DNA of 64,000 nucleotides from the NCBI RefSeq assembly GCF_041154675.1, contig NZ_AP031322.1, positions 1,612,001-1,676,000 of the forward strand. The letters run 5' to 3'. The translations under genes and the position numbers were made by a program. A model generated the notes under the pieces. The model had not been told where the DNA came from. It ran no database searches and was given only the letters and a program-made list of their open reading frames with translations. The DNA is from Sulfurisphaera javensis. GTDB lineage: Archaea > Thermoproteota > Thermoprotei_A > Sulfolobales > Sulfolobaceae. Of this stretch, positions 1 through 64,000 are shown one piece after another. How positions within the stretch are numbered: the stretch's first letter is position 1; each line of letters starts with the position of its first letter.

Positions 1-620
1 AAACTAATTTACTTTCTCGAGCAAATTGCGAAAAGATCTTCATTGACGGGCCTTTACTTGATCCACCAGTTTATGAACCTTCATTAGAAGAATATTTCAT
101 AGTTAGAAGCAATATTATACAGAAAAAGAAACCTATTGGAATAGTGAAAAGATTTAGTCATAGGATTTTAATTAAAGAATTAGAAAATGAGGGATATAAT
201 TTATTAAACATGAGGGAAAGTTATCTTGTCACTACCTTAATTATGGAGTTAAGGAAAAATATGAAAAATAAGGATACTGTAATGCTTGGCTGGATAGATT
301 GGGATGAGGTATTTAAGAGAGGGGAAATTATTTCCGATTTAGAGGGACTAAGTAAGGCTTATCAGAAGTTTAATACTAAAATTTATTCTGCATACTTTCA
401 GTTAAGTGCTATATCTCCAATAGTAAGAATTGACTCTCTTATTCCTGAAGAGTTAGAGTACATAAAGGCATGGGGAATAGAAGGGGAAAAGGAAGTAACT
501 ATCTTAAATAAACTTGCTGATAGTTTAGCAAAAATAAAAAATGAGGAAGTTAAGAGTTATGTCACCCTATTTCAATCAATTAAAGGGACTGATTTCTTTT
601 CATATCTGTCGAGGTTTTAG
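1..620 (+). CDS. NurA-domain nuclease, C-terminal part (cut by window edge)
   Basis: The reading frame is open from base 3 to the stop at 620, so this is the 3' part of a gene that starts before the window; the internal GTG at 144 is probably not the start. The visible part has an FIDGPL segment (translated from about base 54), followed by a GIVKR segment and, near the middle, an AISPIVRID stretch. These match the C-terminal half of NurA 5'-3' nucleases, which carry a DGPL-type metal-binding motif and end in a segment of the kind ...P.IRVE.P. NurA works with the HerA helicase in DNA end resection; whether herA is adjacent cannot be seen. The last 41 bases overlap the convergent wHTH gene. Family call is from motif recognition only. 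Confidence 0.55.
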   Translation, partial: TNLLSRANCEKIFIDGPLLDPPVYEPSLEEYFIVRSNIIQKKKPIGIVKRFSHRILIKELENEGYNLLNMRESYLVTTLIMELRKNMKNKDTVMLGWIDWDEVFKRGEIISDLEGLSKAYQKFNTKIYSAYFQLSAISPIVRIDSLIPEELEYIKAWGIEGEKEVTILNKLADSLAKIKNEEVKSYVTLFQSIKGTDFFSYLSRF

Positions 621-939
621 CTTTCTTTTTCGTTTTTATTAGCTTAATCAAATCTGAAACATTTTTCTTTTCTTTTTCGTACTCTTTTAATACTTCTACA
701 TATTTTCTCAACCTTTCAAGTGCATCTTTACCTTTTTCTGTTAAACTATACTTAGGATTCTTTTCGGTTTTTTCTTTTGTAATATAGCCTTCTTCTTCTA
801 AAAATTTTAAATATCTATTGAGTTCAATCAAATTAATTCCAGAAGCATACATAATCCTAGTTTTAGTAACATTTTCGTTACAAGCATTAAGAATAGAAAA
901 AAGTATCTCAAGAGAGCTCCTTTTAACTCTTTTACTCAT
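580..939 (-). CDS. Small winged-helix DNA-binding protein
   Basis: This 119-residue protein has a winged helix-turn-helix over residues 5-75, with a recognition region NLIELNRYLKFLEEEGYI and a wing ending in YSLTEKGKDALERL. A lysine-rich helix of about 35 residues that could form a coiled coil follows. The arrangement resembles the archaeal Sso10a/ArnR-type HTH_45 wHTH proteins, which bind DNA as dimers. A TATA-like box (TTTAAATA on the reverse strand, 963-970) sits about 27 bases before the ATG, which fits a leaderless transcript and supports this start. The last 41 bases overlap the convergent NurA-like gene. The target is unknown. Confidence 0.75.
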   Translation of the reverse strand: MSKRVKRSSLEILFSILNACNENVTKTRIMYASGINLIELNRYLKFLEEEGYITKEKTEKNPKYSLTEKGKDALERLRKYVEVLKEYEKEKKNVSDLIKLIKTKKKAKTSTDMKRNQSL

Positions 940-1030
940 TGTAATATTTATATCGCATAATGTATTTAAATGTTACGTGGTAAAAATAGTTACAGTTAAC
1001 TCTTAGTTTCTTAAAAAAGTAGAAAATAAC

Positions 1031-1363
1031 ATGATTTATGATTTAAAAAGGATAGATAACAAATTTGTAGAATTATTATTGGAAGAGTACTTTTCAGATA
1101 ACAATAGCGTGGTTAACGATTTTTATATAGTTAAGCTAGTTGAAGATGAGGAAAAGAAAGTATATAGGTTTAAAGTCTGGTTGTTTAGGCCAACTGATAC
1201 TAAAGTTGATGGATTTACTGGTTATCTATATTTTTATAGAAATAAGGTTGTAATGAAACTGCCAGGTTTGAAAGAAATAAGAATTAGCGAGGAATTAATT
1301 GAAAAGATTATATATTTATTCGAGCAAGTATATTTAAGACTTGGTAGACAGAAAGTTCTTTAA
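1031..1363 (+). CDS. Hypothetical protein, 110 aa
   Basis: I do not recognise this family. The protein is acidic and basic in alternation, has no membrane segment, and its middle third is rich in predicted beta strands (TGYLYFYRNKVVMKLPG) followed by one amphipathic helix. A segment around residues 60-105 lines up loosely with the C-terminal half of the neighbouring convergent protein (bases 1334-1855): both have G-x-hydrophobic-x-FY, a beta strand and a closing helix. The two genes overlap tail to tail by 30 bases. Codon use looks like that of its neighbours, so it is likely to be real. Confidence 0.6.
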   Translation: MIYDLKRIDNKFVELLLEEYFSDNNSVVNDFYIVKLVEDEEKKVYRFKVWLFRPTDTKVDGFTGYLYFYRNKVVMKLPGLKEIRISEELIEKIIYLFEQVYLRLGRQKVL

Positions 1364-1855
1364 CCATTGTAAAACTTTCTCATCGTTATTATCTTCTAAA
1401 AATTTCATATAACTAACAATAAAGTCCTTTAGATCAGAACACCTATTTAAATAGTCTTTCAAGGCTTTTATTGCAAATGTTTTATTAATCTTATATTCTC
1501 TTCTTTCTCTCTCAAACTCTATCATCGTTCTATCCTCATAAAAAACTATCCTGCCAATGAGGCTATCTTCGTTCAGAATATCGTACTCCACACCATAAAT
1601 AGTCTCGCTAATGTAACTCCCATCATCAAAGACCTTTACCGGTTTTTCCTTAAAGTAACTACCCTTAATTACAGTAATTCCTAAGATTCTTAAATATCTC
1701 CTAGTTAACTCTAGGACCTCATTCTCACTACATTTATTGCCCTTATTATGAGAAATCAAATGCTTTATATCATCTTCAAATACTTTTCTTCCTCTAATTA
1801 GTCCACTGTTAAATAATATATCTAAGATTTCTAATACTTCTTTTTCACATTCCAT
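1334..1855 (-). CDS. Hypothetical protein, 173 aa
   Basis: I do not recognise this family. Residues 1-65 are helical and may form a small helical bundle; residues 75-165 alternate strands and helices, including IGRIVFYEDRTMIEFERE. The start lies 24 bases downstream of the ParA-like gene on the same strand, so the two are probably one transcript and this protein may act with that ATPase. Its 3' end overlaps the convergent 110-residue protein by 30 bases, and the two share a weak strand-strand-helix pattern that could mean a distant common origin. Confidence 0.65.
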   Translation of the reverse strand: MECEKEVLEILDILFNSGLIRGRKVFEDDIKHLISHNKGNKCSENEVLELTRRYLRILGITVIKGSYFKEKPVKVFDDGSYISETIYGVEYDILNEDSLIGRIVFYEDRTMIEFERERREYKINKTFAIKALKDYLNRCSDLKDFIVSYMKFLEDNNDEKVLQWLKNFLSTKS

Positions 1856-1879
1856 AACGAATTCTTTGATAGGAAGCTT

Positions 1880-2653
1880 TTAAACTATTATCTCCTCTTT
1901 CATATCGTTATTCATTACCCTTTCAGCTAAAACCTTTATTTCTGGCACTACTGGTAAATCCTCAATACTACCATAAAATTGGAAAATTGAATCATAAAAT
2001 CTAACTATCACACCTTTGTAAAACCCTATGGAAGACATTAGTTTTTTCAAACTATCCACATATTTCTCTTTTTCCTCTATTGCCATATTTATTATACCAG
2101 CAAGAGGACTCCAAAATATTGGAGCTTCTGAGCTTATTCTCCTTAAGTATATTATTGAATCGTCTATTGAAAATGACAAAGGATCGCTTACTAAAATCAC
2201 ATAGGCTTTATCATTTGGGAATACCTCGTTATATGCTATTGTTTCATATTTGATCGGATTATGGTCCCAACTTAAAAACACTGGATTATCTAAGATGATA
2301 TAATCAAACACTTTACTTCTTAGGAATTCTTTATATATTTCTTTAAATTCTTTCTCTTTATTAAATTCATAAAGAACTTTATAAAACTTTATTCCCGTAG
2401 AAAATAGTTTTACTACTTCAACGCTTCCACTTCCGATCTTAATCTCCTTAGAAAAGTTCTTTGGTTCTTTGCCTAATCCTATTTGAATAAGCAAACCATC
2501 TTCATTTATCTTAGCTAGCTCTGAAGCCCAACTCATTAGATCTCTATCTATAAAAAGAACTTTTTTACCCTCCTCTGCTAATGCTTTTGCAAACATTAAT
2601 GATAATGTGGATTTACCTATGCCACCTTTGAATCCATGAAATGCAATTCTCAT
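1880..2653 (-). CDS. ParA/MinD-type P-loop ATPase
   Basis: The N-terminus has the deviant Walker A motif of the SIMIBI class, KGGIGKST at residues 9-16, with the signature lysine K9 and K14. It is followed by VLFIDRD (residues 33-39, Walker A' region) and a Walker B-like strand YIILDNP near residue 118. ATPases of this class move or position DNA, plasmids or protein complexes by nucleotide-dependent dimerisation. At 257 residues it is normal length. No ParB-like partner is next to it; the only likely operon partner is the unknown 173-residue protein 24 bases downstream. A role in plasmid or chromosome segregation is therefore only a guess. Confidence 0.8.
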   Translation of the reverse strand: MRIAFHGFKGGIGKSTLSLMFAKALAEEGKKVLFIDRDLMSWASELAKINEDGLLIQIGLGKEPKNFSKEIKIGSGSVEVVKLFSTGIKFYKVLYEFNKEKEFKEIYKEFLRSKVFDYIILDNPVFLSWDHNPIKYETIAYNEVFPNDKAYVILVSDPLSFSIDDSIIYLRRISSEAPIFWSPLAGIINMAIEEKEKYVDSLKKLMSSIGFYKGVIVRFYDSIFQFYGSIEDLPVVPEIKVLAERVMNNDMKEEIIV

Positions 2654-2813
2654 TATATATAAAAAAGTATCAATCTAATTAATCTTTTTATTTTAATATC
2701 TTCATATATATCCTAGAAATTTTAATGTGTATTAATACAGTTATCAATGCCAGTAAAGATAATTTATCATTATAATGCAAAAAGCTTTTCTTTTCATAGT
2801 CAATATTATATCT

Positions 2814-3578
2814 ATGAGAGCAAAAGTCTCGGATTATATGAATACAGTTGTTGTGACAGTAAGTTTAAACTCCTCAATGGAAGAACTACTTAGTATTCTA
2901 TCTAGAGAAAGCAGTGGAAGAGTTGTAGTATTAAACCAAGAAAAACCAGTAGGAATAATAACTACAAGAAGCATTGTAGCAGCGTTTTCAGAATATGGAT
3001 TAGATGTTTTTAATCTAAAAGCGAAAGATCTTATGTCAGAAGATTTAATTTCAGTCTCACCAGATACTCCGATCATTGATGCAATAAAGATAATGATTAA
3101 TAACAATATTGGTGGGTTACCAATAATTGAAAATCAAATTATTAGAGGATTATTTACAGAAAGAGAAGTTATCGATGTAATTACAGATCTAAAATTTTCC
3201 GGAATAATAGATTCAATTATGACAACTAAAATAGAGACAATTCCGCAAAATGCAAGTATATTGGATGCTGCAAAACTTATGACAATGAAAGGAGTAAGAA
3301 GATTACCGATAGTAAACGAATATAGGATGATTGGAATAATTACTGCAGCAGATATCGTAAAATATCTTGATAAGCACAAACAAATAGGAAATGTCTTAGA
3401 TGCTGGAACAAGAAACCCATGGACTGTTAATAGATATATGAGTATTATTGATGCTGCAAAAATGATGAAAGAGAAGAAGATAGGAACTTTACCAGTGGTT
3501 GATGACTCTAAATTAGTCGGTATTGTAACAGAGAGAGATTTAATGTATTCCTTATTAACTGTAGAACTCAACAGCTAA
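2814..3578 (+). CDS. Four-CBS-domain protein
   Basis: The protein consists of two Bateman modules, that is four CBS repeats of about 60 residues. Each has the typical pattern of an ...M....V.V.....I.DAAK.M....I..LPV....L.GI.T.RD type; the fourth ends with VGIVTERDLMYSL. CBS pairs bind adenine nucleotides or S-adenosylmethionine and act as energy sensors; no catalytic domain is attached. An in-frame ATG at 2775 would add 13 hydrophobic residues (MQKAFLFIVNIIS), but family members begin directly with a sequence like MRAKVSDYM, so I chose the ATG at 2814. It overlaps the convergent dioxygenase gene by 24 bases. A paralogue lies at 31873-32694. Confidence 0.9.
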   Translation: MRAKVSDYMNTVVVTVSLNSSMEELLSILSRESSGRVVVLNQEKPVGIITTRSIVAAFSEYGLDVFNLKAKDLMSEDLISVSPDTPIIDAIKIMINNNIGGLPIIENQIIRGLFTEREVIDVITDLKFSGIIDSIMTTKIETIPQNASILDAAKLMTMKGVRRLPIVNEYRMIGIITAADIVKYLDKHKQIGNVLDAGTRNPWTVNRYMSIIDAAKMMKEKKIGTLPVVDDSKLVGIVTERDLMYSLLTVELNS

Positions 3579-4310
3579 CATACTTACTCCTCCATATGGA
3601 ACTTCATAGCCTATAATATTAGCTTTTTTTGGTTTTATTGCACCTAAAACTGTAAATAATGGTCTTAGCATTCCTTCTGGTTGAGCAATTTCCCATTCTT
3701 TTGTTCCTTCTAAATTAAATATTGAAGAGAATTCTCCTTTTTCTAACTTTTCTATTAAGATCTGATCAAATTTCGTTTGTTTAGGTTTTGCGTTAAGATA
3801 CATTAATTCTAGTCTATGAGTTGGAGATCCAGTTCCCATAATAAGAACGTTTTTATTTTTAGTAACTTCACTAATTACCTCTCCTAGCCTAAAGTGTATT
3901 TCTGCTGAAAGGTCAGTAATTGAAATTGCTACAGCCTTAACTCCATCTGGAAACATATACATTAAAGGAATCCATGCACCATGATCTAAACCCCACTTAT
4001 TATCCTCTTTAACAGGTAATCCTCGCTTTTGGCCTTCTATAACAATACTTCTAGCTAACTCAACGTCATTTTCAGCTGAATAACAATACTTATATAACTC
4101 ATCTGGAAAACCGTAGTAATCTTGAATACATTCTAGTTTAGGTTGAATTTCCACTAAAAAACTGCTAGACCAATTAAAGAAATGTGGACTTATAACTACA
4201 ACTGTATCAAATTTTCCTAATTTTTGTCCCCATTTTTTTAGCATATCTTTCCAAGGATCATTCTCTACCAATATCATTGGAGAACCATGTGATACAAAGA
4301 TTCCTTTCAT
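3555..4310 (-). CDS. Extradiol ring-cleavage dioxygenase of the DODA/LigB type
   Basis: The protein shows the family signatures HGSP (residues 8-11), SPHFFNW (near 46-52), DYYGFP (near 65-70) and LDHGAWIPL (near 108-116), whose histidines bind a metal. It belongs to the class III LigB superfamily, close to the bacterial 4,5-DOPA dioxygenase/YgiD group, which usually has about 260 residues. The natural aromatic substrate in Sulfolobales is unknown and DOPA itself is unlikely to be the physiological one. A TATA-like box lies about 25 bases before the ATG at 4310. The gene stands alone, convergent with the CBS gene. Confidence 0.87.
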   Translation of the reverse strand: MKGIFVSHGSPMILVENDPWKDMLKKWGQKLGKFDTVVVISPHFFNWSSSFLVEIQPKLECIQDYYGFPDELYKYCYSAENDVELARSIVIEGQKRGLPVKEDNKWGLDHGAWIPLMYMFPDGVKAVAISITDLSAEIHFRLGEVISEVTKNKNVLIMGTGSPTHRLELMYLNAKPKQTKFDQILIEKLEKGEFSSIFNLEGTKEWEIAQPEGMLRPLFTVLGAIKPKKANIIGYEVPYGGVSMLAVEFYS

Positions 4311-4526
4311 TAAACTAATTTTGTTTTATATTATTATTATACATTAAGTTTCTGAACAGAAAGTTAGTTCTTAGTATTTAATTTATATTCAAAAATCTCA
4401 TATATAAAACCGTAAATAAACTTTCTTTCTTATTTATTTAATTTTTAAAAAGGTGTTAAGAGCGTTTGTTAACATATAATTATAAAAATGGCGACAATTA
4501 AAGTACTACTGATGAAAGGAGAGAAG

Positions 4527-4859
4527 ATGATTATTCTTAGGGGATTGATACCAGTATTTATTGCTTATGTTATATATAAAAGAAATGGAAAAGCTTATGG
4601 TGGTGATATAAAGAAGGATATAGAAAGATTACTGCAGAAACCAGTTCCTAGAAGTCTAATTTACGGTACTTTAAAAAGAATGGAAAAATATGGGATAATA
4701 GAAAAGTGTAAGGAAAAGAATAAGATGGCTTATAAGTTAAATGAAAGAGGTAAAATTTTTCTTATTAAACACGTGGAAATATTAAGATATTTATCTCCAA
4801 TAATTAATCAGGTAATTTATGATATGGATAGAAAGCTGACTATTGATAAAAGCGAGTAG
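4527..4859 (+). CDS. PadR-type transcriptional regulator
   Basis: The protein has a PadR-like winged helix: a first helix LRGLIPVFIAYVIYKRNGKAYGGDI, a recognition helix region VPRSLIYGTLKRMEKYGII, and a wing ending in YKLNERGKIFL, followed by a C-terminal helix. Three possible starts are in frame (4488, 4512 and 4527). I chose 4527 because the family begins right at this point, because GGAG at 4518-4521 is a good ribosome binding site for it, and because a TATA-like box at 4474-4482 would start the mRNA downstream of 4488. The regulated gene is unknown; the next gene converges and starts at 5776. Confidence 0.75.
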   Translation: MIILRGLIPVFIAYVIYKRNGKAYGGDIKKDIERLLQKPVPRSLIYGTLKRMEKYGIIEKCKEKNKMAYKLNERGKIFLIKHVEILRYLSPIINQVIYDMDRKLTIDKSE

Positions 4860-4860
4860 A

Positions 4861-5259
4861 TTACGTTATCTCACTTATAATTCTTTCAATTGCATGAATG
4901 GTTCCAGATTTAAAATGTTCCTCAGTTCTTTTCTCCATAGGTTTAAGAAGAAGTGATAATTCTACACTCCACTTAGAACATAATTGTTTATTTTCAATTG
5001 TTATTTCATGAATTCCTCTAATTGGTCCAGAGAGATAATTAATTATTACTCTCTTACTGTTGTCGTCTACCATTATTCTAACTTTTCCACTAGAAGGAAA
5101 AGCGAACTTTATATCTCCTTCGTAGATATTTCTCCCTATTTCCTTTATGTTAAGTTCTCTTGTTCCTTTCCAATAATTTGGTATTTTATAGGGATCCTTG
5201 ATTATCTCCCAGACTTTATCTTCATTGCCTATCTCTTTACATATGGTAAACTTAATCAT
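4861..5259 (-). CDS. SRPBCC (START-like) fold protein
   Basis: The 132-residue protein has the layout of the helix-grip fold: an N-terminal strand, two short helices around VWEIIKDPYKIPNYWKG, a sheet of six strands, and a long C-terminal helix (EEHFKSGTIHAIERII). Proteins of this fold bind hydrophobic ligands in a pocket between sheet and long helix. Its first 8 bases overlap the end of the methyltransferase gene, so the two are translated from one mRNA and it may present the substrate or bind the product of that enzyme. It is a distant relative of the DUF3211 proteins elsewhere in this window. Confidence 0.7.
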   Translation of the reverse strand: MIKFTICKEIGNEDKVWEIIKDPYKIPNYWKGTRELNIKEIGRNIYEGDIKFAFPSSGKVRIMVDDNSKRVIINYLSGPIRGIHEITIENKQLCSKWSVELSLLLKPMEKRTEEHFKSGTIHAIERIISEIT

Positions 5260-5776
5260 TTTTAATAAACACTAAACCATATTGATATTCACTAGGTTTA
5301 AACTTATCTATAAGCTTAAAATCCTTAAAATATTCTATGTATTCTTCCTCGCTCATCCTTATCCATGATGGAGGTCCAATACGTGTATTTCTCTTATCCC
5401 AATCAATAATAATAACTCTTCCACCTTTTTTCAAAATTCTTTTTACTTCTTTCACCACAAGATCCTTATTTTTCATGTCATGAAAAGAATTAGCAAATAA
5501 AACCACATCAACACTTTCTGAAGGAATTGAAGTTTTTGATGCATCTTCGCATAAAAATATAGCTGATGGAGCTTTTTTCTTAGCTTCCTCTAATGCAGGA
5601 CAGAAAGCATCAACACAATAAAGTTTTGCTGCAAATTCCTTAAGAAATTGGCAATAAAATCCAGTTCCACAACCTAACTCAGCTATAACTTCTCCTTTAG
5701 TAAGAATGTTCCTAAGAAATGTTTCAGGGTTCTCAAAATTCTTTCTAAAATCTTCATTCATTCCATGATCATGCAT
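5252..5776 (-). CDS. Class I SAM-dependent methyltransferase
   Basis: Motif I is clear, IAELGCGTGF at residues 31-40, followed by an acidic end of strand 2 (YCVDAF), and a post-motif region PSESVDVVLFANSFHDMKN and ILKKGGRVIIIDW. This is a Methyltransf_11-like enzyme of 174 residues, short for the family, using S-adenosylmethionine; the substrate cannot be read from the sequence. The HDMK segment resembles enzymes acting on small molecules or metalloid compounds rather than on DNA. It lies 28 bases downstream of the DUF72 gene and overlaps the SRPBCC gene by 8 bases. Confidence 0.85.
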   Translation of the reverse strand: MHDHGMNEDFRKNFENPETFLRNILTKGEVIAELGCGTGFYCQFLKEFAAKLYCVDAFCPALEEAKKKAPSAIFLCEDASKTSIPSESVDVVLFANSFHDMKNKDLVVKEVKRILKKGGRVIIIDWDKRNTRIGPPSWIRMSEEEYIEYFKDFKLIDKFKPSEYQYGLVFIKND

Positions 5777-5804
5777 GTTATAATAATATTCTATGGGCTA
5801 AATA

Positions 5805-6470
5805 TTACTTCATGCTAAAGGCTTCTTCTAAGATCTTTCTCATTAACCTAGCATTTTCAAGCATCCAATGATCATTATTAAAGAATACAAAAATTTCCTT
5901 AGGTTTTAAACTTATTACTTTCTCAGCTAACTCCTTTAACTCTTCTTCCGAATAATCATACATATACCAGTTATCCTTTCCGTGTAATCGTAAATAAACG
6001 GTGCCTGAAGTATTAACTATGTAAGTTCCTATAGGGGAATCTATTGAAACTACTGTTACTTTCAAATCTGGAAGCTTTTTATACCATGAAGGATCTCTAA
6101 ACTCTATGGCCATTTTTTCTCCAACAAGCTTTTCAAATTCCTTAACCCTTTTTATATTCTCTTCATTTAACTTAAACGTTGGTGGCATTTGGAATAAGTA
6201 AAACCTTGGGTTTAACTCGTCAACTATTTTTCTAAATTTCTCCCAACTTTCAATATCTTTTAACCTTTTTACATGAGTAATATATCTGTTAACTTTTACA
6301 CTCCATACAATATTGTATTTTTTCCAAGCCTTTATTTGCCTCTCATAGGGGAAACGGTAAAAGCTCATGTTAAGTTCTACAGCGTTTAAACCAGAATTTT
6401 TTACATACCATTCTAAGTTTTCTCCTTCATTCCAATCATATAACCACCCGGATGTACCTACAAATATCAT
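5805..6470 (-). CDS. DUF72 family protein (TIM-barrel)
   Basis: The sequence has the DUF72 (YecE) hallmarks: FVGTSGWLYDWNEG at the N-terminus, LNAVELNMSFYRFP, WSVKVNRYITH, FQMPPTFK, MAIEFRDPSW and the C-terminal FFNNDHW. The fold is a TIM barrel related to xylose isomerase-like enzymes, but the reaction is not known. Length (221 residues) is normal for archaeal members. Its start overlaps the end of the PaREP1 gene by 4 bases, so translation is coupled. It sits in the run kinase - PaREP1 - DUF72 - methyltransferase - SRPBCC. Confidence 0.88.
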   Translation of the reverse strand: MIFVGTSGWLYDWNEGENLEWYVKNSGLNAVELNMSFYRFPYERQIKAWKKYNIVWSVKVNRYITHVKRLKDIESWEKFRKIVDELNPRFYLFQMPPTFKLNEENIKRVKEFEKLVGEKMAIEFRDPSWYKKLPDLKVTVVSIDSPIGTYIVNTSGTVYLRLHGKDNWYMYDYSEEELKELAEKVISLKPKEIFVFFNNDHWMLENARLMRKILEEAFSMK

Positions 6471-6940
6471 TGCAGGATCTCTCTCAATTTTTTAACTAAT
6501 TTCTTTAGTTGTTCTTCTCTATATTCAAATTCTTTCTCTCCTTGAGGTCTTGGATGGTATTCTCCATGAAGTCTTTCAGAGTTAGTAAACATCACAACGA
6601 GTTCTCCATCATTATACTTGAAAGCAAGATAATCGACAAGCGAAAAATAATCTTGATAAGTTTGGATCTCAAATCCTAATCTTAATGCTACAGCCTTCAT
6701 TAAATAAGATAATCCTCTCCAATACATTTCACCAGCAACAACAATATCTCCTCTGTTTTTTAGTTCATCACCAAGCTTTAGGTATTCGTCAGAGATATCT
6801 GCCAAATATTTGGGTCTATCCTTTATATCAATACTATTTAGAATTAATTCAACTACAATATCAGATGGAGTAAGTCTCTTAATTACTCCTAAATTTTCTA
6901 AATATTCATAAAGCTTGTCCGGAATCACTACTTCTTTCAT
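6467..6940 (-). CDS. PaREP1-family protein (HEPN-like)
   Basis: The C-terminal 100 residues form the helical PaREP1/PaREP8 domain: YLKLGDELKNRGDIVVAGEM, a run WRGLSYLMKAVALRLG, and the closing LHGEYHPRP segment. These proteins are common in Pyrobaculum and Sulfolobales and are related to HEPN domains, some of which are ribonucleases or toxins; the HEPN R-x4-6-H motif is not evident here, so activity is doubtful. The start codon lies 35 bases inside the end of the kinase gene, and its end overlaps DUF72 by 4 bases, so it is tightly coupled to both. Family assignment is by pattern only. Confidence 0.65.
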   Translation of the reverse strand: MKEVVIPDKLYEYLENLGVIKRLTPSDIVVELILNSIDIKDRPKYLADISDEYLKLGDELKNRGDIVVAGEMYWRGLSYLMKAVALRLGFEIQTYQDYFSLVDYLAFKYNDGELVVMFTNSERLHGEYHPRPQGEKEFEYREEQLKKLVKKLREILQ

Positions 6941-9023
6941 TATTATTTAATATTTCTTTGAGCCTATTATAAACTTCGTTAGCACTTGGTCTTTTATCTG
7001 GGTGAACCATTTGCTTAATTAAGTCTACTAATTTTGAATTCACTTCTGGTATTTCTAACTTTTCATAAAACTCTTTGTATATCTTTCTAGCCTCTTCTAG
7101 AATAGGCTTTGGATCTCTTTTTTGAGAAAATGCAAAAGAAGCTTCATTAAAGAGCTTGATTAATTCCGGTGGATTAAAATCATTCCTAGTTAGCATTTTA
7201 TAAAGAGTTGCTCCTAGCGCATAGATGTCCATTGAGGGATCTGCGCCTTTTCCTTCTATTATAGCTTCAACTTGATCTATTGAGCAATATTCTGGAGTGT
7301 ATTGTATGAATTTTTCTCCTGTCTTTCTTGCAGAACCTAAGTCACTTATCTTAACTTCTACCTTATTATTATAAAGATTATCTAAAACCTCCTTTCCTGT
7401 TCTACCAGGGGGAGAAGAGAAAAGAATGTTAGAGGGTTTAATATCTAAATGTACAAATCCAGAAGAATGAATTTCATCTAACGCTTTAGCTACTCTTAAA
7501 GCTATAAGTATAACTATTTTTTGCCATTCATCTGAGTAAAATATGTTATCATTATTTATTAATTCCTTTACGCTTTTTCCTTCCATATATTCCATTACCA
7601 AAATCGGTGGATCGGAAAGATAAGCTAATACATCTCCTTGAGTTATTCTCTTTATGGCCTCACTATCTATTCTAGCATCAATAAACTTTACAATATTGTT
7701 TGACCTCTGTGACAGTTCTCTAAGTTGAGAATATTCGTTTATAAAATCATAATAGCTTTCAGTAGCATTGTTTGGGGGCATAAGTATTGGTATTTTTACT
7801 GCATACTTTTTCTCATCCTTTTCTCCTACTAATACATAAGCAGATCCACCTTTACCTAAATAATCAACAATTTTGTAACCAAAAATTTCTCTGTTTAGCC
7901 AAACTTTAGGATCCCAATTATACTTTAGGTGTTCTCTTCTAGATATTTCGATTTCATCCATTATTTTTATTAGTTTAGGGTTTGGGGTAACTGATAATGC
8001 CAGCTTACCAATTCTTTCAGCTAATTCTATGTCTTTCTCTTTAGCAACGGACAAAAAAGAAATAATATCTCTTGAGGGAACTTGATTTAATTTCTCAAAA
8101 CAATTTGCAATTTTATGCAAATCACAAAGAGAATAATTTATTTTGAATGGCAATGCTTCAGGGATTTTAACTATAGCTTTACAATTTTCTTTTTCAGCAA
8201 GCTTACAGTAAAAGGAGGTAATGTCTCTTTTATAAAGCGAAAAGAGGTCTACTAATAAACTCTGATTATCAAGATTACTTAAGATTAGTTCTTCTATGTC
8301 ATCATTAGAGAGAGTTGAAGAGGCTACTATAGCTGAAGAAGAGGAATACATTAAACTAAAATCTGGCTTAATGAAGAGGAATGCTACAGCAACACCTAGA
8401 GATGCTATAATAACTAATGTACTTAAGGAAGTATATAATGAGTTTCTTTTCAAAAAGGATATTATTAAAACTATTATATCAGCTGGTAACATGAACTTAG
8501 AAAGTTTTGCCATCTCATTTAAGATCAAAAAGGGAGAAAAGCCTACTCTCATAATAGAAAAAGAGTATAAAAAGAACAACTGAGTTAAAAAGAACGGAAG
8601 AGCTAAAAGTAACAATAAATTAGGATAAATTTTTCTCTCAAATAAGATGAGAACTGATCCTAGAACAGTAAAAGAGTATAGATAGAGAGAAATATCAGGA
8701 GAAAATATATAAAGTAAAATAGAAAGTGGTAGAGGAATAAATCTAGCAATTTTAATCTTTAATGATAAGATAGATAGTACGGTTAGAATTAAAGCTTGTA
8801 AAAGTAAGAATAACGAAAGAATTCTTATAAAGAGTATTGATAAGTCCAGTGAACCTATAATTAATCCTAAGCCTAGAATTTGCGGAGAAGAAGAAATAGT
8901 GGTCATAACAGAAAAGACTAGTAAAGGGAGAAATTGAATTTGTATTCCCTTTTCTAGTATAAAATATGCTACTACAGCTAAATTAGCTAAACCTATTAAT
9001 CTATTAAGTTTATAGTAGTCCAC
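6906..9023 (-). CDS. Membrane-anchored eukaryotic-like Ser/Thr protein kinase
   Basis: Residues 1-220 contain about seven hydrophobic segments. A linker of about 150 residues follows, and then a protein kinase domain from about residue 380 to 695. The domain has a glycine loop LGKGGSAYV (389-397), the ATP-anchoring lysine K410 in YAVKIP, the catalytic loop HLDIKPSN (525-532, D527) and DLG (561-563) in place of DFG, as is usual in archaeal kinases. A segment of about 25 residues is inserted between the catalytic loop and DLG; the TPR-kinase at 28793-30784 has the same. The kinase domain is predicted to face the cytoplasm. Sulfolobales kinases of this type phosphorylate ArnA/ArnB and other regulators, but the target of this one is not shown. 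It heads a five-gene reverse-strand run. Confidence 0.92.
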   Translation of the reverse strand: MDYYKLNRLIGLANLAVVAYFILEKGIQIQFLPLLVFSVMTTISSSPQILGLGLIIGSLDLSILFIRILSLFLLLQALILTVLSILSLKIKIARFIPLPLSILLYIFSPDISLYLYSFTVLGSVLILFERKIYPNLLLLLALPFFLTQLFFLYSFSIMRVGFSPFLILNEMAKLSKFMLPADIIVLIISFLKRNSLYTSLSTLVIIASLGVAVAFLFIKPDFSLMYSSSSAIVASSTLSNDDIEELILSNLDNQSLLVDLFSLYKRDITSFYCKLAEKENCKAIVKIPEALPFKINYSLCDLHKIANCFEKLNQVPSRDIISFLSVAKEKDIELAERIGKLALSVTPNPKLIKIMDEIEISRREHLKYNWDPKVWLNREIFGYKIVDYLGKGGSAYVLVGEKDEKKYAVKIPILMPPNNATESYYDFINEYSQLRELSQRSNNIVKFIDARIDSEAIKRITQGDVLAYLSDPPILVMEYMEGKSVKELINNDNIFYSDEWQKIVILIALRVAKALDEIHSSGFVHLDIKPSNILFSSPPGRTGKEVLDNLYNNKVEVKISDLGSARKTGEKFIQYTPEYCSIDQVEAIIEGKGADPSMDIYALGATLYKMLTRNDFNPPELIKLFNEASFAFSQKRDPKPILEEARKIYKEFYEKLEIPEVNSKLVDLIKQMVHPDKRPSANEVYNRLKEILNNNERSSDSGQAL

Positions 9024-9057
9024 ATATAAAATAATTTAGCCTTTAATTTAAAGCTTA

Positions 9058-10809
9058 TTAGTTATTCAAATATTTGCTAAACCATTCTAACTTTCTTTTT
9101 AGCCTATCAATCATGTTTTTAGGGTTCCCTCTTCTTGCGTGTTCATGACCATCACCTAGATATCTGACTAGCTCTGTTGGCACTCCATTCATTTTAAGTG
9201 CCATAAAGAACTGTTCAGCTTGTTCAATAGGACATCTATAATCAATCTCCCCATGAATTAACATAGTCGGAGTTTTAACGTTTTTAACATAATAGATTGG
9301 TGACATTCTCATTAGCTTTTCAATTCCATCTTTACTCCATGGATCTTGTACATTAGCCTCAATTGCGTTAAACCAAAAACCTATATCACTAGTCCCGCAC
9401 ATACTAACTAAATTCGATATACTCCTTTCGCTTATTGCTGCTGAGAAAATATCTGTCTGAGTAACAATCCAATTTGTCATAAAACCTCCGTAAGAGCCAC
9501 CAGTTACTCCAAATTTACCAGTCAAGTTAAACTTTTTCTTTACCTCACTTACGAAATTAATTAACTCTCTCATATCTTTTCCACCCCAGTCTCCTACACA
9601 TGCTTTCGCAAATTCTTCACCATATCCTTGACTACCACTTGGATTTGCATAAATTACATTAAATCCGTTTTTAGCAAAAAATTGAAACTCAATGAAATAA
9701 GCATACCCATAAGCCATATGTGGACCTCCGTGAATGAAAAGTATAGTAGGTTTAGAAGGATCTGTAATGATAGCCCATCCTTCAATTTCTCCCTTTATAT
9801 GCACTGGAGAAATTCCCTTAACGTTAGGATTAGGATCATAAATCTCTCCATCTTGAACCATTAATACTGGTTTTTCTGGAGTAGAATAGAAATAGACTAA
9901 TTTCTCATGCTTATAATCAAAACCTCTTACAACTATTTCTCCTTCAGTTAGTTTATTTACCTTATCTGCTACAGAGTAAAGGTGAGCTTCACCACCAACT
10001 TGACCTAATGTAATTACCTGATCATTTTCATAAATAATTTTCTCTTTCACTCCATCGAAAAGGTCCGAAAGTACTGTACTTCCACATGTATTGCCACAAA
10101 GATAACTCTTTTCTTCCTCTGGGAAAATTATTTCTCTTATTGCCCATGGTGTTTTACCTTTCCTATGACCTAAGTAAGCAATTTTACCCTCCTTGTTCAT
10201 TGATATAGCTGATATATTTCCCTCTCCTTTGGTTATCCTTTTTAGTTCTCCCGTATTAACATCAACTTCATAAATGTCAGCTAAACCGTAATCATCATTT
10301 TCTTTTGTCGCAGAAATTATAACTCTATTACCATTAGTTGCAATATCAGTAACGTCAAAGTTTCCATAAACTAACTTTCTAAGCTCTTTATCAAAAATGA
10401 AAAGTGATTGTCTAGTCCAAAAGAAACCTTTTCCATCAAACCTATATTTAAGTTTGTTAGCAATAAAAGGAGAGCTAGGTCTTACTTTCTCTTCACCAAT
10501 TATTAGTATTCCTTGTTTATGGAAGACATACTTATGAATCTTCCCTAATGAAAGTATTTCTTCAGCTTCTCCGTAAGGTTTCTGTCTAATTAACTTAGCC
10601 TCTTTTTTAGTGCTTTTCACGTAATATAAATAACCTTCATGATATACTGGAGATGCTTCGTTTCCGCTGAAGGTTATTTGTTGTTTATTAAGAAATATTG
10701 CAGATTTATATTTCTCTTTTTCAATCCATGTTTCAACATGAAATAAACCGATTTCACTAATTTTTACATCTGAAATTAATCTTAGTGAATATGCTTCCTC
10801 TGGCGTCAT
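9058..10809 (-). CDS. S9-family serine peptidase (acylaminoacyl-peptidase-like)
   Basis: The N-terminal 330 residues are a beta-propeller domain; the C-terminal 250 residues are an alpha/beta hydrolase. The nucleophile elbow GGSYGGFM, the acid in GEIDYRCP and the histidine in GDGHEHARRG form the catalytic triad, and FIHGGPHMAYG is the oxyanion-hole region. This places it in the prolyl oligopeptidase family S9, subfamily S9C, which removes acylated or plain residues from short peptides in the cytosol. No signal peptide is present. At 583 residues it is normal length. Its start codon is only 30 bases from the divergent MFS gene, and both appear leaderless with interleaved promoters. Confidence 0.92.
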   Translation of the reverse strand: MTPEEAYSLRLISDVKISEIGLFHVETWIEKEKYKSAIFLNKQQITFSGNEASPVYHEGYLYYVKSTKKEAKLIRQKPYGEAEEILSLGKIHKYVFHKQGILIIGEEKVRPSSPFIANKLKYRFDGKGFFWTRQSLFIFDKELRKLVYGNFDVTDIATNGNRVIISATKENDDYGLADIYEVDVNTGELKRITKGEGNISAISMNKEGKIAYLGHRKGKTPWAIREIIFPEEEKSYLCGNTCGSTVLSDLFDGVKEKIIYENDQVITLGQVGGEAHLYSVADKVNKLTEGEIVVRGFDYKHEKLVYFYSTPEKPVLMVQDGEIYDPNPNVKGISPVHIKGEIEGWAIITDPSKPTILFIHGGPHMAYGYAYFIEFQFFAKNGFNVIYANPSGSQGYGEEFAKACVGDWGGKDMRELINFVSEVKKKFNLTGKFGVTGGSYGGFMTNWIVTQTDIFSAAISERSISNLVSMCGTSDIGFWFNAIEANVQDPWSKDGIEKLMRMSPIYYVKNVKTPTMLIHGEIDYRCPIEQAEQFFMALKMNGVPTELVRYLGDGHEHARRGNPKNMIDRLKRKLEWFSKYLNN

Positions 10810-10810
10810 G

Positions 10811-10839
10811 CTTAAATCTAGTTTTTCATTTTTATAAAT
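10811..10839. promoter_or_regulatory. Overlapping divergent promoters of S9 peptidase and MFS genes
   Basis: Only 30 bases separate the two start codons (10809 reverse, 10840 forward). CTTAAAT at 10811-10817 is centred 26 bases before the forward ATG. TTTATAAAT at 10831-10839 is centred 26 bases before the reverse ATG. Each TATA-like box therefore lies beside the other gene's start codon, which requires leaderless mRNAs and makes simultaneous initiation sterically unlikely. Confidence 0.6.
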
Positions 10840-11952
10840 ATGACTCTTAAAAGAAGAGGAGAAGTATTAAAAATATCTTTTTCAGCCTTCTTTGCTGATT
10901 TAGGGTATCAAGCTGCCGTTGCCTCATTTCCCATAATTTTTGTATTCTATTTTCATGCTCCTATTTTTCTTTATGGCATAGCAGAAGCCCTAAATTATGG
11001 TGGAGGAAGTTTAATGTCAATTTTAGGAGGTTATTTAGCTGATAAATATGGAAGAAAAATCATTGCTGTTTTAGGTAACTCACTCATCATAATCCTATCT
11101 TTTACTGGTTTAGCCGTAAATTACATACAAGCTCTTTTCCTTTTCATGTTTGGCTGGTGGTTTAGAAATTTTAGAACTCCAGCACGGAGAGCTATGTTAG
11201 CTGAGGTAACTGATGACAATGAAAGAAAAGAAGCTTATGGAATCTTACATGCTTTAGATATTGGAGGAGCAACTTTAGCTGTTGCTTATTTAACCGTAGC
11301 CTTATATCTAGGTATAAAGGCCACAGTTATCTTAATTTTTACAGCAATTCCCTTGTTAATTTCTACCGTCTTTTTAGTTTTAGTTAAGGCTGGAGGTAAG
11401 GGATCTCCAAAACGACCTGGAAGATTGGCTTTAACTATAGTAATATCAACTATGTTCTTTGCTTTTACTCAATATAGTTTTGGTTTTCCAATAATAACAA
11501 CGGAAGAGTTTACTCAAAAGTTTTATCTAGCAACGCTTACTTATGGTATATTTCTTGCTTCATCTTCCATTTTTGGATATATTTTTGCAAAAATTAAGCT
11601 TGAAGATATAAAAGGTTTAGCTTTCTTAGGATATCTTCTTGCCGGTTTAATCGCATTTGGTTATGCTTTTCTCTCTCCTTATGGAATTATTACTATTTAT
11701 CCTCTTTCAGCAATTATGGGGATTGCTGTTGCATCTACAGAAACTTTCGAACCAACAATAATTTCTAAGCTTTCTAAAGGTGAGACTGGGACAGCAATGG
11801 GGGCTCTATCGTTTGGCAGAAGTATTGGGGTTTTAATCGGAAATACAGTAATGGGGTTTCTTTATCAATTTAGTTTCTCGTATGCATACATATTCGCTGG
11901 AATAATGGGTTTGATAGCCTTTATGATAGTGTTAAGTTTATTAAGGAAATAA
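10840..11952 (+). CDS. MFS transporter
   Basis: The 370-residue protein has about eleven to twelve hydrophobic segments. Between segments 2 and 3 it has the MFS signature GGYLADKYGRK (around residues 63-73), and AEVTDDNERKEAYG follows segment 4. This is a proton-driven carrier of the major facilitator superfamily in the cytoplasmic membrane; the substrate cannot be inferred. It is slightly short for the family, but both halves are present. Its 3' end overlaps the convergent B12-binding-like gene by 12 bases. Because it is divergently coupled to a cytosolic S9 peptidase, peptides or amino acids are possible substrates, but this is only an inference. Confidence 0.88.
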   Translation: MTLKRRGEVLKISFSAFFADLGYQAAVASFPIIFVFYFHAPIFLYGIAEALNYGGGSLMSILGGYLADKYGRKIIAVLGNSLIIILSFTGLAVNYIQALFLFMFGWWFRNFRTPARRAMLAEVTDDNERKEAYGILHALDIGGATLAVAYLTVALYLGIKATVILIFTAIPLLISTVFLVLVKAGGKGSPKRPGRLALTIVISTMFFAFTQYSFGFPIITTEEFTQKFYLATLTYGIFLASSSIFGYIFAKIKLEDIKGLAFLGYLLAGLIAFGYAFLSPYGIITIYPLSAIMGIAVASTETFEPTIISKLSKGETGTAMGALSFGRSIGVLIGNTVMGFLYQFSFSYAYIFAGIMGLIAFMIVLSLLRK

Positions 11953-13056
11953 ATAGGCTTTAATAATGAGTGGAAATATAGAAAATATACTGCTAAGGTT
12001 AAGCTTTTTTAAATACTCACCTTTAGTCTCATAGTTCTTACGAAGAATGTAGTCAATTACCCTAGAGAAAGGTACTTTTATTATCTTTCTATCGTGATTC
12101 CATACGTCGAGCAATATTTTAGAAATATCTTCATCATCGTTTTTAGGCAAAGGAATAATTATAGTCTTATACGTCATTAAATCATAAACGTTAGATACGT
12201 CAGTATAAATCATGGGATAAATAAAGTTCTTATTTAGTTCTTTAATAATTTCGCTTTCTATTTTAAATATACAGCTACCTGGATTAGTGCTAAGAACTGG
12301 GGACCTAAAGTTTCTCTCACTTAGATTTAGCACTTCCTTTAATTTAGATAAATTGAAAGATGAAGCTGAGATTACACTAATCTGAGAGAATATAACTTTA
12401 CCATAAGCTGAACTTAATTTTAGTAAGTCTATTACCTCCTTTTCATCTCCATAAGATAACAAGTCTTCAGAGATCAAGTTAACGTAATTATGATATTTAG
12501 ATTGTAATTCTAATTCTTTTTTTACAATATCTAACGGAATTTTTCTCCCTTTACGCATAATTTCTACCTCAGCCATTGAAGAAGGCCCTTTAATAGGATA
12601 GAATTTTTTAGCTTCTTCACCATATATAACTTTAGGCATTTTTTCTCCTTCTTTAATTTTCTTTAGCAAGACTGGTAGAGTAGTCTCAGCTTCTCCAATT
12701 AAAATGTGGTCTATCCAATCCTCATTTACTAACTCCCATGCTCCTGGACCACCTACAATAATCTTACTTTTCATTTCTCTTAGCTTAAAAGAAAATTCCT
12801 TAAAAGATGTAACATAGTAAGGTTCTCTTTTAAATATCTTAGTTAAACCTTTTGCAGCCTCTGTTAATCCAAAAGGATCATTAACATAGACTCCAATTAT
12901 TTCATCTTCTGTTAGCTTATCTGGAGGAACAATTCTAGCCCCAGTGATTGCCTCTACTTTTCTTAAACCATATGGTGGGTATTTTCTCCTTAAGTTCAAA
13001 CGAAAAGGTAAAGGGGGAAGAGAGTAAAAAGTAGCGTAATCAGAGGTTAAAATCAT
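11941..13056 (-). CDS. B12-binding/radical-SAM-like protein lacking the Fe-S cysteines
   Basis: The N-terminal half looks like the cobalamin-binding domain of B12-dependent radical SAM proteins: PPYGLRKVEAITG, then IIGVYVNDPFGLTEAA, KIIVGGPGAWEL and DHILIGEAETTLPVLLKKI. After this domain family members have a CxxxCxxC motif that binds the 4Fe-4S cluster, usually in a segment like VEISRGCGRGCRFC. Here the corresponding place reads AEVEIMRKGRKIPLDIV, with no cysteine; the whole protein has a single cysteine (in PGSCIFK). The remaining length still fits a radical SAM barrel. It is therefore probably a catalytically altered or regulatory relative. It has no frameshift and good codon use, so it does not look like a pseudogene. 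Confidence 0.7.
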   Translation of the reverse strand: MILTSDYATFYSLPPLPFRLNLRRKYPPYGLRKVEAITGARIVPPDKLTEDEIIGVYVNDPFGLTEAAKGLTKIFKREPYYVTSFKEFSFKLREMKSKIIVGGPGAWELVNEDWIDHILIGEAETTLPVLLKKIKEGEKMPKVIYGEEAKKFYPIKGPSSMAEVEIMRKGRKIPLDIVKKELELQSKYHNYVNLISEDLLSYGDEKEVIDLLKLSSAYGKVIFSQISVISASSFNLSKLKEVLNLSERNFRSPVLSTNPGSCIFKIESEIIKELNKNFIYPMIYTDVSNVYDLMTYKTIIIPLPKNDDEDISKILLDVWNHDRKIIKVPFSRVIDYILRKNYETKGEYLKKLNLSSIFSIFPLIIKAYLFP

Positions 13057-13073
13057 TATTAAAAAACACTTTC

Positions 13074-15053
13074 TTACTGATTTAAGGATTTCTTAAATTC
13101 TTCAACTGCTTTCTTAATCTCGTCCATTGATGCTTCATCTTCCAGCGTTGTTACGTCTCCAGCACTTTGCCCCATCATTACAGCTTTAATTACTCTTCTC
13201 ATCACTTTTCCAGATCTAGTCTTTGGCAGTTTATCCACGAAATGAACTTCAGGAGTGACTATTGCTCCCATATATTTTCTTATATGTTCTTGTATTTCTT
13301 TAGCTAACTGAGGTGATGGTTGATAGCCTACTTTAAGAACAATGAATAAGTGAACAGCTTCACCTTTAACTGGATCTGGAATTCCTACTGCCGCAGCTTC
13401 AGCTACTGCAGGATGTGAAGTAGCAATGGACTCAACTTCACCAGCGCCAATTCTATGTGCAGCAACTTTTATAGTCTCATCTGCTCTTCCCATCACCCAA
13501 ATATATCCATCTTCGTCAATCATTGCATAGTCTCCTGGATAGTAAATTCCTGGGAATTTGCTGAAATATGTCTTCTTTAATCTTTCATTCCCAGGATCAT
13601 TCCACATTCCAATCATCATCATTGGCGGGAATGGAGGTAACATTACTAAGTAACCTCTCTCTCTTGGTTTAGTCTCTTTTCCTTCATCATTTAATACTGT
13701 CACTTTATTACCTGGTAAGGCAAAGCCTACAGCTGGTCCAGATTTCATTGGTAAATATACTAAACCTGGAATGTAACCAATGTTGGGTCCACCAGTTTCA
13801 GTCTGCCACCATTGATGGGACATAAAGACTTTTCCTCCACCTACAACTTCTAATCCCCACTTCCATGGAGCATAGTTTAACGGTTCACCGTTTGTAACAA
13901 TAATTCTTAATGAAGAGAGATCATGTTGCTTGACATAATCTTCACCATATTTCATTAATGTCCTTATTGCTGTTGCTGAAGTTCCAAACGTTGTAGCTCT
14001 GTATTTTTCAATCATCTCAGCCCATTTATCTGGGTAGGGATAATCTGGTGCACTCTCATAAATTACAATTGTTCTTCCCATAACTAATGGAGCGTATGTT
14101 ATGTAAGAGTGACCTACAATCCATCCAATGTCTGAAGTATTAAATAAAACGTCATTTTCTTGGCTTAAACCATAGCTCCAAAGTAACATAGCAGAAGTTC
14201 CAACTAAATATCCACCAGTACTATGTACAATACCCTTTGGTTTCCCAGTTGTACCAGAAGTATAGAGTATAAATAGTGGGTCTGTAGCTTCAACTGGTTC
14301 TGGCTCTATATACTTATATTTTCCTACTTCATCAAAGTAAACATCTCTTCCCTCTTTATAAGGAATCTCTACCCCAGTCCTTTTATATATTAAAACTTTC
14401 TGTACTGGGCTTTTATCTCCTAAAATGTTTATTGCATCATCGACAGTTTTCTTTAGTTCAACAAGTTTTCCTCTCCTATAATAAGCGTCAGCCGTTATTA
14501 CAACTTTTGCCCCTGCATCAGCTATTCTATCTGCTAAAGCTTGAGCACCAAACCCAGCAAATACTACTGAATGTATTGCACCTAACCTTGCCACAGCTAA
14601 CTTTGAAATGACTCCTTCTGGAGTTAAAGGCATATAAATAGTAACTCTATCTCCTTTCTTTACACCAAGTTCTCTTAATGCGTTTGCCCACCTATTTACC
14701 TCATAAAATAAATCTTGATAAGTAACCGCTTTCTTTTCTCCTCTTTCACTTTCCCAAAATATAGCAGCCTTAAACTTTCTGGGCGAGTTCAAATGCCTGT
14801 CAACTGCATTATAAGAAGCGTTAAGTTTTCCACCAACAAACCATTTTGTTAATAATCCTTCTTCTTGGACAAAAGTTTGTTTCCATGGTTCATACCATGA
14901 AATTAGCTCTTCAGCTAATTCTCCCCAAAATTTATCTGGTTCTTCAATACTTCTTTTATAAAGATATTTATAATATCTCATGTTATAATCTGCTTTCTCC
15001 TCTAAGTTTTGCTCTCCTAATTGTTGTAATTGTTCTGAGAGTTTTTCAGTCAT
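13074..15053 (-). CDS. AMP-forming acyl-CoA synthetase (acetyl-CoA synthetase type)
   Basis: This adenylate-forming enzyme has the AMP-binding signature LYTSGTTGKPKG, the acyl-pocket and adenylate motif QWWQTETGGP, the hinge GRADETIKVAAHR, and the C-terminal catalytic lysine in KTRSGKVMRR. It activates acetate or a similar short acid with ATP and CoA. In Sulfolobales members of the same family serve as 3-hydroxypropionyl-CoA synthetase in the hydroxypropionate/hydroxybutyrate CO2-fixation cycle, so acetate, propionate and 3-hydroxypropionate are all possible. The conserved tryptophans favour a small substrate. An in-frame ATG at 15080 would add nine residues, but the family starts near MTEKLSEQ and a TATA-like box lies between the two ATGs, so I chose 15053. 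Confidence 0.9.
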   Translation of the reverse strand: MTEKLSEQLQQLGEQNLEEKADYNMRYYKYLYKRSIEEPDKFWGELAEELISWYEPWKQTFVQEEGLLTKWFVGGKLNASYNAVDRHLNSPRKFKAAIFWESERGEKKAVTYQDLFYEVNRWANALRELGVKKGDRVTIYMPLTPEGVISKLAVARLGAIHSVVFAGFGAQALADRIADAGAKVVITADAYYRRGKLVELKKTVDDAINILGDKSPVQKVLIYKRTGVEIPYKEGRDVYFDEVGKYKYIEPEPVEATDPLFILYTSGTTGKPKGIVHSTGGYLVGTSAMLLWSYGLSQENDVLFNTSDIGWIVGHSYITYAPLVMGRTIVIYESAPDYPYPDKWAEMIEKYRATTFGTSATAIRTLMKYGEDYVKQHDLSSLRIIVTNGEPLNYAPWKWGLEVVGGGKVFMSHQWWQTETGGPNIGYIPGLVYLPMKSGPAVGFALPGNKVTVLNDEGKETKPRERGYLVMLPPFPPMMMIGMWNDPGNERLKKTYFSKFPGIYYPGDYAMIDEDGYIWVMGRADETIKVAAHRIGAGEVESIATSHPAVAEAAAVGIPDPVKGEAVHLFIVLKVGYQPSPQLAKEIQEHIRKYMGAIVTPEVHFVDKLPKTRSGKVMRRVIKAVMMGQSAGDVTTLEDEASMDEIKKAVEEFKKSLNQ

Positions 15054-15170
15054 ATCTATCAGTATAAGTAATTTAAACAAGCATAAAAATCTTTTACCCT
15101 AACCTTTTAATGTATTACAAATAGAAAAAAATAAAAATAATCTTAAAAGGATAGAAAGGTTTTTCATGTT

Positions 15171-16175
15171 ATGAATAACGAGACAAAGCTAGCTGGAAGT
15201 TGGTTTATTTGGGGACTTTCTTATTATCTTTATTATCCATTTGTCTCTCTTTTTGTAATTAAGTTTATAAGCGATGTAACTCTCGTTTACTTAATTTCGA
15301 CTCTGTTTGCTATTCCGATGCCTTTAATTGGAGCTAAGCTTACTAGGAAAATTGGGCTAATTAAAACTATTGAATTAGGAAGTATACTATCTGGCTTAGG
15401 TTTAATCTTGTTCTCTTTTTCAGAAAATTTAGTTTGGCTTATTATAACTTATACTTTGTCTTCAGCCTTTTTCATTACATTACCCAGCTACTACTCTTAT
15501 ATGAACAATCTAGGAAAGGGAGTAATAGCCAAGCTTTGGGCGATATCAATAATTCCGTCTCTTTTTATACCTTCAGTAGGCGGTTTGATTGCTTCATTTT
15601 TTGGATTAAGAACTATTTTTCTTTTAGGTGGAATACTTATGATTTTAACTTTTTTGCCAATTGCTAAACTAGAGGAAATTGAAATTGATAATGAAAAAAT
15701 TAAAATTGATATAAGAATCTTATTCCCTATACTAGTAATCTTACCTATAGCATTAACGTTCCCTTACATATATTTAATTCTTAGAGAAAAATATTTCCTA
15801 TCTTATGGTGAAATTGGATTCTTAGCTACAATAGCCGAAATTATTGGAGCAGTTTTTACGTTTATATATTCTAGGTTTACTAAGAGATTTCTTCTTTCTC
15901 TTTATTTAGTCTTATTCTCTTTAGTTTATTTAACATACTATAGTTTTGTCTTCTCAATATTCTTTGGTCTATGGGAGTCTTTAATTCCTACAGCTTTAGA
16001 GGAGAGTAAAGGAAAAACTCCAGAAGCATTTGGAATAATTAATAGTTTACAACAAGCTATGTGGGAAGTTGGTTATTTAGTAAGTTATTTCACATTTTCT
16101 CCTAGATTCTCAATCCTTATATCTTCTTTATTAGCTATCATTTTAAGTATAATTTTCCTTTTATTTAAAAAATAA
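15171..16175 (+). CDS. MFS-like transporter
   Basis: The protein has about ten hydrophobic segments over 334 residues and an MFS-like loop, GAKLTRKIGLIKTIELG, between segments 2 and 3. It is shorter than a standard 12-helix carrier, so either two helices are missing or some helices are short. A TATA-like box (TCTTAAAA, 15141-15148) lies 26 bases before the ATG, fitting a leaderless mRNA. The substrate is unknown. The decayed gene at 23794-24985 encodes a carrier of similar style. Confidence 0.78.
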   Translation: MNNETKLAGSWFIWGLSYYLYYPFVSLFVIKFISDVTLVYLISTLFAIPMPLIGAKLTRKIGLIKTIELGSILSGLGLILFSFSENLVWLIITYTLSSAFFITLPSYYSYMNNLGKGVIAKLWAISIIPSLFIPSVGGLIASFFGLRTIFLLGGILMILTFLPIAKLEEIEIDNEKIKIDIRILFPILVILPIALTFPYIYLILREKYFLSYGEIGFLATIAEIIGAVFTFIYSRFTKRFLLSLYLVLFSLVYLTYYSFVFSIFFGLWESLIPTALEESKGKTPEAFGIINSLQQAMWEVGYLVSYFTFSPRFSILISSLLAIILSIIFLLFKK

Positions 16176-16200
16176 AAACTCTTAGTTTAATATATTGCTT

Positions 16201-16764
16201 ATGACAAAAGTTATTAAAAGAACTCAAGAAGAGGAAGAATATTTACCAGATAAAATATATAATTCATTAATAAGAGCAGGGGCATCTGATGAAGTTGCTA
16301 AAGAAATTGTTAATGAAATAAATGAAAAGATTAAAAATAGAGATAAAATTTCAACTGATGAGATAAGAAGATACGTATTAACTAGGCTCTCACAATTAGA
16401 ACCAGAGGCTGCAGATGCTTGGCAATTTTTTGATAGAGTTTTCAAAGGTAGAATAACTTTCTTAGATGGCAAGGCCATTGTAGTTGATAAGGGCAAGCTT
16501 TACTTAGGAAGGTCTGTTAAGGATTTTGGTCCTCATCTAGTTAATTCTGAACAAGTTAAAGAGATCTTAGACGAGTTAAAGGAAGATATGGAATATGGTT
16601 TAAGTCCTAAAGTAATAAATGCAAGATTGTATGCTCTTTTCATGGGTGTATTACATGATAAGAGAATGAATGTAGAAGAGAAAGAGAAGTCAATTGAGTT
16701 AATTAATGAATTTAGAAAATCTTTGGGATGGAAACCATATGAGTTAAAAGAACCTCTTGAATGA
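16201..16764 (+). CDS. ATP-cone domain protein
   Basis: Residues 1-90 form an ATP-cone: [20 protein letters not shown], then [15 protein letters not shown] and [13 protein letters not shown]. This nucleotide-binding regulatory domain is best known from ribonucleotide reductases and from NrdR. The rest (about 100 residues) is a helical domain I do not recognise; no zinc finger like that of NrdR is present. It may act as a free-standing (d)ATP sensor. The TTG at 16195 would also fit the frame, but the ATG at 16201 is preferred. Its last 21 bases overlap the convergent AAA ATPase gene. Confidence 0.75.
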
Positions 16765-18033
16765 TTCTAAAAGCCATTTCCATGTTTTTAACACAGGGAT
16801 TTTTTTACCATTAATTTCAATCTCTTTCTCTTCATCAAAAGTTAAAATATAAACCTTAATATCCTTTTTTCTTTCTAATATTTCCTTAATTCCTTTTATC
16901 TCTCTTTCCATATCTTGCAAGGAATATGTGACTTGATAAGCTTCTTTAACTTCATTATCTTTAATAACAAAATCCACTTCTCCTCTTTTACCGCGATAAT
17001 AGAAAATTTTGTTAATACCATATCTGCGTAACAACTCTATGAACACCACGTTTTCTAACAAAGAACCTAAACTCTCATTTAACCTAAATCCTATTACGTT
17101 AGCTAAACCCTGGTCAATCGAATACACTTTCTTCTCAGCCTTTACCATTTCTGAAAGTTTAGAATTTAATGGATTAACAAAGTAAATGAGAAAGGAAGAA
17201 GTTAAACACTCAGTATATTTTAATACATTCTTTATTGGTATATTTAGTGACCTAGATATTTTTCTGAATGATATTCTATTCCCTATTTGAGATAGATAAA
17301 AGAGAGAAAGTGTTCTAACCTCATGTACGTTTTTAATTTTACATCTTTCTATGACGTCTTTAGATATAATGTCTTCATAGAGGTTAACTAAGACTTTTTC
17401 TTTTAACTCAGAGAGAGCAACTAAAGGAAATCCACCTAATTTCACAAACTCCAAAAATAAAGACTTGATTATCGGCTCTTTAGCTAAAATATCAAGATCA
17501 TTTTTTATTTCTAGTTTCTTAAATTCTAAAAACTCCTTAAATGAAAGAGGGTATACAATGAAAGATAGATGTCTACCAGAAAGAGATTCACTAATATTCA
17601 TCTTCACAGAACCTGAAACAATTACATAAGCTTCTTTTCTGTCAATTAAGGACCTTACAAACCCTTCCCAATTCTCAACCTTTTGAACCTCATCTAGAAA
17701 TATATAAGTTCTTCCTTCTTTTCTTTTAATTTCTTTATAAATTTCATAAAGCTGAAATAAGTCATTTCCATTTCTAATATTAAATCTAGGATCTTCAAAA
17801 TTGATTATTAAAGTGTTGAAAGGATCAACCCCGTTATTAATCAGCTTTTTTACTACTTGATTAATTATGGTAGATTTACCACATCTCTTAACCCCAGTAA
17901 CATCTATTGCTAAACCAATATCCATCATTTGAAGCAAGGAATTTACATACTCATCTCTAATTATTCCAGTATATTGTTCCTTATACCAAAAATTCCAGTC
18001 TATTAATGCTTTAAGTACTGTTTCTCTGTCCAT
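16744..18033 (-). CDS. Archaeal AAA ATPase with DUF4143-type C-terminal domain
   Basis: The N-terminal domain is an AAA_14 P-loop ATPase with Walker [10 protein letters not shown] (residues 47-55), Walker B YIFLDEVQ (110-117) and a sensor region [10 protein letters not shown]. The C-terminal 200 residues resemble DUF4143, with [12 protein letters not shown] and a later AYQVTYS; this looks like a PD-(D/E)XK-type fold with E-D...Q residues. Such ATPases are abundant in archaea, often near mobile or defence loci, and their job is not settled. The ATG at 18033 fits a TATA-like box at 18057-18065 (reverse CTTTTATTT, 28 bases upstream), so I prefer it over the upstream in-frame codon at 18078. A striking pair of dyads lies just upstream. 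Confidence 0.88.
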
Positions 18034-18066
18034 TAAGTGTTTAGTACAATAAGCAAAAATAAAAGT

Positions 18067-18123
18067 GATTCTTATCAAGAATCAAAAATACGTATTTTTG
18101 ATTCTTATTGGGAATCAAAAATA
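18067..18123. promoter_or_regulatory. Tandem dyad repeats with a perfect 30-base palindrome upstream of the AAA ATPase
   Basis: Two 24-base units (18067-18090 and 18100-18123) differ at only three positions and start 33 bases apart, about three helical turns. Each unit contains its own dyad, GATTC-N7-GAATC. The right half of unit 1 and the left half of unit 2 together make a perfect palindrome of 30 bases (18077-18106, centre TACGTA). The block lies directly upstream of the TATA-like box of the ATPase gene and about 75 bases before the box of the divergent wHTH gene. It looks like a paired operator. Confidence 0.7.
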
Positions 18124-18226
18124 ACATACTTTAAGCTTATCATTTTCATTCTACAAAATAGAATGTTGTCCTTAGTAAGAACTATTTCATACAGTTGTTT
18201 TTATACCACTGTGACTAACTATACTT

Positions 18227-18508
18227 GTGAATGTTATTCAATTAGCAATACTAACAATCCTTTCGGAGGAAGAGAGAAGCGTTAATGAGCTAAGAGAATA
18301 CTTAGGCTTAGATAAAAAGAAATTAGTGAAGAATATAAGGACCTTAGAAAAGAAAGGATATATAACTAGAAAAACTTATCTAGGAGAAGGAGATGTTATC
18401 TTTGGAATAACAGATGAAGGAATGGAAGAATTATACAAGTATTATATGTTTCTAAGAGATCTTATAAAAGAAATGGAGATCTCAGTATGTACTAAATTTG
18501 ATTGCTAA
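18227..18508 (+). CDS. Small winged-helix transcriptional regulator
   Basis: This 93-residue protein has a winged helix over residues 3-70: AILTILSEEERSVNELREYL, then recognition helix KKKLVKNIRTLEKKGYI and a wing ending in FGITDEGMEEL. A short dimerising helix and two cysteines follow at the C-terminus. The GTG start is supported by a TATA-like box (TTTTTATA, 18198-18206) 24-28 bases upstream. It is divergent from the AAA ATPase gene with the dyad block in between, so it is a natural candidate to bind that block. The last 4 bases overlap the broken DUF3211 gene. Confidence 0.8.
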   Translation: MNVIQLAILTILSEEERSVNELREYLGLDKKKLVKNIRTLEKKGYITRKTYLGEGDVIFGITDEGMEELYKYYMFLRDLIKEMEISVCTKFDC

Positions 18509-18925
18509 ACTTTTTTCTTTATTCTTTCAAGTCTTATAATTTCATCAAAATTCGCTATGAAATCCCTCACTCTCCTTTTTATACTAATACTGTATAAAAT
18601 GTCTAATGGTAGCGTCAAGTTTAAGTAGATTCTAATACTCTTATTTTCATTAATAAATCTTATTATACCGTCTCTATGCTTTGCAAAATCTGGAATAATA
18701 AAAACGTAATTTATCTTATTTCCAGAAACATATATGTACCTCAAGTACAAGATTATACGGAATAAAGAACCCTTTCAATGGGATATATGCTGTGAATTTT
18801 CTTTTCTCTTTATCAAACTTAACTTCACCTTTAAAAATATTAGCGAAAACAAAGTCAGGATCAGAAAAGAGTGATTTAAATACTTCATCTTCCATCTCAT
18901 GATTAATTATAAACTCTTCCTCCAT
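18505..18925 (-). pseudogene. DUF3211 (STK_08120-like, SRPBCC fold) gene with a frameshift
   Basis: Two overlapping frames together give one protein of about 140 residues that matches the intact 136-residue DUF3211 protein at 31433-31843. The N-terminal part (from 18925) runs to IPYNLVLE and then hits a stop at 18716. The C-terminal part continues in the next frame with YIYVSGNKINYV and ends in [13 protein letters not shown], nearly identical to the [13 protein letters not shown] end of the intact copy. The frame change lies near 18738-18748 and needs one base to be skipped, for example in the GAGG of the reverse strand. It may be a true pseudogene, a sequencing error or, less likely, programmed shifting. 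A normal ATG and promoter remain. Confidence 0.75.
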
Positions 18926-19000
18926 ATGCTAAAGAAGAAAAAAGTAAAAATAATTTTTTACTACATAAACTATATATCTCAAAAAATAATATATAACTCT

Positions 19001-19927
19001 CTAAAACCAATTGAGCAAATCGGTTAACATTGAATAGAACTCTTTCTTGTTTATTTCATATACTACTTCGACATTAGGTTTCTTTCCCCATAATCCCAAA
19101 AAATCGATAACTGTCATTCCCCTAGTTAAACAATCACAATTCTCTATATCAACTGTTTGTTTTTCAGATTTAGCAATAACGTTTTTGTTTAGAGCCACTG
19201 AAGTAGTTATTAAATCTGGATGAGGAGTTCCTCCGATTTTCTCTTTTTCCATTGAATATTGCCTATAATGAGTGTAAATTTTAATGTAAAATTGCGCCAT
19301 TTTAGTATTTATTTTCTTTATTTCCTCCCACTCTTTATCATTAATTGGATAGTTTATAATAACGTCCCAAGGTACCATTGTAATGTCAAATCCTGCATTA
19401 AAAACTATTTTCGCAGCATCTGGATCTACCCAAATATTATATTCAGCAACTGGAGTTATGTTTCCTCTTCCCCAAGCTGTCCCTCCCATAACCCAAACTT
19501 TCTTAATTTTATCTACTATACTTTTGTCTTTCAAATAAGCTAATGCAAGATTAGTTAAAGGAGAAATTGCTAAGAATTCAAGTTCTCCCGGATATCTATC
19601 CGATATTTCTACAATTGCATCAACAGCTTTTTTGCTCTGTGGTTTTAATTTTGAAGGTTTAACAATCTCATCTCCAATTCCGCCTTTACCATGAACTTCT
19701 GGAACACTTCTGAATTCCTTTACTATTGGCCTATCACTTCCCGGAAAAACTGGTATTTCTTTTCCTATGAATTCTAATGCCCACAAAGCATTATTAATCT
19801 CTTGCTCATAAGAAATATTTCCTTCAACTATAGTAACTCCTTCAACACTTACACCGTTTTTTATTAGCATAAAAAGACTCATGATATCGTCTTCTGCTGT
19901 ATCACAATCAATTATGAAATGTCTCAT
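19001..19927 (-). CDS. Nucleoside hydrolase (inosine/uridine-preferring type)
   Basis: The N-terminal calcium-binding motif DCDTAEDD (residues 7-14) is the DxDxxxDD signature of ribonucleoside N-ribohydrolases. [19 protein letters not shown] and the [26 protein letters not shown] region, which carries the sugar- and base-binding residues, also fit, and a histidine in [13 protein letters not shown] fits the active site. The enzyme splits nucleosides (or a similar N-riboside) into ribose and base for salvage. Length, 308 residues, is normal. It overlaps the FAD oxidase gene by 4 bases, so the two are co-translated. Confidence 0.92.
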
Positions 19928-20793
19928 ACAAATATATTCTTAAAGTCGAGTAATCTCTTAAGCTTTAAGTATACTTCTTTTGGATTATCTCTAGTATAAT
20001 ATTTTACACCATGTTGAGATAAGGCCTCTACATTAGCATCATATAACTTAAACAAACCGCTTTTGTAAACCCAATAAGCGTAAACTGGTTTAGAGATTTC
20101 AACAACTCTTACGAACTCTGAAAGAGAATCTCCTTCAACAATTATTTCTCTACTTTCGTCAGCTACTTCCACTACCGGAACTCCTTCATCTTTAGAATAA
20201 CCGTTTCCAACGTTTTTCTCATCTTCGAAAGAAGCATGGATATTGAATTTTTCTCTATCATAATCTACTAAGAGAACTAAAGGATTCAACTCTATAAGTT
20301 TAGAGACTTCATCTTCAGTTACGTTACTTTTTTCATATGTTATCACTTTTTTAGGTTTAGGAAATAATTTGAGTTCAGCCCTAGATACTGCTCCCAATAT
20401 ACCTCTAGATCCAATCAGGAAATTCCATTTAACTCCGCCATAAGGAGTTAAAACTGTTACCCATGAAGTAAAGTCTCTTGGTTTACCATACGTAGTTGAA
20501 AGAGGTGAAGGTTCATTTGTCGCTAACAAGCCTCCTACTGTACCATCATATAATGTTGGTAATAAAAGACCATTTTCACTTGCTTCTTTCCTAATCTTTA
20601 CTACATCTGCACCAGCTAATGCTTCGACCTTATTCCCTTTTATTTCGAACCACTCCATTTTTCTAGTATAAATATACTCATCAGCTTTACTTTTTTTAGC
20701 ATGCTTCCCATTTCCTAAGATCTGTATCTTTCTAGAATTAATATATGCATCTTTGATTGCTTTAAATAATTCTTCCTCAGAGTAAACGTCCAT
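19924..20793 (-). CDS. FAD-linked oxidase, PCMH-type (GlcE-like)
   Basis: Residues 10-150 form a vanillyl-alcohol-oxidase-type FAD domain: [13 protein letters not shown], then LEALAG-like [35 protein letters not shown] and [18 protein letters not shown]. At 289 residues it lacks the long C-terminal substrate domain of glycolate or lactate oxidases and resembles the small GlcE subunit. The overlap of 4 bases with the nucleoside hydrolase gene suggests a shared task, for instance handling of a sugar or hydroxy acid released in salvage, but the substrate is not known. No GlcD or GlcF partner is next to it. Confidence 0.82.
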
Positions 20794-20819
20794 CAGTTAA
20801 AAATCTTTATATAAAAGCC

Positions 20820-21401
20820 TTAAATACCATTTGGCTTAAGTTCATATAGTTCAATATAACATAAGTCTTTACATAATTCTTTCGTTTCTTCCCCTACTAA
20901 TTCTATCCCATTTACTATTTCTATGATATACTGTTTATCTATAATTAAAAAATAATAAGAAGAAGAATCTTTAGATAATTTAGATAAAAGTTCTTCTAAA
21001 CCTCTACTATTAGTATACATTTTCACAACTAACTTTTTAGTTAAGGAAACAGATTTTTTAAACTCTACATCAATTATAAAATCTAAAAATCTATCTTGAA
21101 TGAAAGATTTTAAGCTTCTTCCTATAAAACCCCAACTATCTACAATAAGCCTAACCTTGCAAGAATATTCGTCAATTCTAGTTATTAAAATGTTAACTTT
21201 TACCCCTCCTAACCTGGATGAAAATAGAAATATAATAGAATTTCCTTCAATTATTTTCTTAAATATTCCTTCAATTTTAAAATGAAAATATTTAAATCTG
21301 AATTTATCCTCATCAATTTCAATTTTATCATTATTAAATAACTCTCCTTTAGCTAAGGCTAATAATAATTCCTCAGGTTCTTTAAGAACTGTAAGTTCCA
21401 C
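20820..21401 (-). CDS. Hypothetical protein, SRPBCC-like N-terminal domain
   Basis: I do not recognise this 193-residue protein with certainty. Residues 30-130 show a run of strands and a long helix (FIGRSLKSFIQDRFLDFII) similar in order to the START/SRPBCC fold of the DUF3211 proteins in the window. The last 60 residues form a second small domain with SSSYYFLIIDKQYIIEIV. There is no signal peptide. It lies between the FAD oxidase (26 bases downstream) and the molybdopterin oxidoreductase, on the same strand, so it may be co-transcribed with one or both. Confidence 0.6.
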   Translation of the reverse strand: MELTVLKEPEELLLALAKGELFNNDKIEIDEDKFRFKYFHFKIEGIFKKIIEGNSIIFLFSSRLGGVKVNILITRIDEYSCKVRLIVDSWGFIGRSLKSFIQDRFLDFIIDVEFKKSVSLTKKLVVKMYTNSRGLEELLSKLSKDSSSYYFLIIDKQYIIEIVNGIELVGEETKELCKDLCYIELYELKPNGI

Positions 21402-21435
21402 AAAAATAATTCTGTGTAAGTCTATTTTAACTTTT

Positions 21436-23556
<2,121 letters not shown>

Positions 23557-23793
23557 AGAATAAAATAGCTAAAAATGAAATATAAGTTTAAACTAGAAGT
23601 TTTTATAGTATATCTATGGTGTCACACTAACGCATAAATTTAAGATTAGATGAAAAGGTTTTACGTGAAGAACAGCAAGTTATATTTTCGAGAAGTCATA
23701 AAAATAATTTATATTCCCTTAACTTTATTATCATACTTAAGAATTAGAAGAATAATAGTTAAAAAAGAACGAATTCATAAATTGCATTGCCAT

Positions 23794-24985
23794 CTATTTT
23801 TCTTTCATTTCTATTATTTTTATCCAAAATGTTGGTACGAAGTATAAATCAATTACTGTCATCAAAATAACTCCTATAATTACTGCAATATGATAACTGA
23901 TGAAGCTAATAATAATTGATGAAAGTACTGTAAATGCGTAATCAAACACTGAAGAAATTGATGATATTACTGAATCAGTAGTTGCAAAAACTTCTTCTGG
24001 GATTATCTTAAATATTGCTAATGAAGTATAATAAGAAGTATAAGAACCTATAATGCTTGATACAATGAAAACTAGATAAGCTAAGAATAATTCTTCTACA
24101 TTTTTGACAAAATAATAAGCAATTGGGGAAAAATCTGGTAAAATTAATAATAAGGCAAGTAAGAACTTATTCTTAATCTTAGTTTTATAAGCAATAAAAT
24201 TACCAATAAAGGAACCAAACATTGGTAAAACGTAAGTTAATCCCAATAATAATGGTGATAATTTAAGGACATAATATATGAGAAAGACAACAAATAGGAA
24301 AATCAAGTTAAGTGGAAGAAGAGAAACAATCTGATAAAACAATAAACCACGTAAAATTTTGTCAGAAAAGACTTTCTTAACTCCATTCTTCATAAGTTGA
24401 AAATAATTAATACTTGTTCCCTTACTTTTTTCAAACGTTCAATAAAAATACAAATATTACTGAGATCATAGCAATTATTATTGCTATGTAAATTAACGAA
24501 GATACTTAGATAGAGTAATAGGGGACCAACTATTTGTCCAGTTATTGAGGAAATTATTCTTGTGTTTCTTAAGTAATACATGCCACGCTCATAATTATCC
24601 ATCAAGGTTTTCTCTAATACTGATTCTAAGGAGTATTCAATAGCCTTTATGAGTATTACTAATATTGAAATACTTACAAATAAAATTAATATAATTTATT
24701 TATAGTTATAAATATAATAGAAAATTGGATAAAGTCCAAAAAGAATTAAAAAATCAATTAATGTAAAAGTTTTTAACCATTTTACTTTAAATTTCGTCTT
24801 ATCAGCGAAAGGTGATACTAACAAAGAAAAATGAGAGGATAAAAAATTTGAAGTTGAACGAGAGAAAATGTAATTACTAAACCGTAAATGCCTATAAAAT
24901 GCCATAATAAAAGGTATCCTATAGAATTCTCACCAATATTTCTGAAAAATTCAAACAATAGTAATTTCTTAAATTCTTTGTTCAT
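23794..24985 (-). pseudogene. Decayed MFS transporter gene
   Basis: Pieces of one carrier can be followed along the reverse strand. It starts at an ATG at 24985 (MNKEFKKLLLFEFFRNIG), preceded by a GGAG ribosome binding site. The frame shifts near 24840, and the next frame continues with LLVSPFADKTKFK, the MFS loop. That frame stops at 24696-24698 but resumes in the same frame with LVILIKAIEYSLESVLEKTL and reads on to about 24450. A second frameshift leads into the last 199 residues (24393-23794), with five or six hydrophobic segments. At least two frameshifts and one nonsense codon make it non-functional unless the sequence is faulty. Confidence 0.75.
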
Positions 24986-25606
24986 CTCATCTCCTTATAG
25001 ATATTATTCTTCTAATTTAAAAATTTTTACTAAATATCTATTTATCAGTTTTTTATTACTAAGAGTAATTTTAACTTTCACATAAGTAAGATTCTTATAA
25101 GTTTTTAGCTTATTCTCCTCATTTTCAAAATCTAATATAATTTAAACTTTCTTGAAATATTAACGCAATTTTTATAAGATTTCACTCTCTAATTGTAGAA
25201 TATATATTACATTTCCAGCAAGAGATAAAGTGAGAGTATTTTTAGGCAATTCTCATAATACACGCCCTCGAAGAAATGGTTTTTCATTAATTAACCCAGA
25301 CTAATCCTAGGGGATAAACTCGTAAGGTTTAAGCAAGAAGTTAGTGAATAGAAGAAATGACAATTTATTCAGTAAGCCTTGTATTACGTTACTGTTTCCG
25401 TAAAGTCATTCTAAGTTCTTAGTCCATGCTCATAAACATGAGTATTAGTCTAAACCCTTTTCCATACTTACTAGTAAGAAAGGAATAATACCTTCATTAC
25501 TACACTAGTTTTCCGGAAAGTTTTAGCTTCTTCAATGAAGGGAATATACTAAAAACTTAGTAACGTTAAACAAACAGCTTATTTATTTCTTCTCTTAATC
25601 TTTCAT
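24986..25606. other. 621-base gap without protein genes, with several hairpins
   Basis: No convincing coding frame was found here on either strand. The first 200 bases are AT-rich. From about 25200 to 25560 the base composition is more balanced and several inverted repeats occur, described as a separate RNA candidate. A TATA-like box (TTTTTATAAG, about 25169-25178) could start a transcript near 25200. CTTATTTA at about 25579-25586 is the probable purE promoter. No tRNA, SRP RNA or RNase P RNA signature was recognised. Confidence 0.6.
25200..25560 (+). ncRNA. Candidate structured RNA upstream of purE
   Basis: Four dyads follow one another. AATGAC (25356-25361) pairs with GTCATT (25405-25410) around CAGTAA (25370-25375) and TTACTG (25389-25394). 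CTCAT-AAAC-ATGAG forms a hairpin at 25429-25442. CTTACTAGTAAG (25467-25478) is flanked by CCTTT and AAAGG. CCTTCATT (25491-25498) pairs with AATGAAGG (25534-25541) around TTTCCGGAAA (25510-25519). The strand is a guess based on a TATA-like box near 25173. Stems of six to eight pairs can arise by chance in such DNA, and transcription is unproven; a relic of a mobile element is also possible. Confidence 0.3.
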
Positions 25607-26080
25607 ATGCCTAAAGTAGCCGTTATTATGGGAAGTAAGTCAGATTGGGAGTACATGAAGGAGGCTGTAGATCTTTTAAAACAATTTGGAGTTGAAGTTG
25701 AAGCAAGGGTTGTTTCAGCTCATAGAACTCCAGAATTCATGGTTGAGTTTGCAAAGACTGCTCCGCAGAGGGGTATTGAAATAATTATTGCTGGTGCTGG
25801 TGGTGCAGCTCATTTACCTGGAATGACAGCTTCGTTAACTCATTTACCAGTAATTGGTGTCCCAATACCATCAAAGAACTTGAACGGATTAGATTCCCTT
25901 CTCTCAATTGTTCAAATGCCTTATGGAGTACCAGTCGCAACAGTCGCTATTGGTGGAGCAAAAAATGCTGCCCTTCTGGCATTAAGAATTTTAGGGATAA
26001 AGTATCCGGATATTGCTGAAAAGGTTAAGAAGTTTATGGAGGATATGAAGAATGAAGTCCTTAATACAAAACTCGATTAA
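25607..26080 (+). CDS. purE: N5-carboxyaminoimidazole ribonucleotide mutase PurE
   Basis: The 157-residue protein has the class I PurE signatures: [13 protein letters not shown] at the N-terminus, [10 protein letters not shown] with the catalytic histidine, and [12 protein letters not shown]. It moves the carboxylate of N5-CAIR to C4 of the imidazole ring in de novo purine synthesis. Its partner PurK overlaps its end by 29 bases, so the two-step ATP-dependent carboxylation route is present and the enzymes are made together. The ATG is preceded by a TATA-like box about 24 bases upstream, in keeping with a leaderless mRNA. Confidence 0.97.
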
Positions 26081-27146
26081 AATAGGGATTCTTGGTGGAG
26101 GACAGTTAGGTTGGATGATGATTTTAGAAGGAAGAAAATATCCCTTCAAATTTTACGTAATGGATGAACCTGATGCACCAGCTTGTAAAATAGCTGATAA
26201 ATGTTATTCTCCAGAAGAGTATAAACAAATGATCGATCAATCGGATATAGTTACTTTTGAATTTGAACACGTAAAAGAGGAAGCATTACAGTATGCAGAA
26301 GAGCAAGGAAAGCTTCTTCCAAGATTAAATACGGTGGAATTAAAAAGAGAAAGATGGAAAGAAAAAATTTTTTACAAAGATCATGGACTCCCTACTCCGC
26401 GTTTCTATGTAGTTAATGATGGAGAGGAAGCTCTGAAAATTCTTAAAGACGAATTTAATAATATAGGAGTTTTAAAACAAAGCAAGGGAGGTTATGATGG
26501 AAAAGGACAATATTTCATCAAAGGAGATCCAGAAAAATACTCTTTTATAAAGGATATGAAATGCAAATTTGTAGTTGAAGAGTTTGTAAACTTTGATTAT
26601 GAGGCATCAATAATTGCAGTTAGGGATAAAAATGGTAACTTCAAAGCTTATCCTCCAACCTACAATTATAATGAAAAAGGAATTTTAGTCTATAATTATG
26701 GACCCCTTAAAGATAATAGATTTGCTGAAATTGCAAAGAGACTTATGGATTCTCTTGAATATATAGGAACTATAGGAATTGAGTTCTTTGTAAGGAATGG
26801 AGAAATCCTAATTAACGAGTTTGCTCCAAGAGTTCATAATACTGGACATTATACTTTAGATTCCGCATTTATCTCCCAGTTTGAGCAACACTTAAGAGCT
26901 ATTACGGGTCTTGAATTAGGTAATACTGATCTTCTTTCTTATGGAGGGATGGTTAACATTTTAGGAACTGATAAAGTTCCATTTGAGGTGATAAAATATG
27001 GAAAAGTGTATTGGTACGGAAAAAGTGAAGTGAGAAAAAGAAGAAAAATGGGTCATGTTAATGTTATTGGAGAAAACTTAGAGGATGTGAAACAAAAAAT
27101 TGATATTATAATGAAACTAATTTATCCTCAAGGTTTAGATTTATGA
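26052..27146 (+). CDS. purK: 5-(carboxyamino)imidazole ribonucleotide synthase PurK
   Basis: This ATP-grasp enzyme has [12 protein letters not shown] at the N-terminus, the ATP-grasp loop [12 protein letters not shown], the metal-binding [15 protein letters not shown] segment and a small C-terminal domain with NILG. It makes N5-CAIR from AIR, bicarbonate and ATP, the substrate of PurE. The start at 26052 lies inside purE; an internal start closer to GILGGGQLG cannot be excluded, but there is no nearer ATG. The end overlaps the ModE-like gene by 4 bases, which extends the operon to three genes. Confidence 0.96.
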
Positions 27147-27481
27147 AGTTTAAGTTTAAATTGTGGATAGAAACGGATGAGGGAAAACCAGTAATTGGAA
27201 AGGGAGGTATTTCTTTAATAAAAAATGTTATAGAAACTGGATCAATTTCTACAGCTGCAAAAAGAATGCATGTCTCCTATAAGTTCGCTTGGGAGTATGT
27301 TAGAAAAGTTAACGATATCTTAGGTGGAATTGAAATGCATAAAGGGGGTAAAGGTGCTGGGGGTACACTTGTTTCTGAAAAAATCAATGAAGTAATAAAA
27401 ATTTATGAAGAGGCAGAGAAAGAAGTGAATGAAGTATTAGAAAAATACAATAAAAGAATTGAAGAGATTTTAAAGAAATAA
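27143..27481 (+). CDS. ModE-like winged-helix regulator
   Basis: The 112-residue protein matches the N-terminal DNA-binding domain of Mod[54 protein letters not shown] and the glycine-rich wing [13 protein letters not shown]. It lacks the C-terminal molybdate-binding MOP domains, as many archaeal members do, and ends in a coiled-coil-like helix. In bacteria ModE controls molybdate transport and molybdoenzymes. Two molybdenum-cofactor enzymes lie within the window (21436-23556 and 40810-41412), but it is translationally coupled to purK, so its target may be different. Confidence 0.88.
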
Positions 27482-27530
27482 TTGCTTACCTAGCGTATTA
27501 CCTTATAAATTTTGTTACTACTATTTTTTT

Positions 27531-28733
27531 GTGTTAGATAAGTTAAAAGAAGTTGAGGGAATAGATAAAACTGGAACTAATATACCACAAGAAATAGAAG
27601 AGATAAAAGAAAATTTTGTTGATTTCATAATAGGAAATAAAATTAAAGAAGCATATGAGTGGATAAGTTATCTTTACGTTACACTTGAAGAGTTAAAAGA
27701 AAAAATGACCATTAAGGGATGGCTATTTAGTAGAGAAATGAAAAGTTTCATAGAAAATCCTAAGAAACATTTAGTTAAAAAACTTTTCTTATATTTTCAT
27801 GATTTAGTAAGAGGAAGAATATCTGCAGAGGAGTTCTTTACCAAGGGAAGACAAGCGATAAATAGCTCATTCGGTTCGAATATGAGAAGTATTTATCAAA
27901 TATGGGGTTTTGCATCAATATTACTTGAATTAGCTAATAAAGACTTTAAATTAACTTATCCGGAACATGGATATTTAAGTTTCGATAGAACTGGTAAACA
28001 AAAAAGTGGTACAATACCACCTAATGCTGTTATCAGTGATATATTTGGAAGAAGTTTTAGCTTCTTCATAGAGGCGCCAAGACCTATTGCATGGGAAGAT
28101 GGAAATGACTTAGAAAAAGTTTGGAAACTTTATTCTACCTTAAGACCTGATATGCTAATCTATAAAGGATTTTATGTAGATATTGTTGATTTATCAGGAG
28201 ATATACCAATAAAAAGACCAAATTATGTTATTGAATTTAAGGAATTAGATAATTGGTGGAAAAGATGGAGATATTTAAAAGGTTATAAACCTCTTTCTGG
28301 TAATGAATGGAGGGCTAGATGGATCAAAGGACTTTATGAGGGTTTGGCAGAAGTTTTAGGAGCTAATTTGAAAGATGAAATGCCTTCTTTTACTGAAGAA
28401 AAAGGGAAGAGGATAAGAGAATATAAAATAATAAACCTCTATAAGTCTATATATAATCCAGATAAAGGAGTAGTTATTAGTAGAACTAAGGTTGATGATA
28501 ATGTTGTAGAGGAATTAAAGAAGGATGATATTTTAGTTGTTGATGATACTCAATTCTCTTCAGAGAAACTTCACCCAATTGCCGATGAACTTCTTTCTGG
28601 CTCACAAGTTAAATTAAACTACAAAGAATTAGCTTACGAGTTCGCTATGGAGAGAAAAAATGAGTTTGTTAAGTGGCTTTATGAAAAGCTTAAAAGACTT
28701 GGGATTAATAATATTGACATAGCTTTTTCATGA
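27531..28733 (+). CDS. Unknown protein with a putative PD-(D/E)XK nuclease core
   Basis: I do not recognise a named family. Residues 1-145 are largely helical. Residues 203-240 read RPDMLIYKG, then about 20 residues later YVIEFKEL, giving D207 followed by E235-x-K237; this is the spacing and context of a PD-(D/E)XK nuclease core (strand, D, strand, E-x-K). A following helix, NEWRARWIKGLYEGL, would fit the core helix. The C-terminus is a mixed domain with DDILVVDDTQFSS. The GTG start is supported by a TATA-like box (CTTATAAATT, 27502-27511) about 25 bases upstream. The TPR-kinase gene follows after 59 bases on the same strand. Confidence 0.5.
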   Translation: MLDKLKEVEGIDKTGTNIPQEIEEIKENFVDFIIGNKIKEAYEWISYLYVTLEELKEKMTIKGWLFSREMKSFIENPKKHLVKKLFLYFHDLVRGRISAEEFFTKGRQAINSSFGSNMRSIYQIWGFASILLELANKDFKLTYPEHGYLSFDRTGKQKSGTIPPNAVISDIFGRSFSFFIEAPRPIAWEDGNDLEKVWKLYSTLRPDMLIYKGFYVDIVDLSGDIPIKRPNYVIEFKELDNWWKRWRYLKGYKPLSGNEWRARWIKGLYEGLAEVLGANLKDEMPSFTEEKGKRIREYKIINLYKSIYNPDKGVVISRTKVDDNVVEELKKDDILVVDDTQFSSEKLHPIADELLSGSQVKLNYKELAYEFAMERKNEFVKWLYEKLKRLGINNIDIAFS

Positions 28734-28792
28734 GGGTTTAAATAGTATTATTTACTAGATGATTAAATAAGGTAATACATAAGCATTAAATT

Positions 28793-30784
28793 ATGTACTT
28801 TGTGTTCACAAAAGATGATAAGGTTTACTTATATCTTGATGGCTCCTTAAGAGAGACTGACATAAAATTAAAATTAAAGGACAATATAGGATACGTAGTT
28901 AAGTACGATAATGGAAAAATAAAGACTACTTCAACTCCAGTTTATGATAGTAAAAAGATTTCTGGCCTAAAAGAAGCCACTTTAATTGGCAAAATACCGT
29001 CATTAAATGCATATATCTTTGATGCACATGATATGATAGTTCTTCACTTTGATAAATTAGAAAAGGAAATAATAAATGGAGACTATCTTTTAGTTCAAGG
29101 AATTCCAGCCCTTAAAGGCGATATAAAATCCTTGCTTAACTTAATGGATATTAGCTATGATTTAGTACAGTATATGCTTAAGAACTTCCCTTCTTCTGAT
29201 GAAATTAAAAGAAGAGCAATCATCAGTTTATCAAGGTTGGGAAAATGTGTAGAAGCCATAAGTCATTATAAGGAACTTGATAAGAAATTCCCAGAAGAGT
29301 CTTTGGCAGTTGCTGAATGCTATGAAAAAGTAGGGGAAGAACTTGAAGCATTAAAAATATACTCATTCTTTTCTGAAAGTAAATACAGAGAATTAGAAAG
29401 GAAATTGAGAGATAAGGCAAATAAGTTAATCGACGAATTTGAAATTCAAGGAAATGTAAAGCTATTATTTGAGGCATTATCAGTTTTACCTACTTATGAT
29501 GCACCAGCTATAAAACTTGGATGGTATTTCTTAGCTAAGAAAAATTATAAAGAGGCTGTTAAATACTTTGAAGAAGCGTTAAAGAGAAGAAGAGACTTTA
29601 GCAATATGCTTACCTTAGCAAACGCTTATATTCATGCAGGAGAGTATAAAAAAGCTTTAGACTTACTAGAGGAAGCTGAAAAGATAAGAAGAAATGCACA
29701 AACTGCTTATCTTAAAGGTTTAGCATTAGAGAAATTTAATGCCCCTTCTAATGCCCAAAAAGAGTTCTTATTTGCTTGTAAAGAAGGAGTTGTTGAAGCT
29801 TGTAACAAAGTTAAACCTTATGAACTTTATACACCTACAGAAGAATTTGATCCTAATTCATGGGTAGGATATGTACTTTATGGTTACAAAGTTGAGAAAG
29901 TTATAGGAACTGGAGGAATGGGGTTTGTCCTATTAGTTGAGAAAAATATGAAAAAGTTTGCTATGAAAGTTGTAAAAAAAGAGTTCAGATACGACGAATT
30001 ATTATACGAAATAGCAAAAATGCAAGAAATATCTAAAGGATCAAAATATTTAGTGAAAATAAGTGCAAGCTTCGTAGACGAGAATTTCTCTGATTATTAT
30101 TCTTCCCCACCAGCTGTAGTTATGGAATATATGGAAGGAGGGGACTTAAGAGAGATACTGGTAAATTCTGAGTACTCGACTTTACGCCATTCTAGCAAAT
30201 GGCCACAGATAGTTTCAGTTATATTTAGCAAAATAGCGGAAGCAGCTATTCATATTCACAAAAATGGTTATGTGCATTGTGATATAAAACCATCAAACAT
30301 ATTGTTTAACAAAAAAATTCCTAAGTATGGAGAAGAGGCATTAGAGGCATTATTAAATGAAGACATAATTCCTAAAATATCAGACCTAGGCTCTGCTGTG
30401 AGAGTCGGAATACCAGTTATACATTATACTCCATACTATGCTCATCCTATGCAGAGATTTGGAAGTAAAGCAGAATATAATTTTGATGTATACTCATTTA
30501 CTGTTTCCTTGTACGTTACTTTAACTAATAACTTTCCATTTTCAGAATGGTTAGAAAGAGAAATAGAGGAAGCTGTAACAGATCCTTCAAAGAGAGATAT
30601 TGCATTAAAGGACTTTTATCTAGCTGAACCAAGATTAGACCAAGTACCAGAAGAGTTTAGAGAGTTAATTGAAAGAGGACTTCGTGGCGAAATAACTATG
30701 GAAGAAATTAGTAGAGAGTTAAAGTACATAAACAAATACACATATAATTTGCCTATTTCTGATAGAGAGGAGGTAAAAATTTGA
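28793..30784 (+). CDS. Eukaryotic-like Ser/Thr protein kinase with TPR repeats
   Basis: Residues 130-340 contain several TPR-like repeats (for example KNYKEAVKYFEEALKRRRD and GEYKKALDLLEEAEKIRR); a kinase domain follows from about 360 to 650. Seen are the glycine loop IGTGGMGFV (371-379), K392 in FAMKVVK, the catalytic loop HCDIKPSN (495-502, D497) and DLG (531-533). A 25-residue insert lies before DLG, as in the kinase at 6906-9023. There is no membrane segment, so it is cytosolic, and the TPRs probably recruit the substrate. It belongs to the archaeal kinase group that acts in the archaellum regulatory network and in stress, but its target is not shown. It is not overlapping its neighbours and has its own TATA-like box. 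Confidence 0.93.
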   Translation: MYFVFTKDDKVYLYLDGSLRETDIKLKLKDNIGYVVKYDNGKIKTTSTPVYDSKKISGLKEATLIGKIPSLNAYIFDAHDMIVLHFDKLEKEIINGDYLLVQGIPALKGDIKSLLNLMDISYDLVQYMLKNFPSSDEIKRRAIISLSRLGKCVEAISHYKELDKKFPEESLAVAECYEKVGEELEALKIYSFFSESKYRELERKLRDKANKLIDEFEIQGNVKLLFEALSVLPTYDAPAIKLGWYFLAKKNYKEAVKYFEEALKRRRDFSNMLTLANAYIHAGEYKKALDLLEEAEKIRRNAQTAYLKGLALEKFNAPSNAQKEFLFACKEGVVEACNKVKPYELYTPTEEFDPNSWVGYVLYGYKVEKVIGTGGMGFVLLVEKNMKKFAMKVVKKEFRYDELLYEIAKMQEISKGSKYLVKISASFVDENFSDYYSSPPAVVMEYMEGGDLREILVNSEYSTLRHSSKWPQIVSVIFSKIAEAAIHIHKNGYVHCDIKPSNILFNKKIPKYGEEALEALLNEDIIPKISDLGSAVRVGIPVIHYTPYYAHPMQRFGSKAEYNFDVYSFTVSLYVTLTNNFPFSEWLEREIEEAVTDPSKRDIALKDFYLAEPRLDQVPEEFRELIERGLRGEITMEEISRELKYINKYTYNLPISDREEVKI

Positions 30785-30852
30785 GAGTAAAGCTTATAAG
30801 GGAAAGTCTTCTATTTTATTAAATAAAAAGAGAGCAAACAGTGTGATATAAT

Positions 30853-31041
30853 ATGGCAGAAACAGAGAACTTCAGAATAAGTTTTGAGGGGGCATTTTAT
30901 AAGATAGTGGAAGACGAGGATGCGGCAATATTGCTATTTGAGGGTATGCCTATTTCAGCGGCTTGCGTTGAGCACGGTAGTCATAGAGATCCACATGAAT
31001 GCCCCCACACAGAAAAGCTACTAAAAAAGATTTTTTCTTAA
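30853..31041 (+). CDS. Small Cys/His-rich protein, 62 aa
   Basis: I do not recognise this family. The first 35 residues predict as a small sheet ([26 protein letters not shown]). The second half has six potential metal ligands in fifteen residues: C38, H41, H44, H48, C50 and H52, in [15 protein letters not shown]. This could bind zinc, iron or copper. A TATA-like region (30813-30827) lies about 31 bases before the ATG. The last 4 bases overlap the convergent RidA gene. Its short length and composition alone would be weak evidence, but the promoter and the ligand cluster argue that it is real. Confidence 0.6.
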
Positions 31042-31415
31042 CCTTTCGAGCATATAACAGATATTTCTATTAATACGTCTTTTGGTAATTTTGAAACCCC
31101 TACTGTTACTCTTGCAGGAGGTTTTTCCTTGAAGTATTCAGAGTAAACAACGTTAAAATCACTAAACATATTCATATCCTTAAGAAAAACAAATGACATA
31201 ACTACTTCAGACATACTAAATCCAGCTGCAGTCACTATTTCCTTTATATTTTCTAATACTTGCCTTGTTTGAATTTTTATGTCTCCTTTTACTACTTCAT
31301 TTGTTTTAGGATCTACTGGAATCTGACCAGAGACATATAGAGTATTTCCAACCTTTATTGCTTGAGAATAAGGACCTATAGGTTTTGGGGCCTTATCTGT
31401 AAATACTATTTCCAT
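31038..31415 (-). CDS. ridA: RidA/YjgF-family enamine/imine deaminase
   Basis: The 125-residue protein matches RidA throughout: [26 protein letters not shown], then [17 protein letters not shown] and the active-site region [13 protein letters not shown] with the conserved arginine. RidA hydrolyses reactive enamines and imines formed by PLP enzymes, such as 2-aminoacrylate, and works as a trimer in the cytosol. From memory a structure of a S. tokodaii member of this family (ST0811) exists; I have not verified identity. It lies 17 bases downstream of the DUF3211 gene. Confidence 0.95.
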
Positions 31416-31432
31416 AGGAGAAAATATTAAAA

Positions 31433-31843
31433 CTAGATTTTACGTTTAATCCTTTCAAGCCTAATTATTTCATCAATATTTTCTGCTAATTTATCGAGAT
31501 TAGATGAGACTAATCCTTTTCCAATAAATGCAAGAAACTTATTATCATGTTCAAGCTTTATCTTTAAGGTATGGTCATCAATCTTCTTTATATATAAAAT
31601 TCCGTTTCCTTTATCACTATCATAAATGTATCTAATTTCATCTATTCCTTTGTAAACTCTTCCCTTAGCCTTATAAGGGATTCCTAAATATTTTCCTTCT
31701 GCTTCAAAAGTTTCAGGATTTACGCATTTGATTGAGGAAACGTTAGGGAAAATTTTGGGTATTGCAAATGAGGGATCTCCAAATATTGTCATTACAACGT
31801 CAATGTCATGATTTACTTTAATTTCTTTTTCGACTCGCATCAT
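31433..31843 (-). CDS. DUF3211 protein (STK_08120-like, SRPBCC fold)
   Basis: The 136-residue protein has the helix-grip layout: strand EKEIKVNHD, short helices [18 protein letters not shown], six strands including [17 protein letters not shown], and a long C-terminal helix ending in [13 protein letters not shown]. It resembles the archaeal DUF3211 family, for which I remember a structure named STK_08120; function is unknown but the fold usually binds a lipid-like ligand. A frameshifted relative lies at 18505-18925. Two ATG codons stand side by side at the start; either could be used. Confidence 0.85.
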
Positions 31844-31872
31844 TTATAGTTTTAAAATGATAGAATATATAT

Positions 31873-32694
31873 TTAACTTGCTTTTAAATGTAGTTGATAA
31901 TGTAGAGCAATTATTAGATCTCTCTCAGTTATGATACCCAATGGTTTATTTTGAGAATCCAAAATTAACAATGAACCAATTTTCTTCATTAACATTGTTA
32001 TAGCAGCTTCATTTATTGATTTTTCTGGATCAATACTATATATTTCATTTGTTGCAACTTCCTTTACTTTCTTTGAAAAGAACATTTCTGGTTCATTTTT
32101 CAGTATAGCTTTAGTTAATAGTTTTAATGAATCAGCAGCAGTTATAATACCAATAATCTTTCCATCTTCATCTGTTATTGGTAACCTTCTGAATCCCCTC
32201 TTTATCATAAGCTTTGTAGCATCGAATATTGGTACATCTTCATAAACAGTTGTAACTCTTTTAGTCATAAATTTCTTAACAGAAAAAAGAGAATCTAGGT
32301 CTTGAAACAATAATAACATTTCTCTTTCTGTAACTATACCAGTAACTTGCTTAACTTCATTTACAACTGGGAGAGAACCAAAATTTCTTGCTACCATAAG
32401 TGTTAAGGCATCTAATACATCATCTTTTTCATAAACAAACACTGGATTTGGTGTCATCACATGCTTTATATCTTTATCTACAAGAGCGAATATGTCTCCT
32501 CTATCGCATCCATTTTCACATCTTTCTACTACATAGGTTAATAAATCTCTCGTAGAGATGATTCCTTTTATTTCCTTATCTACAACAATTACTCTCCCTA
32601 TTCCTTTTTCATTAACTTTCTTAAATGCCTCTAATAATTTACTATCAGTTGAAACAATTGGAGGGTTTGTAATCATAAGAGTTTTTATTAGCAT
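31873..32694 (-). CDS. Four-CBS-domain protein
   Basis: Two Bateman modules are present: CBS repeats begin near residues 1, 75, 145 and 205, each with patterns such as VTGIVTEREM, DATKLMIKRGFRRLPI and GIITERDLIIAL. A short loop with two cysteines (ERCENGCDRGD, residues 57-67) sits between repeats 1 and 2. Such proteins sense adenylate charge. It is a paralogue of the CBS protein at 2814-3578 but has extra loops. It lies upstream of DUF3211 and RidA on the same strand, with 29 and 17 bases between them, so the three may form one transcript. Confidence 0.9.
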   Translation of the reverse strand: MLIKTLMITNPPIVSTDSKLLEAFKKVNEKGIGRVIVVDKEIKGIISTRDLLTYVVERCENGCDRGDIFALVDKDIKHVMTPNPVFVYEKDDVLDALTLMVARNFGSLPVVNEVKQVTGIVTEREMLLLFQDLDSLFSVKKFMTKRVTTVYEDVPIFDATKLMIKRGFRRLPITDEDGKIIGIITAADSLKLLTKAILKNEPEMFFSKKVKEVATNEIYSIDPEKSINEAAITMLMKKIGSLLILDSQNKPLGIITERDLIIALHYQLHLKAS

Positions 32695-32739
32695 TGTTTA
32701 AAAGTTTGAACTAACCATTATAAATCTTTAGAAATAACC

Positions 32740-34566
32740 TCAGATGGAAAGTAACTTATTAATAGCTCTATAAACTTCAGCAACACTCCATGCTTGAGCT
32801 ATACACCCTCCAGATAAGTATGGAGGAACGTCCTCAAAGAGTTCTGGTATAAAGCCCCTATTTCTTTTAGCATAATCTAGTAATGGCTTGAATACGTCTA
32901 AAATAAGTTTGTTTTTTATTATATCATTTTCCAGTTTTAATTTTGCATCTACGTATGCTCCTATTAACCAGGGCCAAATAGGTCCGTTATGATAAGCTTC
33001 ATCTCTACTTTTCCTATCTCCTCTATACATTGGTTTGTATTTTGGATCTCTCCTTGAGAGAGTACTTAAGCCAAATGGTCTAAGAAGCTCATTTTCTATG
33101 GTGGTCAACATTACTTTTCCGATCTCCTCATTCATAACATTAAAAGGTAAAGAGAGTGCGAACAATTGATTTGGTCTAATTGACTTATCTGGGATTAAAT
33201 AAGGATCTAAATAGTCATAAGCTCCCCAACTTGAGACAAACTTTTCATTAAAACTACTCTTAACTTTTTCGGCAAGCTCTCTATAGAAGGAATTTTTGTC
33301 ACCAATTAAATTAGTAAAGAAATCCATTATCATTAAATCATTATACCATAAAGCGTTTGTTTCTACTGCTGCTCCTTCTCTTGGAGTAACAATATGACTA
33401 TTGTAAGAAGCATCCATCCACGTTCTAGGGGCACCGTTATGAAATAGAAGTCCTTCCTTTATGTAAACTATCCCATTTCCTTTGGCATAATTTTCTACAA
33501 TATCTTGCAATTTATCGTAAATTTTTCTGATAAACTCCTTATCTCTTGTGTAAATATAATAAGAATAAATTGCGTTTATGGCCCAAAGACTTATGTCAAT
33601 TCCTACATATATAGGTTCACCCTCAGCAGTTATATGATTAGGCAAAAGACCTTTATTCTCAAAGCTTAAGTAACGAGAGATTATATTCTTAGCTTGATCA
33701 AATAGCCTATTGAGTAAAAGTAATCCTTCCATGGAGATAAATGTATCTCTTCCCCACTCATCAAACCAATGATAACCAGCAATAATAGCCCATCTATCTT
33801 TACCTTTAACAATAAAATCCTTAGAAGCTATAGATAGTAATTTAACTAAATCTGCTGGAGAATTTTCTTCCTTTATAATCGTAGATTTATCATAATAAGC
33901 AGTTACACTGATTTCGTTTCCAGTATAGATACAGAATGGATTAAATAAATCCTCTTTGTAATTTGAGCCCCTTTCATAATCTAATCTATAAAAGAAGTTA
34001 TAATACCAATAACCGGTTTGTTCAATTCTAACTTTGTTTCCTTCAAATATAAAGTGAAGAATTGGAGTTATATCCTTGTATATTTCTACTTTGTTTCCTT
34101 CAATGAAAGTGTCAAAATAAATTCCTTTTTCCGTAACTAGATGGTGACTTCTAAACGTAATAAGTGGGCAAATTTTAAGATTTCCTTTATCAGCCTTATA
34201 TTTTACTGTAATAGCATTCTCATATTCATGAGCAATTAGACTCTTTTCTAAGATTGTTTTACCAAATTCGTAAGTCCATTTTACATAATTCTTTTCCCAC
34301 TTGAAGTCAATTAAGTATTTATATCCTTCTGGGTAGTATACGTCTAAATACCTGTTTGTATTTATTGGATATTCTTCATTATCTATAGTAATAAAATCTT
34401 CAAATTTTGATAAAACTAAATACCTCTTATGTGGCTGATTCAATGGCACTATCAAATAGCCATGATAAGTTCTACTATTTATTCCACAAATAGTTGAAGA
34501 AGCATATCCACCAGTTTTTAAAGGCAATATCCATTCATTTCGTTCGCACTCATCTGGATCAATCAT
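32740..34566 (-). CDS. Glycogen debranching enzyme (amylo-alpha-1,6-glucosidase type)
   Basis: This is a two-domain archaeal/bacterial debranching enzyme of 608 residues. The N-terminal GDE_N domain has [17 protein letters not shown] and [10 protein letters not shown]. The C-terminal (alpha/alpha)6 domain has [20 protein letters not shown] with catalytic acids, [10 protein letters not shown], and [15 protein letters not shown]. It hydrolyses alpha-1,6 branch points of glycogen (GH133-type). It follows the GH15 gene by 14 bases on the same strand and belongs to the glycogen block that reaches to 40765. Confidence 0.93.
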
Positions 34567-34580
34567 TATCTAAACTTTTC

Positions 34581-36431
34581 TTACTTAGTAGATATTAACT
34601 TATCTACTGTAATGATAAACTCAGCATGAGACCAAACTAAAGGAACTACTGAAGTCGAAAGAAAGTTTTCAGGGTCTACTTGTTCTGGAAATAAACCACT
34701 TGGTAATGCCCTATTCATTACCCAATTTATATACTTCATTGCTTTATCTTTTTGTCCAATATCCAAATAATATTCAGCTAACCATAAAGTAGTTATTATC
34801 CATGGGTTTGGTTGTGGTTTAATTCTCTTATACATGTCATTTTCATACCTTATAATTCCTCCATTAACTTTCAAAGTATTCTCTATAGCATTTATTGTAT
34901 TTACCATTAAACTATCTCTTGGGTCAACCATTCCGAAGAAATATGGAGAATACATACTTGCATCGACAATTAAGTCTTTATTGCCGTTTTCATCAATTCT
35001 TCTTACGAATCTACCATTATGAGTCATTCTCTTTAACGCTTCTTGTTTCATATACTCAGCAACATCGAGCATATCAGATGCTAAGACTTCATCACCCATA
35101 TCTCTTACTAGTTCTGAGGCAGTAACTAAGGCACCATATACTGTTGAAACTGTATAAATGTGAATTCCGTATCTTTCTTCCCATAAATCAAAACTAGGTT
35201 TTGGAAGCCCATCTTCAATGTATCTCATCAAAAATCTTATAGCTGGTCTCAGAAAATTTCGAAAAATTTCTGTAAGTTCATCAATATCTTTATAAATTTG
35301 ATAATGAGAAGCTATAGCCCAAACTTGCAATGCCGTCTCATCTTCTTGAATCGGATAAATTTGTTTCCCCCTATATATCCAAGGATGCCAAGAACTTGCA
35401 ATTGTTTTATCTGGGTTATACTTGTGATAGAGAAATCCTTCTTCACTAACTACTTCTGAAATAAAATTGTAATGCTTTATTGCAATATCGCCATAGCCAG
35501 AAATATCTAAAGCGTGAGCAGAAATTGCACTATCTCTCGGCCAACAATAATTGTAAGAATCACCATATAGGCCTACAAAGCTATAATCTGAAGAAGCTAT
35601 TATAGATCCATTAACATCCATATGGTTTTTTATCACAAGAAGGCTAATTTTATAAAGACGTTCGATGTTTTTATCTCCTATAAATTTTGATCTTTTCATC
35701 CAATTTTGCCAAAACATGTAATTACTTGTGAAAGTAGTTTCAATGGAAGTTGATGAAATCTTTGATAACAACCTCCTTAAAGAATTTAGGTTCCTTTCAA
35801 ATGCGATAGTAAAGTAAGCTTTATCACTGCCATTAGGTGGTAAATCTAGGTCTATAGCTAAGGCAAATTGTACATTACCATTATCAATGGGCTTCATACT
35901 TAATTTTCCATCGAGAACATCATAGGGAACTTCGTCTTTACCAATTGTATATTCCTTTAACTCTTTCATTATTCCAAAGAGTTTTACTCCAACATATCTC
36001 TTCGATTTATAATGTATTATTGAATAAGTTTGAGGATCATAAAATGCAGTATCCCCAAAAGAGCTAGAGTACAAATCTAAATCAACGAGGAATAGCAACT
36101 TTCCTTTTATTTCCTCATTACCCTTGTTAAGAACCTTTATTATTCTATAATAGATAGGATCATGAAGATCTATGAAATCGTAAAATACTAAAGAGACGTT
36201 CTCATTTATAGTACCTCTAATTTCAGCAATATTAGTGCCTTGTAAATATTCTACTGAAACTTTCCATCTTGAATCATCGTAAATAGATTTGCCATCCCAA
36301 AAATAATGTCTGATAGGCTTACCCGCACTTTGGTTTTCCATTCCTACATTAGGATAGTATAAATCTGTAGGTCTTCCTAGTTCATCAATATTGATTAGTA
36401 TTTTTCCATTGCCAATGCTAAGATACCTCAT
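34581..36431 (-). CDS. GH15 family glucoamylase-like enzyme
   Basis: The protein has an N-terminal beta-sandwich (residues 1-240) and an (alpha/alpha)6 barrel with the GH15 motifs: [15 protein letters not shown] for substrate binding, [12 protein letters not shown] with the general acid, and [12 protein letters not shown] with the general base. GH15 enzymes release glucose from alpha-1,4/1,6 glucans; in Sulfolobales some relatives are trehalases, so the substrate is open. The neighbours (debranching enzyme, nucleotidyltransferase, glycogen synthase) favour glycogen. It overlaps the upstream nucleotidyltransferase gene by 4 bases. Confidence 0.93.
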
Positions 36432-37687
36432 GTTAATATCGTATCGTATATCTTACTCTCAGCATTTATAAATTTATGAGGATAGATCTTTGAATTCGTT
36501 ATTTCACTTCCTTCTCCAATTATAGTATCGTCTGCAATAACACTGTTTATGATTTTAGTTGGTTTCTGTGGAGTAGATCTTATTTCAACATGTCTACCTA
36601 TTATTGAATTTTCAATAATTGCATTATCACCTATGTAAACTCTATCCATAATTGAACTTCTTACTATTTTTACGTTTTTACCAATTATAGTAAAGTTATC
36701 AATTCCAGACTCTTCAATATATGTTCCACTTCCTATTTGACAGTGTCTCCCAATTAAAATATCCCCTTCAAGTTTTAAATCACCTTTCCTATACATTCTT
36801 TTTATAATTACTCTTCTCTTTCTTGAGTCTGGACTAGTACCTTGAACAAATATTCTCCTATTCTCATCAATTCTCATTCCTTGCATATCTTCATCTGATA
36901 AGGTCCTTAGTAGTGTTAACATTGCTTCTAAATATCTGTCTGGTGTACCGACATCGAACCATAAATCGTTAGTAACATATCCATAAACTGGGTAGCCCTT
37001 TCTAATCAAATAGGGAATAATGTCTTTACCAAAATCCATCTTACCTAATTTCAGCATTTCCTCAACTTCTTCACTATTAAATATCTCTCTAATTTCCGGA
37101 CTTAGTACATAAATCCCAGTATTAGCTAGATCTGAAGGAGCGTCCTCCCTCCTTTTTGGCTTTTCTACAAACCTTTTAATTCTCATATCATTATCCAATT
37201 CTGCAACGCCAAATTCTTCAACGTTCTCAACTTTCTTCAATACAATAGTCATATAGGCTTTCTTTTGCTCATGATATTCGAGGACTTTTTTTATGTCTAA
37301 CTTAAAGAGATTATCACCTTGAACTACAAAGAACGGTTCTTTTACATCATAATATTCTACAGCAATCTTCACAGCATGAGCATTTCCTACAGTCTCTGCT
37401 CTAGGAATATATTTAAAATGCACTCTAGGCTTAATATGATATCTTGCTGAGAATCCTATCCCCTCTTTATACAAATCAAATAATGAGCGATAGTTCACAT
37501 AACCTTTTACTCCAAAAATAAACTCCTTTATTCCTTGTCTTGCTAACTCTAAAATTGTATACTCTATTAATGGTCTATTTAAAAGTCTTACTGCTGCCTT
37601 AGATGTCTCGACTGTTAATGGCCTAAGTCTTGTTGCTTCACCACCAATTGGAATTATTACTTTTATATCTTCTAGTTTCCATGCCAT
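36428..37687 (-). CDS. Sugar nucleotidyltransferase with left-handed beta-helix domain
   Basis: The N-terminal GT-A-like domain has [14 protein letters not shown], the sugar-phosphate region [10 protein letters not shown] and FVEKPKRRE. From about residue 300 hexapeptide repeats ([30 protein letters not shown]) form a left-handed beta helix. It charges a sugar 1-phosphate with an NTP, here probably glucose 1-phosphate for glycogen synthesis, though mannose 1-phosphate is possible. [11 protein letters not shown] carries E where most enzymes have G/M. The ATG at 37687 fits a TATA-like box at 37711-37718, so I prefer it to 37708. It leads the reverse-strand glycogen genes. Confidence 0.88.
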
Positions 37688-37694
37688 TATGTAA

Positions 37695-37718
37695 TTTTTA
37701 TAATTCATTACTTATAAA
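37695..37718. promoter_or_regulatory. Overlapping divergent promoters of the glycogen block
   Basis: The start codons at 37687 (reverse) and 37728 (forward) are 40 bases apart. TTTTTATA at 37695-37702 is centred 29 bases before the forward ATG, and the reverse-strand TTTATAAG at 37711-37718 is centred 28 bases before the reverse ATG. Both mRNAs would be leaderless and the two promoters interleave, giving a single control point for glycogen build-up and breakdown genes. Confidence 0.65.
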
Positions 37719-37727
37719 GAATATAGT

Positions 37728-39059
37728 ATGAGAAGACTGATATTAGGGTTTGAAGTTCATCAACCATTTAGGATAAGACGACATTACTTCTGGAATCCCG
37801 TGATAAAAGGAAGTCCATTAACAAAGTATTTTGATGAAGATCTCAATAAAGACATTTTTGAAAGAGTAAAAAACAAATGTTACATTCCGGCTACCCGAAT
37901 TCTTCTCGAAGAGATTGAAAAGGGGGAAAATGAAGGTTATGATTTTAAATTTTTCTTTTCAATATCTGGTACTTTTATTGAACAAGCTGAGAAATGGGGA
38001 AAAGAAGTCCTCGAATTATTTCAACAGTTATCTTATACTCATAAAGTTGAGTTCCTTTCTCAAACTTATTATCATTCTGTGACTTCCCTTTGGGAAGATC
38101 TTTCTGAATGGAAAGAACAAGTTGAATTACATCGAAGGCTTATAAAGGACTATTTTGACCAAGATCCAATAACGTTTGAGAATACTGAATTACTTTTAAC
38201 TCCTAGAATAGTTAAAGAAATTGAAAAATTAGGGTTCAAAACAGTAATAACTGAGGGAAAAGACTCTCTATTGAGAGGTAAGAGCCCTAATAGAATATAC
38301 AAAATTAGAGACAGTAAATTATCTGTTATTTTTAGAAACTATAGGCTAAGTGATGATATAGCCTTTAGGTTTTCAAATCCGAAATGGGATCAATATCCAT
38401 TAACAGCATCTAAATTTGCCGATTGGGTTTCATGGTCTGAAGGAGAAATTGGTTTAATCTTTGTTGATTATGAAACATTTGGAGAACATCATTGGCCTGA
38501 AAGCGGAATTTTAGATTTCTTAAGATGGTTACCAAGGGAATTGCATAAAAGAGGGGTAGAGTTTAAGTTACCAAGAGAAGTTTATAGGGATTATTATGAT
38601 GAAATAACTATAGACACTACAGTTTCTTGGGCTGATATAAACAAAGATGAATCTAGTTGGCTAGGGAATATTATGCAATGGGCTTATGATGAAATGGTAA
38701 GAAGGACTGAAATGTTAGCTAAAGAAGCTGGTGGTGAATATTTAAAAGCCTGGAGGTATTTTACAACTAGTGATCATTATTATTACATGTTTTTAGGTAC
38801 TGGTGGACCAGCTGAAGTACACTCTTATTTCAGTTCTTTCAATTCTCCTATAGATGCATTTATAAATGAATTTTACGCAATAACAATGTTTCAAGATGAG
38901 TTACTTAAATTATTAAATATAAATAATGAACCATTCGTATTTTATAAAAATGGAAAAAGAAGCAGTGAAGCATGGAATGAAAACCAGTTTAAGGAAATTA
39001 TAAATAGGTCACCAGAATATAAAGAGTATGAAAAATATTTAAAGGAGTGGCTTAAATGA
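37728..39059 (+). CDS. GH57 alpha-amylase-type glycoside hydrolase
   Basis: The protein starts with [15 protein letters not shown], the first conserved GH57 region (HQP), and has the later regions [20 protein letters not shown] and [14 protein letters not shown], the latter carrying the catalytic aspartate/glutamate pair of the (beta/alpha)7 barrel. At 443 residues it is an intracellular GH57 of the alpha-amylase/glucanotransferase kind. It probably trims or rearranges alpha-glucan chains together with the glycogen synthase whose gene overlaps it by 4 bases. Confidence 0.92.
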
Positions 39060-40765
39060 AAAGAATAGATGCTATATGGTTTCCAGAAGATATTAAAAAT
39101 GTTTGGATGATTACTGTTGAATTAGCAAATGTGGCTAGTGTAGGAGGATTAGGAAATGCTGTATATAATATGGCAAAAAGTTTGGCAGAACAAGGAATTA
39201 ACGTTACTGTTATTATGCCAAGCCATGGAAGGCATTTAAATGATCACTATCGCTCAATGTTAAAGCTAAGGGAACTTTCCTTAGTAACTTACGGAGATCG
39301 AATAGGTACTGATGGAAAAAAATATCCATATGGTTTAGGATTTGAAGAAGGAAAAATTGACGGATTTAATGTAATTTTAGTTAAAGGATTAGATTATAAC
39401 ACTGGAATATTAATTGATAGTTGGAACGTTTATGACAACATAATGGAGAAATCTGCTTTATTAGCTAGAGGAGTACAAGCATATTCAGTTTTTTCTATCC
39501 CAGGAAATATTCCTTCACTTATTCATGCTCACGATTGGCATTCTGTATTAGCTGGAGTAATGGCAAAACAGACTTTTGAAACAAGAAAAATTGTAGTCCC
39601 CCTAGTTTTCACGATTCACTTATTAAATAAAGTAGGTGCACCTTGGCATTATGCCTCTGAGGATTGGGCTGGATTAAGTAACTGCCCTCACTATATTTGG
39701 CAAGTTGTTTCTCATAAGCTTTATACAACTAAACAAGTTTGGGATGAGTTATCTCAAGGACTAATAGAAAAATTTGGTGCTTGGGAGGCTGATGTAGTAA
39801 CTACAGTTAGCAAAAGTTACTTAACTTACGATGTTTACAACTTCTTAGGAAATTGGATAGAAAATAAAAGCTGTGTAACATATAACGGAACTGACTGGTC
39901 AATTGACGAGGTTAAGGGATATGCTAGGAAAATATTTAACACTGAAGATAGAGTTGAAATAAGAAGAAGACTTTATAATATGTTAGAGACTCTAAGACTA
40001 ATCCCAGAAGATTATAACACTGGGAATATTTTATGGAACAATAGGTTTAGAATTGGAATTAAGGATGATTGGACCTATTCGAAATTAGATGACGGACCAT
40101 TAGTCTTGTTTGCTGGTAGATTAGTTTACCAAAAGGGAGTAGACTTGTTAGTTAGAGCATTTAAGGAGGTTGTTAATAAAATCCCGAATGCTAGGTTAAT
40201 AATCTTAGGCTTACCTTCTGGAGATTATGGTTTACTTTATGACTTAATTAACAAGACTGCTGAAATGGGAGGAAATGTAAGAATAATTGTATCAGCGTCA
40301 ATGCCAAGGGACTTATATAAACTCTTTTATTACGTAGCATCGGCCTTTATAGTACCTTCCAGATGGGAGCCTTTTGGAATAGTTGCCTTAGAGGCAATGG
40401 CTGTAGGAACGCCAGTAATAGCATATGCTGTTGGGGGTTTAAGAGAGACTGTAGTTGATTTAAGAAACGATATTAATAATGGTACAGGGTTCTTAGTTGA
40501 ACCAGAAAACATTTGGGAGCTTCACAGAGCTATTTTGACCTCTATTTCGTTATCAATGGCTACTGAAACTAAAGATAAAAGATACTTATACAGGGACGAT
40601 TTAATTTTAAGGACTGATGATATAGAAATTTGGAACAAAGTAAGGCAAAACTCGATTAAAAGGGTTGAGGAGAACTTCAGATGGTCTTCAACTGTAAAAT
40701 ATTTACTAAATTGTTATAGTAAAGCACAAACTATGGCTAAGTACAGAGCAGTTGCTTCATTCTAA
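39056..40765 (+). CDS. glgA: Glycogen synthase (GT5-like)
   Basis: The protein has a GT-B fold. The N-terminal nucleotide-sugar loop is [22 protein letters not shown]; then come HAHDWHS, the core [12 protein letters not shown], and the C-terminal catalytic pattern [17 protein letters not shown] with E-x7-E. At 569 residues it fits the Sulfolobales glycogen synthases, longer than bacterial GlgA because of an insert around residues 280-330. It adds glucose from ADP- or UDP-glucose to glycogen. It overlaps the GH57 gene by 4 bases and is transcribed away from the nucleotidyltransferase that would supply its substrate. Confidence 0.92.
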
Positions 40766-40809
40766 TTTTTCTAACATTTCTTTAAATAGTGTTAAAATAA
40801 ATTACACTT

Positions 40810-41412
40810 ATGCAAAAACAATCCCCACCAAATCAGCATTATGTAAAAAAATTCATTTATTATGCAGCCTTAGGAGTTCCAAGAGTTGACATACAAAAAT
40901 ATAGGCTTAGAGTTTCTGGTTTAGTTGAAAATCCATTAGAATTTACTTATGAACAATTGCTTAACATGATTGATACGAAGTATACTAAAGATTTTCACTG
41001 TGTAACTGGATGGAGTGTAGCTGATGTTGAATGGGAAGGAATAAAAATGAGAAGGATTACTGAAATGGCTAAAGTAAAGAGTGAGGCAAAATGGGTTGTA
41101 TTTTATTCTCTTGACGGATATACATCAATAATTCCTATAGAAGATGCTCTTCATGAAGACACTATAATCGCGTTAAAAATGAACGGAAAGCCATTAGATA
41201 TTAAAGCTGGATTTCCTGCTAGACCATTTATTCCACACTTATATGGTTGGAAGAGCGCAAAGTGGCTAACAGAAATTGAATTTGTAAAAGATTACGTTGA
41301 TGGATTTTGGGAAGAAAGAGGATATCACGAAAGAGGAAACGTTTGGGAAGAAGAGAGATTTAAAGGACAAGGATATTCACATATGGGATGGAAAAGAAAT
41401 CTTATTTTATAA
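40810..41412 (+). CDS. Sulfite-oxidase-type molybdopterin enzyme
   Basis: The 200-residue protein is an SUOX/MsrP-like Mo-pterin domain alone. [10 protein letters not shown] contains the cysteine that binds molybdenum; [38 protein letters not shown] and [17 protein letters not shown] complete the family pattern. No signal peptide or heme domain is present, so the enzyme is probably cytosolic. The substrate may be a sulfoxide or sulfite. Its stop codon lies 2 bases from that of the convergent thermosome gene. The ATG follows a TATA-like stretch at 40780-40790. Confidence 0.92.
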
Positions 41413-41414
41413 CT

Positions 41415-43049
41415 TTATCCCATCATTCCTCCAGGCATCATTCCTCCTTGCTCTGCACTACCACTTGCTTGCTGTGGTTTAGCTGGTGCTGCTGCAATAT
41501 AATCATCTATTTTTAAGATTGCTGTAGATGCCTCTGTTGCACTCTTTATTACTTGCTCTTTTACTATTAGTGGATCTAATACTCCAATTTTAGCCATATC
41601 TTCTTCAACTTTTCCATGTTCAACGTCAATCCCAGCATTCTTTAGCCCTTTAGCATGAAGATTCCTTAGTTGAACTAATGCATCAACACTGTCTAAACCA
41701 GCTGTTTCAGCTAAAGTAGTTGCAAATTCCTCTAATGCGTCAGCATAAGCTTCAACTGCTAATTGCTCTTTTCCACCTATCTTTCTGGCTTCTTCTCTTA
41801 ACTTTTGGGCCATTTCCATTTCGAATGCTCCACCGCCTGCTACCACATAAGGATACTGAAGAACGTTCTTTACTGTATTGAGTGAATCTTGAAAACTTCT
41901 TTCTAACTCATCCATAACAATATCACTAGACCCTCTTATTAAAATTGTAACTGCATCTCCATGTTTTGCTCCTTCAAAGAATATAGCTTTAGAGTTTCCT
42001 ATTTTTCTCTCTTCAACTAGATCTGCATAACCTAAATCATCTGATGAAACATCTTTTATCGTAGTAATTATTTTAGCTCCTACAGATTTCGCTAACTTCT
42101 CTAGATCACTTCTACTAACGTTCTTTATTCCCATTATTCCTTTCTTAGCCATAAAGTAAGAAGCAATGTCATCCATTCCTTTCTGAGAAACTATTACATT
42201 TGCACCAGCATTTGCTAATGCATCGACTAATGATTTAACATACTTTGATTGCTCTTCTAAAGCTTCTCTTATTTGATCCGGAGAAGTAAAACTCATCTTA
42301 GCTGATATTTCTGGTTTTTCTACTTCTAATGCAAAATCAATAATTGCAATTTTAGCCTTTTCAATCCTTTTAGGCATATTTTCATGAGCAACTTCTTTAT
42401 CTAGTACAAACCCTTTTACAAGTTGTGTTTCATCAACACTTTCCCCTCTTTTCTTAACAAATTTTATATCTGAAAGATCTATGTTGTAGGTATCTCCATT
42501 CTTTTTAGCTATCATTGTAACTGCATCAATGGAAATATCAATTATTTTATTCAGTGTTGACTCACCAGAGAAGAATTTGCTAGATAATGAAGTATAAGTC
42601 ACTTTCCTTAAATAGTCCCTATCCTTTGTGTCAATTTTAATTGCCATTTCCTTATCAGAATTTAAAATTATATCAGATGCTTTCTTATAACCTTCAATAA
42701 TTATTGTTGGATGAACTTTCTGATCTAATAACTTCTCAGATTGTTCAAGTAGGAATCCAGTGAGGACAACTGCTGATGTTGTTCCATCACCAACTTGCGT
42801 ATCCTGAGCTTTTGCTGCTTCAACAACTAACTTAGCTGCTGGATGTTGAACATCCATTTCCTTAACTATTGTAACCCCATCATTTGTCACTGTAACATCA
42901 TTAGTTGAGCTGATTAGCATTTTGTCTAATCCTCTAGGACCTAGACTACTCTTTAACATTTCAGATAAAGTTCTCACTGCTAATATATTCGATCTTAATA
43001 CATCTTCCCCACTTTCTTTTTGTGTCCCTTGTTTAAATAGACTGTACAT
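41415..43049 (-). CDS. thsC: Thermosome subunit (group II chaperonin), probably gamma
   Basis: Chaperonin signatures are clear: LRSNILAVRTLSEMLKSSLGPRGLDKML, then VTNDGVTIVKEMDVQHPAAKLV and QDTQVGDGTTSAVVLTG with the ATPase aspartate. The C-terminus is the flexible Gly-Met tail GGMMPGGMMG. Sulfolobales make alpha, beta and gamma subunits for eight- or nine-fold rings. This one is more divergent than alpha and beta usually are (for example SGEDVLRSN), which suggests gamma; I recall ST0820 as such. A TATA-like box at 43070-43079 lies 25 bases before the ATG. A C/D sRNA is encoded head-to-head. Confidence 0.93.
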   Translation of the reverse strand: MYSLFKQGTQKESGEDVLRSNILAVRTLSEMLKSSLGPRGLDKMLISSTNDVTVTNDGVTIVKEMDVQHPAAKLVVEAAKAQDTQVGDGTTSAVVLTGFLLEQSEKLLDQKVHPTIIIEGYKKASDIILNSDKEMAIKIDTKDRDYLRKVTYTSLSSKFFSGESTLNKIIDISIDAVTMIAKKNGDTYNIDLSDIKFVKKRGESVDETQLVKGFVLDKEVAHENMPKRIEKAKIAIIDFALEVEKPEISAKMSFTSPDQIREALEEQSKYVKSLVDALANAGANVIVSQKGMDDIASYFMAKKGIMGIKNVSRSDLEKLAKSVGAKIITTIKDVSSDDLGYADLVEERKIGNSKAIFFEGAKHGDAVTILIRGSSDIVMDELERSFQDSLNTVKNVLQYPYVVAGGGAFEMEMAQKLREEARKIGGKEQLAVEAYADALEEFATTLAETAGLDSVDALVQLRNLHAKGLKNAGIDVEHGKVEEDMAKIGVLDPLIVKEQVIKSATEASTAILKIDDYIAAAPAKPQQASGSAEQGGMMPGGMMG

Positions 43050-43079
43050 GAATTTAAAAGTAGAAGCGGTTATATTTAA

Positions 43080-43130
43080 ATGATGAGGAAACTCTGCGGG
43101 ACTGAATTTTGATGAAGAACCAGGGGCTGA
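43080..43130 (+). ncRNA. C/D box guide sRNA
   Basis: All four boxes of an archaeal C/D sRNA occur in order and with normal spacing: C box ATGATGA (43080-43086), D' box CTGA (43102-43105), C' box TGATGA (43110-43115) and D box CTGA (43127-43130). The two guide stretches, of 15 and 11 bases, lie before D' and D; the fifth base before each box would define a 2'-O-methylated target. The D' guide (43087-43101) would pair with a target containing UCCCGCAGAGUU. A TATA-like stretch (43051-43059) lies about 24 bases upstream. It starts 30 bases from the thermosome start, on the other strand. Confidence 0.75.
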
Positions 43131-43358
43131 TGACCTTTAATGAAGTTAACTTTCACAGAATTCTTTGATATATAGGATGAATAAAATTCAGTTATAGTGA
43201 TTATAACGTCGCTATTAACCTACAGTTATGCTGTCAATATTTCTTACCAAATTAAGGAACTTTATTCAAATGACTAGTTCTATATGGAAAAATTTATATA
43301 ATTTAATAAATCTCTCAATTATTTAATAAAGCTATAGTGTATAATAAAAATATGTGCA
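43131..43358. other. AT-rich gap after the C/D sRNA
   Basis: No coding frame or clear RNA signature was found in these 228 bases. Several TATA-like stretches occur near 43290-43340 but none has an obvious gene on the forward side. Confidence 0.5.
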
Positions 43359-43673
43359 TTAATCAAATTCTGCTTGTATCTTCTTCTTCCCTTCTAGCAA
43401 CTTTTCTGGAAATGGAAGCTTGTTAACATCCTCGATGTTTATTCCCATTTTTCTTAGTTCAGCAACAGCCTTAATAAGGTCGTCTTCATGAGTTGAATAT
43501 TTGATTTTTTCCTTTATTTTATTCAAATTAGAATCATTAGTTCTAAACTTTTCTGCACTTACGCTTTCCCAATGATTACCATTTTTGTATATAAAAACTA
43601 CATCTTGAAAATAACCTGGTACAACGTGAGCTACTCCACCAAAATAATAGTCTCCGTATTTATATACCTTCAT
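43359..43673 (-). CDS. Hypothetical protein, 104 aa
   Basis: I do not recognise this family. The first 50 residues look like a small sheet (YKYGDYYFGGVAHVVPGYFQDVVFIYKNGNHWESV). The rest is helical and charged with THEDDLIKAVAELRKMG, and there are no cysteines or membrane segments. A single-domain cytosolic protein is likely. The gene is solitary: the thermosome gene lies downstream on the same strand but over 300 bases away, and the next upstream gene is divergent. Confidence 0.6.
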   Translation of the reverse strand: MKVYKYGDYYFGGVAHVVPGYFQDVVFIYKNGNHWESVSAEKFRTNDSNLNKIKEKIKYSTHEDDLIKAVAELRKMGINIEDVNKLPFPEKLLEGKKKIQAEFD

Positions 43674-43864
43674 ATGGTAAAGTTTGCTAAGTGAAATAAA
43701 AACCTAACCTACCATTTTACAATGTAAAAAACTCCGTTTAAGTTTTCTCCCTAAGAAAGATCTATGCTAATTCTTGTAATAATATTAAGATTTCTTTGTT
43801 TGCAACAATTAAGCACACTTATGTGAGGAATAAAAATAAATTTAACAAAATAAATCTTGTAGTT

Positions 43865-44269
43865 GTGAGAAAAATATTTTTCTTAATTCCAATAATAATA
43901 TTGATTATTGGCATAATACCATTTCTAACTTCATTTCATTCATCGCAAGGAAAAGTGATAGTTATTTGTAGTAAGATCGGCAAAGGATATCTTAAAATAG
44001 AGAAAGAATTTGGATTGAACTTAACAAACTATGTAATCTTGATTATAAACAACACCGGAAAAACTATAGCAATTTGCTACATTAGAACTAACTCAACTAC
44101 TATTTCCTTTAACGACATCTATGTTATATCAAATGGGAAATATTATGGAGATTCTATTCCCTCAGGTTACAATAACATTACAATTCTTATAAATGGAACT
44201 ATTACAATACCTTTTTCAATCTATTTATCAAATGGAGAAACGTTACTTGTTGGAAATAAAAATTCTTAA
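43865..44269 (+). CDS. Hypothetical secreted or membrane-anchored protein
   Basis: From the GTG at 43865 the protein begins with a classic signal or anchor sequence (MRKIFFLIPIIILIIGIIPF), followed by about 105 residues rich in Asn, Thr, Ile and Ser, as in extracytoplasmic Sulfolobales proteins with glycosylation sites (NNT, NST, NIT, NGT). The frame is open further upstream to a TTG at 43796, but a TATA-like stretch (43830-43842) before the GTG and the fit of the signal peptide make 43865 the better start. No known domain is seen; a beta-sandwich is likely. Confidence 0.6.
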   Translation: MRKIFFLIPIIILIIGIIPFLTSFHSSQGKVIVICSKIGKGYLKIEKEFGLNLTNYVILIINNTGKTIAICYIRTNSTTISFNDIYVISNGKYYGDSIPSGYNNITILINGTITIPFSIYLSNGETLLVGNKNS

Positions 44270-44291
44270 GCATAGCTTACAATTAAAACTC

Positions 44292-45011
44292 ATGATCATC
44301 GAACACGTTGCGAAAGGAATTTCGTTAGTCGTAGAAGATGGAGAGAAAATTTATATAGGACTAAACTCAATCCCAGCAATATTTGGCGCGTTCTTAGCTA
44401 GAGACTTATATAAGAAGAAAATAAAAATATTAGGAGTAGCAGAAGCTGATAACCCTAAAAGCGTAACCATAACTCCATCAACCGGTGATCCTTTTTACTC
44501 AGAAGAGGCACCAATAATGATAACAGCTGATTCTTTTGATCTATTTCAGAAAGGACTCTTAGACGTAATGTTTTTGGGCCCGGTTCAAGTAGACGAAGAA
44601 ACTAACGTTAACTTATCAGTTATTGGAAATTACGAAAAACCAAGAGTTAGATTAACTGGAGGTGCCGCTACAGCTTATTTAATGCCTTTAGCTAAAAAAG
44701 TGATCCTATGGAATTTGAAGCATTCCACTAAATCACTTGTTAAGAAAGTTGATTTTGTTACTGGAACGGCTAAGTACTCTAACAATAAAGTAATATTAGT
44801 AACTAACTTAGGTATACTTAACTTCGACAGAAATTTAAAGAAATGGAAAGTAACTCATGTTTACCCCTGGAGTAAATGTGAGGAAATTAAGAAAAATACT
44901 GGTTTTGAGGTAATTTGTGATAATGTGGATATTGTAAAAGTTAGCGAGGAGGATTTAAATTTCATCAATAAGATGGATCCATACAATCTAAGGTCATCAT
45001 TAGAACTATAA
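44292..45011 (+). CDS. CoA-transferase, subunit B-like
   Basis: The protein resembles the beta subunit of family I CoA-transferases (glutaconate/3-oxoacid type): an early IEHVAKGISLVVEDGEKIYIGLNSIPAIFGA, then RVRLTGGAATAYLMPLAKKVILW, FVTGTAKYSNNKVILVTNLGILNF and the C-terminal EEIKKNTGFEV. The in-frame start at 44193 would add 33 residues overlapping the previous gene, so the ATG at 44292 is chosen. The matching subunit A is on the opposite strand and the two genes meet tail to tail with a 6-base overlap, which is unusual. The acyl substrate is unknown. Confidence 0.8.
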   Translation: MIIEHVAKGISLVVEDGEKIYIGLNSIPAIFGAFLARDLYKKKIKILGVAEADNPKSVTITPSTGDPFYSEEAPIMITADSFDLFQKGLLDVMFLGPVQVDEETNVNLSVIGNYEKPRVRLTGGAATAYLMPLAKKVILWNLKHSTKSLVKKVDFVTGTAKYSNNKVILVTNLGILNFDRNLKKWKVTHVYPWSKCEEIKKNTGFEVICDNVDIVKVSEEDLNFINKMDPYNLRSSLEL

Positions 45012-45761
45012 TGGTTGCAATTCTTCAACTATCTTTTCCCAATTAACATCGTATAATCCAAACATACTTGTTGGTTCTGCGCCTCTAGGTAAGTGAACTA
45101 CTGCTGTAACATATTCAGAATTAATTGTTGGCCTTTTACCGTAAAAGTATGATTTAGGAACTATTTCTTCTGCGGTTATTATAACTTTTTTAGATGCTTT
45201 TGCCTTATATTCGTCTTCATAAAGAGGGCCAAGAATTTCAGCATTTCCCTCTTCATCTGCTTTATGAACGTGAATTATTGCGACATCTGGAGTAATAGCC
45301 TTTACTAGTAGAATTTTTTCGCCAGAAAATGGATCTTCAATAACTTTCCATGTACCTGCTTTTTCATGCAAATTTACTAAATCAGATCCTAAAATTCCTT
45401 TAACTGGCATAAAAGGAACTCCAAAAGATCCAGCCCTAATGCCAGCAATAAAAGCACCACATGTGTCTTCTAAGTATTCAATTTCACCTTGCTCTACTTT
45501 TTTCCTAAAATTAGGGGGAATTCCAAACCACTCTAAAGTAACCATTGGAGCTCTAACTTTTCTTACAACATTATATTTTAATAAAACTTCAAGTCCAAAA
45601 CCAGGTTCTCTATCTACGAATCCTAAGTTTTTTATTCCACTCTTTATAAGCCCATATATAAACCCCATGGGATTTCTGTGAAATGACATTCCACTAATCG
45701 TTATAGTATCTCCTTCTTTAATTAGCTTTAGAGCCTCATCCAAGGACATTAATTTGCTCAT
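45006..45761 (-). CDS. CoA-transferase, subunit A-like
   Basis: The protein starts with LDEALKLIKEGDTITISGMSFHRNPMGFIYGL, typical of the alpha subunit of family I CoA-transferases, and has GAFIAGIRAGSFGVPFMPVKGILGSDLV and the late AIIHVHKADEEGNAEILGP. With the convergent subunit B at 44292-45011 it should form an alpha2beta2 enzyme that moves CoA between acyl groups. Related archaeal and actinobacterial pairs include hydrolases of ring-opened steroid-CoA, so a transferase reaction is not certain. An ATG four codons in (MSLDEA) is an alternative start. Confidence 0.85.
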   Translation of the reverse strand: MSKLMSLDEALKLIKEGDTITISGMSFHRNPMGFIYGLIKSGIKNLGFVDREPGFGLEVLLKYNVVRKVRAPMVTLEWFGIPPNFRKKVEQGEIEYLEDTCGAFIAGIRAGSFGVPFMPVKGILGSDLVNLHEKAGTWKVIEDPFSGEKILLVKAITPDVAIIHVHKADEEGNAEILGPLYEDEYKAKASKKVIITAEEIVPKSYFYGKRPTINSEYVTAVVHLPRGAEPTSMFGLYDVNWEKIVEELQPL

Positions 45762-45784
45762 ACAAATAAATAGTTAATTACGTT

Positions 45785-46393
45785 TTAATTCTTTTTTGTA
45801 CCTTCAATTATCCAAAATCCATTCATTTCCTTTACAAATTTCGTAATAAATCTAATTGAAAATGCTCTTATAGCTTCAGCTGGTCTTACACCACTGAAAG
45901 CATTAATAATCAGATAGCCTTTTCCATTATTCTTTAAGACTCTAGACGCTTCTTTAATTAGATCATAATCAAGTACTTCAGAGATTATAACATTATCAAA
46001 AGAGAGATCTCTAAATGGTAAAGGATATACTGAATCAATTAGTTCATTAACGAAAAAATATGCTATTTCGTTACTAACAGTGACAGTTGAGTCAACTAAC
46101 GGTGAACCTATTTGTAAAGTCCTTCCCTTTAATTTAAGATCTAGCTTAGTTTTTTTATTATATTGATAAAATTGATCATTGACAGCAAGAAAACTTGTAA
46201 AATTATGTAAAATTAATGCTTCCCCATCTAACAATTTATGGGAAAAAATAAAATCGTACTTATCTTGCAAAAGTTGAGGTATTTTGCTATAAGCTAAGTC
46301 TATTACTTCACTCTTTCCATTGTCATGAATTATTGCTTTAAGGCTTTGCTTTAAGGTCTTAGCATGAGTTGGCAAAAGCTCTAAATATTTCAC
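45785..46393 (-). CDS. Methyltransferase-like protein without a clear SAM motif
   Basis: Residues 120-200 look like the second half of a class I methyltransferase: YPLPFRDLSFDNVIISEVLD, then IKEASRVLKNNGKGYLIIN and a closing strand pair FITKFVKEMNGFWIIEG. The first half does not show the usual GxGxG loop; the equivalent spot may be RTLQIGSPLVD near residue 90. It is therefore either a very divergent enzyme or an inactive relative. It sits 23 bases upstream of the CoA-transferase subunit A gene and about 45 bases downstream of the CBS gene, all on one strand. Confidence 0.6.
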   Translation of the reverse strand: MKYLELLPTHAKTLKQSLKAIIHDNGKSEVIDLAYSKIPQLLQDKYDFIFSHKLLDGEALILHNFTSFLAVNDQFYQYNKKTKLDLKLKGRTLQIGSPLVDSTVTVSNEIAYFFVNELIDSVYPLPFRDLSFDNVIISEVLDYDLIKEASRVLKNNGKGYLIINAFSGVRPAEAIRAFSIRFITKFVKEMNGFWIIEGTKKN

Positions 46394-46438
46394 AAGTAAT
46401 AAATAATTCTAAGACTATATATTTATATCCTTAAATAT

Positions 46439-46822
46439 TTATGGGAATACATCGTGAAGTGCTTTTGAAACATCTGTTATTGCGAACATTCCAATAATAT
46501 TACCTTCCTTATCCTTCACTGGCAAATGCCTAATCTTATTTTTAGTCATAATATCAATTGCAACAAATACATCAGTATCCTCATCAACAGTTATTAGATT
46601 CCCTAGCGTTGATGCTAATCTGACTTGGTCATTTGGACTTAATCCCATTGAGAGTGCTTTTACAGCATCTCTATCCGTAAAAATACCTTTTGGTTCTCCA
46701 TTTTCTGTTATGATTACTGAACCTACTCCTTTTTCAATCATTAGTTTGCAAACTTCTTGTATAGATGTATTTGCTTCAACTTGAAATACCGGAGTTGACA
46801 TGTAGTTTTTTACAGCTTTCAT
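46439..46822 (-). CDS. Two-CBS-domain protein
   Basis: The 127-residue protein is a single Bateman module: YMSTPVFQVEANTSIQEVCKLM, GVGSVIITENGEPKGIFTDRDAV, then TVDEDTDVFVAIDIMTKNKIRHLPVKDKEGNIIGMFAITDV. It should bind an adenine nucleotide at the dimer interface. The gene follows the DsbA-like gene by only 10 bases, so both are probably translated from one mRNA. Confidence 0.92.
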   Translation of the reverse strand: MKAVKNYMSTPVFQVEANTSIQEVCKLMIEKGVGSVIITENGEPKGIFTDRDAVKALSMGLSPNDQVRLASTLGNLITVDEDTDVFVAIDIMTKNKIRHLPVKDKEGNIIGMFAITDVSKALHDVFP

Positions 46823-46832
46823 ATGTAGTATA

Positions 46833-47504
46833 TTATTCTCTTTCCCAAAAAGCTTTTAGCTTAACATTTTTCGGTTCACCGTGCTCTAAGATATCTTCAA
46901 TTGTTTGCTTCAAGAAGTCTTCAGATTGAACACCTCTAATAAGCCATGTATCATTAACTAAAATAGCTGGAACTCCGTGAATTCCCATAGCTTTAGCCTC
47001 TTCCTCATCTTCTATTACTGCTAACTTAGCTTTCTTAGATTTAAAGTCTCGTTTAAACTGTTCAACGTCAAGTCCCACCTCATTAGCTATTTCTATCAAA
47101 ACTTCCTCATTTGTAATATCTTCTCCCTCCATAAAGAACTTGTTTTGTGCTTTATCAAAGTACTCCCAATGTCCTTCATCACCTTTTTGAAACTCAGCAG
47201 CTTTGCAAGCCATTAAAGGTGGAATTGACCAAACATAACCTATTTTACCTTTTCCTATAACTTTTTCTGGGTCATAATCTGGAAAGTACTTTTTCACTAT
47301 TTGGAATTCATTCAGAAATACTTTCCTAGCATCCTCTACGGTAGGTGCAATTTCTTTCAAATCTTCTAGTGACGAAATAATAGAGAATGCTTTATGCTTT
47401 ACTATTACCTCGCCTTTAAACTCCCTTACAACGTTCCTTAATCTTTTTGACATAACGAAACAAAAAGGACATATAACGTCATGAAAGAACGTTAGTTTGA
47501 TCAT
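46833..47504 (-). CDS. DsbA-family oxidoreductase (FrnE-like)
   Basis: A thioredoxin-fold protein with the active-site motif CPFC in HDVICPFCFVMSKRL near the N-terminus, a helical insert of about 100 residues, and the cis-proline loop GIHGVPAILVND. It matches the FrnE/2-hydroxychromene-2-carboxylate isomerase branch of the DsbA family. No signal peptide is present, so it acts in the cytosol, as is typical for the disulfide-rich cytoplasm of Sulfolobales. The two cysteines argue for redox activity rather than isomerase activity. Confidence 0.9.
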   Translation of the reverse strand: MIKLTFFHDVICPFCFVMSKRLRNVVREFKGEVIVKHKAFSIISSLEDLKEIAPTVEDARKVFLNEFQIVKKYFPDYDPEKVIGKGKIGYVWSIPPLMACKAAEFQKGDEGHWEYFDKAQNKFFMEGEDITNEEVLIEIANEVGLDVEQFKRDFKSKKAKLAVIEDEEEAKAMGIHGVPAILVNDTWLIRGVQSEDFLKQTIEDILEHGEPKNVKLKAFWERE

Positions 47505-47531
47505 ACCACAAAAAATCTAATCCTATGACTT

Positions 47532-48614
47532 TTAACTTTTTCTCATAGTTCTTGTAACTTCAGATAGGTCACTCTTCGTATCCCCAGTAAGTCTTCTAGT
47601 TTCCTCAATTAGATCTTCTCTCCTCGTCTGTTCAGCTGCAGCTCTTAACTCTTGTGCAATTGTAGTAACTTCTTTACTTCCACTAGCTAAAGCATTACTA
47701 TATTGCTTTAGTAAACTAAAGTATCTAACTTCAGAAATTATTCCTTGATTTACAGTTTGCATAACTTGTATCTCGCTAGCCCTTTGCAATATTAATTGTT
47801 CTTGTATAGGCACATTCATTCTTCTAACTGGGTCAAAATAACTACCAGTAAATAATAATTGAACTGGTTGATTCCCTGGTGGAATTGAACCAATTGCATA
47901 AATCGAAATTGTCCTATCAATTATAGGTAAGTTAACTGGGACTTCATAGTTTATTGATTCAAATCCAGGTGGCAGATTAAGAACAAAGTTGTATGCAGCA
48001 ACATCAGTTACTTTTTGTTGAGCAAATACTGAAGGAAGCTGTGTTGGATCTTCAATATGATAATAAACGCCAGATCCCTTATCAGATAATCTTTTTAATA
48101 TCACTTCATTGTAATCTCTCCCTATTCCTACTGAGATAATTTGAACATTTGGAGGAATTTGAATACTTTCGTAGTCTTTTACATTTCTCTTATCAGTAGG
48201 TTTTCCATCTGATAAGATAATCAATTTTACTGGTAATTGACTATAAGCTAACTGTTGCAAAATCTTAGTTATAGCTTTATGGAAATTTGTTGTATATCCT
48301 TTTTTAACATTCTGAAGGGCTATTGGATTACCAGAAGGTCCTTCATATACTTTCTCTAGATCATTAGAGAACAAGTAAATTGAAAGATAATTTCCCGGTG
48401 GAATTTCGTAAGATAGCTTGTTCGCTGAGGCAATAGCAATATTTAATTTATTGTCCTTTAGCATAGAAGGGCTATTATCTATTAATATTACATAGTGTAT
48501 ACCAGAAAATTGTGTAAAGGCCTCTGGGACAACTCTGATTATTAAACTTACTTGTGTTGGTCTTTCAAAACTGACAAAAGTGTGTGACGATCTTATTTTT
48601 AGACTTACTGTCAT
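47532..48614 (-). CDS. vWA-domain protein, paralogue of ArnB
   Basis: The N-terminal vWA domain has a MIDAS: DNSPSM (DxSxS) near residue 47, TTNF and LSDGKPTD. It matches ArnB over its whole length (both begin MT-(V/I)-S and have IPPGN after the MIDAS). The C-terminal 50 residues are rich in T-R-R/L patterns (QTRREDLIEETRRLTGDT, SEVTRTMRKS), like the ArnB tail, which is the part phosphorylated and bound by the ArnA FHA domain in Sulfolobus. It may compete with ArnB or act alongside it. It lies divergent to the NCS1 carrier; a copy of a 37-base element near arnA lies just upstream. Confidence 0.87.
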   Translation of the reverse strand: MTVSLKIRSSHTFVSFERPTQVSLIIRVVPEAFTQFSGIHYVILIDNSPSMLKDNKLNIAIASANKLSYEIPPGNYLSIYLFSNDLEKVYEGPSGNPIALQNVKKGYTTNFHKAITKILQQLAYSQLPVKLIILSDGKPTDKRNVKDYESIQIPPNVQIISVGIGRDYNEVILKRLSDKGSGVYYHIEDPTQLPSVFAQQKVTDVAAYNFVLNLPPGFESINYEVPVNLPIIDRTISIYAIGSIPPGNQPVQLLFTGSYFDPVRRMNVPIQEQLILQRASEIQVMQTVNQGIISEVRYFSLLKQYSNALASGSKEVTTIAQELRAAAEQTRREDLIEETRRLTGDTKSDLSEVTRTMRKS

Positions 48615-48632
48615 TTCTACTTAGAATATAAT

Positions 48633-48669
48633 GCAAGTAAAACTATATATGTTTTTATATGAAATATTA
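48633..48669 (+). repeat. Copy 1 of a 37-base promoter-like element
   Basis: This block matches 50514-50550 at 31 of 37 positions and in the same orientation. Shared cores are AGTAAAACTATATAT and TTTTATA. Copy 2 contains the probable TATA box of arnA. Copy 1 lies between the divergent vWA paralogue (start 48614) and the NCS1 carrier gene (start near 48795). It could serve as a forward promoter, as a site bound by a shared regulator, or as a leftover of duplication. Confidence 0.65.
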
Positions 48670-48794
48670 TAATTACACATACGTAATTTTAACGTAAAAT
48701 TTCTAGTTTTAACACAATATTATGGTTATGGTTGATGATTTTACTTTATTAGAAATTATTTGAGACAACTATTTTAGTTGGTTTAAAGTTTGCA

Positions 48795-50378
48795 TTGTCT
48801 GTGGAAGAAGCATATAAAAATGTAATATATTATCGAGAAAAAGGACAATTAGAACTGCTGAAAGTATATCCAGAAGAAAAATACCTATGGAACTCTGATA
48901 TCCATCCGACTCCAATTAAGAACAGAAACTGGGGAGCATTTACATATGCTATGATTTGGATTTCTATGGCTTTTATTGTACCCTCATGGACTTTAGCTAG
49001 TGTTGGCTTAGTTTTTGGCCTAAACGTAATACAGTCAATCTTTTTGGTCTTCCTGGGTAATGCTATAGTAATTATTCCAATGATTATACAATCCCACGGA
49101 GGTGCCAGATACGGTTTAGCTGAACCACAATTAACAAGAACTAGATGGGGAATTTACGGAGCTATTATTCCTAGCTTAATTAGAGCTATAATTGGGGCAG
49201 GTTGGTGGGGAATTGAATCTTATATTATTACTGAGGCAGCAATAGGAATTTATGTAATTCTTACTGGAAAGGTAAGTATTGTAGCTTATACAGCATCACA
49301 CTATTCAGACTATCCATTTATTTTAAGTAAAGATTTTCCTACAATATTCTGGTTAACATTTATATCTGTAATTGCATTACAACTGTTAGTCTTCTACTTA
49401 TCTCCAGTAAGAAAATCTCAGCCAATATTGAAGTGGTTGGCTAGAATTAGTGGACCGATTATTTTAGTAACTTATCTCGTTATATGGATATTCTTCATGA
49501 GCAAAGTAAACTGGAGCACAGATGTCTTTACTTTGTCTTCTAACTCTTCTCCTTCATTGCTTTCATCCTTAGCGTTTTTAAATGCAAACATCGCATTCTG
49601 GGCAACTATGGCGTTAACTATGCCGGACTATACTAGATTTGCAAAGAGCCAATTTTCACAAGCTTTAGGACAGATACCTATGCCATTTTACATGTTATTT
49701 GTAGCATTTATGGGAACAACAACTACCGCATCTTCTTTAAAACTTTATGGAGAAGCAATATGGGATCCTATCCTACTTATTACTCTCCATATAAATAACT
49801 TAATGGGTGTTGGATTACTTTTAGGAATAATTTTGGGAACTTTTCTAGTTAATGTATTTGCTAACGCAGTAGGTCCTGCCTATGATTTTGCAAATATTTT
49901 ACCAAAGTATCTGAATTGGTTTAGAGGTTCCATCATTTTGATAATCGTAGGATTAGCTATTGGAGCTTGGAGCTATTATGGAAATGCTTATTCGTATATT
50001 CAAAATTGGTTATTAACTTATGGAGGTCTTTTAGGAAGTATTGAAGGAATAATAATATTTGATTATGCTATAATAAGAAGATTTAAATTTGAGCTACCTG
50101 ATGTTTTCTTATCTCATGGAAGATTTAGATATTGGAAAGGAATAAATCCAGCTGCTCTAATAACATTTATAATAATTTCTGGAATAATATATCTACCATA
50201 TCCTGGAGAACAAATAGCATTAGATAATTCATGGATTCTTTCGTTCTTATTGTCTGGACTAATTTATATTCCGTTAATGATTTTCTGGGTTATACCTAAA
50301 TATCAACCATTCCTTAAGGGAAATATATTAAAAGGCTATATATCAGAAGAAGGAAAAAAGATTTTTGAGCAGAGCTGA
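48795..50378 (+). CDS. NCS1-family nucleobase/cation transporter
   Basis: The protein has about twelve hydrophobic segments and the NCS1 patterns: NRNWGAFTYAMIWISMAFIVPSW at the first helix, GARYGLAEPQLTRTRWGIYGA and AFWATMALTMPDYTRFAK. NCS1 carriers import purines, pyrimidines, hydantoins, thiamine or similar compounds with H+ or Na+. At 527 residues the size is normal. The TTG at 48795 and a GTG at 48801 are both possible starts. It is placed between the two vWA genes, which may be accidental. A hairpin followed by a pyrimidine-rich run ends the transcript. Confidence 0.9.
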   Translation: MSVEEAYKNVIYYREKGQLELLKVYPEEKYLWNSDIHPTPIKNRNWGAFTYAMIWISMAFIVPSWTLASVGLVFGLNVIQSIFLVFLGNAIVIIPMIIQSHGGARYGLAEPQLTRTRWGIYGAIIPSLIRAIIGAGWWGIESYIITEAAIGIYVILTGKVSIVAYTASHYSDYPFILSKDFPTIFWLTFISVIALQLLVFYLSPVRKSQPILKWLARISGPIILVTYLVIWIFFMSKVNWSTDVFTLSSNSSPSLLSSLAFLNANIAFWATMALTMPDYTRFAKSQFSQALGQIPMPFYMLFVAFMGTTTTASSLKLYGEAIWDPILLITLHINNLMGVGLLLGIILGTFLVNVFANAVGPAYDFANILPKYLNWFRGSIILIIVGLAIGAWSYYGNAYSYIQNWLLTYGGLLGSIEGIIIFDYAIIRRFKFELPDVFLSHGRFRYWKGINPAALITFIIISGIIYLPYPGEQIALDNSWILSFLLSGLIYIPLMIFWVIPKYQPFLKGNILKGYISEEGKKIFEQS

Positions 50379-50427
50379 TCGATTTTGAAAGGACATTCTC
50401 TTTTCTTTTTATGGTCATTATAAGATT

Positions 50428-50455
50428 AAAGATAGAAATCTTTATCTTTCTTCTT
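50428..50455 (+). terminator. Possible terminator of the NCS1 gene
   Basis: AAAGAT (50428-50433) and ATCTTT (50438-50443) form a six-pair hairpin with a four-base loop and are followed by a pyrimidine-rich stretch (TTTCTTCTT). Archaeal termination relies mainly on T-rich runs, so the hairpin may be secondary. Confidence 0.4.
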
Positions 50456-50513
50456 ATTAATGTAAACTATAATAAAACCTTCAAATTATAATAATACCAA
50501 GTCAAAATATTAC

Positions 50514-50550
50514 GCGAGTAAAACTATATATACTTTTATACAAAATACTT
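50514..50550 (+). promoter_or_regulatory. arnA promoter; copy 2 of the 37-base element
   Basis: The element holds a TATA-like box ACTTTTATAC at 50532-50541, about 20-26 bases before the ATG at 50556, in line with a leaderless arnA mRNA. The upstream part, AGTAAAACTATATAT, matches the copy at 48633-48669. The GCGAG just before it may be part of a regulator site. arnA and arnB are probably driven from here together. Confidence 0.6.
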
Positions 50551-50555
50551 TATAT

Positions 50556-51269
50556 ATGCCGTGGAAATGTCCGGTTTGTGGATATGAAAATGCTGATGAT
50601 GCAAACTTTTGTATTAGATGTGGAGCTCAAAAGCCAGTTGATCTTCAAAGTTCACAAACTCCCCCACCACCCCCTGTTACTATGAATCCAACACAATCTA
50701 CATCACCAGGTCAATCAGCACAAACTCCCCCGCCTCCACCACCAGTGACTGCAAATCCAACGCCTCCTTCTCCTGATCAGTCAGGTCAAGCACTACCTTC
50801 ACCACCAGTAACAATAACTCCACAAGATCAATCAGCACAACAAGCACCACCTCCTGTTACTTCAAACACACCTCCACCAGTAACTACAACACCAGCTCAA
50901 CAAGTAGTTACAGCACCACCAGTAACTCAACCTCCTTTAACTCAAAAATTCTACTTACTCTTTATTCAAACGCCATATGCTGGTCTAATTAATCAAAAAG
51001 TACCTCTAAACTTAGACATCTTTCCATCAATTTCAATTGGAAGAAGCCCAGAAAATGTTATTATAGTTCCAGATCCGGAAGTTTCAAGAAGACATGCAGT
51101 CATTACATTAGAGGGAGGAGAATTATATATTGAAGATCTTAACAGTACTAATGGGACTTATATTTATGATGGAAAATTATTCCAACCAGTTAAGGGTAAA
51201 CAGAAAATCTCTCCTAATACAATAATAAAACTCGGAAATCAGACCATAGTTAAAATTGTCGCAGAGTAA
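50556..51269 (+). CDS. arnA: Zinc-ribbon/FHA protein ArnA, repressor of the archaellum
   Basis: The N-terminus is a zinc ribbon with C5, C8, C19 and C22 (CPVCGY and FCIRCGA). Residues 30-125 are a low-complexity linker rich in Pro, Thr, Gln and repeated PPPVT. The FHA domain covers 150-235, with the phospho-threonine-binding residues R163 (GRSPEN), S177 and H180 (SRRHAV) and N199 (NSTNGT). In Sulfolobus ArnA binds phosphorylated ArnB and together they repress archaellum genes; kinases such as ArnC and ArnD control this. The gene order zinc-ribbon/FHA then vWA is diagnostic. I remember ST0829 as the S. tokodaii homologue. arnB follows within 13 bases. Confidence 0.92.
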   Translation: MPWKCPVCGYENADDANFCIRCGAQKPVDLQSSQTPPPPPVTMNPTQSTSPGQSAQTPPPPPPVTANPTPPSPDQSGQALPSPPVTITPQDQSAQQAPPPVTSNTPPPVTTTPAQQVVTAPPVTQPPLTQKFYLLFIQTPYAGLINQKVPLNLDIFPSISIGRSPENVIIVPDPEVSRRHAVITLEGGELYIEDLNSTNGTYIYDGKLFQPVKGKQKISPNTIIKLGNQTIVKIVAE

Positions 51270-51282
51270 GTAGGTGATTTTT

Positions 51283-52422
51283 TTGACCATCTCTGCAAGG
51301 CTAGAATTTAGTCATAAGTATTCCTTTAATTCTCCAATTAGAGGAGTCTTTAGATTAATAATTGTTCCTGAAAAAGTATCTGTAGCAACTGGTTTTCATT
51401 ACATAATTTTACTTGATACATCTGGTTCTATGTCTGGGATAAAAATTGAAACAGCAAAAAAAGGAGCAATTGAATTATTAAATAAAATACCACCAGGGAA
51501 TAAGATTACATTTATTACTTTCTCTTCAAATGTAAATACTTTAATTCAATTCGCAGACAATTCTAGTTCAATTATTGAAAGAATATATGGTATTTCTGCT
51601 CAAGGAAATACAGTTTTATATTCAGCATTATCAACAGCTATACAAATTGCTAGAAGATATGAAATGCCAGGATATATTGTTTTGTTAACTGATGGTAATC
51701 CTACAGACGTAACTGATATTACAGCTTATGAGAATTTACAAATTCCAGATGGATTTAAAGTGATCTCCTTTGGAATTGGTGATGATTACAATGAACAACT
51801 CTTGAAAATATTAGCTGATAAAAGTGGTGGAGTTCTAAATCATATACAAGATCCAATGGAAATTGCTAATTCTCTTCCTCAAGCAGCAGTAACTCAGGTG
51901 GGTGCAAAGAACGTTATAGTAGAAATCGAAGCACCATCACAAGTGAAATTATTAAACTATTCTGGTCCACCAGTAAAATTAGGTGCAATAGAAGGAGTAG
52001 TAAGAATTTACGGTGAAACCTCTATTTCACCAAATTATAGTGGAAATGTCTTAAATGTTAGGATAAGTTATAACGATCCAGCAACTAATAGGCAAGAAGT
52101 TCTCACACTACAAGCTCAAGTTTCTCCAGCAAGTGATTCTCAAATGTTCTTAAGTGGTATAAATAATGATGTTTTGGGAGAATATCAGTACTACGAGTTA
52201 ATGAATAAGCTTGTTGCACAAGTAAATTCAAATAACTTAACAGAGGCAACAAGGACATTAAACCAAATGACACAGTTAGCACAACAGACAAGAAGAATTG
52301 AACTAATGGAAACAACAAGAAGATTACAACAAAGTATTGAAACAACAAAGAGGCTAGGAAACGTGGAACAGACAAGAAAGTTAATTACAAGTGAGGCAAC
52401 TAAGAAATTAAGGTCATCATAA
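51283..52422 (+). CDS. arnB: vWA-domain protein ArnB
   Basis: The vWA domain has an intact MIDAS: LLDTSGSMSG (DxSGS), GNTVLYS and LTDGNPTD. The C-terminal 60 residues are highly Thr/Arg/Gln-rich with TTRRLQQS, TTKRLGN, TRKLIT and ATKKLRSS, the candidate phosphosites for the ArnA FHA domain. ArnB with ArnA represses the archaellum in Sulfolobus. A GTG at 51274 is in frame, but it lies inside the ribosome binding site AGGTGAT (51272-51278). The TTG at 51283 gives MTISARLEF, matching the paralogue's MTVSLKIRS, so I place the start there. A paralogue is at 47532-48614. Confidence 0.92.
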   Translation: MTISARLEFSHKYSFNSPIRGVFRLIIVPEKVSVATGFHYIILLDTSGSMSGIKIETAKKGAIELLNKIPPGNKITFITFSSNVNTLIQFADNSSSIIERIYGISAQGNTVLYSALSTAIQIARRYEMPGYIVLLTDGNPTDVTDITAYENLQIPDGFKVISFGIGDDYNEQLLKILADKSGGVLNHIQDPMEIANSLPQAAVTQVGAKNVIVEIEAPSQVKLLNYSGPPVKLGAIEGVVRIYGETSISPNYSGNVLNVRISYNDPATNRQEVLTLQAQVSPASDSQMFLSGINNDVLGEYQYYELMNKLVAQVNSNNLTEATRTLNQMTQLAQQTRRIELMETTRRLQQSIETTKRLGNVEQTRKLITSEATKKLRSS

Positions 52423-52519
52423 TTTTTATTTTTATATAGAATAGAAAGAAAAAATACCCTTTATAAGTATTAAGTAAAAATTTTTAAACTAAGAATGAGT
52501 ATATTATCTGGAATTGGAA

Positions 52520-52693
52520 ATGCCAGTCGAAGATATTGTTAAAGTATCGAGAAATTTCCAAGTGACTATACCAGCTAGAATAAGACAAAAGGTTAAGGTT
52601 AGAGAAGGGGATTTAGTAAGAGTTATTTATGATGAGAACGAGAATGTTGTTAAAATTATTCCTATAAGCAGAGAAGAATTAGAAAAGCTTTAA
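52520..52693 (+). CDS. AbrB/SpoVT-type small DNA-binding protein, 57 aa
   Basis: The translated frame starts [20 protein letters not shown] and continues with [19 protein letters not shown], the classic swapped-hairpin AbrB pattern (VTIPxxIR...V.EGD.V). Its end, [13 protein letters not shown], is a short helix. Proteins of this size are antitoxins or transcription regulators in archaea. No toxin gene (PIN or similar) is adjacent: downstream is the convergent FAU-1 gene, with which it shares 4 bases, and upstream is arnB after 97 bases. A TATA-like box at 52481-52489 lies about 34 bases before the ATG. Confidence 0.85.
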
Positions 52694-53928
52694 AGAATCT
52701 TTTTAACTTCTTCCACTACGTTAAGTATTTTTTTATACATCACCTCTCCTATTACCTCTTTATTTTTCTCTAACTCACCTATATCAATTACTTTTATTTC
52801 ATTTCCTACTTTCACAACATCTACCTCAAGATCTAAATATCTAATTATGCCTTTTAGAATCTCTGGAGGAGTAGAAATATTAACATAAACTCCTTTTAAT
52901 TTCCCATCTTTATTATAATAGCTATGGAGTTGATACCATTTTCTTGAGTCGAATTCTACGATATCATAATCTCCTTCTTCTTTAGGAACATTAAGACCAT
53001 CATACATACCTTCTTTTTCAAAAGTTCTTATTAATCTAATTATGTAATAGTCAGAGTTTATCTCTTTATAAATCACCTTGCCTTCTCTTAAATAAAATCT
53101 TTTACCGCTAGGCTTTATATGTTCAATTTTCATATAATCCTCTACTAATTTGTTAAGTAAGTCTTCACTTTTACCAGAGGTCTCTTCAGTCATATCAACC
53201 TCATTGGAGAAGGACATTTTCAGCATATGATGATATTTTATAGTATTAGGTAAAACTTTTCTCCTTATTTCATCTAACATTAATTTATCTTCTAGTGAAA
53301 GTGTAATTTTAATGAAATCTTCTCCTTGACCCCTAAAATCTTCATTATCATATCTTAAAGACAATTTCTCTAATTCTTCCCTTAATACAGAATTAGTTAC
53401 AAAAGAAGCGTTACTTCTCCATTTCACGTTATATCCTTTCTTATTAAATGGAATGCTAATAGAAAGGAGTCTTGCTTTCTCCTCTTTATCTTTAATATGT
53501 TCCGAAAAGAACGTTTTACCTTCTCCCCGCCAAAGCATGGCATAATTTCCTACAGCTCTTGGTGGAGAGAGGATAATTTTTCCCTCAGAAGGAGGTTTAA
53601 TAACTAATCCTTTACTTATACAAGGCTCGACTTCATAACCCATGTATTTGCATTCATTTGTCTCTATAACTGAATAAAGCTTAACTGGGGATTTCCATAC
53701 GAAAGAATAATTAAAGATTTTTCTGAAGAAGGAGTATAGATCCTTTCCAATACTTATTATTTCTCCCTTATCATTTCCATCTTTTACAGTTACATCTGCT
53801 GGTTCTAATTTAATCTCTAATGAAAAACGTTCAGAAATTTGAGGTGTTGATTGAACAATCTCAAAGCCATTATCTAAAAATAACTTTGTTAATGCTGTAG
53901 CGTAAATTCCTCTAATTCTAACCTTCAT
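52690..53928 (-). CDS. fau-1: Probable ribonuclease FAU-1 (RNA-binding AU-1, DUF402)
   Basis: The N-terminal part starts [21 protein letters not shown] and includes an S1-like region (residues 35-60 [25 protein letters not shown]) and the FAU-1/RNase E/G-like segment [15 protein letters not shown] with [15 protein letters not shown]. The C-terminal domain is DUF402: [24 protein letters not shown]-1 proteins bind AU-rich RNA and are proposed to process rRNA. Length, 412 residues, is normal. It is downstream of aconitase and overlaps its end by 11 bases. Confidence 0.9.
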
Positions 53929-56470
53929 ATATTAATTTATTAAAAACATATTTTAAAACCCCACCCTCACGTACATATTCTAACTCAACATTAGTGTCAA
54001 CCCTAACTAAACCTTCAGTAGTTATTACTTTACCATCAGATGACTTGAACTCAATTTTAACTTTTTTCCTTGGTGTTAAATCCTTAAGACCGTAAATTGA
54101 TACTGTCTCATCTCCTTTAATTCCTAGTCCCCTCCAATCAGGTATTTGAATTGGTAAAACTCCCATAGCTACAAGGTTACTTCTATGAATCCTTTCGAAA
54201 CTTTCAGCTAGCACTGCTTTAACACCCAATAATGCAGTAACTTTAGCCGCCCAATCCCTTGAACTACCAGAACCATACTGTTTACCTGCTACAATTACTA
54301 AAGGCACTCCTTCCTTCTTGTAAAGTTCTGATGCTTCATAAACACTCATAATTTTTCCATCTGGAAAATGTTTTGTTATACCCCCTTCTTTATCCACTAA
54401 AAGGTTCTTTAATTTGGGATTTGCAAAACCTCCTCTAATCATAACTTCATGGTTTCCTCTCCTCGCTCCATAGGTATTTAACTCTTTTACACCTAATTGC
54501 TTTAAATATTGTCCAGCTACAGAATCTGGCAATATTGGACCGGCAGGGGAAATATGATCAGTAGTTATTTTATCTCCTAAAAGGAGGAGAATTCTTGCTT
54601 CCTTTATATCATCTAAAGACTGACTTGGCAAAGTAAACCATGGCGGTTCTTTAATGTAGGTCGATGAAGGATCCCAATTATACGTTTCGCTTTCAGTTAC
54701 CTTAAGCGACTTCCAGTTCTCATCTCCTTCATAAATCTTAGAGTATTTTTGCCTATAGATTTCTGGATTTAAAGAGAGGCTCATGTACTGTTTTATTTCC
54801 TCTAATGAAGGCCAAATATCTTTAAGGTAAACTGGATTATCATTAGGGTCATAACCAATTGGTTCATTCTCAAAATCAATGTCTATTCTACCAGCTAAAG
54901 CATAAGCTACGACTAATATTGGGGAAGCTAAGTATACTCCCTTTAACAAGGGGTTAACTCTTCCTTCAAAATTCCTATTCCCACTAATAACTCCATAAAC
55001 TTCTAAATTGTTTTGCTTAATATCTTCCTCAACTGCTTTAGGTAAAGGTCCTGCATTGCCGATGCATGTTGTACAACCTAATCCAACTATGTGAAAACCT
55101 AGGGCTTCTAAATAAGGAAGTAAACCAGATTCTTTCAGATACTCTACAACAACTGGTGATCCAGGAGCTGTACTAGTTTTTACATAAGGTTTTACTCTTA
55201 ACCCATGCTCAACAGCTTTTTTAGCTAAAATCCCCGCTCCTAACATTACGGTAGGGTTAGAAGTATTAGTACAACTAGTTATAGCTGTTAATACTACATC
55301 ATTGTCACTAACAATTTTACCCTTCTTTTTCTCTTTCTTTTCGTTTTTCTTTTTCATTTCTCTTAAAGGTACTCTCTCATCGGGATTCCTCGGACCAGCA
55401 AGTGAAGGTTCAATTTTAGATAAGTCTATTTCGACTACGTCAGTGTAATTTGGTACTTCTGAGTAAAATAATCCTTGAGCTTTAGCGTAAATCTCAACTA
55501 TTTTATAATCTCTTCCAGTTCCAGCCAAATAGTTCAACGTTTGAGAATCAATTGGGAAATAGCCAACAGTAGCACCATACTCTGGAGCCATGTTAGCTAT
55601 TGTTGCTCTATCTGGCACGGAAAGTTTAGATAAAGAGGGACCAAAGAACTCTACGAATTTACCTACAACTCCTTTTTTCCTTAAGACCTCAGTTATATAT
55701 AAAACCACGTCAGTAGGAGTTACACCTTCATTGATATCCCCTACAAGTTTAACTCCGACTACCTCCGGAACAGTCATTGTATATGGTTCTCCCAATAGGA
55801 CGGCCTCAGCTTCTAACCCGCCTACACCCCATGAGAGAACACTAACTCCATTATCCATAGTTGTATGAGAATCAGTTCCAATAACTATCTCTGGAAATGC
55901 TGTTTGAACTCCTTTAACTTCTCTAACATCAACAACTTTACTCAAATACTCAAGGTTAATTTGATGAATTATCCCATTTCCAGGGGGAATCACTCTAAAA
56001 TTGCGAAAGCTTAATTGAGCCCACTTTAAGAACTTGTATCTTTCTTCGTTTCTTTCAAATTCTTTCTTCATATTCCATAAAAGAGAATAAGAAGTACCGT
56101 AGTAATCAACTTGAATAGAGTGATCAATTATCAAATCAGCAGGTACAACTGGATTCACAACCCTGGGATCTTTTCCTCTCCTCTTCATTTCATCTCTCAT
56201 TCCAGCTAGATCAACTAGAAGAGGCACTCCAGTGTAATCTTGCATTACAACCCTTGTCGGTAGAAATGAAAACTCTTTACCAACTTGCCATTTTAATATT
56301 GCTTCCAAATCTTCGTCTGTAATTTTCTTACCATCATAATTTCTTATTACATTTTCTATAAGGACTCTTAAAGAATAAGGATATTTATTTATATTTATTC
56401 CATATTGTTCTAGTTGATTTAAAGGGTAATAGTGAATATTTCCTTCAAGTTTAGAAATCTGGAATTCCAT
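53918..56470 (-). CDS. acnA: Aconitate hydratase (AcnA-type)
   Basis: This is a full-length (about 850 residues) IRP1/AcnA-type aconitase: [17 protein letters not shown], the cluster-binding cysteine in [10 protein letters not shown] and the pair in [14 protein letters not shown], and the C-terminal swivel domain with [12 protein letters not shown] and [13 protein letters not shown]. It interconverts citrate and isocitrate in the TCA cycle. The ATG at 56485 is in frame, but M at 56470 starts the usual [10 protein letters not shown] and has a TATA-like box at about 26 bases upstream. It has no gene upstream on the same strand and overlaps fau-1. Confidence 0.95.
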
Positions 56471-56519
56471 GATTTTTATTACCACTTAAAGCTAAAAAGT
56501 ACAGTTATTAAATATTTAT

Positions 56520-57254
56520 GTGAGTGAAAATTTAAAAGGACTTTGCAAAAGAGCGAGCTATATTGGCTTCTTTGGCTCTTATGCTAGAAAAAGTGATTAT
56601 ATTGAAGGACTCTCTGATATAAATGTAATTGCTATAAGTGAAGATAAAAGCCTATTACTAGAATTAGCCTCTGAGGGATATTCTCCTATAGTTCTAAGTA
56701 AAGAGCAACTCAGAAAGCTATGTGATTCTGGAGATCCTTTATGCCTTTATGTAACTCAATCAGAATCAGTATGTGGTGAATTCCCTTCTGAAATTAAATT
56801 TGTAAAGACTGATTATACTTGTGAAAGGCTGAAAAAGTCTATTCTTTCTCTCTATATTATCTCATTGTTGGCTTTTTTCAGGGAGGATGAAAGAAGTAGT
56901 CTCGAAAATTCTTTCAGAACTTTAAGGACTTTAATACAATGGAGAGCTTGCATAGAAAACAAACCAATTCCTTTATCAATTGAAGAAACTGAAAGGACAT
57001 GCGAAACTTTAGGACTTAAGTTTTGTCAAACTATGAAGGACTTAGTGTTAATTAGAAGAATGAGGGCACCATTAACTTTATGGAGCTTAGATAAAGTTGC
57101 TGAAGCTATAATGGATTTTATGAAAGTGGTTAAGGCATCAAAAATTTATGAAGAGACAAAAGGTGATGTATTTAAAATTGAACCAGTTGAAAGTGGATTC
57201 GTTGTAGAAAAAACCAACAAAGACAAGGTTCTTATTCCTTTCTCTTCTCTTTAA
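56520..57254 (+). CDS. Minimal nucleotidyltransferase-like protein with altered active site
   Basis: Residues 15-45 match the minimal nucleotidyltransferase core: IGFFGSYARKSDYIEGLSDINVIAISED (GS...D-x-D). The second acidic residue is replaced, giving SDIN instead of SDID, so metal binding is probably impaired. The rest is a helical domain of about 170 residues with several cysteines (residues 9, 67, 74, 83, 98 and later); some may bind zinc. It may be a pseudo-nucleotidyltransferase with a regulatory role. The GTG start lies between divergent aconitase and a DUF2258-like gene on the same strand. Confidence 0.65.
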   Translation: MSENLKGLCKRASYIGFFGSYARKSDYIEGLSDINVIAISEDKSLLLELASEGYSPIVLSKEQLRKLCDSGDPLCLYVTQSESVCGEFPSEIKFVKTDYTCERLKKSILSLYIISLLAFFREDERSSLENSFRTLRTLIQWRACIENKPIPLSIEETERTCETLGLKFCQTMKDLVLIRRMRAPLTLWSLDKVAEAIMDFMKVVKASKIYEETKGDVFKIEPVESGFVVEKTNKDKVLIPFSSL

Positions 57255-57290
57255 CGAAATATTTTAATTTTATAATTGAGATATATAATT

Positions 57291-57788
57291 ATGCCTAAGG
57301 AAGATGAAACACGTGATTTAGAGAGAGCCGAAGAGTATGAACAAACAATTGCTAGGGCAACAGCTATTGGAAAGAATAAGATGGAATTAAGTACCGGTTT
57401 AATTATTGCTGCTAGATATGCTGATAAGCTAAGGAGAGTTGCGTTAGTCGCCTTCAGCAAAATGGTGCCTAAAGATATAATTATTAGGGATGTCTCTGAA
57501 TTGAACAAACAGCTTTACGATGTGATAGTAAATCAAATGAAAATTGATAAACTAGAAGTAATAAGGATTCTTGTTGATGCTGAGTACGATGAACAAAATC
57601 AAAAACTAGTATTCAGTAATGTAAGAATAATTAGATATTTGACAGAAGAGCAATGTAACAAAAAGGCTGAGGAGATAACTAAACAATTAGAAGAATATAA
57701 AAAGAAATATGAAGAATTAAGTAAGCAAGTAGAAGAATTTAAGCAAAGAATTAAGCAAGTAGAAGAAGCATTAAAGACAATTGCTTGA
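57291..57788 (+). CDS. DUF2258-like protein with C-terminal coiled coil
   Basis: The first 110 residues (TGLIIAARYADKLRRVALVAFSKMVP and IIRDVSELNKQLYDVIV) match an archaeal family that I recall as DUF2258, of unknown function. The last 50 residues are a coiled coil with repeated EEL/KKQ/EEFKQRIKQVEEAL. The ATG at 57291 is preferred over a TTG at 57276, because a TATA-like box (ATTTTAATTTTATAA, about 57260-57274) is 26 bases before it. Oligomerisation is likely. Confidence 0.75.
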   Translation: MPKEDETRDLERAEEYEQTIARATAIGKNKMELSTGLIIAARYADKLRRVALVAFSKMVPKDIIIRDVSELNKQLYDVIVNQMKIDKLEVIRILVDAEYDEQNQKLVFSNVRIIRYLTEEQCNKKAEEITKQLEEYKKKYEELSKQVEEFKQRIKQVEEALKTIA

Positions 57789-57821
57789 AACTTTTTAATT
57801 AAAATCTTTTTTCTAATATCT

Positions 57822-58757
57822 GTGAATATTGGGTCTTCACTTAAGGGAAAGATAATTATAGCATTATTTTTTACTATCGTATCTGAAGGAGTAATCTCTT
57901 TATTTATTGTTAATTTCTTAAAGTTACCACTTATCTTTTTCATTGTATTCCTTTTAACTCTTTGGTTTATTCAATGGATAATCTCACCTTATTTAGTTGG
58001 AAGAAATTCTGTTGAACTTCTCAAAGAAGATCCTTATTATGGTTGGGTATACGAAATTGTTGAGAGAGTATCTAAATTAGCTGGAATTAAGACACCTAAA
58101 GTTTACTTAGTGGATGAAAGATACCCTAATGCTTTTGCTTATGGAAATTATATAACTGGTAAAAGAATTGGCATAACTCTACCCTTACTTCAAATCTTAA
58201 CACCAGAGGAATTGGAGGCAGTGATAGGGCATGAAATTGGTCATATAAAGCATAATGATGTCGAGATTGGATTAGCTATTGGACTACTACCATCGATTCT
58301 AGGTTTTATAAGCAATCTTCTAATAAACTTAGGCTGGATAACATTAATCTTTGCTGGTGATGAAATTGATCTTATTGTTGGTTTATCAATGTTAGCTATA
58401 GGAGGAGTGTTATTCGTAGTTACATTCTTTTTACAGCTTTTTGTATTATGGTTTAATAGGCTAAGAGAAAGTTATGCTGATTACTTCTCTTACCAACTCT
58501 TTAATGAAAAAGCATGGAATTTAGCGAGAGCTTTAGCTAAGATTGAAATTTATATGCAAAACGTCAGACTAGACCCGTTTAGAGGAATAATAGTTACCGT
58601 TCCGCCTACTAAAGTAAAAGAAACAGATCCAGATTTATTAATCGAAGACTTATTACATGAAAAAACTAGCGTTTTCTCAGATATACTTTCAACACATCCA
58701 CATCCGGCAAAAAGAGTAAAAATGATTTATGAATTAACTAAACCCACCTTATTTTAA
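57822..58757 (+). CDS. htpX: HtpX-like M48 membrane metalloprotease
   Basis: The zinc motif is H137-E-I-G-H141 in AVIGHEIGHIKHND, and the third ligand is the glutamate in NRLRESYADYFSYQL. There are two hydrophobic segments before it (residues 10-55) and two after it (150-210). HtpX degrades damaged membrane proteins. Length, 311 residues, is normal. The GTG start is supported by a TATA-like box near 57796. The 3' end overlaps the convergent small membrane protein gene by 4 bases. Confidence 0.93.
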   Translation: MNIGSSLKGKIIIALFFTIVSEGVISLFIVNFLKLPLIFFIVFLLTLWFIQWIISPYLVGRNSVELLKEDPYYGWVYEIVERVSKLAGIKTPKVYLVDERYPNAFAYGNYITGKRIGITLPLLQILTPEELEAVIGHEIGHIKHNDVEIGLAIGLLPSILGFISNLLINLGWITLIFAGDEIDLIVGLSMLAIGGVLFVVTFFLQLFVLWFNRLRESYADYFSYQLFNEKAWNLARALAKIEIYMQNVRLDPFRGIIVTVPPTKVKETDPDLLIEDLLHEKTSVFSDILSTHPHPAKRVKMIYELTKPTLF

Positions 58758-59041
58758 CCTTTTATTAATCCTATTACTAACCCTATGATAAATAAGATAG
58801 AGTTATATGGTAATATTGACAATTCCCCTTGAACGAACGACTCAGCCGACTTTGCGTAGGTTCCTAAACTCTCTAATCCATGAATTACAGTAGATGGTGA
58901 TAAAGCACCAATAGCAATTAAAATTATAACAATAGCTAAAATAATTAAACCAACTTGAATTACTTTCTTTATTAAAAGACCAATTAAAAGACCTAGTATA
59001 AAAGCTACTATCATACTTATTATTTGACTTTCGGTTATCAT
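58754..59041 (-). CDS. Small membrane protein (FUN14-like)
   Basis: The 95-residue protein has two or three hydrophobic segments: residues 10-45 and 76-94. A GLLIGLLIKKVIQVG glycine-rich patch is followed by an amphipathic region. The order resembles small FUN14-like archaeal membrane proteins, but the match is too short for certainty. It lies 33 bases downstream of the wHTH gene at 59075-59446 and probably shares its transcript. Confidence 0.6.
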   Translation of the reverse strand: MITESQIISMIVAFILGLLIGLLIKKVIQVGLIILAIVIILIAIGALSPSTVIHGLESLGTYAKSAESFVQGELSILPYNSILFIIGLVIGLIKG

Positions 59042-59074
59042 ATTGTAATGATATACTTATGTCTATAAAAAAAT

Positions 59075-59446
59075 TTATGGTGAAATATGCTTTTCCAATC
59101 CTTCTTTCATTATAGTAGCTAATGCTTCTAAATCTTTTTCTAGTTTAAGATACAGTTTCTCTTTGTCAACCCAATAAACATAACTTGGTCTACCTTTTCT
59201 CTTTTCACTTTCTTCAGCCTTATCTCTTTGTATTAATCCCTTATCTAAGAGGTTGTTGAGGGATTTACTTACTGACGCTTTAGTTACTTTTAACTTATCA
59301 GCTATTTCATCAGCATCAAGTTTTTCTTTTGACTCTAAAAGTAAGTGCAAAACATCTACATCACTTCTAGACAAACCATACATGAATGCTATGAACTCAT
59401 GTAAGTCTACTTCTCTTCCATCGGGGAAAGTAACTTTCTCACTCAT
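59075..59446 (-). CDS. Winged-helix transcriptional regulator (TrmB/MarR-like)
   Basis: The protein has a clear winged helix at residues 25-85: SRSDVDVLHLLLESKEKLDADEIADKL, then KASVSKSLNNLLDKGLIQR and a wing with RKGRPSYVYWV. A short C-terminal helix LKLEKDLEALATIMKEG follows. Lrp-like or TrmB-like regulators of this size are common in Sulfolobales. The ATG follows a TATA-like stretch near 59466. Its target may be the membrane protein downstream of it, or itself. Confidence 0.85.
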   Translation of the reverse strand: MSEKVTFPDGREVDLHEFIAFMYGLSRSDVDVLHLLLESKEKLDADEIADKLKVTKASVSKSLNNLLDKGLIQRDKAEESEKRKGRPSYVYWVDKEKLYLKLEKDLEALATIMKEGLEKHISP

Positions 59447-59515
59447 GTATATAAATATGAAGTTTTTAATTTAAATAAAGTATGCATACATATTTATACT
59501 TTTATGGTTATCTGT

Positions 59516-60172
59516 CTATTTCTGTATACTTTTTAGATTCGTTGCTATTATAGAAGCATCAACAGGTATAATTTCTTCTTCAATCTTAAAGAAGTGCCAG
59601 TTAGTGTCATGTTTCCTATTTTTCATTCTCAAAACCCTTAATGACTTTACTGAAATATCTTCTTCCACATCCAGCTGAATAATTCCGTCAAATAAGTATT
59701 CAACCATACTCATAACATAATCAGTGTCATCATTTCCAGAATTATAAGTTATTATAGCTAAAGCATCAGCTGAATAGACAGTAGCTATTATAGTCTTAAT
59801 GAACTGAATTAGCTGATTAACATCTAGCTGTATAGCAAATTCATTTATTGAATCTAGAATAACAAGAGAAACATCCTTCATTACATTTTTTAGATCAGTA
59901 ATTAAATTAAATCCTTGAATTATCCTAGGATCTCTTATTAGATCAGAGAATAGATTGACTACTCTTAGTTTATCACCATTTAATGTAGATAATATTTTCC
60001 TTGGATCTTCTTCAGTAGCTAAATAGAGAACTCCCATATCTTTATAAAGGAAATTCTTAGCAATTGACTTTACAATTTTACTTTTTCCACTTCCAATAGG
60101 ACCAAACATTAATATTGTTGACCCTTCTGGAAAATCTACTATATCATCCAAAATCTTAACTCCAACTTTCAT
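59516..60172 (-). CDS. KaiC/RadA-like RecA-superfamily ATPase
   Basis: Walker A is FGPIGSGKSKIVK (residues 24-36) and Walker B is SLVILDSINEF near 104-114. The arrangement ILDDIVDFPEGSTILMFGP matches KaiC/RadA-like ATPases. It lacks the RadA DNA-binding domains, so it is one of the short archaeal RadA paralogues (RadC/aRadC or KaiC-like), some of which aid recombination or regulation. It lies 39 bases downstream of the substrate-binding protein gene on the same strand and may be read from that transcript. Confidence 0.85.
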   Translation of the reverse strand: MKVGVKILDDIVDFPEGSTILMFGPIGSGKSKIVKSIAKNFLYKDMGVLYLATEEDPRKILSTLNGDKLRVVNLFSDLIRDPRIIQGFNLITDLKNVMKDVSLVILDSINEFAIQLDVNQLIQFIKTIIATVYSADALAIITYNSGNDDTDYVMSMVEYLFDGIIQLDVEEDISVKSLRVLRMKNRKHDTNWHFFKIEEEIIPVDASIIATNLKSIQK

Positions 60173-60211
60173 ATTGTAAAAAAGAGAACTTACCTTAATT
60201 AATATTTACAT

Positions 60212-61192
60212 TCACAAGGAAATGTTCAAATTCTCTTTTATCCATGTTGCGTTAATGAAATGAGGGGCTGTACCATTAATAATGTCGTGAATTAAGAGTA
60301 TTGAGTAAACTGATAGTGGTCCTGGCTCATTAAATAAGTCAGTTGCCAACTGACCCATAATATAAATTTTATTTTCCTTGTAAGCTGTAACGTTATTTAT
60401 TCCAGGGATCTTAGAGATTAATGACATTGTATAAGAGTAATTATCAACTTCTTGAGCAATAATTATTTGCGGATTTTGTATTAAAAGTTCGCTGGGAGAA
60501 ACTACAGGATAATCAGAAAGCGTTGAGAAAACGTTAATCCCACCAGCTTGTACTATTATACTATTAATAAATACATTTCCACCAGCCGTGTAAAAATCAA
60601 GATTAGGACATATGTATAAGAGATATGCTATTGTTGAATTACCAGAAAATGAAAATTCAGAAATTTTCTGGTTCATCCAGTTTGCTATTTCTTCTCCTCT
60701 TTGTGTCAAGTTAAAATATTCTGCGACTTTCATTATATTTGCCTCTATCTGAGAGAATGAATATGCATAATCTGAGTTTGTAACCAGGAGATTTAAGCCA
60801 GCTTTTTCCATTTCTGAAATGTAAGGAGCCTCAAGTCCATACTCAACAACAACAACAGTAGGATGAAGTAATAATATACCAGTTATATTTGGGGGATAAA
60901 TTTGACCTAGAACTGTAACATTTTTAGGAACTTCGCTTGTTAAGTTAAGATATTGTAAAAGAGAATATGAATAATAATCCATTCCTACAATATATTTTCC
61001 TAATCCTAATGCAATAAGTATTTGTGTATCACTAGGTGCTAAACTTACTATTCTTAGTTCAGAAGTTGGTGTGAATGTAGTAGAAGATTTTGTATGATAA
61101 TATGAATATAGTACACCAGCCATAATTCCAACTATTACGACTATCGCTAATACAATTCCCCAAACTCTCATAGAGTTGGATAACTTATCCAC
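60212..61192 (-). CDS. ABC importer substrate-binding protein (BtuF/FepB type)
   Basis: The N-terminus has an anchor or signal segment (WGIVLAIVVIVGIMAGVLYS) followed by a Thr/Ser linker and a periplasmic-binding domain of class III: RIVSLAPSDTQILIALGLGKYIVGMDYY, VTVLGQIYPPNITGILLLHPTVVVVE and PSELLIQNPQIIIAQEVD. It captures cobalamin, a siderophore, or heme outside the membrane. The GTG start lies within a palindrome, GGATAACTTATCC (61178-61190). The permease gene on the other strand starts on a copy of the same palindrome, and both proteins begin MDKLS. Confidence 0.9.
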   Translation of the reverse strand: MDKLSNSMRVWGIVLAIVVIVGIMAGVLYSYYHTKSSTTFTPTSELRIVSLAPSDTQILIALGLGKYIVGMDYYSYSLLQYLNLTSEVPKNVTVLGQIYPPNITGILLLHPTVVVVEYGLEAPYISEMEKAGLNLLVTNSDYAYSFSQIEANIMKVAEYFNLTQRGEEIANWMNQKISEFSFSGNSTIAYLLYICPNLDFYTAGGNVFINSIIVQAGGINVFSTLSDYPVVSPSELLIQNPQIIIAQEVDNYSYTMSLISKIPGINNVTAYKENKIYIMGQLATDLFNEPGPLSVYSILLIHDIINGTAPHFINATWIKENLNISL

Positions 61193-61284
61193 ATATTTAA
61201 AGTTAATTGCTTTTCACTAAAATCATAGACGAGTTATGCATAGCCAAAAATAAACGAAAGATTTATTATATGGATAAGCTATCC
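61178..61284. promoter_or_regulatory. Palindromes over both start codons of the divergent importer
   Basis: GGATAACTTATCC at 61178-61190 (reverse strand GGATAAGTTATCC) and GGATAAGCTATCC at 61272-61284 are near-identical 13-base palindromes. They directly follow the GTG (61192) and ATG (61270) start codons in each direction. With leaderless mRNAs they lie at +3 to +15, where a bound regulator would block initiation. The 79-base interval holds both TATA-like boxes (around 61221 and 61244). Confidence 0.6.
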
Positions 61285-62268
61285 TATCATGTGTTAAAGT
61301 ACATTTTTGTAATTCTATTACCAATATCTTTTTTTCTTGGCTTAATTTTTGGAGAGGTTAGACTTAGTATAAGTCAAATTCTTCATCCTAGTGGAGTTTA
61401 TTCAATTATCCTTTTTGATATTAGATTACCTACAGTCATTTCAGCAATGTTAATTGGGGTTTTAATCTCTCTCAGTGGTGCAATACTTCAGCACTTACTT
61501 AAAAATCCTTTAGTTGATCCTTATATTTCGGGTACAGCTTCTGGCGGAGCTTTTGGAGCAGTCTTGACTTATTTTCTTTTAGCCTTTAATCTTCCATTTT
61601 CATGGCTAATTTATTTTCAACCTATTGTAGCATTTTTCACAGCAACACTGGCAACTTTAATTACCGTAGGGATTGGTAGAAAGGGAAATGTTTATGCTAT
61701 TGTTGTGGGTGGTGTTGTTGTTTCTTACATTTTTTCATCATTAACAACAATTCTTTTGGTAATTTTTCAGCAAAAATATCCTCAAATTCCTCCACTTACA
61801 TTTTGGTTATTGGGAGAAATTAGCATTATAGGATGGGAGGACGTTATAATACTTTTCATATTAACGGTAGTAATGCTTTTCCTTACAATTAAGTTCTCTA
61901 GAGTAATTGATTTAGTTGCCATAAGCGATGAAATTAGTTATACTCATAATATTAACCCGGGTAAGTTTAGATTATTTTGGTTATTACTTGTTAGCTTAGT
62001 TACGGCTTATATAGTTTCTATTGCCGGAATAATAGGTTTTGTAGGAATCATTGTACCTCATATAGCAAGGAGAATAGATGGAAGTATGAGAGGATTATCA
62101 GTCTATTCACCTCTAATAGGTTCAGTGATTATGGAATTCAGTAATATAGTATCAAGAGGTATATTTGGGACTATAATTCCAATAACTGCAATTACTGCAT
62201 TGATAGCTTCCCCTTTAATTATTTCAATTCTGGTGAGAGTAAATGCTGGTCAAGGGGTTGAAAGTTAA
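61270..62268 (+). CDS. ABC importer permease (FecCD/BtuC family)
   Basis: The protein has about ten hydrophobic segments and the FecCD hallmarks: DIRLPTVISAMLIGVLISLSGA, LKNPLVDPYISGTASGGAFGA, and the cytoplasmic coupling loop VGIIVPHIARRIDGS. It forms the channel of a cobalamin/siderophore/heme importer. The ATG at 61270 is chosen over an upstream in-frame TTG at 61207, because it matches the palindrome position and TATA spacing. Its end overlaps the ATPase gene by 26 bases. Confidence 0.93.
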   Translation: MDKLSYHVLKYIFVILLPISFFLGLIFGEVRLSISQILHPSGVYSIILFDIRLPTVISAMLIGVLISLSGAILQHLLKNPLVDPYISGTASGGAFGAVLTYFLLAFNLPFSWLIYFQPIVAFFTATLATLITVGIGRKGNVYAIVVGGVVVSYIFSSLTTILLVIFQQKYPQIPPLTFWLLGEISIIGWEDVIILFILTVVMLFLTIKFSRVIDLVAISDEISYTHNINPGKFRLFWLLLVSLVTAYIVSIAGIIGFVGIIVPHIARRIDGSMRGLSVYSPLIGSVIMEFSNIVSRGIFGTIIPITAITALIASPLIISILVRVNAGQGVES

Positions 62269-62905
62269 AATAAATGGAAAGATTATTCTTGATCTTGATG
62301 TTGCTCTAGCTCTATCACAAGGAATTAATCTTATCCTAGGACCTAATGGTTCTGGGAAAACTACACTGTTAAGAACCATAATAGGAATGATAAAACCTTA
62401 TCAAGGCGAAATAGAGAAAAAAGAAGAGCTATCTTACTCTCCATCAGAATTTTATTCACCAAACATTAAGGTTAAAGACGTAATACTTTCTGGCAAAAAG
62501 AAAGGAGAATATGAGAAATTTACTAAAATTCTAGATATTGAAACCCTTTTAGATAGGGATTTCATGACATTAAGTTCTGGTGAGAAAAGAAAAGTAATAA
62601 TAGCTAAAGCTTTAGCGGAAGGAGACTTAGTGATTATGGATGAACCTTTTTCAAATCTTGATATTTCAAATAGAAAGAAAATCATTGACACATTAGTCTC
62701 ACTAAAAAGAGAAAAACAATTCTTAATAACTTCCCATGAGCTAGATATAGTTAACTTTGCTGATAACGTTATAGTAATGAAAAAAGGAAAGATTGTTTAT
62801 CAAGGAGACAAAGAAGGAATAACTGAAGAGTTACTTTCATCAGTCTATGAAACACCTATAAGAAAAGTTTCAATTAATGATTACACATTTTTCATAACAT
62901 ATTAA
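62243..62905 (+). CDS. ABC importer ATPase
   Basis: Walker A is GPNGSGKT (residues 33-40), the signature is LSSGEKRK, Walker B is LVIMDEPFSNLD, and the switch histidine is in LITSHELD. At 220 residues it is short for a FecE/BtuD-type ATPase and lacks the C-terminal extension. It powers the importer made by the neighbouring permease and substrate-binding protein. The start overlaps the permease gene by 26 bases, indicating translational coupling. Confidence 0.94.
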   Translation: MLVKGLKVKINGKIILDLDVALALSQGINLILGPNGSGKTTLLRTIIGMIKPYQGEIEKKEELSYSPSEFYSPNIKVKDVILSGKKKGEYEKFTKILDIETLLDRDFMTLSSGEKRKVIIAKALAEGDLVIMDEPFSNLDISNRKKIIDTLVSLKREKQFLITSHELDIVNFADNVIVMKKGKIVYQGDKEGITEELLSSVYETPIRKVSINDYTFFITY

Positions 62906-62975
62906 CAATGTTAATTATCCTTACGACTTTCTTTTAAAACTAGAAGTTAATAGATATGAAGAGAAAAAGTAAATT

Positions 62976-63302
62976 ATGAAATTAGCTACACCTTGTGAAG
63001 AGGCCTTTAAGGTTGAAGTACCAATACTCAGAACTGCAATTGCAAAAACCCTAGTAGAGAGGGGAATGCCAGTTGTGAAGGCATCAAAAATTGTAGGAAT
63101 CTCAGCAACTACATATGAAAAAAACATAAAGGAAAAAAAGGAAGAAGTTGAAAAAGTCTTAATGGATGAAGAAATCAGAGATATGATTGAAGCACTGGCC
63201 GGTAGAATATTAGCTAATCAAACAGTAGAAACGACTAGCTTTTGTATGTTATGTGCCACAGCAAGAAAATTATTTAATTTACCACCTTGTCCTTTATACT
63301 AG
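62976..63302 (+). CDS. HTH regulator with Cys cluster (COG2522-like)
   Basis: Residues 13-50 form a helix-turn-helix: LRTAIAKTLVERG, then PVVKASKIVGISATTYEKNI. Further helices follow, and the C-terminus has FCMLCATARKLFNLPPCPLY with C90, C93 and C105; C7 is near the N-terminus. This pattern could bind a metal or Fe-S cluster. It resembles the predicted transcriptional regulators of COG2522. It lies 70 bases behind the importer operon and may sense its substrate and act on the palindromes at 61178-61284. This is an inference. Confidence 0.75.
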   Translation: MKLATPCEEAFKVEVPILRTAIAKTLVERGMPVVKASKIVGISATTYEKNIKEKKEEVEKVLMDEEIRDMIEALAGRILANQTVETTSFCMLCATARKLFNLPPCPLY

Positions 63303-63339
63303 GATTAGTTTTATTAATTATTAAAATATTAAATACTTT

Positions 63340-64000
63340 ATGAACCGCCTTTTAACACTCTCTATCATATTATTTATAATTATAGGAATAGCAATAGCTA
63401 CTACGGTAATTCTCTCAGTAGTATTACATATATCAGTAACAATAACTTCAGTAATAAATGCAGTATTGATAGGAGGAGTTGGAGTAGTTTCTGTCTATAT
63501 AATATCGAATATTATAAAGTACAGAGCCAGTAATGTAGTAGGTAAGACAACAGCTGAAAGTCTTAGTTTGGTTATTCAATTTATTGGTTATACTGTAATA
63601 GTTATTTTGGCATTAACAGCAGTTCATGTAGGTGTAACTAGTGCTTTATTTGGTGGTACTGTATTTGGCTTAGTTGTTGGTTTAGCTTTGCAAACTTCAT
63701 TATCAAATGTCTTCTCTGGAATTTTCCTAATTCTAAGTAGACCTTTTAATATTGGTGATAGAGTGACCATAACAACTTGGCAGTATGGCTTATTAGCTCC
63801 AACTTATCCGCCAAAATTTTGGTCAAATGACTTTTTAATTCCAGGTTATACTGGAGTAATTATTGACATAAATTTAATGTATACTATCATTCTTACTGAT
63901 GAAAACGTTGTAATGAAAATACCAAATAGCATTATGATTCAAGCTGCTGTCTTTGTTCATAGTGAAGAATATAGATTAGTTAGAACTAAATATGAGATAC
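63340..64000 (+). CDS. MscS-family mechanosensitive channel (3' end beyond window)
   Basis: The frame is open from the ATG at 63340 to the window edge (220 residues seen). It has three or four hydrophobic segments followed by the MscS pore and beta domain pattern: VFGLVVGLALQTSLSNVFSG and FLILSRPFNIGDRVTI. A TATA-like stretch (TTATTAAAATATT, about 63308-63320) lies about 26 bases before the ATG. These channels release small solutes on osmotic down-shock. The C-terminus is missing only because the window ends. Confidence 0.88.
   Translation, partial: MNRLLTLSIILFIIIGIAIATTVILSVVLHISVTITSVINAVLIGGVGVVSVYIISNIIKYRASNVVGKTTAESLSLVIQFIGYTVIVILALTAVHVGVTSALFGGTVFGLVVGLALQTSLSNVFSGIFLILSRPFNIGDRVTITTWQYGLLAPTYPPKFWSNDFLIPGYTGVIIDINLMYTIILTDENVVMKIPNSIMIQAAVFVHSEEYRLVRTKYEI

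Follow-up and report, generated by a model that had tools for sequence, protein, structure and literature searches.

A tandem dyad block at the promoter of a DUF4143 ATPase gene as its probable autoregulatory operator

The window analysed here, a stretch of 64,000 nucleotides that forms part (1,612,001 to 1,676,000) of a 2.57-Mb single-contig genome, contains a block of two dyads between two divergent genes, and the question it raises is to which of the two genes the block belongs and which protein reads it. One gene encodes a DUF4143 ATPase and the other, as the sequence-only reading had recognised, a small winged helix-turn-helix (wHTH) protein. The coordinates of these features are collected in Table 1. 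The two units of the block (18066 to 18090 and 18099 to 18123) lie 33 bp apart and are identical at 22 of 25 positions. Their inner half-sites and the spacer form the only perfect palindrome of at least 20 bases in the window, while the longest palindrome in 60 dinucleotide shuffles of the window has 22 bases. This palindrome arises in part because the dyads stand in tandem, so that the right half of one meets the left half of the next; beyond this effect, the spacer between the inner half-sites is symmetric as well. The motif GATTC-N7-GAATC is found at three sites in the whole genome, two of which are the dyads of the block, and its mean count per dinucleotide shuffle of the window is 0.07. 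The earlier claim is confirmed: the paired dyads and the 30-base palindrome exist and greatly exceed what chance would give. The block was also correctly placed directly upstream of the TATA position of the ATPase gene, as the second dyad abuts a T/A-rich stretch and the ATG lies at 18033; judging from its position and from the comparison of orthologues, this stretch would be the TATA box.

Table 1. Positions in the window of the dyad block and of the genes on either side of it
Feature	Position	Strand	Remarks
ATPase gene	16744..18033	-	429 aa; AAA_14, winged helix and DUF4143 (PD-(D/E)XK-like); PADLOC PDC-S01
Codons of the internal wHTH domain	17119..17328	-	residues 236-305; AlphaFold model
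Codons of the recognition helix	17197..17235	-	residues 267-279; candidate specificity residues 268 and 271; model and covariation
T/A-rich stretch CTTTTATTTTTG	18054..18065	-	place of the putative ATPase TATA box; abuts the proximal dyad
ATPase-proximal dyad TGATTC-N7-GAATCA	18066..18084	.	starts 51 bases upstream of the ATPase ATG
Perfect 30-base palindrome	18077..18106	.	inner half-sites and symmetric TACGTA spacer
ATPase-distal dyad TGATTC-N7-GAATCA	18099..18117	.	starts 84 bases upstream of the ATPase ATG
Divergent wHTH gene	18227..18508	+	93 aa; outside the unit

Ownership of the block was assessed in 31 genomes of the family Sulfolobaceae, Metallosphaera among them. Orthologues of the wHTH protein are present in 26 other genomes of the family (27 loci with an E value below 1e-14, its own included), and none of these 26 orthologues has such a dyad, either in the 310 bases around the start codon or in the 3.2-kb locus. 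Orthologues of the ATPase, with 52 to 100% identity, occur in 16 genomes, and all 16 keep at least one dyad. Thirteen of them have an intact 5' end; of these, nine carry two or three exact dyads and four carry one exact and one degenerate dyad. Two of the three broken orthologues retain one or two exact dyads and the third, in genome G009, retains an imperfect one recognised by eye. Since the dyads are absent at the 26 wHTH orthologues and kept at the 16 ATPase orthologues, the block belongs to the ATPase, and the wHTH gene, being conserved without dyads, is not part of the unit. A search for the unit across genomes, DUF4143 ATPase promoters included, had been proposed from the sequence, and its outcome makes the unit a feature of the ATPase family. 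Genome G004 has the ATPase and the dyads with no match to the wHTH protein; genome G029 encodes the wHTH protein at 82% identity, with neither a close ATPase nor such a dyad anywhere in the genome; and in the 14 other genomes that hold both genes, these lie on separate contigs or are separated by about 65 kb or more. The gene adjoins the block, is divergent and encodes a small wHTH protein, which the sequence-only reading deemed the natural ligand; on the distribution of dyads at its orthologues, the two genomes that show each component without the other, and the unlinked genes elsewhere, we rejected it as ligand and deem it exceedingly unlikely that this protein recognises the block and regulates the ATPase, all the more so as the dyads covary with the ATPase's own helix (see below). 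Of the dedicated switch then proposed for the DUF4143 ATPase, a dedicated and probably cooperative site conserved at the ATPases stands, and the wHTH protein as its ligand does not. A conserved block made of the ATPase and its neighbours in the window was likewise considered and rejected: the ATP-cone gene is found in only two of four genomes of the genus, namely the window's own genome and a second in which a long distance separates it from the ATPase. Next to the wHTH gene, two overlapping open reading frames in different frames (18505 to 18925, minus strand) match the N- and C-terminal halves of PF11485 (STK_08120-like), so that this gene looks frameshifted, by mutation or by sequencing error.

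According to Pfam, the ATPase consists of AAA_14 plus DUF4143, and the PADLOC profile PDLC04787 (PDC-S01) matches its residues 22 to 423 with an E value of 1.5e-105. By this match over the whole protein and by the fusion of an ATPase with a PD-(D/E)XK-like domain, it fits the candidate defence family PDC-S01; both the family models and the ATPase plus PD-(D/E)XK layout agree with the passages on PDC-S01 in PMC12988326. The same passages rank PDC-S01 fourth in frequency among the candidate defence genes of prokaryotes, count 9,986 copies in archaea and 29,494 in bacteria, and present its defence activity as lacking experimental validation (PMC12988326). The AlphaFold model of the ATPase (pLDDT 93) comprises the core, the winged helix with its recognition helix, and a C-terminal alpha/beta domain (residues 306 to 420), which we call PD-(D/E)XK after those passages of PMC12988326 and not by a fold search of that domain. 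Among solved folds, STAND proteins come closest, with Z scores of about 15 to 17; they include 2qen (Z 16.9), SSO1545 (2fna, Z 16.4), chains of CED-4 (Z 15.3 to 16.5) and plant NLRs, and the matches run from about residues 7-22 to about residues 315-372 of the model. What the fold searches returned is mainly the ATPase core, and they bear little on the C-terminal domain. With a nucleotide-binding core and a winged helix in the STAND arrangement, the modelled protein qualifies as STAND-type, and its AAA+-wHTH fold also matches Orc1/Cdc6 (2qby). The ATPase profile had no match at an E value of 0.01 among the sequences of solved structures, and the four proteins searched against PHROGs matched no family there.

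Tandem dyads turned out to be a general property of DUF4143-ATPase promoters in the Sulfolobaceae. We scanned promoters in an unsupervised manner for four mutually similar half-sites at any spacing from 26 to 41, with no preset motif. The count is based on 80 promoters, in the 31 genomes, from the 90 loci L034 to L123, from which L121 (no alignment) and L047, L048, L049, L055, L067, L108, L120, L122 and L123 (broken, short or with an unclear start) were left out. The best tandem-dyad spacing is 33 or 34 in 65 of the 80 promoters versus 8 of 109 control promoters, leaving 15 family promoters without it; a scan score of at least 36 is reached by 40 of the 80 and by 0 of the 109 controls; and 53 of the 80 combine a spacing of 32 to 34 with a score of at least 33, a combination seen in 0 of 800 composition-matched shuffles. 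Several promoters, L051, L059, L060, L073, L074 and L076 among them, score at the level of the shuffles, in part because their start codons are uncertain.

The half-site itself varies by lineage (TTGACTC, TTTGTCA, CTGTCAA, TGTTTTA, TTATGCA, ATCAGTA, TGGAGTA and others), and the dyad sequence tracks the ATPase tree, every lineage of ATPases having a dyad of its own; the genome of the window, inspected by eye, holds six DUF4143 genes with six different dyads. The pattern TTTTGAYTCN7GARTCA has 15 listed places in the 31 genomes, of which 14 are promoters of the ATPase orthologues and one is a promoter relic (G013:C1:1900282), where one isolated dyad is followed by sequence of the ATPase type and lies beside transposase-like DNA, while the reversed control pattern is found nowhere in the 31 genomes. 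Two further lineage motifs occur at ATPase promoters in 9 of 9 and 3 of 3 places. A wider regulon was considered and rejected, as the three motifs have no other sites in the 31 genomes, the relic aside. Relative to the start codon, the dyad centres lie mostly at -74 and -41 or at -42 and -9, which puts the T/A-rich TATA position either just past the second dyad or between the dyads. Two loci were observed in addition. At L043 (1387 to 1500), three exact dyads in 33-bp steps precede a single ATPase in tandem, as if the array gained and lost whole units. In genome G013 (L067, L157), which also holds the orphan relic, about 4.5 kb separates the two parts of a broken ATPase orthologue.

Beyond the Sulfolobaceae, the enrichment of dyads in other archaea and bacteria is weaker but clear. 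From the 112 loci L164 to L275, 14 were left out because they were duplicates, weak or located at the end of a contig. The 98 scanned include 97 distinct homologues, which come from viral contigs, bacteria and other archaea, except that L164 and L165 repeat Sulfolobaceae loci already counted. The best spacing is 32 to 34 in 46 of these 97, against a background of 35 of 424 promoters of neighbouring genes, whose G+C content is higher, and roughly 10% of shuffles; 32 of the 97 combine this spacing with a score of at least 33, compared with 0.3% of 970 shuffles. When one random member was drawn from each of the 33 single-linkage clusters at 45% identity, which corrects for relatedness only in part, a spacing of 32 to 34 was found in 20.2 of 33 on average, 12.7 of them with a score of at least 33. 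Among the 25 loci of other Thermoproteota, four have a score of at least 33 and a spacing of 32 to 34. In a prospective test on eight plasmid homologues, the spacing was 32 to 33 in two (L278 and L280), 39 to 40 in three and 23 in one, with nothing clear in two, and these mixed spacings make the 33-bp rule weaker in bacteria. Other spacings, of about 23 and about 40 bp, recur outside the family (L226, L206, L234, L245, L256 and L282; L272, L271, L251, L283 and L285), including in bacteria. The homologue L282, on the Treponema saccharophilum plasmid pTS1, lies within a defence system, flanked by the type I restriction gene hsdR on one side and a gene for a DNA methyltransferase on the other.

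For the family tree and the covariation analysis we used the 54 promoters with a score of at least 33 and a spacing of 32 to 34, so that promoters without clear dyads are absent from both. When operator similarity was compared with sliding windows along the 54 ATPases, the best agreement was at residues 260 to 279 (r 0.425; partial 0.33 given whole-protein identity), a segment that spans the recognition helix of the model; a second peak, based on fewer pairs, lies at residues 44 to 75 (partial 0.29), and for pairs below 45% identity covariation is weak everywhere and near vanishing (0.105). In permutations, the value of the wHTH domain was reached in 0 of 500 given the AAA domain and in 0 of 500 given the C-terminal domain, while given the wHTH domain the values of the AAA and C-terminal domains were reached in 168 and 380 of 500, i.e., these domains add nothing. 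This pattern suggests that each such ATPase may read its own copy of the site through a built-in DNA-reading helix.

Natural changes of the operator point to individual residues. In the close clade, base 3 of the half-site is T with Leu271 and C with Gln271 or Glu271, and base 4 is C with Thr268 and T with Arg268 or Lys268. Five of 407 ungapped columns separate the T and C groups, column 268 among them, and column 271 alone of the 407 has a single residue throughout the T group and none in common with the C group. Within one genus the ATPase locus has been inherited in place, with 84% DNA identity over 4 kb between genomes G014 and G015; in G014 all four half-sites read GATCC and not GACTC, and the switch is accompanied by changes at residues 268 and 271. 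Between the two genomes, residues 266 to 277 are the most diverged 12-residue window (6 of 12 changed, tied among 4 of 411), and compared with G017 the same segment of G014 is among the top 2 of 411. It shows no change in three pairs whose operator is unchanged, and three differences in 12 in the more distant pairs L036/L038 and L034/L035, which share the same base-3 state. The three broken orthologues, excluded from the derivation, all fit the code: G013 has GATCC with Thr268/Leu271, G027 has GACTC with Arg268/Glu271, and G009 has GACTC/GACTT with Arg268/Gln271. The switch in G013 is probably shared with G014 by descent, so that the held-out set does not amount to three independent events, and the residue-base code as a whole rests on two to four lineages, not on 16 independent events. 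Mixed half-sites, at L043, in the outer dyad of L046 and at one half-site in G013, are exceptions.

Taken together, we consider it likely that the block is an autoregulatory operator of the DUF4143 ATPase (PDC-S01, STAND-type), read by the internal wHTH of the ATPase itself, with the tandem dyads sitting at the promoter of the very gene that encodes their putative binder. The winged helix-turn-helix would read the half-site TGATTC, with one ATPase dimer per dyad, and the two dimers, 33 bp or about three turns apart, would bind cooperatively on the same face of the DNA beside the TATA box and BRE region or, in other lineages, around the TATA. The bound ATPase would most likely repress its own gene until its state changes, which would keep a potentially dangerous effector low and each paralogue under its own control; with lineage-specific half-sites, paralogues in one genome would not cross-talk. 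The dyads, their association with the ATPase family, their spacing and lineage specificity, the lack of other sites for three motifs and the covariation are direct results; that the ATPase binds, as dimer or tetramer, that it represses and does not activate, and that an immune signal releases it are what we infer from these patterns.

Other readings accept the dyads and differ in what acts on them. The ATPase could bind and yet activate or maintain its own transcription, the upstream class of dyads being an activator site: in many lineages the dyads are centred near -74 and -41, and both lie upstream of the TATA position, in a region that archaeal activators can occupy. We hold this to be unlikely, as in other lineages one dyad lies at about -9, in the region of TATA and start, which fits repression, and as the expected BRE adjoins the -41 dyad or is overlapped by it. 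That the ATPase binds is deduced from sequence comparisons, which leaves room for an unlinked regulator that diverges in parallel and reads the dyads. However, a separate regulator would be needed in each of many lineages, the covariation falls on the ATPase's own recognition helix, where the three held-out cases fit, and the three motifs occur nowhere else in the 31 genomes, all of which renders such a regulator quite improbable.

The dyads might instead serve recombination, transposition or replication of a mobile ATPase gene, whose position differs between genera, whose broken copies are common, whose homologues occur on plasmids and viral contigs, and whose product shares a fold with Orc1/Cdc6. 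Their fixed distance from start codon and TATA, their place on the upstream side (promoter regions being what was scanned) and the inheritance of the locus in place within one genus make a mobility site very improbable. As palindromes can fold, a transcribed RNA structure, attenuator or riboswitch is a further candidate, but the dyads at -74 and -41 are upstream of the TATA position and hence outside a leaderless transcript, and we rate the chances of this explanation as close to nil. Returning to the autoregulatory operator, we tentatively offer a broader possibility: PDC-S01 proteins may be STAND ATPases of an NLR-like type that use the winged helix of their core to recognise specific DNA sequences, with private tandem operators that coevolve with the recognition helix and insulate paralogues, and the promoter-bound oligomer may be a resting state; an invader that released it would at once lift repression of the gene and set the effector free. 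Against a DNA-reading winged helix in the ATPase, no such role is known, to our knowledge, for the winged helix of STAND proteins such as CED-4 and the NLRs.

PDC-S01 is a very widespread suspected antivirus family with no mechanism described in the open literature searched, and in the open-licence PMC literature, bioRxiv aside, we found no report of promoter dyads at DUF4143, COG1373 or PDC-S01 genes. The promoter signature offers a testable mechanism, in which a STAND ATPase would read DNA by its winged helix and control itself, and the natural operator switches already suggest a two-residue/two-base code. The operator sequence also provides a means to annotate and sort PDC-S01 members, and a natural set of putative orthogonal archaeal operator-regulator pairs is on offer.

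A tandem operator bound by the protein that its own gene encodes has precedents, among them C proteins and toxin-antitoxin modules. C proteins of type II restriction-modification systems have tandem dyads with lineage-specific sites at the promoter of their own binder's gene and are HTH proteins of about 80 amino acids without ATPase or nuclease-fold domains; the system described here resembles them in the placement of its dyads and adds an ATPase and a nuclease-fold domain. Orc1/Cdc6 initiators have dyads near their own genes and are alike in joining AAA+ to a winged helix, as the match to 2qby reflects, whereas the ATPases have one site per gene at a fixed distance from the start, a PD-(D/E)XK-like domain and many paralogues, each with its own motif. 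SSO1545, CED-4, the plant NLRs and MalT/IniR are similar in having a nucleotide-binding core with a winged helix. In MalT the DNA reader is a separate C-terminal domain, and this is also the case, according to the part of PMC5760070 that describes it, in the STAND-like transcription regulator IniR; unlike in both, the core winged helix of the ATPase appears to be what reads DNA. According to the part of PMC12255303 concerned with it, RptR of a defence island represses its own promoter via repeated palindromes; it is a small separate regulator with 9-bp repeats, whereas here the putative reader is the effector ATPase and the spacing is 33 bp. The passages on PDC-S01 in PMC12988326 contain no account of regulation, to which our analysis adds the promoter dyads and a putative self-reading helix. 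What appears to be new, as judged from these comparisons, is that a STAND-type effector would itself be the reader, by the winged helix of its core, and that one of the commonest suspected defence families would follow the rule throughout.
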